Below are positions 1-55,648 of a stretch of 55,648 nt of DNA, one piece after another. The notes under the pieces are model-generated. The model had not been told where the DNA came from. It did not search any database and saw only the letters and a program-made list of their open reading frames with translations. Made by a program: the position numbers and the translations under genes. The stretch is from a virus. The DNA is taken from positions 1 through 55,648 of the IMG/VR virus record IMGVR_UViG_3300012532_000003; one strand, 5' to 3'. Position 1 is the stretch's first letter. The number at the start of each line of letters is the position of its first letter.

Positions 1-147
1 ACCGATGCTTCCGAGAAGGCCGCTCGCGACGCTGGCGTGGCTGACATCAGCGTCATCGAGGTCGAGGCGATGACATGGGAAGAGTTCGAGCGACGGCTTG
101 AGATGCCGCCAGTACCCGAACTGGGGAGGGCACTAAGAATCCCGTAA
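1..147 (+). CDS. 3' end of an unidentified gene
   Basis: An open frame runs from the window edge to TAA at 145-147 and gives 48 residues, an acidic mixed sequence ending RALRIP. The start lies outside the window, so family assignment is not possible. It is followed after 27 bases by the zinc-finger gene and the DUF397 pair, so it is probably the first visible member of that operon. In actinomycetes DUF397 genes commonly follow an XRE-type regulator, but nothing in this fragment shows an HTH. Base composition is somewhat GC-richer than what follows. Confidence 0.55.
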   Translation, partial: TDASEKAARDAGVADISVIEVEAMTWEEFERRLEMPPVPELGRALRIP

Positions 148-174
148 AGGGCACCTATTCCAAGGAATGCTATC

Positions 175-321
175 TTGAAACCAACACCATGCCCTGTCTG
201 TGGTTGGCCGGACGGGTTTCACGACACTGAGGATCGGAACGGGCAACACCGTTCGCATGTTGTTCCGCGACATCTTGTGCGCCCAAGCAACAGCGCACTG
301 AGGAAGGACTGTTCAAAATGA
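175..321 (+). CDS. small zinc-finger-like protein
   Basis: A 48-residue frame starts at TTG 175, seven bases after AAGGAA (163-168), and ends in a TGA that overlaps the ATG of the DUF397 gene (ATGA). It contains CPVCGWPDGFHD near the N-terminus and later His residues and a Cys (HRSH, KDCSK), a plausible zinc-binding set. The coupling overlap and the Cys/His pattern argue that it is real despite its size. Function unknown; a small regulatory or nucleic-acid-binding protein is an inference. Confidence 0.6.
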   Translation: MKPTPCPVCGWPDGFHDTEDRNGQHRSHVVPRHLVRPSNSALRKDCSK

Positions 322-545
322 CCAAGTCACCAAAGCTTGACAGCCTCCTGAGTACCAACACCGGTTGGCATAAGAGCAGCCGGAGCGGGCCATACTCTGA
401 TAACTGCGTTGAGGTTGCGTTTCTACCGGAAGGCGTAGTTGCAGTACGCGACTCGAAAAACCCAACAGGACCCGCGTTGATTTACACCCAATCCGAATGG
501 GATGCCTTTATCCTTGGTGCCAAGGATGGAGAGTTCAACATCTGA
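318..545 (+). CDS. DUF397 domain protein
   Basis: 75 residues spanning a complete DUF397 domain: the N-terminal W-x-KSSRS motif, NCVEVA in the middle, VAVRDSKNPTGP, and a C-terminal W-x-x-FI segment. The domain is almost restricted to actinomycetes, where such proteins are usually encoded beside XRE-family regulators and are implicated in developmental and antibiotic regulation; the biochemical role is not settled. Start ATG 318 overlaps the preceding stop, and the stop overlaps the next ATG (ATGA at 543-546), so the two DUF397 genes are translationally coupled. In a phage it might modulate host regulator pairs; that is inference. Confidence 0.88.
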   Translation: MTKSPKLDSLLSTNTGWHKSSRSGPYSDNCVEVAFLPEGVVAVRDSKNPTGPALIYTQSEWDAFILGAKDGEFNI

Positions 546-784
546 TGGGTTACTGGCGAAAGTCTTCCTACAGCGGCGGCGCGGGTGACTGCGTTGAGGT
601 CTGGCGAAAGAGTTCTCGTTGTGAGTCGGGACTCTGTGTCGAAGTCACCACCTGCAACTGCGATGATCACACTGTTCTGGTACGTGACAGCAAGGACCCA
701 CACGGGCCGATTCTAAGCTTTGGTCTTTCCCAATGGAAAGCATTCACAGATGGCATCAAGAACGGCGAGTTCGACAGGAGGTAA
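544..784 (+). CDS. DUF397 domain protein with internal duplication
   Basis: 79 residues with the DUF397 pattern: YWRKSSYSGGAGDCVEV, VLVRDSKDPHGP and SQWKAFTDGIKNGEF. The N-terminal motif occurs twice in tandem: WRKSSYS...CVEV is followed at once by WRKSSRC...LCVEV, an internal duplication of about 16 residues that adds extra Cys residues. ATG 544 is chosen because it overlaps the upstream stop; an upstream in-frame ATG would overlap the first DUF397 by about 50 bases. It lies second in the pair and is followed by an AGGAGG that serves the next small gene. Confidence 0.85.
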
Positions 785-791
785 GAACGTC

Positions 792-896
792 ATGCGGAAG
801 TTGGCACTTGCAGTGCTCGGGCTCGGCGCCGTTGCCTTGCTTATATACAAAAACAAGGACCGGATCGCTCTGGCAGCCCACAGAAACAAGGAATAG
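792..896 (+). CDS. small single-pass membrane protein
   Basis: 34 residues from ATG 792 with a strong AGGAGG (776-781) about 10 bases upstream. Residues 3-19 are hydrophobic (LALAVLGLGAVALLIY) followed by a basic tail (KNKDR...HRNKE), typical of a single N-in membrane segment. Seven bases separate it from the second DUF397 gene, so it is likely in the same operon. No recognisable family. Confidence 0.55.
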   Translation: MRKLALAVLGLGAVALLIYKNKDRIALAAHRNKE

Positions 897-941
897 GCCA
901 GAAGGCTCTCGTCTAAAACCAAAGAGCAAGCGCCTGTTCCA

Positions 942-1034
942 GCTCTCGTCTAAACTTAGGAGTCAAAGGAAACGGTCTGTAAAACCGTCGCGTAATACTA
1001 CACTGTGGATAATCCGTGTCAGAACCTAAGAGCC
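942..1034 (+). pseudogene. tRNA-Tyr-like remnant (anticodon GTA)
   Basis: A good anticodon arm is present (ACGGT, loop CTGTAAA, ACCGT), preceded by a Tyr-type D-region (GGAGTCAAAGG). The 5' GCTCT (942-946) can pair with AGAGC (1029-1033). A canonical T-arm with TTCGAAT is missing; the segment where it should be carries GGATAATCC instead. I read this as a decayed or highly aberrant tRNA-Tyr. The upstream 13-base direct repeat GCTCTCGTCTAAA (905-917 and 942-954) suggests local duplication. Confidence 0.4.
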
Positions 1035-1055
1035 AGTATAGCGATTATCCACAAC

Positions 1056-1128
1056 GCCCCCATAGTTCAGCGGAAAGAACAGTGGACTTCTAATCCTCAG
1101 GTCACAGGTTCGAATCCTGTTGGGGGTA
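1056..1128 (+). tRNA. tRNA-Arg(TCT)
   Basis: Cloverleaf: acceptor GCCCCCA/TGGGGGT with a terminal G-U, D-arm around AGTTCAGCGG, anticodon arm GTGGA-CTTCTAA-TCCTC with one T-T mismatch, T-arm ACAGG-TTCGAAT-CCTGT. The anticodon TCT reads AGA. No CCA is encoded. It lies 16 bases before the tRNA-Ser. Confidence 0.93.
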
Positions 1129-1143
1129 CGCACTCTTATATCT

Positions 1144-1228
1144 GGAGAGGCCACCCGATTGGCGACGGGCGCAGTCTTGAAAACTGTTAGAGCGTGACGC
1201 TTTGGGGGTTCAACTCCCTCCCTCTCCG
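1144..1228 (+). tRNA. tRNA-Ser(TGA)
   Basis: Acceptor GGAGAGG/CCTCTCC, anticodon loop CTTGAAA (anticodon TGA, reads UCA), a long class II variable arm (TAGAGCGTGACGC region), and T-arm with loop TTCAACT. The long variable arm is as expected for a serine tRNA. No CCA is encoded. Confidence 0.93.
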
Positions 1229-1229
1229 C

Positions 1230-1325
1230 ATGAAGAAGTGTCTATTCATAGTGGTAGCTCTGCTCACGCAAACCATTCCGTATTTTGTCCACCACCTGTG
1301 GCACCACCAATCATTCATTTCATAG
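1230..1325 (+). CDS. possible 31-residue hydrophobic peptide
   Basis: ATG 1230 directly follows tRNA-Ser and opens a 31-residue frame with a hydrophobic N-terminus (KKCLFIVVALL) and a His-rich end. There is no good ribosome binding site because the upstream bases belong to the tRNA, so it may well be chance. The rest of 1326-1397 shows no gene. Confidence 0.2.
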   Translation: MKKCLFIVVALLTQTIPYFVHHLWHHQSFIS

Positions 1326-1397
1326 TACGGTAGCCCACTTGAGGATAATCCCGTTTAAACGTACGAAAGGTGTCCCAATAAGTACTACCAGGCCGTA

Positions 1398-1472
1398 CGG
1401 GTACTAGCTCAGTTTGGTTAGAGCGCTCGCTTTGGGAGCGAGAGGCCGGGCGTTCAAATCGCTCGTACCCGA
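1398..1472 (+). tRNA. tRNA-Pro(TGG)
   Basis: Acceptor CGGGTAC/GTACCCG, D-arm GCTCAGTTTGGTTAGAGC, anticodon arm CTCGC-TTTGGGA-GCGAG, T-loop TTCAAAT. The anticodon TGG reads CCA and can wobble. No CCA is encoded. A complete, regular cloverleaf. Confidence 0.95.
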
Positions 1473-1582
1473 CGTAGATTCCGTTCAGATGCAAGGTCTG
1501 ACAATAGCGGCACATTGGAAGAGATGTGCGAAAACTTAGGGAAAGTGGCAGCACGACGCCTGACCCTCGCGGAATCTACCTT

Positions 1583-1647
1583 GTCCCTATGACGTTCCTG
1601 GCGGAGCGCCCCGCCTGCAAAGCGGGTATTTATCAGGGGTTAGGGCC
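1583..1647 (+). tRNA. tRNA-Cys(GCA) lacking a normal T-arm
   Basis: The acceptor GTCCCTA/TTAGGGC pairs over 7 bp (one wobble). The D-arm CGTT-CCTGGCGG-AGCG and the anticodon arm CCCGC-CTGCAAA-GCGGG are good. Between the anticodon stem and the 3' acceptor strand there are only 13 bases (TATTTATCAGGGG), too few for a variable loop plus T-arm, so the molecule is about 64 nt. It is either a truncated non-canonical tRNA, a pseudogene or a tRNA-mimic. The GCA anticodon and U33 are intact. Confidence 0.6.
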
Positions 1648-1666
1648 TCGCGGAGAAAATTAAGCC

Positions 1667-1740
1667 GGTGTTGCGCGAGGGGGCTTGCCTTGGGACACCT
1701 GGCCAGGTAACCATCAGATAGGCTCAGCTCGCGCAACACC
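1667..1740 (+). ncRNA. candidate structured RNA closed by a 13-bp stem
   Basis: GGTGTTGCGCGAG (1667-1679) is perfectly complementary to CTCGCGCAACACC (1728-1740), enclosing a 48-base loop that itself holds the palindrome ACCTGGCCAGGT and a possible GCCT/AGGC pairing. There is no T-run, so it is not a typical terminator, and it does not fold as a tRNA. Its size (74 nt) and position inside the tRNA array upstream of the TROVE gene suggest a small RNA. Strand is assumed from the neighbours. Confidence 0.4.
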
Positions 1741-1810
1741 TCCCAGATTCATAATAACAAAGGTTGGATAATGTCTCTCTTATTGAATCAAAGCCAAAGG
1801 TCAAGGTAAA

Positions 1811-1885
1811 GCTCCCATAGCCCAACATGGCAGAGGCGCCTGACTTAAGATCAGGATAGTGTAGGTTCGAGTCCTACTGGGAGCA
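1811..1885 (+). tRNA. tRNA-Leu(TAA)
   Basis: Acceptor GCTCCCA/TGGGAGC, anticodon arm CCTGA-CTTAAGA-TCAGG, T-arm GTAGG-TTCGAGT-CCTAC. The anticodon TAA reads UUA. Unusually for a bacterial-type leucine tRNA the variable region is only five bases (ATAGT) rather than a long arm, so its charging identity is less certain than its structure. Confidence 0.88.
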
Positions 1886-1925
1886 CCCAGTGCCCGTTAA
1901 CCACATCTACTTCACTTAACGGCTT

Positions 1926-1999
1926 TCGGGCGTAGCTCAATTAGGCAGAGCCGATGATTGTTAATCATCTTGTTGTAGGTTCGAATCCTGCCGCTCGAG
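1926..1999 (+). tRNA. tRNA-Asn(GTT)
   Basis: Acceptor TCGGGCG/CGCTCGA (one G-U), D-arm GCTCAATTAGGCAGAGC, anticodon arm GATGA-TTGTTAA-TCATC, T-loop TTCGAAT. The anticodon GTT reads AAC and AAU. No CCA is encoded. GCGCGACAAA follows immediately, a string also found inside the twin hairpins near 5.1 kb. Confidence 0.94.
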
Positions 2000-2051
2000 C
2001 GCGACAAATGTGTATGTTGACTGGGATAAGACGTCTAACGAAAAGGAAATC

Positions 2052-2411
2052 ATGGGATTCAACGTAGCTGAAAACGACCTAACCGCTCTCGCCGACATCG
2101 AGGTCAGGAAAGAACTGTTAAAAAAAGTTCAAGATAGGCTTGTAGCCGAAAAGATGGCCATTGCTGATGCACTCGGTGAGGACACCTTTTCTGAAGGTGA
2201 AGTCATTACCTTCAAGAAGAAATTCCAAAAAGATGGAATATCGTATTCATTCGCAGCCATCAAGGCGGGCGGCAAGTGGTATGCGACCGGTAGCAACAGC
2301 ACCAGCATCAATAGCTGGGAAGAGCTGGTCACGTTCTTAGTCACCGGCAATATCCCTACAACATCCTTTACCAAGATGGTCCACGTCAACGAACAAGAGG
2401 AAGAAGCGTAG
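2052..2411 (+). CDS. hypothetical protein, 119 residues
   Basis: Start ATG 2052 is preferred over an upstream in-frame ATG at 2010 because AAAGGAAA lies about 5 bases before it and the upstream start lies at the tRNA-Asn edge. The protein has an N-terminal helical, charged half (ELLKKVQDRLVAEKMAIADAL) and a middle segment (ISYSFAAIKAGGKWYATG) that reads like an antiparallel beta unit. No signal peptide or membrane segment, acidic C-terminus (EQEEEA). Not recognised; it sits between tRNA-Asn and tRNA-Arg genes. Confidence 0.7.
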   Translation: MGFNVAENDLTALADIEVRKELLKKVQDRLVAEKMAIADALGEDTFSEGEVITFKKKFQKDGISYSFAAIKAGGKWYATGSNSTSINSWEELVTFLVTGNIPTTSFTKMVHVNEQEEEA

Positions 2412-2416
2412 GGTTA

Positions 2417-2449
2417 ACCCCCGTAGTTCAATGAACAAACAGAACAACA
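2417..2449 (+). repeat. imperfect duplicate of the 5' part of tRNA-Arg(CCT)
   Basis: About 33 bases beginning ACCCCCGTAGTTCAA and ending AGAACAACA repeat, with a few changes, the first 30 or so bases of the tRNA gene that starts at 2450. The copy carries acceptor and D-arm sequence only, so it cannot form a tRNA. It appears to be a partial tandem duplication. Confidence 0.7.
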
Positions 2450-2521
2450 ACCCCCGTAGTTCAACGGACAGAACAACACCCTCCTAAGGTGTCAGTCCCG
2501 GTTCGATTCCGGGCGGGGGTG
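2450..2521 (+). tRNA. tRNA-Arg(CCT)
   Basis: Acceptor ACCCCCG/CGGGGGT, anticodon arm ACACC-CTCCTAA-GGTGT, T-arm CCCGG-TTCGATT-CCGGG. The anticodon CCT reads AGG. Together with tRNA-Arg(TCT) it covers both AGR arginine codons, which are rare in high-GC actinomycete hosts. Confidence 0.94.
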
Positions 2522-2538
2522 CTCGACCACACATAGAA

Positions 2539-2934
2539 ATGGGACGAAACATAATGAGCTGGGTAGACACTGCGTATCACAGAGTTCGTTACCTTCGCGA
2601 GGCGACCGACGCTGCACACGGCACCGAAGAATGCTCCGGAACCGTGGACGGGATCTATTGTGAGAAATGCGCTCACCTCCAGGTCCGCTGGGAGAAGTTC
2701 TACCGAGACCTGCCGAGGTGGGTGCTGCTACTGTTTGTGGCGTTCATCAGTGTCCGACACCCGAGCTTAGCGCTCACACCTGAGGAGTGCAAGATCAAAA
2801 AGAAAATCTCATTCATCAAGCCAATGTTCTACTTAGCAGTGCTTGTTGTGATTGTCTGGATGGCATACCGGTCTGGAATCTGGCCTACGCTGAACAATCT
2901 TATCGGTAAAACCCTCGTTGGTGTGGCTCACTAG
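2539..2934 (+). CDS. putative membrane protein with Cys-rich N-terminal part
   Basis: 131 residues from ATG 2539 (an alternative is ATG 2554, MSWVDTAYH). The cytoplasmic-looking N-terminal half has C-x(7)-YCEKC, possibly metal-binding, followed by a hydrophobic stretch WVLLLFVAFISV and a second, longer one PMFYLAVLVVIVWMAY near the C-terminus. Both are long enough to span the membrane. Not recognised. It ends about 34 bases before the TTGACA box of the TROVE gene. Confidence 0.65.
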   Translation: MGRNIMSWVDTAYHRVRYLREATDAAHGTEECSGTVDGIYCEKCAHLQVRWEKFYRDLPRWVLLLFVAFISVRHPSLALTPEECKIKKKISFIKPMFYLAVLVVIVWMAYRSGIWPTLNNLIGKTLVGVAH

Positions 2935-2967
2935 GACAAAACGGACATATCTCCGACTGTCGAGCCG

Positions 2968-2996
2968 TTGACACAATCAAGATTAAGTGTTAAGCT
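2968..2996 (+). promoter_or_regulatory. promoter of the TROVE gene
   Basis: TTGACA (2968-2973), 17-base spacer, TAAGCT (2991-2996). The same -10 hexamer TAAGCT recurs with TTGACA upstream of the Sak4-like gene at 14.6 kb, which supports a shared vegetative sigma-factor-type promoter. The predicted start lies about 40 bases before the GTG start. Confidence 0.6.
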
Positions 2997-3044
2997 TTGG
3001 TGAACGGACACATTCATTTGAAAAAGTGAGTCGAGAGGATCAAA

Positions 3045-4649
3045 GTGTCAAATCCATACACGAGATTTCTAAGCACACCAGTTCCGCAGAGTGAACAAGA
3101 AGACCCACGCCAGGTAGCAAACAGCGCCGGTGGGTTCTCTTTTGTGATCGATGACAAAGCGAGACTGGAACGGTTCCTGATTCTTGGCACAGACGGCGGA
3201 ACATATTATATTAACGAGCGAGACCTCACGAAGCAGAACGTTGATTTCCTAGTTGACCTCATCAAGCGCAACGGAGAGCTAGTCCTTGAGACAGCTCATG
3301 ACATCTCCGTTGAGGGCCGTGCTTACCGTAACTCCGCAGCCATTTTTGTCATGGCCTTGCTTTTCAGGTATGCTTCTGACGAGGTAAAGTCCAAGGCAAA
3401 GGCTCTTTTTCCCAAGATTGTTCGCACATCTACTCATCTGTTCGAGTTCGCCAAATACATCGAGCTGATGGGTGGCTGGGGACGCGCGAAGCGTTCCGTC
3501 GTGGCGAGCTGGTACCTGAGCAAGACACCGGACAAGCTGGCTTACCAGGCGGTAAAGTACCGTCAGCGCGATGGCTGGACACACCGTGACCTGTTCCGGC
3601 TTTCACACCCAAAGGGTGTCAACCAGGAACTCGGCAACTTCATTCTCGGAAAAGAAGTTGGTCCTGGCGGTTTTCCAGGTATCATTTGTGGTTTTGCTAA
3701 TGCTCAGGCTTCGGAAAACGTTTATGACCTGATCCAAATCCTTAATGATTACCCTAACTTGCCTTGGGAAGCACTGCCAACTCAGTTCCATAAGGAACCA
3801 GATGTATGGCGAAAGCTTTTCTACAATGGCCAGATCACTGGTCAGGCGCTTGTGCGTAATATTACTCGTCTCGCTCGCATTGCTGCTTTTGATGACATGG
3901 TTTTCACTGCTGACTATGCTAGTAAGCTTGTTGACGAGGAAATGATCGCGCGTACACGCTTACACCCAACTAACTACCTAAACGCGCTCGTGGTTCACGA
4001 GGAAGGGCAGATAGCTCGCAATCGCTCCACATGGTGTTCTGGTAGTCGAGAGAGGAGCTGGACGACCGTACCAGCCATCAGAGACGCGCTCAACGAAGGG
4101 TTCCACCTGGCATTCAAGCACGTTGAACCAGCCAACAAGCGCACACTGTTGGCACTTGATGTGTCAGGATCAATGTCTTACCCCGCGATAGGCATTGACC
4201 TGTCGGCTGATCAGGTTGGCGCGGCAATGGCCATGACCGTGGCTCGGACCGAGCCGTACTACACCGTTATGGGGTTCTCGACAGAGTTCAAGGACCTGGG
4301 AATCTCGCCTGGTCAAAGCCTGAGCCAGGTACTCCAAAAAACCACCAATATGAACTTTGGCGGCACGGACTGCTCGTTGCCCATGGTTTGGGCGCATCGT
4401 AAAAGGATAGAAGTCGACACGTTCCTGGTCATTACGGACAATGAAACGTGGGCCGGAAGCATACACCCACACGTGGCACTCCGAAACTATCGACAGGCAA
4501 TGGGCATTGACGCACGGTTGGTTGTCGCTGGGGTGGCATCGAATGGTTTCACAATAGCTGACCCAACCGATGCGGGAATGCTCGATGTTGTGGGCTTTGA
4601 CTCTAACGTACCAAAGGTAATAGCCGATTTTTCGGCCGGAAGATTTTAA
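3045..4649 (+). CDS. rsr: TROVE domain protein (Ro60/Rsr homologue)
   Basis: 534 residues, close to the length of vertebrate Ro60 and bacterial Rsr. Residues about 20-330 form the alpha-helical TROVE repeat ring that in this family binds Y RNAs and misfolded or structured small RNAs. The C-terminal von Willebrand A fold has an intact MIDAS: DVSGSMS, a conserved Thr in GGTDCS, and ITDNET. GTG 3045 is chosen because AGAGGA lies six bases upstream. It has its own TTGACA/TAAGCT promoter and lies inside the tRNA array, between tRNA-Arg and a D-arm-less tRNA-Leu. In bacteria Rsr works with a Y RNA usually encoded nearby, and several hairpins here are candidate partners. Phage Ro proteins may protect or process tRNAs during infection; that role is inferred. 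Confidence 0.95.
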   Translation: MSNPYTRFLSTPVPQSEQEDPRQVANSAGGFSFVIDDKARLERFLILGTDGGTYYINERDLTKQNVDFLVDLIKRNGELVLETAHDISVEGRAYRNSAAIFVMALLFRYASDEVKSKAKALFPKIVRTSTHLFEFAKYIELMGGWGRAKRSVVASWYLSKTPDKLAYQAVKYRQRDGWTHRDLFRLSHPKGVNQELGNFILGKEVGPGGFPGIICGFANAQASENVYDLIQILNDYPNLPWEALPTQFHKEPDVWRKLFYNGQITGQALVRNITRLARIAAFDDMVFTADYASKLVDEEMIARTRLHPTNYLNALVVHEEGQIARNRSTWCSGSRERSWTTVPAIRDALNEGFHLAFKHVEPANKRTLLALDVSGSMSYPAIGIDLSADQVGAAMAMTVARTEPYYTVMGFSTEFKDLGISPGQSLSQVLQKTTNMNFGGTDCSLPMVWAHRKRIEVDTFLVITDNETWAGSIHPHVALRNYRQAMGIDARLVVAGVASNGFTIADPTDAGMLDVVGFDSNVPKVIADFSAGRF

Positions 4650-4738
4650 TGAAAAGCTCCAAGATGTCCACAGGAGGTCGCAGAGCAGACGTGCTCAATA
4701 TTCGGACAGTGGCGACATTGTTCGATGAAGACCAATAA
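4649..4738 (+). CDS. possible 29-residue peptide coupled to rsr
   Basis: ATG 4649 overlaps the TAA of the TROVE gene (TAATG) and opens a 29-residue frame (MKSSKMSTGGRRAD...FDEDQ) ending at 4738. The coupling overlap is the only argument for it. Downstream, 4739-4827 contains no gene but has the inverted repeat GCGGA/TCCGC and several short complementary runs. Confidence 0.35.
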   Translation: MKSSKMSTGGRRADVLNIRTVATLFDEDQ

Positions 4739-4827
4739 AGAGTTGCCAACACGCGGATAATCCATGGGTAGTCCGCTGAGGGCGCTAAAAGCTGAGTACA
4801 AAGCCCTAGGAGTACATCTTGGCCCTT

Positions 4828-4889
4828 GCCTCCGTATCCCAACCTGATTCAAGATCAGGAAGTTGTGCGTTCGAATCGCACCGGAGGTA
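4828..4889 (+). tRNA. tRNA-Leu(CAA)-like, D-arm absent
   Basis: Acceptor GCCTCCG/CGGAGGT, anticodon arm CCTGA-TTCAAGA-TCAGG and T-arm GTGCG-TTCGAAT-CGCAC are all perfect. Only eight bases (TATCCCAA) lie between the acceptor and the anticodon stem, so no D-arm can form and the whole RNA is 62 nt. The anticodon CAA would read UUG. The intact remaining arms argue against random decay. Alternatives are a functional minimal tRNA, a deletion pseudogene, or a tRNA-like RNA bound by the Ro protein encoded just upstream. Confidence 0.65.
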
Positions 4890-4939
4890 CGCTTGAACCA
4901 AAGATCGACTTTTTTCCATCCTACACACGTTCAAGCTTA

Positions 4940-5013
4940 GCCGGCGTAGCACAACCTGGAAGTGCATCTCACTTGTAATGAGAAGGTTAAGAGTTCGAAT
5001 CTCTTCGTCGGCT
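4940..5013 (+). tRNA. tRNA-Thr(TGT)
   Basis: Acceptor GCCGGCG/CGTCGGC, D-arm region TAGCACAACCTGGAAGTGCA, anticodon arm TCTCA-CTTGTAA-TGAGA, T-arm AAGAG-TTCGAAT-CTCTT. The anticodon TGT reads ACA. No CCA is encoded. Confidence 0.94.
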
Positions 5014-5073
5014 CTGACACCAACCAAGGACGAGTCCACATCTACATTTCCACGAGCGTTGGTGTCTCAAAGC

Positions 5074-5126
5074 TATCCTAAGCCAAACGTGTGCGCGACA
5101 AACCGATTAGCTGGCCGCTTAGGATA
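5074..5126 (+). ncRNA. twin RNA hairpin, copy 1
   Basis: TATCCTAAGC (5074-5083) pairs perfectly with GCTTAGGATA (5117-5126), closing a 33-base loop that contains GCGCGACAAACCGAT (5093-5107). Copy 2 follows after 20 bases with the same loop core. It does not fold as a tRNA and encodes no obvious peptide. Transcription direction is assumed from the neighbouring tRNAs. Confidence 0.45.
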
Positions 5127-5146
5127 ATTTTTGATAACAGAATATG

Positions 5147-5195
5147 ATCCTAGGCCAAATCTAGCGCGACAAACCGATATGCGACCGCTTAGGAT
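5147..5195 (+). ncRNA. twin RNA hairpin, copy 2
   Basis: ATCCTAGGC (5147-5155) pairs with GCTTAGGAT (5187-5195), with one G-U in place of the A-U of copy 1. The loop again holds GCGCGACAAACCGAT (5164-5178), while the flanking loop bases differ. A pairing-preserving change in the stem and an invariant loop core are what selection on an RNA structure would give. It ends three bases before tRNA-Ile. Confidence 0.45.
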
Positions 5196-5198
5196 AAT

Positions 5199-5272
5199 GC
5201 GCTTCGGCGGGCAGGTGGTCCGGGCCTGTCTTATAAACAGGTTTGAGTAGAGTTCGATTCTCTAGGGGCGCA
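5199..5272 (+). tRNA. tRNA-Ile(TAT)
   Basis: Acceptor GCGCTTC/GGGGCGC with two G-U pairs, anticodon arm CCTGT-CTTATAA-ACAGG, T-arm TAGAG-TTCGATT-CTCTA. The anticodon TAT would read AUA, a codon very rare in high-GC hosts. The 5' end lies three bases after the second twin hairpin. Confidence 0.9.
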
Positions 5273-5313
5273 CCTTGCACCACAGTTATGTCAGCGTAAG
5301 AAACGGAGAACAG

Positions 5314-5535
5314 ATGATCGTGCGCCACCTTGTGGATACGGTTCTGGCCCAGCCATGCCCACCAAATCAAATTTGCCAAGAAAAACCAAAACTGCCAGCA
5401 TTCAACTATCCGCTCATAGCAGCATGTGCCATTGTTGCGCTCGTGCTCATCAGCGCTTGGAAGCACTTGCCAAAAGGTGTGCTAGTCTTCGGTGCACTGA
5501 TGCTCGGAGCTATTTTTTATTACCTAGTTAGGTAG
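5314..5535 (+). CDS. small two-segment membrane protein
   Basis: 73 residues from ATG 5314, with GGAG eight bases upstream; a longer frame from 5275 would begin against the tRNA-Ile end. Two hydrophobic segments, PLIAACAIVALVLISAW and VLVFGALMLGAIFYYLV, are separated by a short basic loop (KHLPKG), giving a helical hairpin. N-terminal CPPNQIC may be exposed. Not recognised; small early membrane proteins are common in actinophages. Confidence 0.65.
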   Translation: MIVRHLVDTVLAQPCPPNQICQEKPKLPAFNYPLIAACAIVALVLISAWKHLPKGVLVFGALMLGAIFYYLVR

Positions 5536-5550
5536 GAAGGTCCGAAAAAC

Positions 5551-5640
5551 GTGAGTAAGATCGTAGAAAACTTCCTCGGAATTACAATTTTCCTCGGCAT
5601 ATTATTTGTATTACACTTCACATTCCACTGGCCTTGGTAA
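5551..5640 (+). CDS. 29-residue membrane peptide
   Basis: GTG 5551, with AGGAAGG about 10 bases upstream, opens a 29-residue frame with one hydrophobic segment (FLGITIFLGILFVLHFTF). It starts 16 bases after the preceding membrane protein and ends 13 bases before tRNA-Gln. Role unknown. Confidence 0.45.
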   Translation: MSKIVENFLGITIFLGILFVLHFTFHWPW

Positions 5641-5653
5641 AAATAGCAAAATT

Positions 5654-5725
5654 TGGCTCGTCGACTAATTGGCAGGTCCTCAGATTTTGGTTCTGATTGT
5701 CGAGGTTCGAGTCCTCGCGAGCCAG
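5654..5725 (+). tRNA. tRNA-Gln(TTG)
   Basis: Acceptor TGGCTCG/CGAGCCA, anticodon arm TCAGA-TTTTGGT-TCTGA, T-arm CGAGG-TTCGAGT-CCTCG. The anticodon TTG reads CAA. No CCA is encoded. Confidence 0.94.
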
Positions 5726-5730
5726 CGTAT

Positions 5731-5801
5731 GGGCCGTAAGCATTAAGGTGATGCTCCTGACTTTTAATCAGGAGAAGTGGGATCAATACCCTCACGGCCT
5801 A
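5731..5801 (+). tRNA. tRNA-Lys(TTT)
   Basis: Acceptor GGGCCGT/ACGGCCT, anticodon arm CCTGA-CTTTTAA-TCAGG (extendable to seven pairs), T-stem TGGG/CCCT with loop ATCAATA instead of the usual TTCGAAT, so the T-loop is non-canonical. The anticodon TTT reads AAA. Confidence 0.85.
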
Positions 5802-5829
5802 CTGCCTTATACAAAAGAGGAGGGTTTCA

Positions 5830-6039
5830 ATGCAGGACACTATGACCATCGTCTCGTTCCAGTACCGGCTTGGCCAAGACCTGTTCGGCACCTCAATCGA
5901 TGTTGAAACCGAGCAGTGGAACGACTACTCACCGGCAGAGAGGTTAGAATACCTGGAAAACGCTGCGCTGGACGAGATCCGAGATGACATTGTTATCGAG
6001 GAAGACTCAATCATCGAAGAACAAGACGAACCGGACTAA
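5830..6039 (+). CDS. small acidic hypothetical protein
   Basis: 69 residues from ATG 5830 with the strong site AGAGGAGGG about 6 bases upstream. The C-terminal third is very acidic (IVIEEDSIIEEQDEPD). No membrane segment. It is followed after nine bases by the ParB-like gene and shares its transcript. DNA mimicry is a possible role for such acidic phage proteins, but nothing here proves it. Confidence 0.7.
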   Translation: MQDTMTIVSFQYRLGQDLFGTSIDVETEQWNDYSPAERLEYLENAALDEIRDDIVIEEDSIIEEQDEPD

Positions 6040-6048
6040 GGAACCCCG

Positions 6049-7278
6049 TTGAGCACCAGAAAATCATTCGCGAACAACATAGCCAACAGAGCAAAAAGGA
6101 CCGGATGGCCGGTTGTACGGCTAGCTTCAGGAGAGTACGCGATTACCTGCCCGGGAGGACATCCACTCAACGGCGAAACGTGCCCTGGGACAAAAATCCA
6201 AGTGCACTTAACACCATCCGATGTTAACGCCGAAAAAACAGTCATGCGATCTCTTCGCAAGCATGGTTTCTTCGAGGCCGAAATTACGAGGATGAAATTG
6301 CGAAGCGATGACAGTAGAGAGAAAATCATGACAGACCGTCAGCGCACCGAACGTAGGGTGCAAGAAATCACCGACCATGCCAGGATGGTAAACAAAGCTG
6401 CTGGAGCATACGGAACCTCCACGGCTACGTATGACGAAATCCTGGCCCCCCACCCCTCACCAATTACCTACCCAAGGGTGTTAGTTACACCTGAGCTTGC
6501 TACGAAGCTGCTTGAGCTGAACACGAACAACAGGCCACTTCGTAGGGCAGATGTGGACCACTGGAAGTCAATTCTCCTCAACGGCAACTATCACTACACG
6601 CACCAGGGCATTGCCCTCGATGTCAGGCCGGTTCTTCAGGACGGACAAAACCGGCTCAAGGCCATCGAGGAAAGCGGTATCTCGGTGCTGATGATGGTGA
6701 GCGCCGGCATGCCGGTGGCCAACTTCCCAGTGTTGGACGTCCAGCGGCGACGAAACTACACGGACGTCCTCTTCAGGGCCGGGTACCACAACGCGACAAA
6801 GCTCGGCTCGGCCGCCAGGATGCTGTACTTGTACGATCACCGGCTGGTTCTTCCGTGGAACGAGCGGGTTACCAACGAGCAGGTCGAGCAGGTTGTTGCC
6901 GAGTCCGTGCCTCTGTTGGGCAAGGCGGTCAACGTTGGCCACGAGATGTACAAGACGTTCCGAATCATCACAACACCAGCGGCGGTCGGTACCTACCTGC
7001 TGTGGCGTGAGGTTGGCGAGGAACACCCGTTGGTGCAGGAGTACATCTACGGCCTCCGGACCGGTGCGAACATGGACGAGTTCGACTACAGGTTCGCGCT
7101 TCGTCGGCTCGTGTTGAACACCTCCGGGCGTCGTGACCAGGCCGAGCACTTGGCGCTCTTCCTTAAGACATGGCGCCACTTCGCCACCGGAAAGAAGACA
7201 AGCTCAACGCTTCGGGCACTGGTCAAATGGTCAAAGGCTGAGAAGATGCCTGATGTCTACATTCCAGGAAGCGAATAA
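6049..7278 (+). CDS. ParB/Srx-like fold protein
   Basis: 409 residues from TTG 6049 (AAGGA just upstream). The first 90 residues hold a small Cys-containing module (CPGGHPLNGETC). From about residue 140 there is a ParB-like region: LVTPELATKLLELNTNNRPLRRADVD, with a box-II-like LQDGQNRLKAI. The C-terminal 200 residues are helical. Actinophages often carry proteins of this kind, annotated as ParB-like nucleases; CTPase, nuclease or DNA-binding activity cannot be told apart from sequence. No parA or parS-like repeats are seen, so a partition role is unlikely. Confidence 0.75.
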   Translation: MSTRKSFANNIANRAKRTGWPVVRLASGEYAITCPGGHPLNGETCPGTKIQVHLTPSDVNAEKTVMRSLRKHGFFEAEITRMKLRSDDSREKIMTDRQRTERRVQEITDHARMVNKAAGAYGTSTATYDEILAPHPSPITYPRVLVTPELATKLLELNTNNRPLRRADVDHWKSILLNGNYHYTHQGIALDVRPVLQDGQNRLKAIEESGISVLMMVSAGMPVANFPVLDVQRRRNYTDVLFRAGYHNATKLGSAARMLYLYDHRLVLPWNERVTNEQVEQVVAESVPLLGKAVNVGHEMYKTFRIITTPAAVGTYLLWREVGEEHPLVQEYIYGLRTGANMDEFDYRFALRRLVLNTSGRRDQAEHLALFLKTWRHFATGKKTSSTLRALVKWSKAEKMPDVYIPGSE

Positions 7279-7289
7279 TTGAATAGGTG

Positions 7290-7360
7290 GCCCTCGTGGA
7301 CTCAACGGAGTCCCCCCGCTCAGGGTATTGGAAGCGTAGGTTCGAGTCCTACCGGGGGCC
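7290..7360 (+). tRNA. tRNA-like gene, anticodon uncertain (CAG by position)
   Basis: Acceptor GCCCTCG/CGGGGGC, D-arm GACT-CAACGG-AGTC and T-arm GTAGG-TTCGAGT-CCTAC are clear. By position the anticodon loop is CTCAGGG (anticodon CAG, Leu), but its stem CCCCG/TATTG hardly pairs. Shifting the register gives CCC/GGG pairs with an odd loop. Structure is well supported, isotype is not. Confidence 0.65.
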
Positions 7361-7390
7361 CTGGTAAGGCACAGTGAGGTAAGGGTTGAC

Positions 7391-7609
7391 ATGGACACAA
7401 CGGTAGAGTTGCACGTGAAGGAGGCGGCAGATAGATGGCGTAACCTCGTAGATCAACAGCAGGCCGCTAGACGCGAGTTACGACATGCTATCATTAAAAC
7501 ACTACTCAACAACTACTCAATGACTACAATTTCAGATTTAACCTCAATAAATCGAACAACGTTATACTACATTATTTGGGGAAAGAAGGGTCGAAATATA
7601 GGAGAATAA
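7391..7609 (+). CDS. small HTH DNA-binding protein
   Basis: 72 residues from ATG 7391. The C-terminal half (MTTISDLTSINRTTLYYIIWGKK) has a helix-turn-helix pattern of the kind that follows a helical N-terminus in small phage repressor-like proteins. TTGACA lies directly before the start, but I see no good -10. The stop overlaps the next ATG (TAATG at 7607-7611), so it is coupled to the following DNA-binding protein. Confidence 0.65.
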   Translation: MDTTVELHVKEAADRWRNLVDQQQAARRELRHAIIKTLLNNYSMTTISDLTSINRTTLYYIIWGKKGRNIGE

Positions 7610-8070
7610 TGACAGGAAAAGCTCAAGCTCAAATCGAGCAAATATACTCCTATATGGATCAGAACAGCGAGATAATAGAGAATCCCAATGTCGTAGATGA
7701 TTTTATTGGCAAACCAATCCAGGTTTGGAAAGGCTTCACCAGAGACATCTCGACGGCATTGGGATACACTAACCCGGTAACCAGCAAGGCAGTGCGAAAT
7801 CTCACCATAGTTGGTTGCATTAGTCTCATTCGACATGGCGCGGCCGGAACCCCAAGCACATATCAAATGCTACGACAACCAACGTACGATGAGTATGCTA
7901 AGCTCCAAGAACGATCTACTACCATTGATCGGGAAAGAGCACCAACTCCCTGGCAGATAACCCAAGACTCCATAAACAGGCTCCATACCCTGGTACGAGA
8001 CCTAGAGCGAAGGGTGGATAGACTAGAAAATGTCGCGAAAAGTCCTGAAGTACGTGATATTGGCAAATGA
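7609..8070 (+). CDS. putative winged-helix regulator with C-terminal coiled coil
   Basis: 153 residues from ATG 7609, which overlaps the preceding TAA and follows AGGAGA. Residues about 35-90 (GFTRDISTALGYTNPVTSKAVRNLTIVGCI...YQML) read like a winged helix with recognition helix and wing. The last 30 residues (INRLHTLVRDLERRVDRLENV) form a heptad coiled coil, suggesting a dimer. Likely a phage transcription regulator; target unknown. It overlaps the next gene by 41 bases. Confidence 0.65.
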   Translation: MTGKAQAQIEQIYSYMDQNSEIIENPNVVDDFIGKPIQVWKGFTRDISTALGYTNPVTSKAVRNLTIVGCISLIRHGAAGTPSTYQMLRQPTYDEYAKLQERSTTIDRERAPTPWQITQDSINRLHTLVRDLERRVDRLENVAKSPEVRDIGK

Positions 8071-8302
8071 TGAAGAGTCAACTGTCGCGTTTTCCGGGAA
8101 GATTCTCCATGTTGCTCCGGCGAACCACAACCTGATCGAAATTTACGCCGAGCAGGACGATGAACAACCAGAACAAAATCACACTTTTCGAGTTCTAGGC
8201 ACTGGGCACGACGTCCCGTTTGGAAGCTCTCACGTTCAGTCGGTACGGTCATCTATGGGCGTTATCTTCCACCTCTACGAATTGGACTACTCAGATGGTT
8301 GA
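8030..8302 (+). CDS. DUF7352-like phage protein
   Basis: 90 residues. The pattern KILHVAPANHNLIEIYAE, then FRVLGTGHDVP and GVIFHLYEL matches a small beta-rich protein family common in phages (VxHVxxQ...LxxWAL...RxFxVxGTGxxxP...FVWHVFE). Function of the family is unknown. It overlaps the upstream gene by 41 bases, and its stop overlaps the next gene. Confidence 0.75.
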   Translation: MSRKVLKYVILANDEESTVAFSGKILHVAPANHNLIEIYAEQDDEQPEQNHTFRVLGTGHDVPFGSSHVQSVRSSMGVIFHLYELDYSDG

Positions 8303-8582
8303 TTCCTCCTTCGAGGAAGCTCGAAGATGCCCAAAATGTGAGCAGCCAGGAAGGACCGTGACCAACAGGCCAATGCAAGGTGGGTCTAACATGCTCACCA
8401 TCCTCTGCGAAAATAAGAAATGTCGATGGTTCAACACGCCTTGGGTTGTACAAATCATGCCGGACGGCACGGTGGCCAAACCACAAGGACACGACAAGTT
8501 TTTTCGTGAGATACCAGATCGTACCGAAGAGGTGCGAGCAGCCATTGATAGAGACCTAAGACGACAAACCGGACAAGAGTAA
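8295..8582 (+). CDS. zinc-ribbon protein
   Basis: 95 residues from ATG 8295, overlapping the end of the DUF7352-like gene by eight bases. CPKC at residues 12-15 and C-x(4)-C (CENKKC) at about 38-43 make a zinc ribbon. The C-terminal part is charged and helical. Likely a nucleic-acid-binding accessory protein. It is the last gene before the structured leader of the helicase. Confidence 0.75.
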   Translation: MVDSSFEEARRCPKCEQPGRTVTNRPMQGGSNMLTILCENKKCRWFNTPWVVQIMPDGTVAKPQGHDKFFREIPDRTEEVRAAIDRDLRRQTGQE

Positions 8583-8604
8583 AACTCAACAGCACTGAGT
8601 TCCC

Positions 8605-8661
8605 GGCCCTTTGGCTACTAAGTTTGGAACACAAAATGTTCCGACAACGTAGCGAAGGGCC
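8605..8661 (+). promoter_or_regulatory. RBS-sequestering leader structure of the helicase gene
   Basis: GGCCCTT (8605-8611) pairs with AAGGGCC (8655-8661), extended by GCTAC (8614-8618) with GTAGC (8649-8653). An inner hairpin GGAACA/TGTTCC (8626-8642) has loop CAAAA. The ribosome binding site GAAGGG (8654-8659) lies inside the outer stem, three to eight bases before ATG 8664. Pairing should block initiation, which suggests translational control by a protein, small RNA, ligand or temperature. Confidence 0.55.
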
Positions 8662-8663
8662 GA

Positions 8664-11621
8664 ATGTTTTCTCTGTACCCATTCCAGGAAGAAGCGGTCG
8701 ATTTTCTCTGGGACAAGAAGGCGGTTCTTCTAGGGGACGATATGGGCCTCGGAAAGGCCCAGCCATTATCTGAACCAGTACTAACACCAACAGGATGGAC
8801 AGAAATTGGAAAACTAAGTGTTGGTGACTATGTTATTGGATCGAATGGAAAGCCAACTAAGGTCAACGGAGTTTACCTACAAGGAACTAGACCAATATGT
8901 GAAGTTTGGTTTAGTGATGACACTTTTGTTCGTTGCGACATTGACCATTTATGGTCAGTTATTACACCGAACAACAAGCGAAGAGGTAAGCCATATGAAA
9001 CAATCTCAACTAGAGAAATGATAAGGTTAGGACTAAAGAGTTCGTCGGGAAACAATAGGTACTACGTGCCAAATGTTGAACCAGTACAATTCATACAAAG
9101 TGACATTTCACTTGATCCATATTTGGTTGGTGTGTTCATAGGAAACGGTTGTCTATCACACGGTACATACCTATCAACTGACCATGATATTGTGAGTTCG
9201 TTAATAATACCAAACGGCGTGACATTTAGGTTAGAAAAGGATAACGGATACTCTGGCGACTATCGTTTCAGTGGAATAGTAAGACACTTACGTGAACTTG
9301 GGTTAATGAACAAAAAAGCAGAAGAAAAACACATACCAATCCAATACAAGTGGGGAGACATAGAGACTAGATACGCTTGCTTACAGGGAATTCTAGATAC
9401 AGATGGAAGTATAGTAAAAAGTAGAGGTAAACCAGCCACAACGGTAGAGTATAGCACAGTAAGTAAGCAGCTATCCGAGGATGTTGAACACATTGTTAGG
9501 TCATTAGGAGGAAAAAAAGTCACAAAGATTCCAAAGTATAAAGGAGAAACGAGAACAGGTCAACTGTTTTACCGAATGACATTAAGCTTACCAACACCAT
9601 TTGTACCATTCCGACTTAAACGCAAGTTGGACAACTGGATCCATAGATCGAAATATGAACCAGTTCGAGCCATTAAAGCCATTCAGTACATCGGTTATGA
9701 ACCATGCGTTTGCATTTCAGTTGAAGCTAATGACTGCCTATATGTTACAAGAAGCTTTACGCTAACCCACAACACAGTGACCGCCATTGCCCTTGATCGT
9801 AGAAGACGAGAAAAACAACCGAACCTAGTTGAAAAGCCAAAAACGTTAGTTGTTACCTACCTTGGCATTTTCTCCTCCTGGCTGAGCCACTTCGAAGACT
9901 GGGCGCCGGATCTCCGGGTCATGGCCATCAACAGCAAGGACCGAACGCCGTTCTTGGAGTCCATAAAGAACAACGAAGCGGATGTTTTCGTCTGTCACTG
10001 GCAGTCGTTACGGTTGCTCCCAGAGTTGGTTAACACAACGTGGTTCCATATTATTGCAGACGAATGCGTTATAGCCGGAACAAGAATAAGCACACCCAAA
10101 GGTTTACAAAATATCGAGGATTTGCAAAACGACGATGTTGTTTACGGATATGATCATAAACAGCAAAAAGTTGTTGAAACAACTGTGAAACACACGTTCA
10201 GCAGAACTACAAGATCACAACTTTTCAAGATAAATAGTACTGTTATGACTGGTAACCATCCAGTTTGGACCAACGAATCGAACTACATCAATGCTTCGGC
10301 ACTGAACAGCATGGAGCACACGCTGTTAAGATTGACAAATGGAAACAGTGACGTTGACTTGCGAATTGTGCCTGAACCAATTTCATTACATGATAGACAT
10401 AGCAAACCAGGAATTGAAAATAGCAATAGAAGTAGATGGTTCGGCACACCTTTTGACGAGCAGGAAACAAATAGACCAAGAGAAGGACAAATATTTAATC
10501 TCCAACGGATGGACAGTGTTTCGATTCACGAACCTCGAAGTTATGACAAACCCAAAGTTATGCGCACAGAAGGTATTCGAGTATATAACATCGAGACGGG
10601 AACAGGAAACTATTTCGCCAACGGAATTCTAGTGCACAATTGCCATGCACTACAAAACAGGAAGTCAAAACAAAGTGTAGCACTTAAATTACTCAAGACC
10701 TGTTTCAAAACTGGACTGTCCGGAACGCCGGCCTTCGACAAGCCGGACGACCTCTGGAGCATTCTTAACTGGCTGTACCCGGACTTCTGGTCGTCGTACT
10801 GGCGTTATTACAACCGCCACATTTTGTACGTTGAGAACAGCGGGTACCGAGTAATCGTCGGCGTGAGCCACGCCAAAGAGCTGCAAGAACAAATGAGCGG
10901 CTTCTACGTTCGTCGCCGCAAAGAGGAAGTGCTCAAAGAGCTACCCGACAAGTACTACAGTACAATTGAGGTAGACCTACACCCAAGACAGATGCGCGTT
11001 TACGAACAGATGCGCAAAGACATGATAGCTTGGGTGGGCGAGCATGAAGATGAGCCGGTTGACGCTCCGGTTATTATTGCACAGCTCACCAGGCTGCAAC
11101 AGTTTGCCAGCGCGTACGGCGAGATCGATCAGGAAACGAACCGGATGGTGCTCTCTGAGCCATCGGCAAAACTCACTGCCGTTATGGATCTCATTGAGTC
11201 CACCGATGAGCCAGTCGTTATCTTCAGTCAATTTGCTCAGGTCATTCGCCTTTTGCAAAAGAGGCTTGAAAAAGCCAGTATATCTCATGGCATCTTCATT
11301 GGCGATACCTCACCAGAAAAACGTTCCAGAATCATTGAAGACTTTCAGAATCAAAAAATTCAGGTGTTTGCCGGGACCATCAGCGCTGGCGGCATTGGTA
11401 TTACTCTTACCGCCTCCTCAACCGTGGTGTTCACTGACAGATCCTGGTCGGCTAGCCTTAACCGGCAGGCTGCCGACAGGCTCCACAGGGTGGGGCAGAA
11501 GAACGCGGTGCATGTGATTGACATCATTGCCAGAGACACCATTGATGCTAAACGAATCGAACACATCAACCTGAAGTGGAGCTGGATTCGCGAGCTGCTT
11601 GGCGAGGAAGACTACGACTGA
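8664..11621 (+). CDS. SNF2-family DEAH helicase with two inteins
   Basis: 985 residues of precursor; removal of the 339- and 192-residue inteins leaves about 454 residues of helicase. Motifs in the exteins: motif I DDMGLGK|T split by intein 1; motif II DE|CH split by intein 2; SGTPAF; VVIFSQFAQVIRLL; ISAGGIGITLTAS; RQAADRLHRVGQ (motif VI). This is the SNF2/Rad54-like superfamily 2 ATPase found in many phages, probably translocating on DNA during replication or recombination. No ATP hydrolysis is expected before both splicing events, since both ATP-site motifs are interrupted. Intein DNA is visibly AT-richer than the exteins. The 8605-8661 leader likely controls translation. It is followed by a small secreted-protein gene 12 bases on. 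Confidence 0.93.
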   Translation: MFSLYPFQEEAVDFLWDKKAVLLGDDMGLGKAQPLSEPVLTPTGWTEIGKLSVGDYVIGSNGKPTKVNGVYLQGTRPICEVWFSDDTFVRCDIDHLWSVITPNNKRRGKPYETISTREMIRLGLKSSSGNNRYYVPNVEPVQFIQSDISLDPYLVGVFIGNGCLSHGTYLSTDHDIVSSLIIPNGVTFRLEKDNGYSGDYRFSGIVRHLRELGLMNKKAEEKHIPIQYKWGDIETRYACLQGILDTDGSIVKSRGKPATTVEYSTVSKQLSEDVEHIVRSLGGKKVTKIPKYKGETRTGQLFYRMTLSLPTPFVPFRLKRKLDNWIHRSKYEPVRAIKAIQYIGYEPCVCISVEANDCLYVTRSFTLTHNTVTAIALDRRRREKQPNLVEKPKTLVVTYLGIFSSWLSHFEDWAPDLRVMAINSKDRTPFLESIKNNEADVFVCHWQSLRLLPELVNTTWFHIIADECVIAGTRISTPKGLQNIEDLQNDDVVYGYDHKQQKVVETTVKHTFSRTTRSQLFKINSTVMTGNHPVWTNESNYINASALNSMEHTLLRLTNGNSDVDLRIVPEPISLHDRHSKPGIENSNRSRWFGTPFDEQETNRPREGQIFNLQRMDSVSIHEPRSYDKPKVMRTEGIRVYNIETGTGNYFANGILVHNCHALQNRKSKQSVALKLLKTCFKTGLSGTPAFDKPDDLWSILNWLYPDFWSSYWRYYNRHILYVENSGYRVIVGVSHAKELQEQMSGFYVRRRKEEVLKELPDKYYSTIEVDLHPRQMRVYEQMRKDMIAWVGEHEDEPVDAPVIIAQLTRLQQFASAYGEIDQETNRMVLSEPSAKLTAVMDLIESTDEPVVIFSQFAQVIRLLQKRLEKASISHGIFIGDTSPEKRSRIIEDFQNQKIQVFAGTISAGGIGITLTASSTVVFTDRSWSASLNRQAADRLHRVGQKNAVHVIDIIARDTIDAKRIEHINLKWSWIRELLGEEDYD
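8757..9773 (+). mobile_element. class 3 (WCT) intein in helicase motif I, LAGLIDADG type
   Basis: 339 residues between GLGK and T of the Walker A motif. The first residue is Ala, not Cys or Ser. The C-terminus is LTHN followed by Thr. The class 3 signature is complete: Trp two residues after the block B His (DHLW), Cys in block F (EPCVCISVE) and Thr before the final HN. In class 3 inteins the block F Cys starts splicing. Two LAGLIDADG-like motifs, LVGVFIGNGC and LQGILDTDGS, indicate a homing endonuclease. Class 3 inteins are known from phage and SNF2-type hosts. Strongly AT-rich compared with flanks. Confidence 0.9.
10065..10640 (+). mobile_element. intein in helicase DEAH box (192 residues)
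   Basis: Starts at Cys of CVIAGTRISTPKGLQNIEDL right after the D-E of motif II, and ends GILVHN before the Cys of CHAL. The N-terminal block B TGNHPVW and C-terminal blocks F (VYNIETGTGNYF) and G are present, so standard class 1 splicing is expected. Between them the in-frame sequence is low-similarity (NRSRWFGTPFDEQETNRPRE), while the same DNA in another frame encodes a Vsr-like nuclease (10339-10632). The splicing frame contains no stop. Confidence 0.88.
10339..10632 (+). pseudogene. out-of-frame Vsr/EDxHD-type homing endonuclease within intein 2
   Basis: 97 residues read in the +1 frame relative to the intein. Key motif: IAIEVDGSAH with a downstream ID (the E-x-D...H...D set of EDxHD/Vsr-like nucleases), then KDKYLISNGWTVFRFTNLEV, the typical Vsr/DUF559 core. 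This family is known as a homing endonuclease type in phages and inteins. No clear ribosome binding site precedes its ATG. It is either a nuclease domain put out of frame by two compensating indels or a true overprinted gene. Recognition of the fold is firm; whether it is expressed is not. Confidence 0.75.
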
Positions 11622-11633
11622 CGGAGGATTGTA

Positions 11634-12197
11634 ATGTATCACGGAGTCCGACGCGCTGGTAACCGTGGCAAACACCGACGTGGCAGTAACCGAATGTTCC
11701 CAAGAATACTCTTTACCGTGGTCATTATCCTAGCATCTTACGGCCTAACCGCCGGAAAACTCACCGAAATAACAATCAACAAACCAGGAGCCATCGAGCT
11801 ACCACCAGACCAGACACCACCATCGATGCCACCAAGGGTTAAAGCTGTCCGCTTTGAAGTGACGGAAACGATAACGGAGACACTACCTGTGTTAAACACT
11901 AAAGAAGAATGCCAAGAATGCGCTGACCTTAAAGAGACCCCAGTTTTTCTCGCAACCATGGCTAAAATTTCAAAAACAAACCCAACGGTGGTAACCGCGC
12001 GCTACCACAAGAACGGCCACACTCCATGGATCTACGAGGCTGGAGCATTGAATAATGGACGAGCAAGAGGTAGAGCTGGAACTGCTCACGCCCGCCCAAG
12101 TGGGGGAGTTGTTCGGAGTCAACGCAAAGACGGTGTCGAGATGGGCGAGCAGCAATCCGCCGAAAATAGACTACGTGCTGACGCCAGGCGGCCATAA
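11634..12197 (+). CDS. putative secreted or membrane-anchored protein, unusual 3' overlap
   Basis: Begins ATG 11634 after GGAGGA. The first 40 residues give a basic start and a hydrophobic segment (ILFTVVIILASYGLTAG), consistent with a signal anchor, then a Pro-rich stretch (LPPDQTPPSMPPR) and CQEC. The frame stays open to 12197, so its last 48 residues overlap the HTH gene by 143 bases; that tail (Arg/Gly/Ala-rich) looks like a shadow of the HTH gene. The native end may have been near EAGALNNG at about 12055, implying a lost stop or a frameshift. Confidence 0.55.
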   Translation: MYHGVRRAGNRGKHRRGSNRMFPRILFTVVIILASYGLTAGKLTEITINKPGAIELPPDQTPPSMPPRVKAVRFEVTETITETLPVLNTKEECQECADLKETPVFLATMAKISKTNPTVVTARYHKNGHTPWIYEAGALNNGRARGRAGTAHARPSGGVVRSQRKDGVEMGEQQSAENRLRADARRP

Positions 12198-12303
12198 GAG
12201 ATATGTGAAGTCTTCGGTTGAAGCATTGTTCGACAAGGTCAATCCCATTTCCGACCAGACCGTCGAGGTAGTTGTCTCGGAAAATCCGGAAGTTATCGAA
12301 TGA
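12055..12303 (+). CDS. MerR/BldC-like HTH protein
   Basis: 82 residues. LTPAQVGELFGVNAKTVSRWA, then a gap and LTPGGHKRYVKSSVEALF is the BldC/MerR-type winged helix-turn-helix, common in actinomycetes and their phages. The acidic C-terminus lacks an effector domain. It could act as a phage transcription regulator or excise-like factor. The stop overlaps the next ATG (ATGA). Confidence 0.85.
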   Translation: MDEQEVELELLTPAQVGELFGVNAKTVSRWASSNPPKIDYVLTPGGHKRYVKSSVEALFDKVNPISDQTVEVVVSENPEVIE

Positions 12304-13562
12304 CTCCGGAAGAGTACCTTGAGCTTGGGCTCACTCATTCTATCCACACGTCCGCCCGACGGTCGTTTAGAAGCTGCCGTCGCCGTTGGGACTGGGCGTA
12401 TCGACAAATGTATTATCCAAAGGTGGAAGCAGCTCCTTTGGAGTTCGGTGTCGCTTTCCATAAGGCTATGGAGGCGTTCTATGAGCCGTCGCTATGGGCT
12501 AACCCTGACCACTTCATCATAGGTCAAGGGTTGGCCCTCGTTGCGTTTAGACAGACCTGCGAAGCGCAACTAAAAAAATACAAACGGTTGAATGGCGACC
12601 CTGATGTAACGGTTATTGATGAATACAAAGAGCGGGTCAAGCTCGGTCTGAACATGATCCGCTACTACACCGAACGAATGAGCACACAGTACGACAAGGG
12701 ATTTACCCCGGTACGGGTCGAGGTGCCCTTCGAAGTCTTGATCAAGTCACCACAGGGGGCACCGCTGTGGTGCAAATGCGACTCGTGCTGGCAGAGGTTT
12801 TGCAACGGAAACACCATCAAGAAAATCGTAAAGTCAGATCCATCGCTCACATGGAACAACCTTTTTGTAAACCATCCCGAACTTTACCGAACTTCAGCGT
12901 GGGATGGCCTACCAGTGACCTACGGTGGGCGGCTCGACGCGCTGGTACAGGATGACATTGGTAGATACTGGATTGTGGATTTCAAAACAACTTCTCGAAT
13001 ATTGGATGAAGATGCCGAAGCATCGTTCTTACAACTTGATGATCAGATAGGAAGTTACTGCTGGTCTTTACGGGAAGTTGGGATACCTACTGCTGGCTTT
13101 ATCTATATCGAGATCAAGAAGGCGTATCCTCAACCTCCGGAAGAGCTATCGAGACTTTACAAGGGGCGGAAATACTCGACGAACAAACAGTTCCTAACAA
13201 CATACGACATCTTCCATGACCACGTGATTCTTTACGATCACGATGCCTACGCCACCGGGCTTTATGACGACCATCTTGCCTGGCTTAAGGCTGAAGGTCC
13301 AAAGTTCCATCAGCGCCACCAAATCCACAAAAACGACCACGAGCTTGACGAAATCGGTCATAACATTTGGCTAGAGGCCCAAGACATTCTGCAAAACCCA
13401 AGAGTTTATCCACAACCAGGTCGATTCTCCTGTACGACGTGCTTGTACCGACAGCCATGTCTTGGGGTGAACATGGGTGAAGACTATCAGTGGACACTAG
13501 ACACACTCTTTGAGAGACGTGACAGGCACTACTGGGAGGACGGTCCCCCCTCGACAGAGTAA
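12300..13562 (+). CDS. RecB/Cas4-like PD-(D/E)XK exonuclease
   Basis: 420 residues. N-terminal S-A-x-R-x-F-x-x-C-R-R-R-W (first iron-sulphur Cys and His-region helix), GVAFHKAMEAFY, then the core: GGRLDALVQDD and WIVDFKTTS (D...D-x-K), followed by LDDQIGSYCWSL (the QxxxY motif). C-terminal SCTTCLYRQPC supplies three further Cys, as in AddB/Cas4 4Fe-4S nucleases. Probably processes DNA ends for recombination with the neighbouring Sak4-like ATPase and ssDNA-binding protein. Start ATG 12300 overlaps the HTH gene stop. Confidence 0.87.
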   Translation: MTPEEYLELGLTHSIHTSARRSFRSCRRRWDWAYRQMYYPKVEAAPLEFGVAFHKAMEAFYEPSLWANPDHFIIGQGLALVAFRQTCEAQLKKYKRLNGDPDVTVIDEYKERVKLGLNMIRYYTERMSTQYDKGFTPVRVEVPFEVLIKSPQGAPLWCKCDSCWQRFCNGNTIKKIVKSDPSLTWNNLFVNHPELYRTSAWDGLPVTYGGRLDALVQDDIGRYWIVDFKTTSRILDEDAEASFLQLDDQIGSYCWSLREVGIPTAGFIYIEIKKAYPQPPEELSRLYKGRKYSTNKQFLTTYDIFHDHVILYDHDAYATGLYDDHLAWLKAEGPKFHQRHQIHKNDHELDEIGHNIWLEAQDILQNPRVYPQPGRFSCTTCLYRQPCLGVNMGEDYQWTLDTLFERRDRHYWEDGPPSTE

Positions 13563-13598
13563 GACTGGGAGCAAATTAGGGCGGAATGGTCGTACACC

Positions 13599-13733
13599 AT
13601 GGACAGACTTACCGTTGGCATAGATACACAATGCATTGTTTTCGGGTTCGGCATCCACTGGTGCACCCTTAAAGGAATAACTCTAAATTTAGGAATATTT
13701 AATCTGAGCTATTATTGGGGAAAGTTCTCGTGA
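13599..13733 (+). CDS. small hypothetical protein
   Basis: 44 residues from ATG 13599 to a TGA that overlaps the GTG of the next gene (GTGA at 13730-13733). Contains an alternating hydrophobic/aromatic beta pattern (FGIHWCTLKGITLNLGIF...SYYWGKF). The coupling overlap supports it. No recognised family. 13563-13598 is a short untranslated gap. Confidence 0.45.
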   Translation: MDRLTVGIDTQCIVFGFGIHWCTLKGITLNLGIFNLSYYWGKFS

Positions 13734-14167
13734 CTAGTGTAGGGTTCACCGGCTCAAGGGCTGGGGTGAACCAAATACAGACAATATTGATCTCTCGAAT
13801 CTTTGTTCAACTGTACGGCCTAGGGGCAGAGCTTCACCAAGGCGTTTGTATTGGCGCTGATGCCTATGCAGCCCGAAAAGCCAAGTACATTGGATATAAG
13901 GTCGTTGGCCATCCGGCGACCACTACAAGGTTTCTTTCAACCTCAACTCTCATGATATGCGACGAAGTACGCCCGGCGAAGGAACCGATCGACCGCAACC
14001 ACGATATAGTGGATGAGTCGGTAGTTCTGGTCGGCGCGCCTGGTACGATGGAAGAGGTTCTTAGGTCAGGAACGTGGGCCACCATCCGATACGCAAGAAA
14101 AAAGGGGAAGCGGATTTACCTTGTTCTCCCAAACGGTACAATCAAATGCGAGAACTGTGACGAGTAG
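13730..14167 (+). CDS. SLOG/DprA-like Rossmann-fold protein
   Basis: 145 residues from GTG 13730 (coupled GTGA overlap; an upstream TTG 13715 is possible). SVGFTGSRAG, HQGVCIGADAYAARKA, GHPATTT, then RNHDIVDESVVLVGAP, RSGTWATIRYARKKGK. This is the SLOG pattern of YspA/DprA-like and phage proteins that bind nucleotide-like ligands or ssDNA. It ends in CENC. Role in phage biology is not established. Confidence 0.78.
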   Translation: MTSVGFTGSRAGVNQIQTILISRIFVQLYGLGAELHQGVCIGADAYAARKAKYIGYKVVGHPATTTRFLSTSTLMICDEVRPAKEPIDRNHDIVDESVVLVGAPGTMEEVLRSGTWATIRYARKKGKRIYLVLPNGTIKCENCDE

Positions 14168-14483
14168 GGTTCAAGCCTACTCAATTCTCGTCCATCATGC
14201 GCTCAACGAGCTGTACTACCAGCATACCTGCTGCCTGCGCTGTTGCGCACCCTGTGCTGTATTAAAGTATCTCGATGAGGAAGGCATACTCAACGAGGTT
14301 GTCAAGCTCTGGGAAACATACAGTGATGGCACTCCTGTCCTAAAGGAAAAAGACCCAGCGTGGTGGGTCAACGGCGAGGTCGATCGTGATTGGCTGTATA
14401 GCTCGTGGCGCGACTGCGTATACCACTACTCTTACCGACCAAAACGAAGAGTAATTAGCGTTGAGTTACCGGATCAGTTGTAA
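14157..14483 (+). CDS. hypothetical Cys-rich protein
   Basis: 108 residues from GTG 14157, overlapping the end of the SLOG gene by 11 bases. CCLRCCAPC near residue 25 may bind metal; the rest is charged with aromatic residues (WRDCVYHYSYRPKRR). Not recognised. Last gene before the promoter region of the recombination/replication cluster. Confidence 0.6.
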   Translation: MTSRVQAYSILVHHALNELYYQHTCCLRCCAPCAVLKYLDEEGILNEVVKLWETYSDGTPVLKEKDPAWWVNGEVDRDWLYSSWRDCVYHYSYRPKRRVISVELPDQL

Positions 14484-14508
14484 CACAAATCCGACGGGCG
14501 AATTTTAC

Positions 14509-14530
14509 CTTTGTCCATGGCCTTTGTCCA
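14509..14530 (+). repeat. two direct repeats CCTTTGTCCA
   Basis: CCTTTGTCCA occurs at 14509-14518 and 14521-14530, 12 bases apart and about 45 bases before the -35 box of the 14577 promoter. The spacing is about one helical turn, as for a binding site of a dimeric activator or repressor. Function is inferred. Confidence 0.35.
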
Positions 14531-14576
14531 AGACCATTTCCGACTTGGGCGATATTCACCAGCGTCATCCCGCTTC

Positions 14577-14606
14577 TTGACATGCAACAGCTCTCCCTGG
14601 TAAGCT
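14577..14606 (+). promoter_or_regulatory. promoter of the Sak4-like/primase operon
   Basis: TTGACA (14577-14582), 18-base spacer, TAAGCT (14601-14606). The same hexamer pair is upstream of the TROVE gene. The rest of 14484-14644 holds no gene. Confidence 0.6.
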
Positions 14607-14644
14607 AGTCCTCTCAATCAATCCACAAAGAGAACAGAGGACTG

Positions 14645-15424
14645 ATGACGCTTGCTCAAATTGCCGGACTACCAATTCAGAGAGTAAAAGAAAAAACTGC
14701 AAAAATAAACATGCTGATCTATGGAGAAAGCGGTGCAGGAAAGACCCGACTATCCGGATCGGCCGACGACGTGCCCGAGATGCGTCGAGTATTATTTATC
14801 GACGTGGAGGGTGGCATTCTTACCTTACGGGACACTTTTCCAGAAGTAGAGTCAATTCGCGTGCGATCGTGGGAGGAAATGCAGAGCGTCTATGACGAGC
14901 TGTACAAGAACCTTCACGACTTCACCACGATCGTCATCGACTCTCTCACTGAAGTTCAAAAAATGTCCATGGACAAGGTAATGCGAAAACTAGTCGAAGA
15001 GTATGGTGATGACGCCAACGAGGTTCCACAGATTCGCGAGTGGAACATCAATATCGAACAGACCAGAAAGTTTGTTCGGGCGTTTCGAGACCTGCCGGTC
15101 AACACCATATTTACCGCCCTTGTTTCCGTTGAAAAGAATCCACACAAAGGCACAATTCGTCGCAAACCCTCTCTGTCTGGTAAGGTAAAGGACGAAGTAT
15201 CGGGTTTCCTCGACGTTGTTTCCTACCTGTACATCAAGGAAGTCGATGGAAACGTTCGACGAATGCTGCAATGTGGTCAAACTGAAGAGACGGTCGCAAA
15301 AGACCGGACAAACAATTTACCACTTGTTGTCGAAGATCCGGACATGTTCTCGATCTGGAATCTGCTAAATGTCAAAAAGGGAGAGCTAGCAGATGGGCCT
15401 CAAGGTCAACTTCAGCAAAGATGA
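14645..15424 (+). CDS. Sak4-like RecA-fold ATPase (AAA_24)
   Basis: 259 residues from ATG 14645, with AGAGGA upstream. Walker A GESGAGKT at about residues 28-35, VLFIDVEGG, and Walker B TIVIDSLTE at about 98. Length and layout match phage single-strand annealing or recombinase-type ATPases of the Sak4 group, encoded as here next to an ssDNA-binding protein. Acts on ssDNA in recombination or replication-fork repair. Overlaps the next gene by 32 bases. Confidence 0.87.
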   Translation: MTLAQIAGLPIQRVKEKTAKINMLIYGESGAGKTRLSGSADDVPEMRRVLFIDVEGGILTLRDTFPEVESIRVRSWEEMQSVYDELYKNLHDFTTIVIDSLTEVQKMSMDKVMRKLVEEYGDDANEVPQIREWNINIEQTRKFVRAFRDLPVNTIFTALVSVEKNPHKGTIRRKPSLSGKVKDEVSGFLDVVSYLYIKEVDGNVRRMLQCGQTEETVAKDRTNNLPLVVEDPDMFSIWNLLNVKKGELADGPQGQLQQR

Positions 15425-15857
15425 AGCCGAAAGCACAGCCCGAGAAGTTCCACCGTCTGGTGAGTACCACTGCCGAATCGTTGAGGTAGAAGAGCGCCAA
15501 GTCAAGCCCACCAGCGTGAACGTTGGTAAGCCGTACTGGAACATTCGCTTTGTAATTCAAGATGGTCCATACACCGGCAGCCCGTTGTATGGGAACATCA
15601 TGCTCTTTGAGGGCAAAGATGGCACCCTTGGCGCCCTGGCGCAGTTTCTCAAGGCGCTTGGCTATGGGGTAACTGCTGGAGAGTTCGAGCTTCCTGAGCC
15701 ACACGAGCTAATCAGCCGTGAAATTAACGTTCGAGGCTCCAAGCTTCCGCCCGGTACGGTAAAGGGCCGGGACCTCCCCGAACGCTACCAGATTAAGGGC
15801 TACAAGTCGGCGAACGTTGCCATTAAGTCCGGAAGCACTTCACTGCTGCCGTCTTAA
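15393..15857 (+). CDS. DUF669-like ssDNA-binding protein
   Basis: 154 residues. SGEYHCRIVEVEERQVKPTS, then YWNIRFVIQDGPYTGSPLYG and FLKALGYGV is the pattern of phage DUF669-type proteins with an OB-like fold, which accompany Sak4/Sak3 and primase genes. Expected to coat ssDNA. Ends just before a perfect stem-loop. Confidence 0.75.
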   Translation: MGLKVNFSKDEAESTAREVPPSGEYHCRIVEVEERQVKPTSVNVGKPYWNIRFVIQDGPYTGSPLYGNIMLFEGKDGTLGALAQFLKALGYGVTAGEFELPEPHELISREINVRGSKLPPGTVKGRDLPERYQIKGYKSANVAIKSGSTSLLPS

Positions 15858-15868
15858 ATTTTAGCGAG

Positions 15869-15900
15869 CAAGCCACCGGAGAGCTTGCTCCGGTGGCTTG
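15869..15900 (+). terminator. stem-loop between ssDNA-binding and primase genes
   Basis: CAAGCCACCGGAG (15869-15881) and CTCCGGTGGCTTG (15888-15900) form a perfect 13-bp stem with loop AGCTTG. No T-run follows (TGCGTTCC), so it may be an attenuating or RNA-stabilising hairpin rather than a full intrinsic terminator; actinomycete terminators often lack strong U-tracts. Confidence 0.6.
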
Positions 15901-15924
15901 TGCGTTCCTGACGGGAGGTGGTGA

Positions 15925-18135
15925 GTGACGTATTCGACCTTCAGGGACATAGTCGAAGATACGGAGGAACAGCGCCGAACATTCTTTAAGCTCATATTTG
16001 GACCAAAGGTATCAGGCTATATCTGCATAAGCTACCTGACCCATCCAGATCGAAAAATGTACAACCGCTTCTTCAAATACCCAGACGATCTCGATGGAAT
16101 GTTAGAAAACATTCGTGCCCACACGGAGCAGCCAGTTCACATATACTACGCCTCAGCGCTTTATGACACCGACGATGAGGGTAGAGTCAAAGAATACGTC
16201 AAAAGCTGCCCGTTCGTTTGGGCCGACCTCGACACCACCAAGCCCAGCACCCTGCTGACTCCTCCATCGGTGGTCATCGAAACCTCACCGGACCGTTGGC
16301 AGGCCCTGTGGCTCATGCAAGAACCGCTCACCCGGGCCGAAGCGGAAAATATTACTCAGCGGATATACTACTATCATAAAGGCGACGGCACGGATCCTTG
16401 CTGGGACGCGGGTCACCTTCTCCGAGTGCCATATACACCGAACTACAAATACGGCGACCTGCTGAGTGCGCCACTGGTAACGATCCTTGACGCGAAGCGT
16501 TCTCTCCACCGTCCCGGCGACTTTCACAAGTACCCAATGCCGGCGGCGTTCGCTGACAACCAAAAAGTAATTCCAGTCTTGCCGTCCGAACCGGTCGAGT
16601 CGGTCATAGAACGGAACAAGGATCGACTTCCGGCCGACGTTTATGGTCTGTTACAAAATCCCCCAACGGGCGGCGAGCAGGGCTGGAGCGGCGCGCTGTG
16701 GAAGCTGCTTCGTCACTGCGTAGAAGCCGGAATGCGGCGAGAAGAAACGTTCCTCCTTGCCAACTCTGCTGCCTGCAACAAGTATCGCCGAGACGGAAGA
16801 CCAGAAACGGATCTTTGGGAAGACGTTCTCCGTGCTTTTAACAAGAATATTGAACGGACCAGGATGGCGCCGACGATCAGCGCCTCCATTCCAGATTTAC
16901 TCACCGACGAAGAAACTCGAACCGCACAATCTAAAGAAACCTTTGTAGACCGCTATATTGACTGGGCGAAAACGCTCACCGACGCTCCGGTGCAGTACCA
17001 TCATACTGGAGCGTTAGTCATCCTCAGCGGACTGTTGTCCGGTAGCATGGCACTCTACACCACGTTCGGCAAGATACTGCCCAACCTGTGGTTCATGTTG
17101 CTGTCTGACACGACGCTTACTCGCAAGACTACCGCCATGAACATGGCGATGCGCCTCTTGTTAGAGGTAAACAGTGATGCGTTGCTGGGCGACGATGGCT
17201 CTCCAGAGGGTATTTTCACGGCTATGCGAGACAGGCCGCGCAAGCCCTCGATCCTAAAGAGGGACGAGTTCACCGGCCTAATAGAGGCCATCGCGCATAA
17301 GGACTACATGTCCGGGCTTGCTGAACAGTTGACAAAGCTTTACGACGGAGACACCCTGAAGCGTTTGCTTCGAAAAGAAATCATTGAAGTTCGAGACCCA
17401 ATATTCCTCATGTATGTTGCCGGCACGAAGACTCGGACTCAAAATGTGGTCAACGAAGACATGGTAATGAGCGGATTCTTTCCAAGATTCATCATAGTCA
17501 CCGCTGAACCACACTTCGAAGATCTTCATCCGATTGGACCACCACTACCAGTTGACTTGGATAAAAGGGACCTCATCAAAAATGAACTCATTGACATGTA
17601 TAACCACTACTCCAAGGAAACCGATGTTACCCAAGATGGTCGAATTATCGGAAGAATGCCATTGGAGTACAACGTATACTTGACACCGGAAGCCTGGTCC
17701 CGTTATAATGAATACGAAAGAACAATGATGAAAGCTGCTGTTGAGTCTGGTCTTAATCACCTCACCCCAGTGAACGATCGCCTTTGCAAATCAACACTCA
17801 AGGTCGCGATCTTACTGGCAGCAAACCGCCAGCGTGGTGACAGTGTAACTGTTGAACTTGTCGACCTGTTGAATGCTATCTACTACGCTAGGGAATGGCG
17901 ATACTATGCCAGCGAGATAGTTAACGGCATCGGTAAGCCTCAGGACGAGCGACTGATTATGAGAATGCTTTCCTCGCTTCGAGATGCAAGACTAGGCATT
18001 ACCAGAAGCGAGCTGATGTCGATGTTCATGCTAGACGCGCGCCGAGCCGACCTTATCTTTGCAACCATGGAGCAACGGAAGCTAATTTTCAAGGTTGATA
18101 TAGGACAGGAGTTTAGATATCAGGCGACAAACTAA
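15925..18135 (+). CDS. primase-helicase (RepB-like primase plus DUF3987-type ATPase)
   Basis: 736 residues from GTG 15925, GGGAGG upstream. The N-terminal half resembles RepB/prim-pol domains: FVWADLDTT (catalytic acidic pair) near residue 100, ETSPDRWQALW, and HLLRVPYTPNYK near 165. The C-terminal half is DUF3987-like: a degenerate Walker A SDTTLTRKTTA near 395 (RKT in place of GKT, as in that family) and LKRDEFTGL near 440. The last 60 residues look like a winged helix (RSELMSMFMLDARRADLIFATMEQRKLI). Probably the replicative primase-helicase. Preceded by the stem-loop at 15869. Confidence 0.85.
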   Translation: MTYSTFRDIVEDTEEQRRTFFKLIFGPKVSGYICISYLTHPDRKMYNRFFKYPDDLDGMLENIRAHTEQPVHIYYASALYDTDDEGRVKEYVKSCPFVWADLDTTKPSTLLTPPSVVIETSPDRWQALWLMQEPLTRAEAENITQRIYYYHKGDGTDPCWDAGHLLRVPYTPNYKYGDLLSAPLVTILDAKRSLHRPGDFHKYPMPAAFADNQKVIPVLPSEPVESVIERNKDRLPADVYGLLQNPPTGGEQGWSGALWKLLRHCVEAGMRREETFLLANSAACNKYRRDGRPETDLWEDVLRAFNKNIERTRMAPTISASIPDLLTDEETRTAQSKETFVDRYIDWAKTLTDAPVQYHHTGALVILSGLLSGSMALYTTFGKILPNLWFMLLSDTTLTRKTTAMNMAMRLLLEVNSDALLGDDGSPEGIFTAMRDRPRKPSILKRDEFTGLIEAIAHKDYMSGLAEQLTKLYDGDTLKRLLRKEIIEVRDPIFLMYVAGTKTRTQNVVNEDMVMSGFFPRFIIVTAEPHFEDLHPIGPPLPVDLDKRDLIKNELIDMYNHYSKETDVTQDGRIIGRMPLEYNVYLTPEAWSRYNEYERTMMKAAVESGLNHLTPVNDRLCKSTLKVAILLAANRQRGDSVTVELVDLLNAIYYAREWRYYASEIVNGIGKPQDERLIMRMLSSLRDARLGITRSELMSMFMLDARRADLIFATMEQRKLIFKVDIGQEFRYQATN

Positions 18136-18161
18136 GGGGTGTTAGGAAACAAACTAAGGGG

Positions 18162-18482
18162 TTGAGAAAAATTTCGTACGTAGGACGAACTATCCGCCGA
18201 AACGATTTTGCAATCAAGATCAGATTGCAAGGCGCGGATGTTACACCGACCCGAGAAAAATATGATAAAATTTGGTATTACGTTTCCAAACTGGCAATCG
18301 ACTCGTTTAACAACTTCCCAGACAAACTAGCAGCGCACCTTTGCCGGAAAATTTCCGAGTTCCTTTCTAACGACGAAGAGGTGCTGTGGGTTGAGGTTGA
18401 AGTCCTTACCAACGATGGTAGGTTCTTTGGCTGCCACGGCCTGGTGTCAACGGAAGAAGCTTTATATGAAAACGCGGCTTGA
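18162..18482 (+). CDS. hypothetical protein, 106 residues
   Basis: Starts at TTG 18162, immediately after AAGGGG. Upstream, ACAAACTAAGGGGT occurs twice (around 18127 and 18150), a short duplication that also repeats the end of the primase gene. Mixed alpha/beta sequence with no membrane segment. Not recognised. Overlaps the next gene by 17 bases. Confidence 0.6.
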   Translation: MRKISYVGRTIRRNDFAIKIRLQGADVTPTREKYDKIWYYVSKLAIDSFNNFPDKLAAHLCRKISEFLSNDEEVLWVEVEVLTNDGRFFGCHGLVSTEEALYENAA

Positions 18483-18669
18483 GGAAGCACTCGTTATAGG
18501 CACAGACAACAGTAACAATAGCCACAACTGGGCACAGAAAGTGGGGGCAGTGCCAGCGAACTATGACAAGTCCCGGTTCCAACGAAGATTTCACCGGGGT
18601 GCCCATCGAAAGGATCCAACTCTCATGGATGTGTTTCGGAAAATGATAAGGATGAATCGTGGATCCTGA
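18466..18669 (+). CDS. hypothetical basic protein
   Basis: 67 residues from ATG 18466 (GGAAG upstream). The C-terminal half is basic (KSRFQRRFHRGAHRKD...RKMIRMNRG). It overlaps its neighbours on both sides (17 and 11 bases), consistent with a tightly packed operon. Not recognised; nucleic-acid binding is possible from charge only. Confidence 0.55.
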   Translation: MKTRLEEALVIGTDNSNNSHNWAQKVGAVPANYDKSRFQRRFHRGAHRKDPTLMDVFRKMIRMNRGS

Positions 18670-18877
18670 ACTTGTTTATCATGAGTTCGAGCGGTTGAAG
18701 AGAGAACGTTGGGATTTGACCGAAGGTCTGGCCAACAACGCCGATGATTTCGATGTTATGCTCGCTGACATAGCGAACATGGCACTCTATCTGTACATGT
18801 CCAGGAAAGTTGTGCCGGTGGCAGAGTCAATTTTGGAGGGGTTCGTAAGCAATGCAAAACGCAAACCTTCCGCCTAA
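18659..18877 (+). CDS. hypothetical helical protein
   Basis: 72 residues from GTG 18659. Predominantly helical and charged (VYHEFERLKRERWDLTEGL, then ADIANMALYLYMSRKV). No motif recognised. Overlaps the following small gene by 26 bases. Confidence 0.55.
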   Translation: MDPELVYHEFERLKRERWDLTEGLANNADDFDVMLADIANMALYLYMSRKVVPVAESILEGFVSNAKRKPSA

Positions 18878-19025
18878 CCCAATTACGGTGCTCGCCGAAG
18901 GTGCGGCTCAGCTCCACGAGATCTTCTGCTCGTATAAGGCAGCCGGGTTTACCGAGCAACAGGCACTGTATCTTGTCGGGTTGATTATTACCGCAGCGAT
19001 GCGAGAGGCAAACGCTAGCGATTGA
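18852..19025 (+). CDS. small conserved-type phage protein
   Basis: 57 residues from ATG 18852, with GGAGGGG about 10 bases upstream. The pattern EGAAQLHEIFCSYKAAGFTE, then QALYLVGLIITAAM resembles tiny helical proteins frequent in actinophage replication regions. Function unknown. Confidence 0.6.
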   Translation: MQNANLPPNPITVLAEGAAQLHEIFCSYKAAGFTEQQALYLVGLIITAAMREANASD

Positions 19026-19036
19026 CCAGGAGAAAC

Positions 19037-19474
19037 GTGACTACCAAGCTTAAGGGCAGCTTTCTACTACTGTTGTTAATAGTAGGAGGATACCTGTTCG
19101 TCACCCACTTCGACCTCATCCCGCAACCCGCGCCGATAAATGGTAAAGCGCCACTTTTCGTTGATGACCCGATTCCAACCCGAGATAGCAACGACATTCT
19201 TCTCCACGTACACTATCAAGCAGAAGTTGAAACCATCTCAATAGTCTATTGGGTCGGATTGACTCAGTTTGGACCATATACTTTTCACACTCAAGGTCGA
19301 GACCACTCATGGAACAAGTACGTACCAGACACAAAGCTAGAAATAGTCCTGATTACTAGACAATGGAAGAACGGTTACGTCACATGCGCCATATGGCGAA
19401 AATTCACTAGAATCGATTTCGACGCCGGTAGTACCAAAGACGGGGTTTCGTGTGGAAAAGACAAGGGTATATGA
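19037..19474 (+). CDS. putative secreted protein
   Basis: 145 residues from GTG 19037 (AGGAG 19029-19033 sets this start rather than TTG 19022). Basic N-terminus and hydrophobic stretch (FLLLLLIVGGYLFV) form a signal anchor. The remaining 110 residues are beta-rich with aromatics (VYWVGLTQFGPYTF) and two Cys (VTCAIW, VSCGK) that could pair outside the cell. The layout faintly recalls MmpS-type actinobacterial proteins; not assigned. Confidence 0.6.
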   Translation: MTTKLKGSFLLLLLIVGGYLFVTHFDLIPQPAPINGKAPLFVDDPIPTRDSNDILLHVHYQAEVETISIVYWVGLTQFGPYTFHTQGRDHSWNKYVPDTKLEIVLITRQWKNGYVTCAIWRKFTRIDFDAGSTKDGVSCGKDKGI

Positions 19475-19513
19475 ATGTCCGACAGCATCGATTGATTACA
19501 TAGAAGTGGAACA

Positions 19514-19939
19514 ATGACAATAACCAAATCTGACGCCATTGTCGTTGACGTAGACGGTACGCTCGCGCAGATGTGTGACCGTGGCGTGTACGATCATGAG
19601 AAGGCCATTGACGACACATTGTGTTTTCCAGTCGCCACCATCGTTCAGGGACTGCACGAGTACTATGGCTATCACATCCTCTACGTCACTGGTAGGTTCG
19701 AGAAGCATCGAGATACCACCGTAAGATGGTTCAATAAGAACAACCTCCCACATGGACGTTTGTTCATGCGTCGGGATGATGACTACCGGTCGGATGAAAT
19801 TCTCAAAGAAGAGATTTATCGTAAAGATATAGAGCCGCGGTACCGTGTTGAGTTCGTGCTAGACGACCGAGACCGTGTGGTAAGAATGTGGCGAAGCATA
19901 GGTCTTAAGTGTTTACAAGTCGCAGAGGGGAACTTCTGA
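19514..19939 (+). CDS. HAD-family polynucleotide 3'-phosphatase
   Basis: 141 residues. HAD motif I VVDVDGTLA, motif II YVTGRFEKHRDTTVRW, LFMRRDDDYRSDEILKEEIY, and the C-terminal VLDDRDRVVRMWRSIGLKCLQVAEG. This matches the phosphatase half of T4-type Pnkp as a stand-alone domain, which removes 3'-phosphates or cyclic phosphates from DNA or RNA ends. No kinase or ligase domain is nearby. With the tRNA array and Ro protein, a role in tRNA end repair is attractive but inferred. Confidence 0.9.
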   Translation: MTITKSDAIVVDVDGTLAQMCDRGVYDHEKAIDDTLCFPVATIVQGLHEYYGYHILYVTGRFEKHRDTTVRWFNKNNLPHGRLFMRRDDDYRSDEILKEEIYRKDIEPRYRVEFVLDDRDRVVRMWRSIGLKCLQVAEGNF

Positions 19940-19940
19940 A

Positions 19941-20207
19941 GTGAAAATTAGAGAAGATCACGAGCGCGGGCAGAAGCTCGACGCGGCAGGCGCGGCAATG
20001 ATTCCGGTCCCCGTTGTCGCCGCGCATGAGCTGGCACTGCTACGCAAGGAGGTGGCCGACGTTCGCCACTACGCACGCGGCGCCTTCGTCCTGTCGGCGG
20101 GCGCGTTCTTGTTCGGTCTACTGGCGGCATTGTTCTCCGGGTTTACCGCATACGTGACCTATACCGTGATCCGGGCGCTGCAAGACGTCGCAAACCAGCT
20201 CAACTAG
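19941..20207 (+). CDS. small membrane protein with N-terminal coiled-coil
   Basis: 88 residues from GTG 19941, one base after the phosphatase stop. A charged helix (AAHELALLRKEVADVRHYARG) precedes two hydrophobic segments (FVLSAGAFLFGLLAALF and TAYVTYTVIRAL). GC-richer than its neighbours. Not recognised. Confidence 0.6.
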   Translation: MKIREDHERGQKLDAAGAAMIPVPVVAAHELALLRKEVADVRHYARGAFVLSAGAFLFGLLAALFSGFTAYVTYTVIRALQDVANQLN

Positions 20208-20250
20208 GCTGGCACCACCATCGATAGTCGGATTAGTGCAGGAGTTGTTG

Positions 20251-22569
20251 GTGGAACGTAAGCACCCATACGCGAACTGCGAGTCGTGCCCATTTGGCAC
20301 GAAGGGTGGCTACGTTCCTACCTTGAACTTAAAGCCAAAAAGCAAAATAGCCGTGATTGGTGAGGCGCCCGGAGCTTATGAGGCGGCCTACGGAATACCA
20401 TTCACTGGCCCATCCGGTGACCTTCTGAATACGGTACTTGAGCACCATGGTCTCAGGCGCGACGAGATTATGATTTCCAACATGGTTAGTTGTAGGCCAG
20501 ATGGTAACGAAGACCCGCCAAAATCCGCACTCGAAGCCTGTGCTCCTCGCCTCCACAGGGAGATCGAAGAGTCCGGGGTTGAAAAAATCATAGCAGTGGG
20601 GAAGACCGCATCTCACGCACTTGTTGACAGCAAGGCTTCAATGCGGAAGCTACGGGTCGGTCCACCTAAGCCGTACAAGGTGGATTCTACAATATCCGTA
20701 ATTCCAACGTGGCACCCGGCCTACTCACTGCGGTCTCCAGACTCGTTTCCGGACTTGGTGTATGACTTTGGCAAGGTAAAGCAGGTATTCGACAATGTTT
20801 GGGTTGAACCGCAATACAGAGTCATTGACGATATTGTTCTTGCCGAAAGAGCAATGCAAAAACTTTCAGATGGATGCGACCGCCTCGTATTGGACATTGA
20901 ATGCGGTGTTGAAAAAGATACCGCATTTGTCCATCCAAGCGAATTTCCTCTGCTCTGTGTGGGCTTCGCATATGCACCAAAACGCGCTGTGGTATTTGGG
21001 GAGAACGCCGTTAACCACCCCAGATTTCCAGGTCTACTCCGGCAACTTTTATCAAGAGTTAAGCTTATTGCTCACAATGGCAAATTTGACCTTGCCGGAC
21101 TTCGTAATGTGGCGGGTAAGCAACTACTCTGGTTTGACACAATGCTCTCCTCCTACTGCCTTAATGAGCGTTCTGGCGGCCATGGCCTCAAGCAACTTTC
21201 CATTGAAAAGCTCGGAGCCCCCGACTACGAACAAGCCATTCGTGAGTACATACCAAGATCCGGAAACTATGCCGACGTTCCCCGAGCAGTCCTCTATCGA
21301 TACAACGCCTATGACGTAGTTTGTACCTGGGAGCTGTACGAACTTTTCAGCACCAAGATGAACGACGATGACTGGCACAAGCATGACCTGTTGATACGAG
21401 CCGCGAACGTGCTCATCGAGCTGGAGCTAGCCGGCATATCGTTCGACCTAATCCTCAACAAAGAGCTGAACAAGGTCTTCGCCGATGAGCTGGCCGACAT
21501 CGAGGACAAGATGACTGCGCTCGTGGGCCGAGAAATTAACCCACGTTCTGTGCCTCAGGTCCAACGGTACTATGCCGAGCACAAGCTGATCCTGCCAACC
21601 ACCGAAGCGGACTTCCTAGCGGCGTTGGCAGAGAAGATTGACGGCGAGCCGTTAGAGTTTACCAAGCTTCTGCTGCTTCACCGTAAGCGGGCGAAGCTCT
21701 ATGGGACGTACGTCAAGGGCTTGGCTAAGCGGGTGTCGTTGGGTAAGGTTTACACCACATATTTGCTCCATGGCACAACGTCAGGCCGCCTAGCCAGCCG
21801 AAACCCAAACCTGCAAAACGTTGTCCGTCCACCCGCCAAAGGCTCTAACGAAATCAACATTCGGAACCAGTTCACCGTTTCAACTGAAGATCATGTACTC
21901 ATACAGCTTGACTACAAACAAGCGGAAGGGCGGGTCATTGCTACACTCGCACAAGATGAGTATCTTCGCGGAATCTTCCAAAACGAAAATCGCGATATTT
22001 TCACTGAGATCTGTAACGATGTTTTCGGCCTTGGTAAGCACGGCAAGGAAGAGCGCGTCAAGATCAAGTCTGTATTTTACGGTTTGGCATACGGGCGGGA
22101 AGCCGCTTCGATTGCCCAAGAACTTGAAATCACCCTGGATGAGTCCCAAAAACTTCTTAGAGACTTCCGGGCTCTCATCCCTGGCGTCATGGCCTGGCAA
22201 GCTACAATCAAACACCAGGTACTTTCGGGCCATGACCTTGTTACGCCGTACGGACGGCGCCGGTCGTTCTGGCTAATTACCGATAAGAACAAAGCGGACG
22301 TACTCAACGAGGCATTAAGTTTTCTACCGCAGTCCATCGCATCAGACATTTGCCTTGAGGCACTCATTGATGTCCAACCGCTGCTTTCGGGGATCGCTAC
22401 AACCAGACTAACGATCCACGACGCAATCGTATTTGAATGTCATAAAGGCAGGATCGAAGAAACAATCGGTGTGGTTAAGACCGCTATGATTGAGTCTGCA
22501 TGCCGTTTTACGGAATACGTACCGTTTGCTGTAGATGTTTCAATAGGTCAAAGATGGGGAGAGCTGTGA
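20251..22569 (+). CDS. polA: fusion of family 4 uracil-DNA glycosylase and DNA polymerase I
   Basis: 772 residues from GTG 20251 (CAGGAG six bases upstream; GTG 20236 is possible). The N-terminal 190 residues are a family 4 UDG: NCESCPFG, GEAPGAYEAAYGIPFTGPSG, SCRPDG...EAC (four iron-sulphur Cys) and WHPAY. Then a 3'-5' exonuclease (LDIECG, HNGKFD, YNAYDV) and family A polymerase: motif A LDYKQAEGR near 555, motif B KIKSVFYGLAYG near 610, motif C IHDAIVFE near 727. No 5' nuclease domain. The fusion would couple uracil recognition to replication. Confidence 0.92.
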   Translation: MERKHPYANCESCPFGTKGGYVPTLNLKPKSKIAVIGEAPGAYEAAYGIPFTGPSGDLLNTVLEHHGLRRDEIMISNMVSCRPDGNEDPPKSALEACAPRLHREIEESGVEKIIAVGKTASHALVDSKASMRKLRVGPPKPYKVDSTISVIPTWHPAYSLRSPDSFPDLVYDFGKVKQVFDNVWVEPQYRVIDDIVLAERAMQKLSDGCDRLVLDIECGVEKDTAFVHPSEFPLLCVGFAYAPKRAVVFGENAVNHPRFPGLLRQLLSRVKLIAHNGKFDLAGLRNVAGKQLLWFDTMLSSYCLNERSGGHGLKQLSIEKLGAPDYEQAIREYIPRSGNYADVPRAVLYRYNAYDVVCTWELYELFSTKMNDDDWHKHDLLIRAANVLIELELAGISFDLILNKELNKVFADELADIEDKMTALVGREINPRSVPQVQRYYAEHKLILPTTEADFLAALAEKIDGEPLEFTKLLLLHRKRAKLYGTYVKGLAKRVSLGKVYTTYLLHGTTSGRLASRNPNLQNVVRPPAKGSNEINIRNQFTVSTEDHVLIQLDYKQAEGRVIATLAQDEYLRGIFQNENRDIFTEICNDVFGLGKHGKEERVKIKSVFYGLAYGREAASIAQELEITLDESQKLLRDFRALIPGVMAWQATIKHQVLSGHDLVTPYGRRRSFWLITDKNKADVLNEALSFLPQSIASDICLEALIDVQPLLSGIATTRLTIHDAIVFECHKGRIEETIGVVKTAMIESACRFTEYVPFAVDVSIGQRWGEL

Positions 22570-22976
22570 GATCACAGCCGATTAGGATAACAAAGTTAGG
22601 AAAATTAGTCGGGTTTGCTTTTTTCCTAGTATTAGTATTTTTCGTAACCCTTACCTGTGGCACAATCAACAGGGAAACAAATAATCCAACGAACACTAAC
22701 ATCGTGATTACAGCAACTACATCCCACGTTGAAGCAATCTCAACGGCAGAACCAACAACACCGGCACCAGTGCCAACAACACAGGCACCAGTAGTACCAC
22801 CTACAACGTACAATCCACCCCCTCCCAAACCAAAGACCACTCCGACGCTGACTGGTATAAAAGCCGGACAGTTTTGTAAGAGGATATACCAAGGAAAATA
22901 CGCTTACGATTCAAATGGTAATTTACTTTTCTGTGGGCCAGTAGGTGTGACACATCCCCGTTGGTGGCATGCATGA
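22566..22976 (+). CDS. secreted protein with Pro/Thr-rich stalk
   Basis: 136 residues from GTG 22566, overlapping the polymerase stop (GTGA). Basic N-terminus, hydrophobic LVGFAFFLVLVFFVTLTCG with a Cys near the probable cleavage site, then about 60 residues of Thr/Pro linker (TTPAPVPTTQAPVVPPTT) and a small C-terminal module with two Cys (GQFCKRIYQGKYAYDSNG...CGP). Exported and possibly surface-anchored. Role unknown. Confidence 0.65.
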   Translation: MRSQPIRITKLGKLVGFAFFLVLVFFVTLTCGTINRETNNPTNTNIVITATTSHVEAISTAEPTTPAPVPTTQAPVVPPTTYNPPPPKPKTTPTLTGIKAGQFCKRIYQGKYAYDSNGNLLFCGPVGVTHPRWWHA

Positions 22977-23272
22977 CGCGGCAGGTGGAAATGATATGTG
23001 ACCAATTCGTGCTATCCGAGCTGACGCTCAACGCCGTTAAAGCCGAGGCGACGCGGGCGCACCTGAAGCATGGCTCGAAGTCGCTCGGCAACCCCGCGAT
23101 GCCTACCGTGGAAAAACTGGCTGCTCTCGTGGAGGAGGTCGGCGAGGTCGGCCGATGTCTGACCTATGACCAGGACCACGCGGGGGCGCTGGTAAAGGAG
23201 CTGCTTCAGGTCGCAAGCGTTGCTCTGTCCTGGGTGGAGTCAATTGAAGGCGAGCCACATTCGGTTACATAA
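22973..23272 (+). CDS. MazG-like nucleotide pyrophosphohydrolase
   Basis: 99 residues from ATG 22973, overlapping the preceding TGA. The helix pattern KLAALVEEVGEVGRCLTYDQ with a downstream KELLQVASVALSWVES gives the E-x-x-E...E-x-x-D-like metal site of MazG-like proteins. Would hydrolyse NTP/dNTPs or ppGpp-like nucleotides during infection. Confidence 0.82.
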   Translation: MTRQVEMICDQFVLSELTLNAVKAEATRAHLKHGSKSLGNPAMPTVEKLAALVEEVGEVGRCLTYDQDHAGALVKELLQVASVALSWVESIEGEPHSVT

Positions 23273-23337
23273 CAGGAGCCGTGTTGCCTGTGTAGATCTA
23301 TTTTCCTATTTACCGATAGTAGAATTGGAGTATTTTC

Positions 23338-24087
23338 GTGAGCGTAGTGTCTACAGCACCAAGGCCCAAAATATTCTACTTACCGTTCGATGGACACAAA
23401 ATTCGTGCATGCTTGCAAAACGACGTAATGTGGGTCTGTGGCCTAGATGCAACAAAAGCATTTAAATATGGTGATCCTAGTAGTCCACTCAGAGACATTG
23501 ACAAAGCGGACCAGCAAGAACTGCTGGTCCAGAATGATCGGAACCAACTTCGTCCTATGAAATTCATCCATGAGGCAGCATTTTACGAACTCGCTTTTCG
23601 TTCAAGATTACCAGCAGCCAGACAATTCACACGTAAGGTCTTTGGGGAAATACTTCCTCAAATTCGAAGAACTGGAATTTATATAAGTTCAACTGTTAGT
23701 GCTATTGTTCAAAACGAGGCCAGACCTTGGGAGCTTATGTATGACAAAGATTTCCGTGACCTTATAAAAAGAGCTGGAATGTCACAACCCGAATTCTATA
23801 AATTTATGTACGAGAAGTTACACCCGGCTGGAACTTATGATACATTAAAATCACAAGTGGAATCAAGATGGTTTCCGACCAGCTATAGATTCTTTAATGT
23901 AGACAAGGCAACAGGAAAACGTGTAATGCTTCACCAGTTCTACAAGGACATGGGAATTGAGTACAACAAGTACAAGCAAGGCCAACTATCGATGATAATC
24001 CAGTATATGTTGATGGAGAATGGCAACAGAATAAATTTCCTGGAAATTTGCGACAGTGTATTTGGACAAAAGGCAATAGTAGCATAA
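23338..24087 (+). CDS. Bro-N domain antirepressor-like protein
   Basis: 249 residues from GTG 23338. The N-terminal Bro-N domain: FDGHKIRACLQNDVMWVCGLDATKAF, IHEAAFYELAFRSRLPAARQFTRKVFGEILPQIRRTG. The C-terminal 140 residues may be a DNA-binding or P63C-like module. Such proteins act as antirepressors or regulators in phages. The gene is clearly AT-richer than its neighbours, suggesting separate origin. An AT-rich 60-base stretch precedes it and may carry its own promoter. Confidence 0.83.
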   Translation: MSVVSTAPRPKIFYLPFDGHKIRACLQNDVMWVCGLDATKAFKYGDPSSPLRDIDKADQQELLVQNDRNQLRPMKFIHEAAFYELAFRSRLPAARQFTRKVFGEILPQIRRTGIYISSTVSAIVQNEARPWELMYDKDFRDLIKRAGMSQPEFYKFMYEKLHPAGTYDTLKSQVESRWFPTSYRFFNVDKATGKRVMLHQFYKDMGIEYNKYKQGQLSMIIQYMLMENGNRINFLEICDSVFGQKAIVA

Positions 24088-24096
24088 ACGAGTATT

Positions 24097-24402
24097 ATGA
24101 GAATACAAAGAACCGAACACGGAAAGATTTACTCACGAACCACCATTACCCCATACATGGCAACGTACACCCAACCACTTCATAACGCCGCTCTGGCCTG
24201 GTTGTACCATCATGTTTGGGAACATTGTTCTTGGAGAATCTACCGTTTAATAGAAAAACTCATCAATCAGAACGCGAGAGCATTTAGAGAAGACCTTTAC
24301 ATTCCGCTTACTAATCGACAAGACATTCGATGCTATCACCTCAGCCACAAAAACAGAGTAGAAGTCAACAGGGTCATAGGTGAGTCGTATCCAGTCCGTT
24401 GA
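24097..24402 (+). CDS. hypothetical protein, 101 residues
   Basis: Starts ATG 24097, nine bases after the Bro-N gene. Rich in aromatic and basic residues (LAWLYHHVWEHCSWRIYRLIEKL). No motif recognised. Overlaps the nuclease gene by 23 bases. Confidence 0.5.
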   Translation: MRIQRTEHGKIYSRTTITPYMATYTQPLHNAALAWLYHHVWEHCSWRIYRLIEKLINQNARAFREDLYIPLTNRQDIRCYHLSHKNRVEVNRVIGESYPVR

Positions 24403-24799
24403 GTGTCACTGTGTGAGGAGCCCCTCGGTGCCAACCTGGACGTACCCGACGAGTCGGGTTATATCGGTCACGGACGGCGACAATTTCTTGGACATGGTTG
24501 ACCAGGGCCTAGAAACCTTCCGGCGCTTAAATTGCCGCCTAAACGGCTGTAATGCTCGCGAGCATGATGAGGAAGGAGGTCCAGAGGCTACCTACAACCT
24601 CACTCAAACGTTTCTCGCCTATCCGGAAGTGACCATCCAGGTCATTAAGTATGACAAGTACGGTCCAAGGCACCAAGTCAAGGTGTTTCTTCCCGATGGA
24701 ACAAGCTTAATTGAAAAGCTTATCGCCGAGCAGTGGCTGGCAAGATGGGACGGTAGAGGGGAAAAACCGGTACCACCATGGCCTAGAACAGTTGCGTGA
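24380..24799 (+). CDS. SNase-like (thermonuclease) nuclease
   Basis: 139 residues from GTG 24380. The staphylococcal-nuclease layout is visible: SRVISVTDGDNFLDMVDQG, RLNCRLNGCNARE (catalytic Arg and Glu), KYDKYGPRHQVKVFLPDG, EKLIAEQWLARWDGRG and a terminal PPWPR. Phage SNases may degrade host DNA or process ends. No signal peptide, so cytoplasmic. Overlaps both neighbours. Confidence 0.78.
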   Translation: MSRIQSVECHCVRSPSVPTWTYPTSRVISVTDGDNFLDMVDQGLETFRRLNCRLNGCNAREHDEEGGPEATYNLTQTFLAYPEVTIQVIKYDKYGPRHQVKVFLPDGTSLIEKLIAEQWLARWDGRGEKPVPPWPRTVA

Positions 24800-24834
24800 A
24801 TCTTGACGGCCCGTTCTCTAGGAAGTTGGTGAGC

Positions 24835-27800
24835 ATGACCAGCGTATTCACCCCCGGCATCCACATGTACGCCGCAGAGCGCGCCTCCACAGGTGGTGGT
24901 CGTGATCGAGATGACGAGTTCTACTATCTCTCATTTCGACTTCGTGACGAGTTCATAGAGCAATACAAAACACGAACTCCAAAATTTGGCTTTCCTATCG
25001 GGGGAGGCAACACGCTGGGTGAATACAACTGGATCACCAAGTACTCTCGACGCAAGCTGGATGGCTCGAAAGAACGCTTCTGGGAAGGTTGCCGGCGCGT
25101 CATTGAAGGCATGTACTCAGGTCAGAAGGATCACGCAATACGCTACCGGCTTCCTTGGAATGAACAAACGGCTCACGAGTCGGCACAAGAGGCGTATGCC
25201 CGGCTGTTCGACGGCAAATGGAGCCCACCTGGACGCGGCTTATGGATGATGGGCACATTTTTTGTCAACGGAGCACAGAACTCGGCAGCACTACAGAACT
25301 GTGCCTTTTTGTCAACTTTACAGATAGATTCAGGCGATCCAACGTTTCCGTTCCACCGCATGATGGAAATGTCCATGCTTGGTGTCGGTGTGGGATTTGA
25401 CACCAGGGGAGCTGGCAAGGTTGCCATTCACCAGCCAACGGAACAATCACAAAATATCGTTGTCATCGATGATTCTCGTGAGGGTTGGTACGAGTCCCTA
25501 GCGCTGCTCCTCGAATCATACTTTAAACCACATAAGCGCGTTGTTCGTTTCGACTATTCTAAGATTAGACCTGCTGGTGCGCCCATCATGGGATTTGGTG
25601 GGGTTGCTGCCGGGTTCGAACCATTGATTCAGCTCCACAGGCGACTCCGGGATTTGTTGAACTACCGTGAAGGCGAATGCGTCACAGCCAAAGATATTGT
25701 CGAGATCATGAACATGATCGGCAAGTGCGTGGTAGCGGCTAATGTTCGCAGTTCCGCCCAGATTGCCCTTGACGATACAGGCGATACTTCGTTCCTTGAA
25801 TTAAAAAACCCAATGCTATACCCTGAGCGGATGGGCTTCGTGAAGGACGAACATGGAGGGCCTAAGGCCGATGATAACGGAATTTGGCTAAATAGCGAAG
25901 AGGGCGGCTGGGGTTACACGTCCAACAACTCCATTATCACCGAAGTAGGGGCAAATCTGGATCATCTCGTCAATGGCATGATGCTCAACGGCGAGCCTGG
26001 CGTGTACTGGCTGGACATGTGCCAACAGTATGGACGACTGGTAGATCCACCTAATGGTAAAGATCACAGAGTGGCTGGCGTAAACCCATGTTTAACTGGT
26101 GACTCGTTGATACTTACAAAAAATGGTTTAGTTACAATCGAAGAATTATCGGGATACGAGTTCGATATTTTTAACGGCGATGGTAAATTTGTCCAGAGCA
26201 CTGCTTGGTACAGTGGAATAAAGCCAGTATACAAAGTTACACTTGTGAATGGTCTAGAGCTTAAAGCCACGAAAGATCACAAAATTGAAATATTAACCAG
26301 AATGGATAGCAAACACAAATACGATATTCCTTTAGAAATCGAAGTTGGAGACTTAGAACCTGGTATGGTTGTTCGATCCTTCATCGGATCGGGAGACTGG
26401 GAAGGACTCGAACCCGTTACATATAGTCGAGCCGTAGCGTACGGCCTTCTATTCGGTGATGGCTATCGCCAAGTCAACCGTGGAAAGTCCGTCTACCTAA
26501 AAACAAACGAATCCGAAGTAATTCTATTTTTGCAGGAGGAATTCGGAGACAGATTTGAAAACGTTTCTGGGTCAACATACGCCATTAGAGACTGCATTGA
26601 CGAGCTTGGGAACTTCGGCATAGAACTATCCCCACTGCCTGACCGTCGACTTCCTAAACAAATTTTAAGATGGAGCCCTAATCTTCTAAGAGCCTTCATT
26701 AAAGGATTGTTTTCTGCTAATGGGGGGGCAATGCCAAATTACGCCCGTCTAGATTTGAAAACATCAAATAAAACCTTTGCCAAGGACGTACAGCGCATTC
26801 TCTTAGCCCTTGGTTATTCATGTTATATCACTACGAACAAGGCTACTGAGATAGAATGGGATAACGGAGTTTACACATCAAAAGAGTCATATGATGTAAA
26901 CGTCAGTGGTGTGTGGCAATATTGCAAATTCCAAGAGGAAATAGGATTTCTACGTGAACACAAATCTGTACGGATACCAAATGGCGCGTATATCAATAAG
27001 GTAACTAAGGTAAAATCTATAGAGTATATTGGCGAGGAACCAGTATATGATTTCAATGAACCAATAACCAATTTCGGTTGGGTTAATGGAATAAAAACAC
27101 ATAACTGTGGCGAACAGCCCCTTGAACATAATGAATTATGTACATTAGTAGAGACGTATCCAACGAACTGTGCCGACCTGCAAGATTACCTCCGCACCCT
27201 GAAGTTTGCGTACCTCTATGGGAAAACAGTTACGTTGTTGCCAACACATTGGAAAGAAACCAATGAGGTGATGATAAGGAACAGAAGAATCGGCACGTCG
27301 ATGACGGGGCTTGCTGAGTTTGTCGAGAAGCATGGATGGGCCGAGCTGAAGCTCTGGCAGGACAAGGGGTATCACGAGATCCGCCGCTGGGATGTCATCT
27401 ACTCCGAGTGGCTTGGTATTCGTGAGTCAATCAAAGTAACTACGGTTAAGCCATCCGGTTCCGTCAGCTTGCTCTTTGGTGTCACGCCTGGCTGTCACTG
27501 GCCAAAGGAACGCGGCAAGTATCTTCGCACTGTGCGGGAAACGGTCAACAGTGCCATGGCCGAGGCCATGCAAAAAGCTGGTTATCAGGTTGAGCCCAAT
27601 GTCCAAAACCCACAGTTTGGTCTCGTTATCACTTGTCCCACTGTGGGCCCAGACATTCGCGGCGAGCGCGATGTTTCTATTTGGGAAAAGGCCGCGTTGG
27701 CGGCTCAATGTCAGCGGTGGTGGAGTGATAACTCCGTCTCGGTCACGGTGACGTTTGACCCGGAGACCGAGTCTAAGGAAATACCTGCCATCCTTCGGGC

Positions 27801-28011
27801 ATTTGATGGTCAACTGAAAGCATTGACATTCTTGCCTTCCGTCGAAGGTGTGTATCTTCAAGCACCATACCAACGAGTTAAGGAGGAGCAGTGGGAGGAG
27901 ATGTTTAGCTCGGTCCAACCTCTTGACTGGGACGCTCTGTATGCCGGAGAAGCAGCAGACCCCCAGGGAGAACGGTACTGCTCAAACGACGTTTGCGAGG
28001 TTCCGCAGTGA
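24835..28011 (+). CDS. nrdJ: class II (B12-dependent) ribonucleotide reductase with intein
   Basis: 1058 residues of precursor, about 719 without the intein. ATG 24835 follows AGGAAG at nine bases; GTG 24796 (coupled overlap) is possible. It is the monomeric adenosylcobalamin ribonucleoside-triphosphate reductase type: GRGLWMMGT, QNCAFLST (first redox Cys), NP|CGEQPLEHNELC (thiyl-radical Cys and second redox Cys, split by the intein), KPSGSVSLLFGV, and C-terminal redox pair CSNDVC. Makes dNTPs in the cytoplasm. No activity is possible before splicing, as the +1 residue is the radical Cys. Confidence 0.95.
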   Translation: MTSVFTPGIHMYAAERASTGGGRDRDDEFYYLSFRLRDEFIEQYKTRTPKFGFPIGGGNTLGEYNWITKYSRRKLDGSKERFWEGCRRVIEGMYSGQKDHAIRYRLPWNEQTAHESAQEAYARLFDGKWSPPGRGLWMMGTFFVNGAQNSAALQNCAFLSTLQIDSGDPTFPFHRMMEMSMLGVGVGFDTRGAGKVAIHQPTEQSQNIVVIDDSREGWYESLALLLESYFKPHKRVVRFDYSKIRPAGAPIMGFGGVAAGFEPLIQLHRRLRDLLNYREGECVTAKDIVEIMNMIGKCVVAANVRSSAQIALDDTGDTSFLELKNPMLYPERMGFVKDEHGGPKADDNGIWLNSEEGGWGYTSNNSIITEVGANLDHLVNGMMLNGEPGVYWLDMCQQYGRLVDPPNGKDHRVAGVNPCLTGDSLILTKNGLVTIEELSGYEFDIFNGDGKFVQSTAWYSGIKPVYKVTLVNGLELKATKDHKIEILTRMDSKHKYDIPLEIEVGDLEPGMVVRSFIGSGDWEGLEPVTYSRAVAYGLLFGDGYRQVNRGKSVYLKTNESEVILFLQEEFGDRFENVSGSTYAIRDCIDELGNFGIELSPLPDRRLPKQILRWSPNLLRAFIKGLFSANGGAMPNYARLDLKTSNKTFAKDVQRILLALGYSCYITTNKATEIEWDNGVYTSKESYDVNVSGVWQYCKFQEEIGFLREHKSVRIPNGAYINKVTKVKSIEYIGEEPVYDFNEPITNFGWVNGIKTHNCGEQPLEHNELCTLVETYPTNCADLQDYLRTLKFAYLYGKTVTLLPTHWKETNEVMIRNRRIGTSMTGLAEFVEKHGWAELKLWQDKGYHEIRRWDVIYSEWLGIRESIKVTTVKPSGSVSLLFGVTPGCHWPKERGKYLRTVRETVNSAMAEAMQKAGYQVEPNVQNPQFGLVITCPTVGPDIRGERDVSIWEKAALAAQCQRWWSDNSVSVTVTFDPETESKEIPAILRAFDGQLKALTFLPSVEGVYLQAPYQRVKEEQWEEMFSSVQPLDWDALYAGEAADPQGERYCSNDVCEVPQ
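26089..27105 (+). mobile_element. intein in nrdJ, LAGLIDADG type
   Basis: 339 residues, from the Cys of CLTGDSLILTKNGLVTIEEL to IKTHN, followed by the catalytic Cys of CGEQP. Block B is ATKDHKIE and block F PVYDFNEPI. Endonuclease motifs are VAYGLLFGDGYR and FIKGLFSANGG. The second has Asn and Ser where Asp is usual, so cleavage may be weakened or lost. AT-richer than the exteins. Confidence 0.9.
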
Positions 28012-28103
28012 AGGACAAGATTGTTAACAAGCTGTTAGATGTACCTCTTTGGGCCATAGACAAGGCCCTGCGCCTCATCGAAGGATGGAAACACCGTAAG
28101 TAA
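28008..28103 (+). CDS. 31-residue peptide coupled to nrdJ
   Basis: GTG 28008 overlaps the nrdJ stop (GTGA) and encodes an amphipathic basic peptide (KIVNKLLDVPLWAIDKALRLIEGWKH). Overlap supports translation; no family recognised. Confidence 0.4.
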   Translation: MKDKIVNKLLDVPLWAIDKALRLIEGWKHRK

Positions 28104-28125
28104 GATTGGCAGAAGGGAGAGTTTA

Positions 28126-29139
28126 GTGAAAAGAGTCTTGGTCGTAGCGGCGGTGTTGCTTGTCTTCCTGGTACTCACAACAAACTCGGCTCCCGCTACG
28201 TTGTCCACAGGCCCTTGCCCAAGGACCCATGGAACACTTAAACACTGCAACCCATCGCCAAGCCCTAGCCTTACATCCTCTTCCACACCAACACCAACTC
28301 CAATATCAGGTTGGCCCGACCAAAGCAACACTGGTGTTCCGGCAGGAACTGCCTTGACTGACTATACGGGCCCGTGTGTCATCACAGTCCCAGACACGGT
28401 TATCGACGCGAAGATTATCCACTGTGAGACGGATTCACTCGCAATTCGCACTACCGGAGTGAAAGTTACTCGCAGCATTGTGTATGGTCAGGTAGGTACT
28501 CCCGAGGGAAGTAGCTATAGCTACAGCCTGACCGACTCGGAGGTTGCCGCGCCAATGGTACAAGAGTCAGCGGTGGGATCAGCGAACGTTACCTTGCTCA
28601 GAGCTAACATCCATGGTGGAGCGCTCAGCGTATACTGCTGGGCACATTGCGACATTCGCGACTCATGGCTTCATGGACAGGCATTACCCACAGGCGCTGG
28701 CTGGCATCTTGGTGCGTTACGAGCCGATGACAACGACGATCCGGTTCTCGGTGCCGACCCGTCTTACGATCGTGGTGTGACCGATCTCGTGGCCGTGCAC
28801 AACACCATAGCCTGTGACACGTCAGCCAACAGCTCAGACGGTGGTTGCTCCGGTGACGTCACCATGTATGGAGACTTTGGTACCATCAACCACGTCACCT
28901 TGGATCAGAACCTGTTCGTCGCCTCCGCCGACTTGGCTTACTGTCTCTATGGGGGCTCGGTTTCGAGCAAGCCGTTCCCATACGCCCATGATATCGTTGT
29001 AACGAACAACGTGTTTCAACGCGGCACGACAGGCAAGTGCGGAGCATATGGGCCAGTGTCCAGCTATGATCCAACCGCGACCGGAAACATATGGCTCAAC
29101 AACAACTGGGAGGAAGATGGGCCGGTGGCTATATCTTAG
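28126..29139 (+). CDS. secreted right-handed beta-helix protein
   Basis: 337 residues from GTG 28126 with GGGAGAG upstream. Signal peptide (LVVAAVLLVFLVLTTNSAPA), a Ser/Thr/Pro linker (SPSPSLTSSSTPTPTP), then a domain of short beta-strand repeats with right-handed beta-helix character (VPDTVIDAKIIHCETDSLAI, NVTLLRANIHGG, HDIVVTNNVFQRG) and many Cys. Actinomycete genomes carry many such secreted proteins. Export suggests it acts on or outside the host envelope, for instance on surface polysaccharide; catalytic residues were not identified. Its end overlaps the convergent peptidase by 11 bases. Confidence 0.72.
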   Translation: MKRVLVVAAVLLVFLVLTTNSAPATLSTGPCPRTHGTLKHCNPSPSPSLTSSSTPTPTPISGWPDQSNTGVPAGTALTDYTGPCVITVPDTVIDAKIIHCETDSLAIRTTGVKVTRSIVYGQVGTPEGSSYSYSLTDSEVAAPMVQESAVGSANVTLLRANIHGGALSVYCWAHCDIRDSWLHGQALPTGAGWHLGALRADDNDDPVLGADPSYDRGVTDLVAVHNTIACDTSANSSDGGCSGDVTMYGDFGTINHVTLDQNLFVASADLAYCLYGGSVSSKPFPYAHDIVVTNNVFQRGTTGKCGAYGPVSSYDPTATGNIWLNNNWEEDGPVAIS

Positions 29140-29809
29140 CGCCAACGCGGATTGGAAGGCATCCTTCGCCTTCTTCCTGCATTAAACGAGTGACGTCGGA
29201 CCGAGAAATTCTGGCTCTACCTGTCATACCCCAACGCATACCCCAACGCTTACCCCAAGAGTTCCATAACCAGTAATACCCACCCTTAAGGCTAAACGAG
29301 TGGGCCAAAATTGCGTGACCCCCGGCGATGTTGCCGGTTGGGTGAATGAAGCCATCCTGGTCTGGGCGGAACATACCTTCATACCAGTTTATGCCTAAGA
29401 CCACGGGGCCACGATAGCCAATTGCTAAGGCAATGTCGCTCTCGCGGAATGCCCACCTGTATTGGCTGTAGTACCCTTTATTCTTAAGGACCTGTGCTCC
29501 AGAGAGCACGCTCGTACCCTCGTATACCGGATCTGCGCCTGGATATGCTCCTCCCGGCCAAGGGTCATTGCGCTGGATTTCAAAGTATAGTTCTCTGGCA
29601 TCTTGGTTCGTCTGCCTGATAATGAAGGGCCGAGCCACCAGCTCATGCGCATAGGCAAACCCTACGCATGCACCTTCGCCATCCTGGTCTAGCCAAGTGT
29701 TGACGCTCCAGGTGTAGGACCTTAAAGGTTTGTCGGCTACAAGAGTCCGGATGGGAAAGTTTCTACTAGCCTCGTCAAATTGCGGTATTCTTCCAAGACC
29801 ATATTCCAA
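29129..29809 (-). CDS. papain-like (C1 family) cysteine peptidase
   Basis: 226 residues. TTG 29809 is chosen because GAGGAG (29821-29816) lies six bases upstream; a longer frame to 29920 would run into the divergent resolvase gene. The C1 catalytic set is visible: Gln and Cys in WLDQDGEGACVGFAYAHEL, His in NIAGGHAILAHSF and Asn in LWNSWGKRWGM. No signal peptide. It lies downstream of the lysis cassette on the same strand but is separated from it by an opposing gene. Possible roles: tail or capsid maturation, or host protein cleavage. Confidence 0.85.
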   Translation of the reverse strand: MEYGLGRIPQFDEASRNFPIRTLVADKPLRSYTWSVNTWLDQDGEGACVGFAYAHELVARPFIIRQTNQDARELYFEIQRNDPWPGGAYPGADPVYEGTSVLSGAQVLKNKGYYSQYRWAFRESDIALAIGYRGPVVLGINWYEGMFRPDQDGFIHPTGNIAGGHAILAHSFSLKGGYYWLWNSWGKRWGMRWGMTGRARISRSDVTRLMQEEGEGCLPIRVGAKI

Positions 29810-29822
29810 GGTGGACTCCTCG

Positions 29823-30263
29823 ATGGAAATAGTTGCCTTTGACCCGGGCATAACCACAGGTTGGGCAGGCTTCGACTCCAGCACATACTGTAGTGGTGTG
29901 GTCGATTCGAGCTTGTGCAAAATCGAGCAGCTACTTGATAACTTGGAGCCGAAGGTTGTTGGCTACGAGGACTTTAAGCACCGCCCAAACATGATGCGAG
30001 CTGAGCTGTACAGCATTCAGGTCATAGGAGTCGTTAGGCTGTGGTGTGAGAAACGAGGCATTGAGCCTTTTCGCTATCTGCCGGCAACCGCCAAGGCGTT
30101 CTGGGATGACAAAAAGTTGAGGCTAATCGGGCTGTATCGTCTTACACAACACGAGCGAGATGCCACCAGAGTCCTGCTGAAGTATCTCAGCGACTCGGAT
30201 AAGGACTGGCACGACAGCACCATTAACTCGTTACGCCCTTCGACAGACTTGCGTTCCCCTTAG
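29823..30263 (+). CDS. RuvC-like Holliday junction resolvase
   Basis: 146 residues from ATG 29823 (AAGGTGGA upstream). AFDPGITTGWAGF (first catalytic Asp), VVGYEDF (Glu), and HERDATRVLLKYL, the RuvC-type C-terminal acidic helix. Phage enzymes of this size resolve branched DNA before packaging. Its start lies only 13 bases from the divergent peptidase start, and its 3' end overlaps the convergent late gene at 30223 by 41 bases. Confidence 0.85.
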   Translation: MEIVAFDPGITTGWAGFDSSTYCSGVVDSSLCKIEQLLDNLEPKVVGYEDFKHRPNMMRAELYSIQVIGVVRLWCEKRGIEPFRYLPATAKAFWDDKKLRLIGLYRLTQHERDATRVLLKYLSDSDKDWHDSTINSLRPSTDLRSP

Positions 30264-30552
30264 CTACTCGGTAGGCTATGGTGCCGTTGTCTATTTTTAC
30301 ATCATAGACCCCGGAACTCCAGGTGTAGCCGGCCGTGGTTCCCTTGGGAATAGTCACGGTAACGAGGCTGTTCGAGCCATCGATGGCAACCGTGCCGGTG
30401 CCAAGGACTGTAGCAGAAGCTGGCGTTGGGCGTATCTGCATGGAGCCCGTATATCCAGAAAGCGGCAAAAGGGCACCGTCTTTACGCACCTCGATGACAA
30501 GCTCGAAGGTGGCACCTTGCTCAACGACGATGTCCTTTAGGACGGCAGGCAT
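30223..30552 (-). CDS. small virion-associated protein, beta-rich
   Basis: 109 residues from ATG 30552 (GGGAAGG upstream). DIVVEQGATFELVIEVRKDG, LSGYTGSMQIRP, LVTVTIP and GVYDVKIDNG form the beta-sandwich pattern of small phage structural proteins of Ig-like or BppU-like type. It is the last gene of the leftward structural operon before the opposing resolvase. Confidence 0.6.
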   Translation of the reverse strand: MPAVLKDIVVEQGATFELVIEVRKDGALLPLSGYTGSMQIRPTPASATVLGTGTVAIDGSNSLVTVTIPKGTTAGYTWSSGVYDVKIDNGTIAYRVAKGNASLSKGVTS

Positions 30553-30588
30553 ACCTTCCCTACTTCTTCAATAACGGAACCAGCGACT

Positions 30589-30822
30589 CTACTTCTTTGT
30601 TATCAATGGGACCAGTGGGACTCCATCGTTGGTCTGAGGGTTTGACAGTGGTGTGACTTGGTCGTGGGTGTATTTTGTCCAACCAGCCGTTATCGCGGCA
30701 ACAAGCAGCATGAAAACAGCCGCCCATTTTTCCGGCATAATGTCCAAGCCGGTAATACCAGCAGCGACAATGTTCAGTATGGTCAAAACTGCACCCATGA
30801 TTACGACGGGACTACTTTTCAT
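30589..30822 (-). CDS. putative holin
   Basis: 77 residues from ATG 30822, set by GGGGAGAG upstream. Two hydrophobic segments (VVIMGAVLTILNIVAAGITG and WAAVFMLLVAAITAGW) flank a short turn (LDIMPEK), and the C-terminus is polar, a class II-like holin layout. It directly follows the endolysin in transcription order. Assigned by topology and position. Confidence 0.75.
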   Translation of the reverse strand: MKSSPVVIMGAVLTILNIVAAGITGLDIMPEKWAAVFMLLVAAITAGWTKYTHDQVTPLSNPQTNDGVPLVPLITKK

Positions 30823-30863
30823 TGTTATCACTCTCCCCAGTGTGGTGCCGGTCTTCCTTCGCA

Positions 30864-31793
30864 CTAGCTGATAACGCCCTCAGCTAGTGCTTCTTTCACT
30901 GCCGCTTTTATTGCCGGTTTATCAGCATCCCCAAGCGGGTTGTCCGGTGCGACCACGACTTTCTCGGCTATAAGATCTGCCCATGCTTGGATCTGCTCGT
31001 CCGTTATTGCCAGAGATGGCGGAGTCTCGACACTGGCCTTGATCGCCGCCACGTTATTTCTAACTTCCTTTAGAAGCTTAGTGAGTGGAACGTCGGAGTT
31101 TTTGGTGTCTAGAGCCGCAAACCCACCGTTGCCGGAGAACTTATCTTGCAGGTAGGAAATGGCCTCAATGCGCTGCCATGCATAGAGATCGTTGGTGTCA
31201 ACCACAGTTACTCCTTCGTAGAAGTTCTGCACATACGATAAGAATACGTCCCAAGGGAACTCCGTGCCAGGGTCCGTATGCGTTCCGTTATCCTCTGGGA
31301 ACGCCAAGGTAATGTCAATGTGCCCACAAAAGCCCCTGATCGGTTTGTTGCCAAAATATGGGTGGCAGGCTCGAACCTCTGATACCGTAAGCCTACGTAT
31401 CTCTAACCCGTACTTCTTGGCATCTTGTGCGGCTTGTCGGGCAGCTCCTATCATTGTAGCATTCGATACCGCGTCAAGCCATTGTTCTCGCGTTTGTTTG
31501 GTTCCACATAACTCGTACTGAATGCCGATGTCGTTTCCGTAGCGCCGCGCAGTGTGCGCCTCATCCCAAGTGTAAACACACTGAATAATCGAGTCCGAGT
31601 CCACAAAGTAATGGGTGCTAGTACCATCGGTTCTTACCTGGTCGTAGGCGGCACCATTCTCCGCCGAGTTCGGCCCCTCCGTGCCGGCTGTATAATGCAC
31701 TACGATGACCTTGGGGCAACCCGCAATGCGACCAGAAGTCCACGACTTTGGTTCAATGAACGGTATATCCGGATACTCAATGCTCTGGGACAT
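30864..31793 (-). CDS. endolysin, N-acetylmuramoyl-L-alanine amidase (Amidase_2)
   Basis: 309 residues from ATG 31793, with AAGAGGT upstream (longer frame N-terminally unsupported). Amidase_2 zinc site: VIVVHYTAGT (first His), a central STHYFVDSDSIIQCV and HTARR, and FCGHIDIT (third His). The C-terminal 100 residues contain helical segments (YAWQRIEAISYLQDKF, KLLKEVRNNVAAIKA), possibly a wall-targeting or oligomerisation domain. Cleaves peptidoglycan at lysis, with the adjacent holin. Confidence 0.9.
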   Translation of the reverse strand: MSQSIEYPDIPFIEPKSWTSGRIAGCPKVIVVHYTAGTEGPNSAENGAAYDQVRTDGTSTHYFVDSDSIIQCVYTWDEAHTARRYGNDIGIQYELCGTKQTREQWLDAVSNATMIGAARQAAQDAKKYGLEIRRLTVSEVRACHPYFGNKPIRGFCGHIDITLAFPEDNGTHTDPGTEFPWDVFLSYVQNFYEGVTVVDTNDLYAWQRIEAISYLQDKFSGNGGFAALDTKNSDVPLTKLLKEVRNNVAAIKASVETPPSLAITDEQIQAWADLIAEKVVVAPDNPLGDADKPAIKAAVKEALAEGVIS

Positions 31794-31983
31794 TGGGACC
31801 TCTTGGTGGTACAGGACGGACAACAGGAATCCTTGGTCGACTTTCCGTAGATCTCCCAACAACCTCACCAAGGCGAACCAGTAGTTGAGCACCACAACCA
31901 ACACAGTCGAAGTAATGGTTCTGGGATACTCTAAGACCAGTAAGGTCGTTGTCGGCATTACATAGCTCACATGTTATGATCAT
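31777..31983 (-). CDS. small zinc-finger protein upstream of endolysin
   Basis: 68 residues. ATG 31983 overlaps the stop of the upstream tail gene (ATGA), and its end overlaps the endolysin start by 17 bases. CELC and CVGC (residues about 5-8 and 27-30) make a four-Cys zinc site. The C-terminal half is Pro/Arg-rich. Function unknown. Confidence 0.65.
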   Translation of the reverse strand: MIITCELCNADNDLTGLRVSQNHYFDCVGCGAQLLVRLGEVVGRSTESRPRIPVVRPVPPRGPNVPEH

Positions 31984-32723
31984 AATGACTGAATCCCATA
32001 AGTAGCAAGGTGGAGAGCCTGAACTGTGCCCGTACCGCTCGTTCGCCTGAACTGAATTCTAAGGTCCCGGTAAGATAGGTGGCCACCATCAAGTGCCACA
32101 TCAAAAAGACGGAAGCTATTATCATTCGCTGGTATTGTTTGAGTTGCACCCAATACGGTGTTGCTGCTGGCGTTGAACATCCTTATCTCGCCGGTAGTTC
32201 CGACACTGCTATAGGTGATTACGGAGACGTCGATGAGTGGATGCTGTTTGTATGGTTGTGGCTCGAAGAAGTTTGCAAAGGTAGCGGAGGTAGTTGAGTC
32301 GGGTGGGCTAATGATATCGGCGGTCCGGTATCCTGTAATAGGAATCCAGGGTGTTGCTAACCCTTGGCGAGACACGCCGTCAGTTGAACAAACAATATTA
32401 CCGCTCATGTCATATATGCCAACGAACTGTGTTCCGTCAGGGTTATCGCCAAACTGCACGAATGAGAACGTACCGGTTTGCGGGTACCTGAAAGCAAAAC
32501 CTGGCTGTAAGTTTTCTCCAATGTCTGGACCAATCTGGAACAATATCTCCGACGTCTTAGTCTGATGTACTCGAAAGATGCCGCCCTTGACAATAAGGGC
32601 ACCGGTGTCAATCGATGTTAGTTGCCCACGTGAGCCTACTTCTAGCGCCGATAACCGCTTTTCAAGCACAGCTATATACGATAATAGATCATCTCTTGAT
32701 GCTCCGTCTTCATACTTAGCCAT
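31980..32723 (-). CDS. putative minor tail/tail-tip protein
   Basis: 247 residues. Starts with a short coiled coil (LLSYIAVLEKRLSALEVG) followed by a beta-rich body (GALIVKGGIFRVHQ, GFAFRYPQTGTFSFVQFGDN). The order coiled coil, then beta domain suits a trimeric tail fibre or tip protein. It lies at the end of the tail module before lysis genes. Confidence 0.65.
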   Translation of the reverse strand: MAKYEDGASRDDLLSYIAVLEKRLSALEVGSRGQLTSIDTGALIVKGGIFRVHQTKTSEILFQIGPDIGENLQPGFAFRYPQTGTFSFVQFGDNPDGTQFVGIYDMSGNIVCSTDGVSRQGLATPWIPITGYRTADIISPPDSTTSATFANFFEPQPYKQHPLIDVSVITYSSVGTTGEIRMFNASSNTVLGATQTIPANDNSFRLFDVALDGGHLSYRDLRIQFRRTSGTGTVQALHLATYGIQSL

Positions 32724-32739
32724 TGCTCAGCCTTCCTTA

Positions 32740-33834
32740 TTAGCCATTGTTCAACTCGTCACCCTCAAAGATGAGTTCTACCTCCTCCACCCCTTGCGAA
32801 GTAGGTGGAGAGTATGAAATTGCAACTATTCGAGCTTGAGCTTGTAACCCAGTTGGATGTGCTGGATCCTTAATAACTACCGTGCATGAGTCGCCAACAC
32901 CGTAAGAACCAAACACTGGATCTCTGTCGGCCATTGTGAAAATTTTCGTGATCCTCATTGGTGGTCTCCGCTGTGGTCCGATTTTGTTCGCGAGTGTTTG
33001 GAGAAGGCTTGGATTGGTTATTTGCTTATTTGGTACGTCGATGTCGTATCGAAGCCATGTTCCACTGTCAATTAGATCTTGATGCGTAAATGTCCTGACC
33101 GGCATTGCGGAGCCCTCGCCCTGACCTATAACAGAAACGTGGGTCCCAGCCTCGCCTCCGGATGCCGTCTCGTAGTAGTTGGTAATGGATCCTGGATACT
33201 CAAACTGTAGTCCGGTTGGGTCTAACGTCCCAAGTTGCGGATAGCCTATTCTCAGGATCCTGTTGTACGCCCCGCCACCAGTCTTCACAACGTCGATTTT
33301 CCAGTCGAAACCATCATCCCCATCTGCGATACTGGAAAACACCTCGGCGTAGTTCTTTCGTTCAGACGCCAAGACTGTTATGGTCTTTGTAACTACCGTA
33401 GGAAAGCTTGCTGGAACGGTGAGACCAAGGTTGGTTTCCGGTACAGATTGTAGTTGGTTTACCAGGTCCCGAAAAATATTACGTTGTTCTCCGGTCAAAT
33501 TGGTATCAGTTAGTAGTAGCTTCCGCTCAAAGTAAGCCTCGAACGTTTTTGCGGAAATTTGGATAGATTTCGACTGGCTCTGGTATACTGAACTCCAAAC
33601 AATACCACCCCAAACCGGAGTACCCTCTCGTTCTACAATTAAATAACATTGCAAAGGCACTACAGCATTCACCAGGTCGGCGTTCGATCGGTTACTTTGG
33701 TCCAACTGGAGCGTCCCGTTGAACGAACCCCAGTCGTTCATTTTAAGCGTCATCGGAGATAATCCGTACAGGGAAATCTCATCGATAACCTCACCTGTTC
33801 TGAGATTACCGAACACATACCGAACTTCAGCCAT
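32740..33834 (-). CDS. tail hub-like minor tail protein (Gp37-like)
   Basis: 364 residues. FGNLRTGEVIDEISLYGLSP, then LKMNDWGSFNGTLQLD, PVWGGIVWSSVYQSQ and KTFEAYFERKLL resemble the hub domains of ReqiPepy6 Gp37-like tail proteins of actinophages. It is downstream of the tape measure and distal tail genes, the usual place of the baseplate hub. Stop and next start are close-packed. Confidence 0.78.
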   Translation of the reverse strand: MAEVRYVFGNLRTGEVIDEISLYGLSPMTLKMNDWGSFNGTLQLDQSNRSNADLVNAVVPLQCYLIVEREGTPVWGGIVWSSVYQSQSKSIQISAKTFEAYFERKLLLTDTNLTGEQRNIFRDLVNQLQSVPETNLGLTVPASFPTVVTKTITVLASERKNYAEVFSSIADGDDGFDWKIDVVKTGGGAYNRILRIGYPQLGTLDPTGLQFEYPGSITNYYETASGGEAGTHVSVIGQGEGSAMPVRTFTHQDLIDSGTWLRYDIDVPNKQITNPSLLQTLANKIGPQRRPPMRITKIFTMADRDPVFGSYGVGDSCTVVIKDPAHPTGLQAQARIVAISYSPPTSQGVEEVELIFEGDELNNG

Positions 33835-34883
33835 TAAAAATGCTCCACTATAATTGTTCTGTTGGCAAATGTGGCGGTTCCGGACGACGATCTGTACTTA
33901 GCCGTAAAGGTTGTGGTACCTGCGCCAAGGCCAGTATAGACGAGTGTAGTACCTATGTTCCAGGTTGCAGTGGTAAAACCGGGCACCTCTAACGCAAGGC
34001 CATCACTGGGTGCAACAGTGGTTGCGCCACTTAGAGCTACACCCATATAGCTAGCACTACCAGTACTGTTCTGAAGTCCCGCCGACAGAGTAACCTTCGC
34101 CCTGCCACCGCTGTTAGTGACCACTGACGCAGTAGGTCCGACCGTAGCCAGGTCGGTATACGCGGCTGATGCCGAAGTCTGACTTGTTGCGACCGTACCG
34201 AAGCTACCGGTCTCTTTGAAAATTAACCAGCCAGAACCATCCCAACGGCGAACAGTCCCGGTATCAGTTTCGAACGCAAACTGACCTATCCCTGCTGTTG
34301 CTGTAGGCCATGTAGGCAAGGTGGTTGAGGTACAAACTACAATTCCGCCGAGACTCGTGGCGTAGTATCTTTTGTCGGTAATGTTGGCATTTACAATTGA
34401 GGTGGCGTTCGCCGCTACCGCCACATGGGCAATTGTCATAGAGTTGGCCGGTGCAGCAGGTGGTGATGGGCTTCCAGCAGGCGTTCCGGTAACAACCGCG
34501 ATAGACCAGCTATTGGTGACACCACTGTAGAAGGCGTCCTGAACCTTCAGTACAACGATATCGATACGAGGGTTCGTTGGGTCCGAAGTTGCGATTGTCT
34601 TGTTAACAGTAGCATCGTTAACAGCTACGTAGGTGCCCTGCTTCGATCCTTCAGAAGCTGGGATGTAAGCAATTCCATTGAATACGTCAACGGACATGTT
34701 CGGAGAACCTGCCTGCTGTACCTTAAATAGGTTTCCCAAGCTAGGATGTATTCCACCAATGTTCTTTAACGACGTAGCTGCTGTTGGTCCAACAAGCGCA
34801 GACGCGACCGAGTTACGTGTTATCTCGGCTGTGTGCACATTCCCGGCATTCTGAAGGAATCCAGGAGGGTTAACCTCAGCCAT
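33834..34883 (-). CDS. minor tail protein, probable fibre
   Basis: 349 residues. The first 120 (FNGIAYIPASEGSKQGTYV, IDIVVLKVQD) match the attachment part of small actinophage tail proteins. After the marker RRWDGSGWLIF comes a Gly/Ala/Thr-rich beta domain to the C-terminus. Likely a receptor-binding or tip fibre. Confidence 0.7.
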   Translation of the reverse strand: MAEVNPPGFLQNAGNVHTAEITRNSVASALVGPTAATSLKNIGGIHPSLGNLFKVQQAGSPNMSVDVFNGIAYIPASEGSKQGTYVAVNDATVNKTIATSDPTNPRIDIVVLKVQDAFYSGVTNSWSIAVVTGTPAGSPSPPAAPANSMTIAHVAVAANATSIVNANITDKRYYATSLGGIVVCTSTTLPTWPTATAGIGQFAFETDTGTVRRWDGSGWLIFKETGSFGTVATSQTSASAAYTDLATVGPTASVVTNSGGRAKVTLSAGLQNSTGSASYMGVALSGATTVAPSDGLALEVPGFTTATWNIGTTLVYTGLGAGTTTFTAKYRSSSGTATFANRTIIVEHF

Positions 34884-34884
34884 G

Positions 34885-35745
34885 TCACCTCCAAGCAGAC
34901 CGGAAACTAACGGTTAACACACTTGACCCAGCAGACTCGGCACGATACCGAATAAAGTTTTCTCCTGGAAAGATGTTGAACCAGTTTGGCAGTTGCAACG
35001 ATCCTCGCCTGTTTGCGGTGCCATTGAGTTTCACTGTTCTATAGTAGGTATCAACCGTTAAGGTATCGGACCCAGCAAGATCGATGATAAACTTCAAACT
35101 TGTACCGGCGGTATCACTGAGAATCTCCGGGTTGGTCACCGGCCCGGTCATGCTAAAGGTAGGAGGACTAGGTCTGTTGCCACTGTTCGTCACGGTTGTT
35201 CCATCACTAGTGCTCGTTGTGCCGCCGAACCCAAAGTCGAACCCAAAGTCGAACCCGAAACCTGGAAAGGTTTGAGCACCCTGAGTAATCGTGGCCTGGA
35301 TAAGAGTTGAGTCGTATATTCGAGGATCTTCGGCGTAGACACTAAATTGTATTTGGGTCGTTCCCAGCCGTCGAGCAGTTTCCCAATCGTAACGGCAGCC
35401 TAGCGGCTTGACGAATAGTACTCGTTCATTGACACCTGGAACCTTGAAGTAAAATGGTTGCAACGAGGTGCTGGGAGCGTAGTTGGCCTTCAGGGAGTCT
35501 AGGTATGACTCGATCGTGCCGGTGGAACCGTAGACTGTTCCCTCTAGCAGCACTGTTCTTCCTTTTTCGAACTCCGCGTCAATAAACCCACCATCGGTAC
35601 CTTCGTGGTCTCGCTCAGTTATCCGATATGGTGCGCTATCTAACCCCGTTACTCGGTCAATGTCGACAAACGACAAAACCGAGTCGGTGTTTAAAATTAC
35701 TCCTGAGTTACCAAGCTTAAAGGTAAGATCTTCGGTCAGCGCCAT
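34885..35745 (-). CDS. distal tail protein (Dit)-like
   Basis: 286 residues. The N-terminal half (VTGLDSAPYRITERDHEGTD, FEKGRTVLLEGTVYG) is a Sipho_tail-type Dit core; RFLVKPLG and QFSVYAEDPRIYD continue it. Near residue 165 is an FDFGF repeat (PGFGFDFGFDFGFGG), encoded by a small tandem DNA repeat, acting as a linker to a C-terminal beta domain. It lies just after the tape measure in transcription order, as in siphophages. Confidence 0.78.
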   Translation of the reverse strand: MALTEDLTFKLGNSGVILNTDSVLSFVDIDRVTGLDSAPYRITERDHEGTDGGFIDAEFEKGRTVLLEGTVYGSTGTIESYLDSLKANYAPSTSLQPFYFKVPGVNERVLFVKPLGCRYDWETARRLGTTQIQFSVYAEDPRIYDSTLIQATITQGAQTFPGFGFDFGFDFGFGGTTSTSDGTTVTNSGNRPSPPTFSMTGPVTNPEILSDTAGTSLKFIIDLAGSDTLTVDTYYRTVKLNGTANRRGSLQLPNWFNIFPGENFIRYRAESAGSSVLTVSFRSAWR

Positions 35746-35746
35746 G

Positions 35747-38700
35747 TCATATCCTTGCCTGAAGCTCCCAGCCCAACTTAGCTCCCAAGGTCTTCGGATC
35801 AGGGTCGTTCGTTGTAATATGGAATGTGTTGTTTACGGTCTTACCTGACTGGGCGCCGTACCATGGACCAGCTCCATACCCTCCCATTGTCGGAGGAGCC
35901 GGCGGTGTTGTCATCTGAGCCAACCGTGATGAGGAAGCAGCAACCTCATGAAGTTTGCTCATCATGCCGCCGGCAAGCATGGAAGCTATCCTGGCACCAG
36001 ACTTGTGTGGATCCCCAGAACCAGACAGTGGGCCAATCTTGGCTGGGGAGAGCGGCAAGTGGTCCTTAATTTTCTGTGTGGTGTTCTTTATCGCGTCCGT
36101 AACCTTGTTAATCATTGAGGTTATGCCATTAATAAGCCCCTGGATGATATTTTTACCTGCATCGTATAGCCAGCTTCCAGAGCCGCTGAAGAACCCTTTG
36201 ATTTTATCCCAGACGCCGGTGACAACGCCCCAGACCTTGCTCACCTGGGTTGAGACGATACTGTAGAACCTGTTCCAAGAGTCCGAGATGATTGCCACAA
36301 TGGCGCCCCATATTACGGCTGTGGAAGTCTTAATTGAGTTAAAACGGTTAACGATAGTGCCCCAGATTTGCGCAGCTATTGAGCTGATGACTCCCCAGAC
36401 GGTTTTCAAGAAGTTCATTATATTTTCCCAATTCGCCTTGACTTCACGGACAATGGCACCCCAAACCTGACCCCAAAGATGTTGTAGCCCAAGCAGACCC
36501 CACTCAATGACAAAGAGCAAAAGGCTCATACCGAAATCAGCTATTGCCTTGATAAGATTCCAAATGGCCTTGAATAGTCCACCGAACATGGCCCAGAAAG
36601 ATTGCCAAACGCCGTTGATCCAGTTTAGACCAGCGCTAATGGCGCCCTTAATGCCTTCCCATACTGCAACAAAGAAGTTGACAATGGCTCCCCACACCGT
36701 GATAAAGAAGTCCTTGATGGCTCCCCACACCGTGTCCCAGGTCCGCTTCAGCCAATCGAGCCCTACCCCAAACACTTTCTTTACCATGATGAACATGGCG
36801 ATCATGGATACCAAGGAAGCTATGAACAGACCTATCGCAGCAATGACCGTGCCAACAAGTGCGCTGGCAAAGACAGCAACAAAAACAGCTCCAATAATGA
36901 GTGCCCACTTGACAATTTGACCAAATATGGTCAGAACCGGCTTCAGCTCTTCGCCGTTCTTTGCCCACCAATCCGCCATGTGGCTGATAGCGGGCACCAC
37001 CACGGTTTCTATGATCTCACCAATTCGCCTGAATGCCTTATCACCGAGGTCGGCTATGATTCGAGCAGCTTCTTGAATCTTTGGTATAATCTCAGTTGTC
37101 ACTTGGACTGAGAACTTGTTGAATGCCGGAATAACCTTAGACTCGATAACGTTCCATAGCTCATTAAGTGGTGGTCCTATGTACTTGTTCCACGACGCCC
37201 GGATGGATGATCCTAGCCCAAGTGCAATATCTTTCAGAATCTTCATCCGTTCGCCAACTTGGGCGATTGTCTCCCGGAATGCTTCGCTATGCTTATAAGC
37301 GAGTACTAGAGAAGCAATCAAACCGCCAATGATTGCCACTCCGCCAAACAGTATGCCGAACGTAACGAGAATGGCTGTTCCGGCAAAAGTGAAGGCAGCA
37401 ACGAAAGCGCCGATAACGCCAACAACACCCAAAAATACACCGGTCAATGTGGTCAAGGCCACGGTAACCAGCACCACATTTGCTATAAGAGTCTTCGTTG
37501 GTCCTGGCAGCTTGCTAAACCAGTCAAGAAGTCTACTGAGCGGGTTAAGTAGTTTCAGTAACGTTGGGATGAGCGCCTCGCCGAGCGCTTGTTGTAGTGC
37601 CTTCCACCTATTGCTGAGAAGTTGAGTTTTGGCCGCGGTGGTATTGGCCATCATGTCGTATGATTGCTCAAAGCTTCCGGCAGAATGTTCCATTTGACCA
37701 AGAATATCGTCAAACAGCTCCAGGTTCCCCTGAACAAGCAAAATAGCCTGGAGGAACCGTCGAGCCTGAATCGTGCCACCAGCTCCCTTGAAAATATCGA
37801 CAAGCTTAGCGATCCGTTCCTGTTCTGGAAGCCCCATAAGTCTGGCTCGAAGCTCCCGAAGGACGTCGTTCATTGGTCTGAACTTGCCGACCGCGTCGAA
37901 AACACTAATGCCGATCTTTTTCAGCTCAATAGCGGTCTTCGGATGGCTCATGGCGTCGAACGCTCGGGCCACAGCGGCGCCCGCGTTTGCAGTTGGGAGA
38001 CCCATCCGCGTGGCGGTAGACAATGCAGCGGCCATCATTTCGATGCTTTGGCCGGCGCGGACCGCAGAAGGTGTCACCAGACCAATGCGGTTTGTCCACT
38101 CCTCGTACGTACCAATACCGGTCCGAACCAACTGGAACTGGATGTCCAGCAAATGGTTCACGTCGCTAATTGGGCGTTGGAAGGCGTTGAGAATACCAAT
38201 TGTGCCTCGGGAGACCGACTGTATGTCCACCTGACCGGCAACAGCAGCCTTAGAAAATGACACTAAAAGCTGTTCGGCTTCCTTAGTGCCAACTTCCAAC
38301 GAGGAGAAGATGTCATACAGTGCTGTTTGAACCTCTTCAAATGGCACGGCAATGGTTCGGGCAACTCTCAGACCCATGTCCGAGAGATCTTTAACATCTG
38401 CGGTGAAGTTTCGAACCTGGGTTGCGGTTAATCTGGTTTGACGCTCGTACTCAATGGTTACGTCGAGTGCCCTTTTAATTCCAACGATGCCGGCAATACC
38501 AAACACAGACAGGGCAAAACCAGCCGCGAATGCTGTTTGCGACATGGCTTGCATACGCATGGACAACTGCTGCAAGCGTTGACTGTGCATGGCCATCGCT
38601 GCGTCGGCTGCTTTGAGCTTTTCTGCTTCGAAGTCGTAGGCCCTAGCCGTGGCCTGGAGAGCTTGGACACGCTGGCCGAGAGCCATCTTCTCTTGGGCCA

Positions 38701-39103
38701 TGTTTGCTCTTTGAGCAGAAGACGTCTTGCTCAGTACGTTAGCTCTGTTGTTAAGCTCGGTGATTTCTCGGCGAAGTGCACCCGACTGCTGGTCAGTGAG
38801 CGCATTGTCCCGGGCCAGAACGTCATGGTGTTCTCGGACGTAGGCAGCCTGAACTCGCAACGCGCGAGCTTCTTGATCAAGACCGGCTATATGGCGCTGG
38901 ATCCCTTGGATGTTCTGTGCCTGAGCACTGTTCGTTCGTAGCAGCTCTGCATTTCTTCGTAATGTCGCCGCGCCAGCCTCAAGCTGTGCAATCCGCACTG
39001 AGTTTCCAGCGTTGCGAACAGCTCGGGAAAATGAGTTTAGCGCATGGGTAGCCTGGTCTTTAGCCTTGAGAACAACCCAGAGATCTCTGGAGTTAAGAGC
39101 CAT
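35747..39103 (-). CDS. tape measure protein
   Basis: 1118 residues, implying a tail of roughly 150-170 nm by the usual 0.15 nm per residue rule. N-terminal 190 residues are coiled coil, then hydrophobic segments (AAGFALSVFGIAGIVGI, TLIANVVLVTVALTTLTGVF) and a repeat region with regularly spaced Trp (VWGAIKDFFITVWGAIVNFF). Ends in a Pro/Gly-rich region (TTPPAPPTMGGYG). No obvious peptidase domain. Preceded by the frameshifted chaperone genes. Confidence 0.95.
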   Translation of the reverse strand: MALNSRDLWVVLKAKDQATHALNSFSRAVRNAGNSVRIAQLEAGAATLRRNAELLRTNSAQAQNIQGIQRHIAGLDQEARALRVQAAYVREHHDVLARDNALTDQQSGALRREITELNNRANVLSKTSSAQRANMAQEKMALGQRVQALQATARAYDFEAEKLKAADAAMAMHSQRLQQLSMRMQAMSQTAFAAGFALSVFGIAGIVGIKRALDVTIEYERQTRLTATQVRNFTADVKDLSDMGLRVARTIAVPFEEVQTALYDIFSSLEVGTKEAEQLLVSFSKAAVAGQVDIQSVSRGTIGILNAFQRPISDVNHLLDIQFQLVRTGIGTYEEWTNRIGLVTPSAVRAGQSIEMMAAALSTATRMGLPTANAGAAVARAFDAMSHPKTAIELKKIGISVFDAVGKFRPMNDVLRELRARLMGLPEQERIAKLVDIFKGAGGTIQARRFLQAILLVQGNLELFDDILGQMEHSAGSFEQSYDMMANTTAAKTQLLSNRWKALQQALGEALIPTLLKLLNPLSRLLDWFSKLPGPTKTLIANVVLVTVALTTLTGVFLGVVGVIGAFVAAFTFAGTAILVTFGILFGGVAIIGGLIASLVLAYKHSEAFRETIAQVGERMKILKDIALGLGSSIRASWNKYIGPPLNELWNVIESKVIPAFNKFSVQVTTEIIPKIQEAARIIADLGDKAFRRIGEIIETVVVPAISHMADWWAKNGEELKPVLTIFGQIVKWALIIGAVFVAVFASALVGTVIAAIGLFIASLVSMIAMFIMVKKVFGVGLDWLKRTWDTVWGAIKDFFITVWGAIVNFFVAVWEGIKGAISAGLNWINGVWQSFWAMFGGLFKAIWNLIKAIADFGMSLLLFVIEWGLLGLQHLWGQVWGAIVREVKANWENIMNFLKTVWGVISSIAAQIWGTIVNRFNSIKTSTAVIWGAIVAIISDSWNRFYSIVSTQVSKVWGVVTGVWDKIKGFFSGSGSWLYDAGKNIIQGLINGITSMINKVTDAIKNTTQKIKDHLPLSPAKIGPLSGSGDPHKSGARIASMLAGGMMSKLHEVAASSSRLAQMTTPPAPPTMGGYGAGPWYGAQSGKTVNNTFHITTNDPDPKTLGAKLGWELQARI

Positions 39104-39121
39104 CCAGCACCTCCGGACCTC

Positions 39122-39364
39122 TCACTTAGCTTGGCGAGCGTCCAACTCCGCCCTGGCTCTCTGACACGAAATGGCATGCCGCATCAAGAAAACGAAATAA
39201 CTGTCTTGATCCAAGAGACCCCCACTTCGTGGCAAAACTCCGAATTCTTGACATGACACCAACGTCTCGACAAATGTTACTGCCTGAGTTACCATCCATG
39301 CATTATTGTTGTCATACTTAATCTTGCGATTCGGAATCATAATGATCTTCCGAATCTCTTCCAT
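39122..39364 (-). CDS. tail assembly chaperone, frameshift extension (T part)
   Basis: 80 residues as a separate frame, but the DNA fits expression as a -1 frameshift product of the gene upstream. Its ATG overlaps that stop (TAATG), and the A AAA AAC heptamer lies directly before. Contains IIMIPNRKIKYDNNNAWMV and two Cys. In siphophages the G-T fusion binds the tape measure protein. Confidence 0.8.
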   Translation of the reverse strand: MEEIRKIIMIPNRKIKYDNNNAWMVTQAVTFVETLVSCQEFGVLPRSGGLLDQDSYFVFLMRHAISCQRARAELDARQAK

Positions 39365-39726
39365 TAGTTTTTTGTTTCTGGAAGATCCTCAAATGAGTTC
39401 AGCTTCTCGATAAGGCTGCTTATCTCCTCACCGACTCTTGGGTCAAGAGTTGTGATGTCCCGTTGGTTTCCGAAGTTCAGCTTGCGTTCATTCTCGTCGG
39501 TAATATTGTGGTCAATAATGAGGTTTCCAAAGTCCTTGAATGTCATTTTCTTCATTAACATCTTCAGCTCAAACTGATTGCTTTCGCCGGTCGTCCGCAT
39601 GTTCAGCATGTCATCCTGGCGATCCAACTTTTCTCCGAAATTCATTCTTCTAATAACAACGTAGGCTCCAGGCAACGTTGTAAGGTCAAACTGCTCGGTG
39701 TTTCTGGTAACGGTACCTACAGGCAT
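39364..39726 (-). CDS. tail assembly chaperone (G part)
   Basis: 120 residues from ATG 39726 (MPVGTVTRNTEQ; a longer frame begins at 39744). GAYVVIRRMNFGEKLDRQDDML is characteristic of the actinophage G-type chaperone. It ends DLPETKN at the slippery heptamer. It stands between major tail protein and tape measure, the canonical position. Confidence 0.88.
   Translation of the reverse strand: MPVGTVTRNTEQFDLTTLPGAYVVIRRMNFGEKLDRQDDMLNMRTTGESNQFELKMLMKKMTFKDFGNLIIDHNITDENERKLNFGNQRDITTLDPRVGEEISSLIEKLNSFEDLPETKN
39367..39373 (-). promoter_or_regulatory. -1 programmed frameshift site A AAA AAC
   Basis: In the chaperone frame the codons are ACA AAA AAC TAA; the last A of ACA with AAA AAC gives the canonical X XXY YYZ heptamer. 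A -1 slip continues as CTA ATG GAA GAG into the 39122-39364 frame. The stop is the next codon. Confidence 0.85.
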
Positions 39727-39763
39727 TATAATCCTCTTCCACAACCTAATAAAAAATTAACCG

Positions 39764-40999
39764 TCACGTGGTGTCTTCTTGGCTCTTGATGGTTAGCGTG
39801 TATGACTCGCCGGTCGTGTTGATAACATTCTGATAAGTAATGGAAGCCCGAACCAACTCACCCTGCCCAGCGTTGGAAACCTCGTATGTGTCCTTAACGG
39901 CTACTGGGGAAACAATGTTAAGCTGGTTGTTCACACCCTTTGAGCAAGACATGGTGACACTCTGGGCTGTAAGCGCCTTGAATGCGTCAAAATCGGTCCT
40001 AGACTCAAAGTCTCGCTCCAGCTTCATCGTTGCGTTACGCTCACCGTACTTGATGAACTGAGCGCCACGGCTGGTACTCTTCAACCGGAACTGTGCCTCA
40101 GCGTTATTTTCTACGGTAAACTCGAAGCTGTCAGTGTCGAGGACCGGAGTTCCTGTTGGAATTTCAATGCTGTATTGACCAGCTCCGAATGGCACGGTCG
40201 TCGGCCAGGTCGGAGTTGGAGCAGTTTGCACTGCTTCGTCGCGACCAAGAATATTCATGTTCAACATGAGAATGCCGTCTTCTGGAGTGAATGTGAACGA
40301 GGAGACGACACATCCGGTAAAACCGAACACGATGTTGTTACGAACAACGGTGATTGAGAGCGTCTTCGCTGGGATAGCGTTTGGGGTAGGCGTAAAAGTG
40401 TAGGTAAAGTTAGGAGCAGTACCAGTTTTAACCAGGGAATGTCGGCCCGCAGACATGAAGTAAATGCAAACGTCCTCCATACCCTCAATGGAAAGGTCAC
40501 CCTCGACATTGAAGTTACCAGGAACCGCACCAATGACATCAGCGGACTGACGAATCGGACGCCGGAAGATGGTGGACTGAACGGATGTGAGCGACTCGGA
40601 CATAAACGGAACAAATTTCGATGGTGCTACGTATACCCCAGAGTTGCTCGCCGTGTTCAAGCTCGGATACGCGCCAGAAGGCGAGCCGGGAGTTGTGTCA
40701 ACGTCCGTGGTAACCGCACCAACGGTCTTATAAAGTAGCTCGGTGCCGGTGGCACCGCCCGCCGCTGTCTTGTAGAGCTTGTAACCAGTGGCGCCGGTCA
40801 CCGCAACCCAAGTGACGGTAACCGTAGAGGTAGAACCGGTTGTTACGATTGTCTGCTCATTGCTCGCGGTCGTCTCGCCATTTGCGTTGATTGCTGTTAC
40901 CACATACTTATATGTACCAGCGGTGATGGTACCGCCGGTTGTTGCAGTGGCAAGTGCGGACTGGACTGGAGGTGATAAAACCTCAAAGGCAATCCCCAT
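39764..40999 (-). CDS. major tail protein with N-terminal Fn3-like domain
   Basis: 411 residues. The first 100 include an Fn3/Ig-like module (TYKYVVTAINANGETTAS, STVTVTWVAVTGATGYKLYK). The tube core follows (VEGDLSIEGMEDVCIYF, FTFTPEDGILMLNMNILG). A similar Fn3-like module is in the 54078-54590 protein. ATG 40999 has only a weak site; a stronger GGGGGTGAG (41043-41035) lies nine bases before an in-frame ATC at 41029, so initiation there cannot be excluded. Confidence 0.85.
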   Translation of the reverse strand: MGIAFEVLSPPVQSALATATTGGTITAGTYKYVVTAINANGETTASNEQTIVTTGSTSTVTVTWVAVTGATGYKLYKTAAGGATGTELLYKTVGAVTTDVDTTPGSPSGAYPSLNTASNSGVYVAPSKFVPFMSESLTSVQSTIFRRPIRQSADVIGAVPGNFNVEGDLSIEGMEDVCIYFMSAGRHSLVKTGTAPNFTYTFTPTPNAIPAKTLSITVVRNNIVFGFTGCVVSSFTFTPEDGILMLNMNILGRDEAVQTAPTPTWPTTVPFGAGQYSIEIPTGTPVLDTDSFEFTVENNAEAQFRLKSTSRGAQFIKYGERNATMKLERDFESRTDFDAFKALTAQSVTMSCSKGVNNQLNIVSPVAVKDTYEVSNAGQGELVRASITYQNVINTTGESYTLTIKSQEDTT

Positions 41000-41043
41000 G
41001 ATTCCAGCAGCGCCAATACCAGGTGCGATTTTAACTCACCCCC

Positions 41044-41304
41044 TTACGATCCGAACTCCGCTACTACATCCGCCAAACCAACCTTGCTTTCCTCAACCTC
41101 CTCGGTAGCTTCCACAGCTTCCTCGGGAACTTCTTCCTCCTCGGACAAAGTTACCTTTATGAAGGAGGGAAGGTTGGCCGAACCCACGTCCACGTTATGA
41201 TACGTCCGAAAACGGTCTTGGTCAACCTCGACCTGGACACCCGGAGTGAGCAAGCCAACGCCATCTATGGTGACTTCGCGATCAGACTCAAGGTACGTTG
41301 CCAT
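41044..41304 (-). CDS. hypothetical head-tail or tail protein
   Basis: 86 residues from ATG 41304, AGGAGC upstream. Begins MATYLESDREVTIDGVGLL, ends acidic with Glu repeats (EEEEVPEEAVEATEEVEES). Position between the terminator-like protein and the major tail protein suggests a structural accessory. Not recognised. Confidence 0.65.
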   Translation of the reverse strand: MATYLESDREVTIDGVGLLTPGVQVEVDQDRFRTYHNVDVGSANLPSFIKVTLSEEEEVPEEAVEATEEVEESKVGLADVVAEFGS

Positions 41305-41311
41305 ATTGCTC

Positions 41312-41767
41312 CTAAGACGACGATAGGTACGTCTTGGTTTTACCAATGAACGTCATTCGGACGGTTCGGAACGCGGACCCCTGAATGAACGTTTCTCCCG
41401 GGTCCCACTCGTTAACAAACCCATGGATAAGAATGCCACCGAGCGTTACATCTGAATGAATCTTGACTTCGACCGCTTCGGCAAGCTGGTCTACCGCCAG
41501 CCGTTCGGCGAACTCATCACCAACCTTTGAGCTATGAACATCTATAAATACCGACATCTCGTTCATAACCCGGCCGCCTGGTGCGGATACTCCGGCTAAG
41601 TCCCGACGTTTTGTTCCAGGATTCACCACAACAGCCGGAGACGACGGTATCATATTCTGGTTACCAAACAGAACAATGTTGATCCCGAGAGAACCTTTGT
41701 TTGCGTTGATGAGATTGTAAAGGGCCACGGCTACCACTGTTACGTTGTCAGTGTGAGGCACTATCAA
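41312..41767 (-). CDS. tail terminator-like protein
   Basis: 151 residues. VVAVALYNLINANKGSLGI, PAVVVNPGTKRRDLAG and VKIHSDVTLGGILIHGFVNE give the alternating alpha/beta pattern of siphophage tail terminators. Located exactly between the virion morphogenesis protein and the major tail protein, as expected. Overlaps the upstream gene by four bases. Confidence 0.7.
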   Translation of the reverse strand: MIVPHTDNVTVVAVALYNLINANKGSLGINIVLFGNQNMIPSSPAVVVNPGTKRRDLAGVSAPGGRVMNEMSVFIDVHSSKVGDEFAERLAVDQLAEAVEVKIHSDVTLGGILIHGFVNEWDPGETFIQGSAFRTVRMTFIGKTKTYLSSS

Positions 41768-42255
41768 GCACCTCCCTGCTGTTGTAACTTCCGGTCTATC
41801 CAGTCACTGAACACGTCAACAATAGACTCGACGTCCTCCCGCTGATACAAAATGTATGGCCGGGCCGGCATGTGTCGAGTGCCGCCTTGATGGAACGCAG
41901 CGTAGGAGGCGAATGGGCCAATTGGTGAGTACATGATGTCACGACTCACACGCCAAATGTTAATTTGTGTTGCCTTACGGAAGAGATAACCAGTTCGCCG
42001 AAGAATTGGGTGTGCTGACCTACGGATCTGCACCGTTATCTCAGCTAGCTGTTCCCACGGTGGGCGACCCTCTGCCTCGAAGTTGCGGCGAATAGATGGA
42101 ATTATTACCTTCCGGAGCGACTCGTTAAAAGGTTCTCGAAAGTCAGAAAAGATTCTCTTCACTCGCTCCAGATCGTCAACCTCAGCCAACACCTGTGGCC
42201 AAAACCCATCGCCGATTGAGATTGCTGGAAACTGGTAAATAACTTGCTTAGCCAC
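41764..42255 (-). CDS. virion morphogenesis/tail completion protein
   Basis: 163 residues. FEAEGRPPWEQLAEITVQIR, ILRRTGYLFRKATQ, and FHQGGTRHMPARPYI are the hallmarks of the phage virion morphogenesis (gpG/HK97 gp10-like) family, which joins head and tail. Overlaps neighbours by one and four bases. Confidence 0.82.
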   Translation of the reverse strand: MAKQVIYQFPAISIGDGFWPQVLAEVDDLERVKRIFSDFREPFNESLRKVIIPSIRRNFEAEGRPPWEQLAEITVQIRRSAHPILRRTGYLFRKATQINIWRVSRDIMYSPIGPFASYAAFHQGGTRHMPARPYILYQREDVESIVDVFSDWIDRKLQQQGGA

Positions 42256-42704
42256 TAGAAAACTCTACCGATGCTAAATTTCGCAGGGCCCAACGACGTA
42301 TCGTCGGAAGTTGGATTCAATGCACTTGATGCGTCATTAGGGTAAAAGCTGGCTTCTTGAGGACTTGATGCTACTACTCCTGGTATCTCGATAGTACCAT
42401 CAAGCAAGCCCATGATAAGCTGCTCTGCATTGGTCTTAATTTGTTGAGCATACTGGTTTGACTCGCTTTGATTCTCACTATACAGTTTGTCGTAAAGCCA
42501 ACCAGCATACATCTTCGCGATGATAACTTGAATCAGTCGCGGTGTAGCAGAGCTATCTAGCCAGGCTGAGGTATCGTAAACCGTACCAACCCTGGCTAAT
42601 ACTTCGGTTTCAATTTGGTCAAGGTGTTCTAAGTCCAAGGCTTGGACATTGAGTTTTGAACTCTCAACCCAAGCCCGAACGTCTTCCGTAACTATCCTTG
42701 GCAT
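42255..42704 (-). CDS. head-to-tail adaptor
   Basis: 149 residues. Helical N-terminus (VRAWVESSKLNVQALDLEHL), LIQVIIAKMYAGWLYDKLY and a C-terminal tail. Pattern and position fit the gp15/HK97 gp6-like connector of actinophages. Confidence 0.7.
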   Translation of the reverse strand: MPRIVTEDVRAWVESSKLNVQALDLEHLDQIETEVLARVGTVYDTSAWLDSSATPRLIQVIIAKMYAGWLYDKLYSENQSESNQYAQQIKTNAEQLIMGLLDGTIEIPGVVASSPQEASFYPNDASSALNPTSDDTSLGPAKFSIGRVF

Positions 42705-42709
42705 TATCC

Positions 42710-43042
42710 CTACTTAGCACCGGCTGCCTTTGCCGGTGCAACCTTAGCCGGGACTGCCTTTTCCGAAGGCATCTTTTCCGGAGATGTAACAGTGGTGTCC
42801 GGGCCGGGCGTAGGCTCTGAGACGGGTGGTTTCGGAGTGCTTACCTCTTCCTCCCATGGTGCCGGTTCCTCGGGTTTCACCATCTCCTCTACCGTGCTAG
42901 AGTCCCGAATCTCAATGGCACCATTGTCATAAAGCTGGCGAAGCTCCTCTTTCGAGAAGTCGTCAGCCTTCAGCTCCGAGCCGGCGTCATACCACTTGCC
43001 GCTGTGGTTTATGTTGGTAACTGCATAGATCTGCTTAGCCAT
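42710..43042 (-). CDS. hypothetical protein with Pro/Glu-rich tail
   Basis: 110 residues. First 50 residues (YAVTNINHSGKWYDAGSELK, DFSKEELRQLYDNGAIEI) look like a small head protein found next to the capsid gene in many phages. The remainder is a Pro/Glu/Ala/Lys-rich disordered tail. ATG 43042 overlaps the stop of the disrupted upstream gene (TAATG). Confidence 0.68.
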   Translation of the reverse strand: MAKQIYAVTNINHSGKWYDAGSELKADDFSKEELRQLYDNGAIEIRDSSTVEEMVKPEEPAPWEEEVSTPKPPVSEPTPGPDTTVTSPEKMPSEKAVPAKVAPAKAAGAK

Positions 43043-43285
43043 TAATGCTCCTTGATAATCACGTCGTATGTCTTAGTAACGTCAAATGGAGCACCAACAG
43101 GTGACGAAACTATAACGCTTATTGAAACGTCATCATGTGGTGAAGATGTTCCTCCTACGTTAAGCGCTGCACTCCAACCATTACTGCCAAAGCGCTGCAC
43201 TCCAACCATTACTGCCAAAGTGCTGTACTGACATACTAGAAACCAACATGTTAGATTTATCGTATACCACGTCTCCGCTTGCCAT
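43042..43285 (-). pseudogene. connector-region gene disrupted by a 28-bp duplication
   Basis: ATG 43285 overlaps the capsid gene stop (TAATG) and reads MASGDVVYDKSNMLV to a premature TAA at 43181. If one copy of the 28-base repeat is removed, the frame continues (WSAALNVGGTSSPHDDVSIS ... KTYDVIIKEH) to a TAA that overlaps the next ATG, giving 71 residues. Both ends then fit the tight coupling seen throughout the operon. So the gene is frameshifted by duplication, or the repeat is an assembly error. As written only 34 residues are made. Confidence 0.75.
43163..43218. repeat. 28-bp perfect tandem duplication
   Basis: Two identical 28-base units, 43163-43190 and 43191-43218, each starting AGCGCTGCACTCC. 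Since 28 is not a multiple of three, the duplication shifts the frame of the surrounding gene. Confidence 0.93.
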
Positions 43286-44244
43286 TACAAGACGGCCGCC
43301 TTAATCAGGTATCCAGCGATCGACTTGCTAGTAGAACCAAGCGCGGTAAGCTTCAAGTCGTAGTACCGGCAAACTCGAACAACGTCGGACTTACGCTTCT
43401 CTTCCCGCCAACGGTCTACAGTCTGCTGGCCCCAAGTGAACTCGTATCCATAGGCTGGAATCTTCAGGCCAGGAGCGCCAGGAACGTAAGCCATGACAAC
43501 ATCCTTACCCCACAGGTAACCAAGCGATGGGGTTTGACCAAGGTTCGCGGTGTTAACGCCAACACCAGGGACAATCACACGCTGGAAGCCAAGGATCGCA
43601 GCAAGCAGCTCAGGGGAGAAAATTGCCCGCTCAGAGTACTTAATGCGCTCCAGGAAGTCCGGGTGGTCTTCCAGCTTTGCCATGACCTGGTAAGGAATAA
43701 CCAGAACGTTTGGCTCAAGGAACAAGCCGGAGTGAATCTTAGACTTTCCAGTCCGGAGGTCGGAAATCGGGTCCGAGTTGGCGTAGTCACTCCACTGTGC
43801 AGTACCAGAAAGAGTCGTAGAGTAGCCGGACTCATAGTTCACAGTAGCAGTTGCTAGGGTCTGCATGGCACGTTCTCGGCCAAGCATGATCTTCGAAGTA
43901 ACGAGGTTCGTGCCATCACGGTCTGGGTTCAGAGGAGAGTCCGCGTTTTCGCGCTCCTCATCGGTGACCGCAATCTGCAACGAGTGCTCTTGTGCATAGT
44001 ATGTGTCCGTGGACACAGTAAGACCAGTGACCTCGTTCGCCTCAGTACCAGGCGCCCGGAAGTCGTCTTCAGGCAGCCAGCCCTCGCGACCGAACACATA
44101 GTATCTATCGGACTGCTTCCGAACCGTCACAGACGGGAAAAGCGCAGCACCGGCAAGACCAAGTGTTGGCCAACCTACACTAATCTGGGTGAGAACCTGG
44201 TCAACGTGGACATTGCTGCTACCAGACGATGCGTAAACAGGCAT
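43285..44244 (-). CDS. major capsid protein
   Basis: 319 residues. QVLTQISVGWPTLGLAGAAL, VTVRKQSDRYYVFGREGW, ERAMQTLATATVNYESG and VLVIPYQVMAKLEDHPDF form the HK97-fold capsid pattern typical of protease/scaffold-linked actinophage capsids. It follows the decoration gene with TAATG-type coupling. No internal cleavage site was identified. Confidence 0.88.
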   Translation of the reverse strand: MPVYASSGSSNVHVDQVLTQISVGWPTLGLAGAALFPSVTVRKQSDRYYVFGREGWLPEDDFRAPGTEANEVTGLTVSTDTYYAQEHSLQIAVTDEERENADSPLNPDRDGTNLVTSKIMLGRERAMQTLATATVNYESGYSTTLSGTAQWSDYANSDPISDLRTGKSKIHSGLFLEPNVLVIPYQVMAKLEDHPDFLERIKYSERAIFSPELLAAILGFQRVIVPGVGVNTANLGQTPSLGYLWGKDVVMAYVPGAPGLKIPAYGYEFTWGQQTVDRWREEKRKSDVVRVCRYYDLKLTALGSTSKSIAGYLIKAAVL

Positions 44245-44660
44245 TATGCCACCATACCAGGAGTCAGAAGGATGTCGACAATGTCGCCGTCGGCCAATGT
44301 TCCACCAAAACCGACGACAATACCAACAACAAAGTTAGTAGAAGTGGCCAGCAGAACGCCGCCACCAGTACCAGCCATCACCTTGGAACCTATGACTAAG
44401 CTTGCCGCTGTAGTAACAAAGACCTTGGTAATGCCCAGCATCCGTACGTCAGCAACAACCTTGCCTGTGGCAACCTTTGCTGCATCTACGGCCTCTTGAA
44501 CCACACCGAGCGAGAGTGTGGCTGCGGTTGCATTCAGGTCAATGGTCTGACCGGTCGCAGTCTTCACACAACGGTAAGGTGTGACACCTGCCGCAGCGGA
44601 GCTGTTGTAGGTCGAAAGGACCTTATACCCTTTATCAAGTACATAACTAGCGCCTGCCAT
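44244..44660 (-). CDS. head decoration protein (DUF2190-like)
   Basis: 138 residues from ATG 44660 with AGGGAGGTG upstream. TPYRCVKTATGQTIDLNATA, SLGVVQEAVDAAKVATGKVV, and SLVIGSKVMAGTGG give the capsid-cement pattern. Located between protease/scaffold and capsid, as usual. Confidence 0.78.
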   Translation of the reverse strand: MAGASYVLDKGYKVLSTYNSSAAAGVTPYRCVKTATGQTIDLNATAATLSLGVVQEAVDAAKVATGKVVADVRMLGITKVFVTTAASLVIGSKVMAGTGGGVLLATSTNFVVGIVVGFGGTLADGDIVDILLTPGMVA

Positions 44661-44679
44661 ATCTCAGTCACACCTCCCT

Positions 44680-45849
44680 TTAGTCCCGGAATGAGAACGC
44701 TTCTTGCCGGTAGCCATTGTAAAGCTCCGGGTTCTGGCTTGCCGCAATGGACATGGCTTCGGTCAACGCAATCTTCTTCTCATCGGCAATGCGCTGAGAC
44801 TCACTCATGAACAACTGCTTGCTGTCCTTTGACCGTCCATAGCGAACGTTGGCTCCCGCCCGCTCCCCGATCTCTACCATGAAGCTGGTGCTGTTCCGCA
44901 TGAGGTTCAACAGCTCCCAGAACTGTTCCGAAAGCTCCACAGGGATGTCGAGCAGAAGGTCGTGAACCAGGTCCTTTGCCCGAGGCGTGAGTATGATCTT
45001 CGAAGTGTCAAACTCAGCCAGCTTACGGCTCACATCTGCCTCGCGCAGTGAGACCTGGAAATCGTTGAGGGCCTTTTCCTGTGCGTCAACAGTCTCAATG
45101 AGCGTCTTTACCATCGGGTTTTCCTCAGCGAGCTTCTTCAGCTCTGTGCTGAGATCCACTTTTGGAACGGTAGGGGGAGCTTTTGGCGGTGCTGGCGGGG
45201 CTGGCGGAGCCTTCAACGTTTCCGCCAACTTTGCAAAAGCTGCCTCTTCAGTGGTACCCTCCGGAAGACCAAGAAGCTCAGTAAGCTTCTTCAAATCCAC
45301 ATCTTCCTCCTTATGGGTCTGCTTCGCTCGGTTGATCGCATCAACCAGTTCAAACGCCTGATGTATGGAGTTTTCGGAGAGGTTAATTGGCAGCAAATTC
45401 TTCATGTAAGGCCGATTTGTCAGCGCTCCACCAAACAGCACGTCGCTGAACGACTTGCCCGCCGGGTCCGCCCACTTCTCTCGGAACTCCGCGGAAATGT
45501 ACCGCCACTTCTTTTCCTTGATGTCCTGAGCCGCGCTCTTTACCCACTCAACGAGTGCCCACAGGCCGTCGTGGCGAGCCTCGGCATCCTTAATCCAACC
45601 GGCGGCTTCTCCGTCACCACTGACCTTGTCACCGTGCATGAGGTTAATGCTTGGGTCGATGCCCCGCACCCGCTTTTTGACATTTTCCGCGAAATTTTTA
45701 ATTCGCTCGGAAGTCATGGAGAGCTTGCCATAAACCGGGTGCGTGTACTCACCTATCGGGAGCAGATGAATCCACGACTTTGGGACGTCCTCGCTTTCGT
45801 TGAGCTGAACGTTAGCCAGCTCGATGAGGTACAGGATGTCTTTCTCCAA
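44680..45849 (-). CDS. capsid maturation protease with scaffold domain (Mu gpI-like)
   Basis: 389 residues. First 160: WIHLLPIGEYTHPVYGKLSM, INLMHGDKVSGDGEAAGWIK, and WRYISAEFREKW with GGALTNRPYM, the Mu gpI-like protease signature (His and Ser). A Pro/Ala hinge (PPAPPAPPKAPPTVP) leads into a helical scaffold region. A fused protease-scaffold; the scaffold part would be removed during maturation. Confidence 0.85.
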   Translation of the reverse strand: MEKDILYLIELANVQLNESEDVPKSWIHLLPIGEYTHPVYGKLSMTSERIKNFAENVKKRVRGIDPSINLMHGDKVSGDGEAAGWIKDAEARHDGLWALVEWVKSAAQDIKEKKWRYISAEFREKWADPAGKSFSDVLFGGALTNRPYMKNLLPINLSENSIHQAFELVDAINRAKQTHKEEDVDLKKLTELLGLPEGTTEEAAFAKLAETLKAPPAPPAPPKAPPTVPKVDLSTELKKLAEENPMVKTLIETVDAQEKALNDFQVSLREADVSRKLAEFDTSKIILTPRAKDLVHDLLLDIPVELSEQFWELLNLMRNSTSFMVEIGERAGANVRYGRSKDSKQLFMSESQRIADEKKIALTEAMSIAASQNPELYNGYRQEAFSFRD

Positions 45850-45852
45850 TTT

Positions 45853-46188
45853 TCACTTCCCTCCCTTCGCTGGCTTCTTTTTCTTCCCAATGTTGGGATA
45901 CCGTCGAGCCACTGCGGCCCGAACTCTTCTCTTCTCCTCTGGAGTGCCATGTTGGGCAACTCTGGCCAAAGCATTCCTAGCATGGGCCTCGTCGTGAATC
46001 GGATAAGCTCTGTCTCCTGGAATGGCAAACTGTGTTTTTGCCAACCGTTTGCGAGCCCGGTACGACAATTCGGACATCATGGCAGGATCTACTTTTACCC
46101 GATCATAACCGACCTTTTGATCCTTGGCAACTGCACGGCGTTGTCTTACACTTGATGTTGACAAGCTCTGGCGTCGACTCATCGTCAC
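45853..46188 (-). CDS. DUF6582-like basic protein
   Basis: 111 residues. YPIHDEAHARNALARVAQHG with VRAAVARRYP is a recurring phage motif, usually near the head protease or portal. C-terminal GKKKKPAKGGK is basic. Role unknown. Alternative start four residues on. Confidence 0.75.
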   Translation of the reverse strand: MTMSRRQSLSTSSVRQRRAVAKDQKVGYDRVKVDPAMMSELSYRARKRLAKTQFAIPGDRAYPIHDEAHARNALARVAQHGTPEEKRRVRAAVARRYPNIGKKKKPAKGGK

Positions 46189-46433
46189 CGTTGAACACCT
46201 CCTATTTCCGTCGGAAAGTTTGGGTAATATACGGAGGTAAAGCTTGGATAAGCAGCCGCCGTGCTAGTTGTTGCCGGGCTGCCGTATACTGGCGCAACAA
46301 ATGGTGGTTTGATCAGTGACCGAAGAGCCTGAGACAACGACATCTTGTTAAACTTTGCCATCTGTTCCAGTACCTGACGCTCGTCTTTGGTAAGCCGAAC
46401 CGACACAATGCTGTCTCTGCTCACCTTACTCAT
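46185..46433 (-). CDS. ribbon-helix-helix-like protein
   Basis: 82 residues. DSIVSVRLTKDERQVLEQMA...MSLSQALRSLI is the RHH/CopG-type pattern; the C-terminal half is Ser/Tyr/Pro-rich. Coupled to the portal gene by overlap. May regulate the late operon; inferred. Confidence 0.7.
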   Translation of the reverse strand: MSKVSRDSIVSVRLTKDERQVLEQMAKFNKMSLSQALRSLIKPPFVAPVYGSPATTSTAAAYPSFTSVYYPNFPTEIGGVQR

Positions 46434-48961
46434 TACTTTCCTCCAGAGGTGTCGAGTCCAGCGTTTGACTGTGGAAGCTTCACGTTCAGCTTCGGGGCCT
46501 GTTTTGGTAGACCAACTTTTGGTGGCATTGGGGTACCAGGCGTATTGGTTTGACCTTGTTGTTGGGTTGCCGGCATTCGTACCGAGGTTTTGTCCACAGG
46601 AGGGAGGTCCAGCTCACTTCGCAGGAAGTCTTCGAGTTCGTCGTCCGGCCGAATGGCGCCTGCACCAACAAAGTTCCGGAACGCGAACGACATGGTGCGA
46701 ATGTCCTCTTGCTCACCAATCCGACGAACGCGAAGTTTTGGATAGCCGCCCCGCGAAAAGTTAAAGTCAACAAGCTTCGGAATCACAAAATGATTGAACG
46801 TGTCACACACTGTGGTGGCAATGTAGCGCGTTGACTTGTAGTACACGTCCAACGAGTCCGGGTTTACGTTTGCTTCGTCCATGAAGGGAGCCAAAATATT
46901 CGACTTGATTTTCATGTCATGATGTTCAATCGACGGAATGCAGTTGACCGGTTGACCCTCAAGCTTGGCAAATAAAATTTCCCAAGTAGACGGAGCCACG
47001 ATGTGAGCGCGTTCGTTTGTTCTTAAGTTTCTTCCAAGATCCTCAGCGGTGTTCTTGTCCTTCGTTGAGTATCCAGGAGGCAGCTTAATCATCGGCACGC
47101 CAATGCCATGTCGCTCTTTCTGGATTGAATTACCAGTGTAATAAACAGATTCTTTTCGTCTAGCTAGCCAGTTGCCATTACTTGTTGATACACACCAAAC
47201 GGTTCCTTGATACTGTTCTTTAGTTATAGTCATTCCATTGGCATAACCCAACCGCTTCGACTGGTTTTCTGCATATTTAGGACTATATGTATGTTTGCGT
47301 AGAAGCTGGAGGCGCCAATGTGGGCCACCAGTAGAAATGCTACCGTAGTCATAATATCTAATACTTGTTGGAATACCTAGAAGTGCACATGCTAACTCAA
47401 TAGAGAAAAGTCTTTCTTTAATCTCTTGTGCAATATAAGGTTCATGTCCAGCAGTTGGTCGATAGCCATCACCAGAGATACATGTTTGCACAAACAAATT
47501 GAGCTGGGCCTTGGTGAGGCGAAGTATAAAATCTGGGTCTACTACCTTATAACCAATAAATGCTTCGGCAAATTCAAGACTTAGCAACCTACTGAGTCGA
47601 AACTGAGTAATATCAGGGCGGGAGTCATTAATGTTTTCTGTCCACCATTTTGTTCCGAATCGATCTTTCCTTGTGAGTTTCGAAACTGGAGAAATGGAAG
47701 ACAAAGAATTTCTAACTTGCTGAACCTTTTTTTCATTTACTAAATTCGATTGCTCGATATAAATCATTCCATTATGATTTGTACCATCTGCCCACATCCA
47801 AGCGACAAGCTCAACAAAGGTATCGGTGTACTTTTGTTCAGTTGGGAAACTGGAAACCTCTGCTGATTTAGGTACTTGGTCAAGATATGACAGCGTTTCC
47901 GTAGTTTTCCATACCCAATCGCCAGATCTTTTGTTTTTTACAAACCAACGGTGATCAGGCGTAGTCATAGCTGAAAATACACGACTTTCCATCTTTATCA
48001 TGTTGTGTGTGCCATTGGCCTTGTGAATAGCTTCAATTTCATTCCATTCACTTAGACCTGTAGATGTGTTAATTGTTAGCGTTTCATCTCCAATCTCTAT
48101 TTTGTCGTAGTGTTTCCAGCCCTTTTTGGTAAAGATTTCAGTTTCTTCATCTACACAGTCGATCTTGTAAAGCGTGTCCTTGTAGTAATGGTGCTTGTAG
48201 CAAGACCGAAGAATGGAAGTGCCTCGTAGGTCTCCACCTTCCTGCTCAAGCACAAAGATGACCAACTTCTCGATCGGAATGCTCACTGACCCATCAAAGG
48301 CCACCCCTTGGAACACCGAAGTACCATAAGAAGTGGAGTATTGCCCATACGGCTGCTCCATGACGATGCCACGAGGACCGCCGTGTTCGTCCCACTGCCA
48401 CTCCTTAACATCCATCGGGTGCCGAGGAGCTAGCTTCTGGAGCTTAAGCTTGTCACCATCAATCTTAAAGACAAGCTCAAAAGGAAAGTATCCGAAGTCG
48501 CACATGAGCAGGGCGTCCTCGACAATCCTGCTCCATGGCAGGTTAAGCTCGTGGAAAAGGTTCCTCTCCACGAACTCGGCAATATTTTTGTCGATTACGG
48601 AGTCCGACGCCGGTTCCACGAACCATCGAGCGGCCAGAATGGGAGTCTTCAACAGCCGAAGAGCGCCACGAATCGTTCCATCGGATCGCTTCATGTCGTA
48701 ATAGGTCCGAAGGCCAGCTTTGTCTCTAAGCTCCGGTACCCGTTCGTCGCGAATCCAGGAGGTCCAGGGCGAGGGTGAAGAGTAACCAAGCTCGGCAATG
48801 GCGATATCGCCTGACATGCCAGGGTCGCGCTCTGACATAATCATGAACGAGCCGTGCGCCGGGTCGTAGTTTGCCCCCACAACCTGATAGCGTTGCAGCG
48901 CTTCGGCAAAAGAGATCTGCCGAGCCTCGGCATACTCCTCAAGCTCTTCAATGGCTCCCAC
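46433..48961 (-). CDS. portal protein with intein
   Basis: 842 residues precursor, about 499 without the intein. YDMKRSDGTIRGALRLLKTP, FGYFPFELVFKIDGD, LVIFVLEQEGGDLRGTSILR, then the split region KID|SIQKERHGIGVPMIKLP and DTFNHFVIPKLVDFNFS: the SPP1/HK97-like actinophage portal. It makes the dodecameric DNA channel at the head vertex. Follows the large terminase cluster. Confidence 0.92.
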   Translation of the reverse strand: MGAIEELEEYAEARQISFAEALQRYQVVGANYDPAHGSFMIMSERDPGMSGDIAIAELGYSSPSPWTSWIRDERVPELRDKAGLRTYYDMKRSDGTIRGALRLLKTPILAARWFVEPASDSVIDKNIAEFVERNLFHELNLPWSRIVEDALLMCDFGYFPFELVFKIDGDKLKLQKLAPRHPMDVKEWQWDEHGGPRGIVMEQPYGQYSTSYGTSVFQGVAFDGSVSIPIEKLVIFVLEQEGGDLRGTSILRSCYKHHYYKDTLYKIDCVDEETEIFTKKGWKHYDKIEIGDETLTINTSTGLSEWNEIEAIHKANGTHNMIKMESRVFSAMTTPDHRWFVKNKRSGDWVWKTTETLSYLDQVPKSAEVSSFPTEQKYTDTFVELVAWMWADGTNHNGMIYIEQSNLVNEKKVQQVRNSLSSISPVSKLTRKDRFGTKWWTENINDSRPDITQFRLSRLLSLEFAEAFIGYKVVDPDFILRLTKAQLNLFVQTCISGDGYRPTAGHEPYIAQEIKERLFSIELACALLGIPTSIRYYDYGSISTGGPHWRLQLLRKHTYSPKYAENQSKRLGYANGMTITKEQYQGTVWCVSTSNGNWLARRKESVYYTGNSIQKERHGIGVPMIKLPPGYSTKDKNTAEDLGRNLRTNERAHIVAPSTWEILFAKLEGQPVNCIPSIEHHDMKIKSNILAPFMDEANVNPDSLDVYYKSTRYIATTVCDTFNHFVIPKLVDFNFSRGGYPKLRVRRIGEQEDIRTMSFAFRNFVGAGAIRPDDELEDFLRSELDLPPVDKTSVRMPATQQQGQTNTPGTPMPPKVGLPKQAPKLNVKLPQSNAGLDTSGGK
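47129..48157 (-). mobile_element. intein in portal protein
   Basis: 343 residues, Cys of CVDEETEIFTKKGWKHYDKI to VYYTGN, followed by Ser. Block B is TTPDHRWF. The residue before the last Asn is Gly, not the usual His. The middle (FVELVAWMWADGTNHN, LFVQTCISGDG) has LAGLIDADG-like helices. Homologous along its length to the terminase intein. AT-rich. Confidence 0.9.
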
Positions 48962-48969
48962 AAAAGCCC

Positions 48970-49251
48970 CTAGTCAATCCAGATGATCTCGGTTTTGCCG
49001 TCATGCCCATGAACCTTTATCGCATCTTCGATGCTTTGCCATACCACGGTCGAAGGGTACTCAGACTTCCATCGAATGGCAATTGTTCCATCGGAAAACT
49101 TGACTCCCTCGGCAACAATGCCAGTTCCTGAGATGCCAGTGACGTCATCTAGCCTTTGTAGCTTGAACCTTCTCATTCCACTCCCTTGGTTTCCTAGGCT
49201 CATTAGCTCAGTTTTCAGTATCTCGTAAAGAACATCGTCGTCAAACTTCAT
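48970..49251 (-). CDS. conserved-type phage protein of unknown function
   Basis: 93 residues. RRFKLQRLDDVTGISGTGIV, VKFSDGTIAIRWKSEYPST and IKVHGHDGKTEIIWID is a motif set found in many actinophage small proteins. No known function. Overlaps the next gene by four bases. Confidence 0.75.
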   Translation of the reverse strand: MKFDDDVLYEILKTELMSLGNQGSGMRRFKLQRLDDVTGISGTGIVAEGVKFSDGTIAIRWKSEYPSTVVWQSIEDAIKVHGHDGKTEIIWID

Positions 49252-49541
49252 GGTACCTTCTCATAGGACAACTCAAATATGTCTGGTTTACAGGGGTAAT
49301 ATTCGCCACTAACGCCTCTTATGATCCAGTCACCGTGTCGAGCAATGTGGTCACCCTCTAACGTTGGAATGGTAAGCTCAATATACGGGCCAGATTCGGC
49401 ACAAGTATCCGAGTATGTTTCAACCGTGCGTCCTTGGTTCAACTCCGAGACAATGTCACCTAGAAACTCACACACCTCGCTCCAGGTGGCCCAACATAGC
49501 TGAACAGCTTCAATCTCTACGGGCTTCTTCCGAAACTTCAT
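49248..49541 (-). CDS. KKPV-type small phage protein
   Basis: 97 residues from ATG 49541, which overlaps the stop of the tiny membrane gene (ATGA); ATG 49553 is an alternative. MKFRKKPVEIEAVQL, then HIARHGDWIIRGVSGEYYPC and KPDIFELSYE is a widespread small phage protein. Function unknown. Confidence 0.78.
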   Translation of the reverse strand: MKFRKKPVEIEAVQLCWATWSEVCEFLGDIVSELNQGRTVETYSDTCAESGPYIELTIPTLEGDHIARHGDWIIRGVSGEYYPCKPDIFELSYEKVP

Positions 49542-49642
49542 GTGTTGTTCCATGCTTTCCAGGCCAAATAGTAAGCCCAAATGGTAACACCAACAAACAC
49601 CAAGCAACCGCCGCAGCCGGCCGCTAACAAGTATTTTGTCAT
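49538..49642 (-). CDS. 34-residue membrane peptide
   Basis: ATG 49642 overlaps the terminase stop (ATGA) and the stop overlaps the next ATG. One membrane segment (GGCLVFVGVTIWAYYLAW). Coupling at both ends supports translation. Unknown role. Confidence 0.6.
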   Translation of the reverse strand: MTKYLLAAGCGGCLVFVGVTIWAYYLAWKAWNNT

Positions 49643-50904
49643 GAAAACCGCTTGCCTGTGGTAAAGTACCCACTGCTTGGAATATCACTGAATGACCGTG
49701 AGTCGATGATGTCGGACAAACTTTGAGTTGCGCCGAGCTTAAACACGTGCATCATTCCATACCGCAGCGCGTCAAGTGCGTGGTCATCGAACTTCTGAGC
49801 ATCTTCCCGTGGGTTTCGCTCTCTGCCTCGTGGCGGTTCGGCACTTCGGTAGTTGTTGAACTCGCGAATGATGTTGGTACAGCCATGATCAACAATTAGC
49901 CACGGCTCCTCTATTGGGGTTCCGTACTCGTCCTGATCTACTTCCTGGGACTTCAAGAACCCTTTAACAAGCTCAACGCCTTCGCGCCAGTTCGACTTTG
50001 CCATCGGATCTGCGTAACATGGGGAAAAATCCTCAGAAACCGACATTACAGCTTCCGGGTCGGCAGCATCTCCAAAGCAAAGGTCAATCTTGTAACCAGG
50101 TGGCTGCTCGCGAGACGCCATCTCGCCCAGGAAGTCTTTGAGCCTCATCCTTGTTTTGTAATGTTCCCGCCAAACCCGAACGCGCTGCATGGTGTCCACC
50201 TGGAACTCCACAGCGGCCATCGGTGCGACGAAGCCCCAGTCAAAGCTGATGTAGTTTGGAAGTAAAGGGTTGTACTCGATTTTTTGTACGTGTTCCTGTT
50301 CGTTCCATTCACTGTAAATTTTCCCGGAAAAACTAGTAAAGTCGGCACCAATCTCCTGCATGAACCAGTCGCTTGGCATGGTCCGTTCGAGAAGCAGTAT
50401 CTCTGGGTCGTTTCGTCCGTGTCTATACAAGTGAGGGTTTTCCCAGCTTGGAAACTGCCAGCTCGCATAATCGGGGTAGCTTGGGTCACGTCCGTACTGC
50501 CACAGGGCGTGCAGCCAGTTCATTCCCTCCGGGGTCGAGGTCATAATGGCATTACCGAGCACATCTGTCAGCGCCGGGCGAATAAACCGTTCCCAAGTTT
50601 CCTTGGTGTGCTTGGCAGATTCGCTCATAATCACGTAGTCGAGACGCTCGCCGACAAGGTTCTCCGGACGATCCGCGCTTCGTACCTCAAGCCTGGTCCG
50701 CCACGGAAACTCAATGCTTAGGTCACCTTGCTTTTTTGCATAGCTACGCCGGACCTCACGCTCACGTCCGAGACCAAGCTTTATAATCATGTCGTTCCAA
50801 ATAACCCGGAACTCTTTCTCACCAAGTTCAATCGTAGGTATTGCCTGTGTAGTGGACAGAACCACCACGCCGTGCAAGCCAGTTCCCATTGCGAGTCGTG
50901 ACAC
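49639..50904 (-). CDS. terL: large terminase, C-terminal part (frameshifted from N-part)
   Basis: The true extein begins at about 50826 (LGEKEFRVIWNDMIIKLGLG); the frame is open to 50904, but the first 28 residues are an out-of-frame reading of the intein end. Contains the ATPase Walker B region (ERLDYVIMSESAK), TSTPEGMNW coupling motif, and the RNase H-like nuclease (ISFDWGFVAPMAAVEF, GDAADPEAV, DDHALDALRYG). A 4-base insertion TGAA after TYD separates it from the Walker A part. Motor and nuclease both need joining, so the frameshift matters. Confidence 0.82.
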   Translation of the reverse strand: MSRLAMGTGLHGVVVLSTTQAIPTIELGEKEFRVIWNDMIIKLGLGREREVRRSYAKKQGDLSIEFPWRTRLEVRSADRPENLVGERLDYVIMSESAKHTKETWERFIRPALTDVLGNAIMTSTPEGMNWLHALWQYGRDPSYPDYASWQFPSWENPHLYRHGRNDPEILLLERTMPSDWFMQEIGADFTSFSGKIYSEWNEQEHVQKIEYNPLLPNYISFDWGFVAPMAAVEFQVDTMQRVRVWREHYKTRMRLKDFLGEMASREQPPGYKIDLCFGDAADPEAVMSVSEDFSPCYADPMAKSNWREGVELVKGFLKSQEVDQDEYGTPIEEPWLIVDHGCTNIIREFNNYRSAEPPRGRERNPREDAQKFDDHALDALRYGMMHVFKLGATQSLSDIIDSRSFSDIPSSGYFTTGKRFS

Positions 50905-52174
50905 ACCAGACAGTACCTACATATTGCTCACCCCCGATCTTCATCCCGTTTGGTCCAGCTACGTGAGTGGCTCGCACAGGATTAACAAAATCTTTGGTGA
51001 GAAGTCCTAGAACCCAGCCATTTTTGCCATCTTTAGTTCGAAGTCTTGTGCTTGTTGGGATACCAAGCAATTGGCACGCTAGTTGAACCGCAAAAAGTTG
51101 CTCTTCGTTTTCTTGATAAATTATCTTTTGGTTAGACTCATATCCATCCTTTAATTGATATCCAACAGTTCTATCGCCCAAAACAGACACGTCAACAAAC
51201 AGTCGAAGCTGAGACATTGTCAACGAACGAATAAAGTTAGGATCAATAAGCTTGTGATGTTCGATCTTGGCCATGTGAAATACTTCTTCAAACTTTTTAC
51301 TTAAAATTTTACCGATGTAAAAAACAGTCTTATCTGGATCTGACTCGGAAATGCGTTCTGACCAAAAAGCTGTTCCAGGCTGAATCGAACTGTGGCTTAA
51401 AATAGGATCTGGACATAGCTCCAATAATGCGCGCCTTATCCTGGCAACGTTTGTTTCGTTAACTACGTGTGATTGGTGAATCGTCAACGCACCCTTGGTT
51501 CCCGATTTTGATCCATCGGTCCATAACCAAGCAACGAGTTCCACAAAAGCATCCGAGTATTTTGGTTCTGTTGGAAACGTAGAGCATGGTGCAGCACGTG
51601 GAATTCTGTCATCTGCCGTTAATGTACTTGTAGTGCGCCAAGTCCAACCATTACTAGTTTTTGGAAGCAAATGCTCAATCGGCTTAAGAGCTTTTGGTAG
51701 CTTGGATCCTTGCTGTCTATAACCAATCCCAACACGTCGCTTTGTCAACCATCTGTGGTCTGGCGTCGATATCGAAGAAAACGAAGGTCCTTCCATCCGA
51801 ACAACATCATGAATACCTGGACTACAAAGGACCTTTTCTACAACATCCCATTCTGTTAATCCTGTAATTGGGTTAATGGAAAGTGTTTCGTCACCCACCA
51901 AAACCTCGTTATACCTCAACCAACCACGTTGAGTCAAAATCTCAGTTTCTTCATCTACACACGGGCCGACGATCCAGACCCGCTTGTTGGGCATCATGAG
52001 GATCGGCTCAACTTCCCGAGCACCCATGAGGGTCTTACCGGCACGGCGCCCCGCTACCGCAACCTTGAACCGCGCGGTGCTTTGATGGAACTCCCGCTGC
52101 TTTCGATATGGTTTGTACTCAATGAGGTCAAAGTACTTCCACTTATCTACCTTGTAGACTTTATCGAGCCTCAT
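50828..52174 (-). CDS. terL: large terminase, N-terminal part with intein
   Basis: 448 residues: N-extein of 71 residues with Walker A AVAGRRAGKTLMGARE and the end RVWIVGP, a 374-residue intein, then only TYD before TGA at 50830-50828. Without the four bases 50827-50830 the frame runs on as TYDLGEKEFRVIWNDM, the expected terminase sequence. So the gene is split by a frameshift three codons after the intein. Whether it is recoded, a mutation or a sequence error cannot be told here. Confidence 0.85.
   Translation of the reverse strand: MRLDKVYKVDKWKYFDLIEYKPYRKQREFHQSTARFKVAVAGRRAGKTLMGAREVEPILMMPNKRVWIVGPCVDEETEILTQRGWLRYNEVLVGDETLSINPITGLTEWDVVEKVLCSPGIHDVVRMEGPSFSSISTPDHRWLTKRRVGIGYRQQGSKLPKALKPIEHLLPKTSNGWTWRTTSTLTADDRIPRAAPCSTFPTEPKYSDAFVELVAWLWTDGSKSGTKGALTIHQSHVVNETNVARIRRALLELCPDPILSHSSIQPGTAFWSERISESDPDKTVFYIGKILSKKFEEVFHMAKIEHHKLIDPNFIRSLTMSQLRLFVDVSVLGDRTVGYQLKDGYESNQKIIYQENEEQLFAVQLACQLLGIPTSTRLRTKDGKNGWVLGLLTKDFVNPVRATHVAGPNGMKIGGEQYVGTVWCVTTRNGNWLARRGGSVHYTGNTYD
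50840..51961 (-). mobile_element. intein in large terminase
   Basis: 374 residues, Cys of CVDEETEILTQRGWLRYNEV to VHYTGN, followed by Thr. Block B TPDHRWL. Penultimate Gly, as in the portal intein. Shares VELVAWLW-DG, LACQLLGIPTSTR, QYVGTVWCV and NGNWLARR with it, so the two are paralogues. It sits between the Walker A strand and the next ATPase strand. Confidence 0.9.
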
Positions 52175-52706
52175 GGGCCTTCCCTAGCCTTTGGAGAAAC
52201 TCGAACACTTCTCTGTTCCACTGCGCGTCGGCTAGGGCGTGGTGTTCCACTGAGTCTTGTTTCGGAAGTGTAGGGCTGCCAAGCCGGTCGCATTCTTGTT
52301 TCAGGTCGTTGGTGTACATGGGAAGCCCTTTAGGCAGGTCGTTCATAGGTCCAAACAACCAGGCGTACGCGACATGGTCAAAGGATCCGTACCAGGCCCA
52401 AAGCTCTGGGTTTTGGTCGTAAAGTAGAAAGTCTCGAACTTCGTTGGCGATTACAAAGTGCGGTTTCACCACGGGATCTTCCGCATTAACCTGCCATAGT
52501 GGCAACTCGACCACATCGACATACTGTTTACTTGGTAACCATGGAGCTACGTTCTGCATTAACCAGGTGTTACTTTTTATCCGTTCCCATGGAGCGCTTG
52601 AGTTTACGGCATAGTACTCCCTGTCGTCCTCGGCAACGATCCCAATTGAAATAAGCTCAATGGTTTTGCCATCTTCAAGAAACTCGGTGTCGTAGAAGTA
52701 TCTCAC
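52161..52706 (-). CDS. Rv2179c-like 3'-5' exoribonuclease (DEDD)
   Basis: 181 residues from GTG 52706 (AGGATGG upstream). RYFYDTEFLEDGKTIELISI (DxE), AWYGSFDHVAYAWLFG, and SVEHHALADAQWNREVFEFL (H...D). This is the RNase T-like exoribonuclease family seen in mycobacteria and many actinophages. May trim tRNA or mRNA ends. Overlaps terL by 14 bases. Confidence 0.85.
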   Translation of the reverse strand: MRYFYDTEFLEDGKTIELISIGIVAEDDREYYAVNSSAPWERIKSNTWLMQNVAPWLPSKQYVDVVELPLWQVNAEDPVVKPHFVIANEVRDFLLYDQNPELWAWYGSFDHVAYAWLFGPMNDLPKGLPMYTNDLKQECDRLGSPTLPKQDSVEHHALADAQWNREVFEFLQRLGKAHEAR

Positions 52707-52717
52707 CCAAAGCCATC

Positions 52718-52822
52718 CTATTTTTGACGATCTTCCTTGCTTTGCTCATGAGTACTATCCACCAGATCGAGGGTGACCGAAGGGACGGCCCAACCGTGAA
52801 AACGCCTGAACGCCTTTTGCAC
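52718..52822 (-). CDS. possible 34-residue peptide
   Basis: GTG 52822 opens a 34-residue frame (VQKAFRRFHGWAVPSVTLD...KEDRQK) ending 12 bases before the exoribonuclease. Ribosome site weak. Upstream, 52823-52859 repeats the end of the previous gene (IEENA), see findings. Confidence 0.3.
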   Translation of the reverse strand: MQKAFRRFHGWAVPSVTLDLVDSTHEQSKEDRQK

Positions 52823-52859
52823 TGTAGTTCCGTTAAGCGTTCTCTTCGATGTTGGCCAT

Positions 52860-53102
52860 TTAAGCGTTTTCTTCGATCCAGTTGCTCATGGTAACGTCTT
52901 GGCCATCTCTGGTTCCGCTTAAGTAGACTGCATACGGCTTCGTTGGCTCGTTTGGCACTAAAATTGCCCATACCTCGTCGTGAGCATCCTGCACGTCGTT
53001 GACACACTCGTCAGGAATTACAACACCGCTCAAAACCTCGGAGTAACGGACGTCCTTATCCTGGGTCTCGCTAACCCGAAACGCACACTGCCACACCAAC
53101 AT
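52860..53102 (-). CDS. hypothetical protein, 80 residues
   Basis: ATG 53102, four bases after the upstream gene. RYSEVLSGVVIPDECV, DEVWAILVPNEPTKPYAVYL, NWIEENA. Acidic, no membrane segment. Not recognised. Confidence 0.6.
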   Translation of the reverse strand: MLVWQCAFRVSETQDKDVRYSEVLSGVVIPDECVNDVQDAHDEVWAILVPNEPTKPYAVYLSGTRDGQDVTMSNWIEENA

Positions 53103-53105
53103 GGC

Positions 53106-53450
53106 TTATCCGGCAAGACGATCGAGATAAATTGCAATGGAAGATGTCTGGGCAGTGACCGCTGCTCCAACAACTGTAATCACATCATCCGAGTTTACCG
53201 GTATTGGCGTTGTCGGTATGTATACACCAACGCTTGGGGTCCCAGACGTGGTAATGCTGTTCAACAGAACGTTGTAACCAGATCCAAGCCCTGAGGTAAG
53301 GGTTACAGTGGCCGACCCAGCAGTACCACCCGAGTAGGTCACCGTCACCATGCGCAACCTTCCGGCTTTGCCCGAAGTGGTCGCTAGTGTATTTGTTGCG
53401 TTGGTACCGGAGGTCTGGTTGAACCTGGCACAGCCGTAGTAGTCACTCAC
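53106..53450 (-). CDS. small beta-rich structural-type protein
   Basis: 114 residues from GTG 53450, which shares its G with the upstream TAG. LRMVTVTYSGGTAGSATVTL, GTPSVGVYIPTTPIPVNSDD and SSIAIYLDRL make a beta-sandwich of head-fibre or decoration type. Not recognised further. Confidence 0.62.
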   Translation of the reverse strand: MSDYYGCARFNQTSGTNATNTLATTSGKAGRLRMVTVTYSGGTAGSATVTLTSGLGSGYNVLLNSITTSGTPSVGVYIPTTPIPVNSDDVITVVGAAVTAQTSSIAIYLDRLAG

Positions 53451-53599
53451 TAGTACCCTCCGGAAGCCTTCTTCGTGGCTTTCTTGGCTGTCTTCTTTAC
53501 AACTTTCTTCGTCTTACCCTGCGGAAACCCAACGCTCACCTTTTTTGACATCTTGTCAGGATGAACGTTTCCGCTTCCGGATGGACTATATACAGCCAC
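53450..53599 (-). CDS. Lys/Ala-rich basic protein
   Basis: 49 residues from GTG 53599. After a short N-terminal segment comes GKTKKVVKKTAKKATKKASG, a histone H1/AlgP-like Lys-Ala tract. Stop overlaps the next start. Likely binds nucleic acid by charge; role unknown. Confidence 0.55.
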   Translation of the reverse strand: MAVYSPSGSGNVHPDKMSKKVSVGFPQGKTKKVVKKTAKKATKKASGGY

Positions 53600-53689
53600 T
53601 ATCCCACCATCACCTTACGTTGATCTCTTCAGCAACCCTTAAGTACTTGATTTTCATTTAACGACTTGCTGCCATACTGTTAATTTCTA

Positions 53690-53857
53690 TTAATGACTTG
53701 CTGCCATACTGTTGATCAATGCCAGCAGTGGCACTGCGACCCACAGGGCGAGGCCAAGAGCGACCATGTTAATTCGAGGGCTCAGCGTGCCGCCGAACGC
53801 CGCAGCCAGGAAGCACAAAAACGCGGCTATAAGCAGAATGAGCGTGAGAATCTGCAT
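53690..53857 (-). CDS. small two-segment membrane protein
   Basis: 55 residues from ATG 53857. Two hydrophobic segments (ILTLILLIAAFLCFLAAAFG and MVALGLALWVAVPLLALI). Ends NSMAASH. The last 19 bases are repeated once downstream (53663-53681). Common layout in actinophage late regions. 53600-53689 otherwise holds no gene. Confidence 0.6.
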   Translation of the reverse strand: MQILTLILLIAAFLCFLAAAFGGTLSPRINMVALGLALWVAVPLLALINSMAASH

Positions 53858-53896
53858 GCCGTACGCCTTTCTCTAAGCCCTTCTTACGACTTTTTC

Positions 53897-54046
53897 TTAC
53901 TTAGCCCTTTTTAGTTTCTTCTTACGACTTTTTCCTGCTGTTTGCATTGAAATGGCAACTGCCTGCTTTTGTGGGTACCCTTCCTTAACCAACTTTGAGA
54001 TGTTCTCGCCGACCGTCTTCTTCGAAGATCCCCTTTTCAACGGCAT
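53897..54046 (-). CDS. small basic phage protein (SSKKT type)
   Basis: 49 residues from ATG 54046, AGAGGT upstream. [38 protein letters not shown] is a widespread small phage protein found near terminase genes. Function unknown. Its tail (GKSRKKK) is partly duplicated downstream. Confidence 0.72.
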
Positions 54047-54077
54047 GTCACTACCTCTCAGCAACCCTTAACGTTTA

Positions 54078-54590
54078 CTACCTGTGTTGGTACACACCGG
54101 TCTGCTTCATGGTTGTAGCTTTTAAGACTGGGTTGAGCACGTGTGGGCTTTGGTGTGGGAGCCGAATAGCAATACGACCATCGGCAGTAGGCAAAGCACC
54201 AGCCGGCGTCACCGAGCCTGTGTCAAGAAACGTCGTTGTCGGCATGTTCACCGTTCCCATCAACAGCTCGGAACCGCCGGTACGTCCATATACCTTATGA
54301 GCAGTAGCAGCAGGGACCGCAGTGGCAGTCCAGTCAACGGTCACCGTCGAGGTGGCTCCGGTTGTTACTTGGGTTTTTGCGGTAGAGGCGGTTGTCTCAA
54401 TACCATCCACCACAGCGGAGACACGGTAGGAGTACGTTGCCGCAGCCAAGGTTCCGCCGGTTGTAGCAGTCGAGGACGCTGGCTGTGCGGGAGCGCCAAG
54501 CTGCACGCCAACTACGAGAGCTGTGACCGACTCGCCACTAGCGTTACGATACCGAACTGTATCGTTCTTGTTTGCTACCCTAAGTGGCAT
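54078..54590 (-). CDS. structural-type protein with Fn3-like domain
   Basis: 170 residues. After 30 N-terminal residues (NDTVRYRNASGESVTALVVG) comes an Fn3-like module (TYSYRVSAVVDGIETTAS, TSTVTVDWTATAVPAATAHK) similar to that of the major tail protein. C-terminal part beta-rich. Perhaps a head fibre. Coupled to the preceding membrane peptide by TAATG. Confidence 0.65.
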   Translation of the reverse strand: MPLRVANKNDTVRYRNASGESVTALVVGVQLGAPAQPASSTATTGGTLAAATYSYRVSAVVDGIETTASTAKTQVTTGATSTVTVDWTATAVPAATAHKVYGRTGGSELLMGTVNMPTTTFLDTGSVTPAGALPTADGRIAIRLPHQSPHVLNPVLKATTMKQTGVYQHR

Positions 54591-54703
54591 TATACCTCCC
54601 GGTTCAGCTCAGAATTTATCCAAAATGCTATTGGGACCGAAATAACCATCCCAATGATACTGAAAACAACTCCAACCCAACCGAACATAAGATAAACAAG
54701 CAT
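54590..54703 (-). CDS. 37-residue membrane peptide
   Basis: ATG 54703, two bases after the small terminase-like gene; stop overlaps the next ATG. Hydrophobic over most of its length (MFGWVGVVFSIIGMVISVPIAFW). Role unknown. Confidence 0.55.
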   Translation of the reverse strand: MLVYLMFGWVGVVFSIIGMVISVPIAFWINSELNREV

Positions 54704-54705
54704 TT

Positions 54706-55020
54706 TTACTCATTCACAATCTTCTCGGCCTCGACCAGCACGTCGTCGTAAATCCGCTCCCAGGCTGGTTTGTTGTCAGGAAGCATCAGGTTTGCCCTAG
54801 GGTCGCCGAGCGTGCGGTCCATAATGTACTTGGAGGCTTGATACCGAATGGCCTCGGTTGGGGAGTGAACTGCCAGGTGTGTCATGGAAAGCACAGAAAG
54901 TGGCAGGTTCTCCTTCAAAAGATCAACGGCCATTTTGACCGGGTCCTCTACCTCACGCAGCGCGCGCCGGACCGTCAGATCCTGGATCGCTTCGTCCGGG
55001 CACCATTCCTTATAGTCCAT
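54706..55020 (-). CDS. terS: putative small terminase subunit
   Basis: 104 residues from ATG 55020 with GAGGAG upstream. DEAIQDLTVRRALREVED, LAVHSPTEAIRYQASKYIMD, RTLGDP match the helical oligomerisation end of small terminase-like proteins in actinophages. It opens the leftward operon, a normal position for terS. No clear HTH, so moderate confidence. Confidence 0.6.
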   Translation of the reverse strand: MDYKEWCPDEAIQDLTVRRALREVEDPVKMAVDLLKENLPLSVLSMTHLAVHSPTEAIRYQASKYIMDRTLGDPRANLMLPDNKPAWERIYDDVLVEAEKIVNE

Positions 55021-55046
55021 TGTCGCTCCTCAAGATCATTTATTCC

Positions 55047-55075
55047 ATAATAGCATGAGATGTCCGACATGGAAA
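55047..55075 (-). promoter_or_regulatory. late promoter with palindromic operator
   Basis: On the minus strand: TTTCCA (55075-55070), 17-base spacer, TATTAT (55052-55047) with an extended TG (TGCTATTAT). The spacer holds the palindrome ATGTCCGACAT (55060-55070). It would drive the whole structural operon. 55021-55142 contains no gene. Confidence 0.55.
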
Positions 55076-55142
55076 GTACCCGAATTTTGTCCGAATTGCT
55101 CCTGACGAGTGTTCGTCATGATCATCTAACTACCGGAGGGTA

Positions 55143-55502
55143 GTGGAAACTGTGAACCTTTTAACAGCAGAGCAGGCAATTGAGTATTTCGTCCTAGCTT
55201 CGCTAGACAGTATGGACTGGGCAAGAACCCAACACCAACACGCAGCCATACCTCAGCATCTTCAACGTACAACTTTAACCGCAATCCTTGAGGCTGATAT
55301 CAAGTCTATGCTTGTTGAATGGCCAATAGGTATCATTATCCCTGTTGTCGAAAAGTTGTTCTATGAGCATATGAGGAAAGATGTAAACGAAATGGAAGAT
55401 GAAATGCTCTGGATGCTCTACCATAAGATAAGTAATGTGTTCTCCTTTAAAACCAAGACACTTGCCCAGCTTCACTCGATGCTTTGGGCCAGATGTCGAT
55501 AG
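55143..55502 (+). CDS. hypothetical helical protein
   Basis: 119 residues from GTG 55143 with GGAGGG five bases upstream. TAEQAIEYFVLASLDSMDWA, LEADIKSMLVEWPIGIIIPV, and EMLWMLYHKISNVF form amphipathic helices. Divergent from the late promoter. Not recognised; could be a regulator of the switch by position only. Confidence 0.62.
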   Translation: METVNLLTAEQAIEYFVLASLDSMDWARTQHQHAAIPQHLQRTTLTAILEADIKSMLVEWPIGIIIPVVEKLFYEHMRKDVNEMEDEMLWMLYHKISNVFSFKTKTLAQLHSMLWARCR

Positions 55503-55648
55503 CCAATTTACCAATCCCGTCCCTGTTAAGCCAATTTACCAATTTATCAAGATCAACTTCTTTCTCATACCTATTAAGCCAATTTACCAATTTATCAAGA
55601 TCAACTTCTTTCTCATACCTATTAAGCCAATTTACCAATTTATCAAGA
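55447..55648 (-). CDS. partial repeat protein (16-residue repeats)
   Basis: Open from the window edge to 55447. Two and a part copies of a 16-residue unit (LVNWLNRYEKEVDLDK) encoded by the 48-bp DNA repeat, then GIGKLAIDIWPKASSEAGQ. The end overlaps the convergent gene by 56 bases. Repeat units of three-multiples keep all frames open, so coding is uncertain. Confidence 0.35.
   Translation of the reverse strand, partial: LDKLVNWLNRYEKEVDLDKLVNWLNRYEKEVDLDKLVNWLNRDGIGKLAIDIWPKASSEAGQVSWF
55526..55648. repeat. 48-bp tandem repeat at contig edge
   Basis: Units start at 55526, 55574 and 55622 (TTAAGCCAATTTACC); the last is cut by the window edge. A further diverged partial unit lies at about 55500-55515. 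Period 48. The true copy number lies outside the window. Confidence 0.9.

What the first reader, a model, noticed from the sequence alone, without database searches (positions are those of the whole stretch)
10065..10640. Homing endonuclease encoded out of frame inside the DEAH-box intein
The DNA of intein 2 reads in the +1 frame as a Vsr/EDxHD nuclease core (IEVDG..H, ID, GWTVFRFTN), while the splicing frame through the same bases is open but nuclease-free. Either two compensating indels put the nuclease out of frame while sparing splicing, or an intein carries an overprinted nuclease gene. The first is a neat case of selection for splicing only; the second would be a new intein layout.
Basis: partly seen in the sequence, partly recalled or inferred. 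Interest (0 to 1): 0.85.

Follow-up and report, generated by a model that had tools for sequence, protein, structure and literature searches.

The report
Homing nuclease overprinted inside an intein
Inside a self-splicing protein insert (an intein) in a phage helicase gene, the same DNA read one base further on encodes a second protein, a DNA-cutting homing enzyme; more than 120 different relatives share this two-proteins-in-one-stretch layout, and the copy in this window is a shortened one that has probably lost its cutting function.

Summary
Intein 2 (10065-10640, DE|CH of helicase motif II) splices in the helicase frame. The +1 frame carries a DUF559/EDxHD nuclease (ORF 10339-10632, Pfam E=4e-13). 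The compensating-indel reading is refuted: in 181 loci with both intein halves and an unbroken splicing frame (128 distinct inteins), in phages, uncultivated viruses and bacterial contigs of many phyla, a homologous nuclease, mostly about 180-260 aa, lies in exactly the same +1 frame.

The overprinting is under selection. In the nuclease region substitutions fall mainly at nuclease codon position 3 (356/294/845). Zero stops occur in the splicing frame where 773 are expected. Where both frames must work, divergence halves. Nuclease starts carry more Shine-Dalgarno motifs than shuffles. Empty alleles exist.

The window copy is not intact. Its sister L173 has a 321-aa intein and a 227-codon nuclease frame; the window has 192 and 97 after a net 387-nt deletion that kept both frames. 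The window is probably a degenerating member of a widespread, apparently undescribed intein layout. Two split relatives connect it to "fractured gene" split inteins. Closest published case: the out-of-frame HNH "ShiLan" insertion, which is not an intein. Nothing was tested biochemically.

The parts
8664..11621 (+). Host gene: SNF2/DEAH-type SF2 helicase with two inteins (985 codons)
   Evidence: ORF; SNF2-rel_dom 3.5e-26, Helicase_C 7e-15; intein-free relatives L170/L171, 47-48% identical in the C-part
10065..10640 (+). Intein 2, 192 aa, splicing frame; inserted DE|CH in motif II (Walker B)
   Evidence: C1, T62-x-x-H65, H191-N192, Cys+1 present; Hint_2 and intein_Cterm hits; HINT-fold model pLDDT 80.7, Foldseek hits to inteins; empty sites in L170/L171
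10065..10334 (+). N-terminal splicing domain of intein 2 (residues 1-90)
   Evidence: pLDDT 89-98 in the model; N-intein profile hit 10065-10346
10335..10493 (+). Intein-frame linker made by reading the nuclease DNA out of frame (residues 91-143)
   Evidence: pLDDT about 50 over residues 91-140
10494..10640 (+). C-terminal splicing domain of intein 2 (residues 144-192)
   Evidence: C-intein profile hit 10467-10643; strands E144-148 to E188-191
10339..10632 (+). Out-of-frame (+1) nuclease ORF, 97 aa, ATG start, TAG stop
   Evidence: DUF559 E=4e-13; family profile hit 82 bits
10384..10530 (+). EDxHD/Vsr-like catalytic core in the +1 frame (HYMID..IEVDGSAH..DQEKDKYL..GWTVFRFTN)
   Evidence: retains the family's invariant core residues D5 E16 D18 G19 H22 D31 L38 W43 R47 N50 of alignment A2
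10372..10383 (+). Junction of the internal deletion (net 387 nt versus L173): CELC stub joined to HYMIDIA core
   Evidence: alignment with the intact sister L173
10494..10632 (+). Segment where both frames encode structured domains: nuclease C-terminus (GW..FRF..helix) and C-splicing domain (block F, VYNIET)
   Evidence: in relatives the equivalent segment diverges at 10.6% versus 21.1% in the rest of the nuclease

Best explanation
The window carries a truncated member of a widespread class of helicase-motif-II inteins whose homing endonuclease (EDxHD/Vsr-like, DUF559 core) is overprinted in the +1 reading frame instead of fused in frame. Frame 0 makes helicase plus intein, and the intein excises itself; the stretch lying over the nuclease is only a hydrophilic linker. 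The +1 frame makes a separate nuclease from its own internal start codon just after the N-splicing domain. In intact relatives this nuclease would cut intein-free helicase alleles and drive homing. Shown by computation: the layout, its conservation, purifying selection on the nuclease frame, complete stop avoidance in the splicing frame, and the presence/absence polymorphism. Inferred: internal initiation, DNA cleavage and homing, splicing. In the window copy a frame-preserving deletion of net 387 nt removed most of the zinc-binding region and the first catalytic helix; I judge it about 70-75% likely that this copy no longer homes and persists mainly for splicing.
For: Frame offset identical (+1) in 112/112 loci plus 4 partial ones and in 77 of 77 of a second set with both halves found; 184 in all after merging, 130 distinct, 123 clusters at 90% aa. 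Eight annotated phage loci (Vibrio, Pseudomonas MR14, Corynebacterium phi673) read the helicase through the intein and annotate no nuclease there. Substitutions at nuclease codon positions 356/294/845 in the nuclease region; overlap with the C-splicing domain has half the divergence. 0 stops in the splicing frame versus 773 expected under synonymous shuffling of nuclease codons, while the third frame has 1367 versus 1248. T at nuclease position 3 before AA/AG/GA: 20 of 7283 junctions versus 24% elsewhere, and all 20 are in the two split loci. SD of 4+ bases at 67/93 starts versus 47.6 +/- 3.5, maximum 57. Nuclease model pLDDT 88, best Foldseek hits 3HRL and I-Bth0305I 3R3P, probability 1.00. 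Intact sister L173. Empty alleles in Vibrio phages 1.024.O and 234P10, 88-95% identical in the 120 bp on either side of the site.
Against: No wet-lab evidence of splicing, nuclease translation, cleavage or homing. The window copy lacks a Shine-Dalgarno motif (L173 has no strong one either). Foldseek E-values for the nuclease are 2e-3 and 8e-3, so its fold assignment rests on sequence plus fold together. Loci were gathered by similarity to the first overprinted nucleases, so in-frame members of a more distant branch could have been missed. The SD excess is moderate and starts were chosen optimistically, though shuffles were scored the same way.
Confidence: 0.88

Rival explanations
1. Two compensating indels (real or sequencing errors) put an originally in-frame nuclease domain out of frame while restoring the splicing frame.
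For: The window alone would fit: both frames open, nuclease signal only in +1.
Against: The same +1 offset in 184 loci including finished phage genomes; 0 stops versus 773 expected in the splicing frame; a full-length +1 nuclease in the orthologous helicase of L173.
Confidence: 0.01
2. The +1 ORF is a chance overlap or a dead relic; only the intein frame is selected.
For: For the window copy: truncated, first catalytic helix and most of the zinc region gone, no SD.
Against: For the family: third-position bias in nuclease codons and full-length open nuclease frames, 0 stops observed in them versus 329 expected given the intein residues. For the window: the core before the GW motif differs from L173 at 9/9/22 by nuclease codon position and keeps all invariant core residues, but L173's branch alone could give that bias.
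Confidence: 0.1
3. The nuclease is made by programmed ribosomal frameshifting out of the intein frame, giving an N-intein-nuclease fusion, rather than by internal initiation.
For: In some relatives the +1 frame is open far upstream into the N-domain (L057 343 codons, L114 475 codons).
Against: A start codon lies just before the first CxxC in the phage loci, and SD motifs are in excess over the set, e.g. aaaggaggtatataaATG in L096. In L002-L004, L007 and L009 stops lie shortly upstream of the start region in the +1 frame. I did not scan for slippery sites.
Confidence: 0.12
4. The truncated 97-aa ORF of the window is a functional mini-nuclease (zinc stub plus core), perhaps with another target or acting as a dimer.
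For: A second short copy, L115, arose separately with the same plan (CxxC stub plus core, 91 aa from its ATG). The invariant core residues are kept.
Against: It lacks the helix that carries the conserved E/Q and most of the DNA-binding region; only two such copies among about 130 distinct inteins, which suggests they do not persist.
Confidence: 0.15

Closest known systems
ShiLan insertion with a hidden out-of-frame HNH endonuclease in a mycobacteriophage methylase (Arsenault et al. 2025, PMC11855218)
   Same: A homing-type nuclease encoded in another frame of an insertion whose host-gene frame has no stops; mobile distribution; translation route unknown
   Different: The authors find no splicing motifs and conclude it is neither intein nor intron. 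Here the host-frame product is a true intein with all block A, B, F, G residues. Nuclease is EDxHD/DUF559, not HNH; host gene is a helicase; many more members found
'Fractured genes': split inteins with a free-standing Vsr-like (EDxHD) endonuclease between the halves (Dassa et al. 2009, from my own knowledge; the paper is not in the library)
   Same: Same nuclease superfamily; nuclease lies between the N- and C-splicing parts. Two relatives here (L042, L101) are split in this way with the same +1 offset
   Different: All other members here have one unbroken splicing frame through the nuclease, so cis- not trans-splicing; the nuclease is overprinted, not placed between two genes
I-Bth0305I (phage intron-encoded EDxHD endonuclease; 3R3P; reviewed in PMC3943268)
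   Same: Catalytic fold and core motif (Foldseek probability 1.00); separate DNA-binding region
   Different: Intron-encoded; profile match by sequence only E=0.047; not overprinted
Bifunctional inteins with in-frame LAGLIDADG or HNH endonuclease domains
   Same: Nuclease region sits between splicing blocks B and F
   Different: There the nuclease is part of the spliced protein; here it is another protein in another frame

Membership tests
Intein (class 1, cis-splicing) | Cys/Ser at position 1 (block A) | tested here: met
   C1 invariant in A6 and present at 10065
Intein (class 1, cis-splicing) | TxxH in block B, His-Asn at the C-end and Cys/Ser/Thr at +1 | tested here: met
   T62, H65, N192 invariant, H191 nearly invariant; Cys+1
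Intein (class 1, cis-splicing) | HINT fold | tested here: met
   Foldseek hits to intein-like domains, NrdJ-1, DnaB, RecA inteins
Intein (class 1, cis-splicing) | Precise insertion with empty alleles known | tested here: met
   L170/L171; L252/L254 versus L009
Intein (class 1, cis-splicing) | Protein splicing activity | not testable with these tools
   needs expression
EDxHD/Vsr-like homing endonuclease | Catalytic core motifs D..E-x-D..H..D and GW.V.RF.N | tested here: met
   D, E, D, G, H, D, W, R, N invariant in A2, which includes the window; also in A5
EDxHD/Vsr-like homing endonuclease | First catalytic helix (conserved E/Q) and N-terminal DNA-binding region | tested here: not met
   Absent from the window copy, present in L173 and other relatives: the window copy is filed as a truncated relative, not an intact member
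EDxHD/Vsr-like homing endonuclease | Restriction-endonuclease-like fold of the catalytic domain | tested here: met
   L173 model: 3HRL and 3R3P best hits, probability 1.00; the window's own 97 aa were not modelled
EDxHD/Vsr-like homing endonuclease | Site-specific cleavage of the empty allele | not testable with these tools
   needs protein
Fractured gene / split intein with free-standing nuclease | Stop between the N- and C-splicing halves, two separate gene products | tested here: not met
   0 stops in the window and in 181 of 184 loci with both halves; met only in L042/L223 (one contig) and L101
ShiLan-type out-of-frame HNH insertion | HNH nuclease; no splicing motifs in the host frame | tested here: not met
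   DUF559/EDxHD nuclease and full intein motifs
Bifunctional intein with in-frame endonuclease domain | Nuclease in the splicing frame | tested here: not met
   +1 in all loci

The most novel reading that the evidence does not exclude
Overprinting is a stable third way for an intein to carry its homing endonuclease, besides in-frame fusion and split genes, and it is the evolutionary source of at least some split-intein 'fractured genes': once the splicing frame gains stops, the nuclease already has its own frame and start, as in L042 and L101.
Probability: 0.45. Interest if true: 0.9.

Novelty: new variant of a known kind. Interest (0 to 1): 0.82.

Why it matters
Inteins with homing nucleases are normally read as one two-part protein. 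Here selection keeps two unrelated proteins in one stretch for over 120 distinct inteins, with a segment where both frames encode structured domains. That makes a large natural data set for overlapping-gene evolution. It shows that annotation misses these nucleases (none was annotated in the eight phage loci fetched). It separates the nuclease from the splicing protein without splitting the gene. It also makes the origin of split inteins with free-standing nucleases testable.

Tried and rejected
Compensating indels: rejected by homologues. Searching viral contigs with the window's nuclease or intein alone found nothing; alignments were needed. Whether the window's 97-aa ORF is still selected could not be settled: one sister only, and the bias 9/9/22 may come from the sister's branch. 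Direction of change between overprinted and split could not be settled: the backbone of the tree is mostly unsupported, although the two split copies group together and fall inside the family. The intein-frame linker is slightly more hydrophilic than expected from nuclease-synonymous shuffles (hydropathy -1.08 versus -1.01, n=126), a small effect. Plasmid search gave only ordinary DUF559 proteins. Literature: nine searches of the open library gave no report of an out-of-frame nuclease in a true intein; subscription papers were not searchable.

Full report
WHAT IS THERE. The window is a virus record of 55,648 bases. The helicase gene 8664-11621 (SNF2-rel_dom, Helicase_C) holds intein 1 between GLGK and T of the Walker A motif, and intein 2 (10065-10640) between DE and CH of motif II. 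Intein 2 has Cys1, TxxH, His-Asn and Cys+1. It matches Hint and intein profiles and models as a HINT fold: residues 1-90 and the C-terminal part from about 144 mostly confident, residues 91-140 at pLDDT about 50. Foldseek returns intein-like domains and inteins. Intein-free relatives L170 and L171 show the empty site. In the +1 frame an ATG at 10339 opens 97 codons ending at TAG 10630-10632, with a DUF559 match at 4e-13.

HOMOLOGUES DECIDE BETWEEN THE TWO READINGS. tblastn in phage genomes found 42 records. In the eight I fetched (Vibrio, Pseudomonas and Corynebacterium phages) the nuclease lies in +1 relative to the annotated helicase CDS, is about 200-256 aa, and has no annotation of its own. 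With an alignment (A1) I collected 80 viral and 80 genome loci and later 80 more viral ones, partly the same contigs. Independent profiles for the N-splicing part, the C-splicing part and the nuclease gave 112 of 112 loci with offset +1 to both splicing halves in the first set (110 of them with no stop in the splicing frame; 4 further loci show only one half, also +1), and 77 of 77 in the second (76 with no stop). After merging, 184 loci have both halves, with 130 distinct intein sequences and 123 clusters at 90% identity; three of the 184 loci (two distinct sequences) are split. Contigs assigned to Chloroflexota, Verrucomicrobiota, Bacillota, Myxococcota, Acidobacteriota, Pseudomonadota, Bacteroidota, Campylobacterota, Actinomycetota, Chlorobiota and Planctomycetota are represented, besides 110 viral or phage sequences. 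Nearly all sit at DE|C of helicase motif II, with a few slightly further on.

SELECTION ON BOTH FRAMES. In 14 independent pairs, differences in the nuclease region fall at nuclease codon positions 1/2/3 as 356/294/845 (2361 codons, 21.1% of sites). In the N-splicing domain they fall at intein codon positions as 240/165/480 (1170 codons, 25.2%). In the last part of the nuclease, which overlaps the C-splicing domain, they fall as 35/52/70 (493 codons, 10.6%) (percentages computed from its counts). Shuffling synonymous nuclease codons predicts 773 stops in the splicing frame across 94 nucleases; none is seen, while the third frame shows 1367 against 1248 expected. T at nuclease position 3 before AA, AG or GA, which would make a stop in the splicing frame, occurs at 20 of 7283 junctions against 24% elsewhere. 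All 20 come from the two split loci L042 and L101. Once the splicing frame is released, the avoidance disappears.

HOW IT IS PROBABLY EXPRESSED. In the phage loci the nuclease start lies just after the N-splicing domain and just before its first CxxC. Shine-Dalgarno motifs of four or more bases precede a start in 67 of 93 loci, against 47.6 +/- 3.5 in intein-frame synonymous shuffles scored the same way. In several phages the motif is written with the intein codons GAY-GAG-GTN (Asp-Glu-Val). Internal initiation is inferred, not shown.

WHAT THE NUCLEASE IS. The full-length L173 protein models at pLDDT 88. Its best Foldseek hits are 3HRL, an endonuclease-like protein, and the catalytic domain of I-Bth0305I, both at probability 1.00 with E 2e-3 and 8e-3. 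The profile finds 3HRL at 1.7e-11 and I-Bth0305I at 0.047. Pfam DUF559 matches at 2e-13. Presence/absence of the intein in Vibrio phages with 88-95% identical flanks fits mobility.

THE WINDOW COPY IS TRUNCATED. L173, a viral contig with the same helicase, has a 321-aa intein and a 227-codon nuclease frame. The window has 192 and 97. The nuclease keeps METVTLTCELC, then jumps to the core HYMIDIANQELKIAIEVDGSAH. The net loss is 387 nt, a multiple of three, so both frames survive. The tree pairs it with L173 (SH-aLRT 99). All invariant core residues are kept, but the conserved helix and most of the zinc-binding region are gone. One other copy, L115, shows the same kind of shortening independently. 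I read these as the degenerate stage of the homing cycle, with about 15% for a working mini-nuclease.

SPLIT RELATIVES. In L042/L223 (one viral contig) and L101 (a Flavobacteriaceae metagenome bin) the helicase plus N-splicing part ends at a stop, the nuclease follows in the same +1 frame, and a second ORF with its own possible starts carries the C-splicing part and overlaps the nuclease end. This is the fractured-gene layout. The tree does not resolve which layout came first.

NOVELTY. The closest published case I could read is the ShiLan insertion (PMC11855218), an out-of-frame HNH gene whose host frame has no splicing motifs. EDxHD nucleases in introns (PMC3943268) and split inteins (own knowledge) are known. 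I found no description of an unbroken intein with an overprinted nuclease, within an open-access library only. I therefore call it a new variant of a known kind.

Noticed in passing
8757-9773: Intein 1 of the same helicase (339 aa, LAGLIDADG-type region in frame) starts with Ala, not Cys/Ser, and has W in DIDHLW, C in EPCVCIS and T in TLTHN, which looks like the WCT set of class 3 inteins; inserted GLGK|T.
   Followed up: no
L042:3373-5340 and L101:3406-5697: Split (fractured) helicase genes with the nuclease between the intein halves in the same +1 frame; stop avoidance in the old splicing frame is lost only here.
   Followed up: partly
L212:3566-4195: Free-standing relative of the nuclease with no intein, directly upstream of the 5' part of a phage SF2 helicase gene; branches inside the family in the tree.
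   Followed up: partly
L114:3166-4668: Very long intein (500 aa) in which the +1 frame is open for 475 codons with several CxxC zinc-finger-like repeats before the nuclease core.
   Followed up: no
L115:3652-4251: Second short copy (200-aa intein) in a Planctomycetota bin: CxxC stub joined to the core, shortened independently of the window.
   Followed up: partly
L002-L009: None of the eight fetched phage records annotates the overprinted nuclease; the helicase CDS is drawn straight through it.
   Followed up: yes
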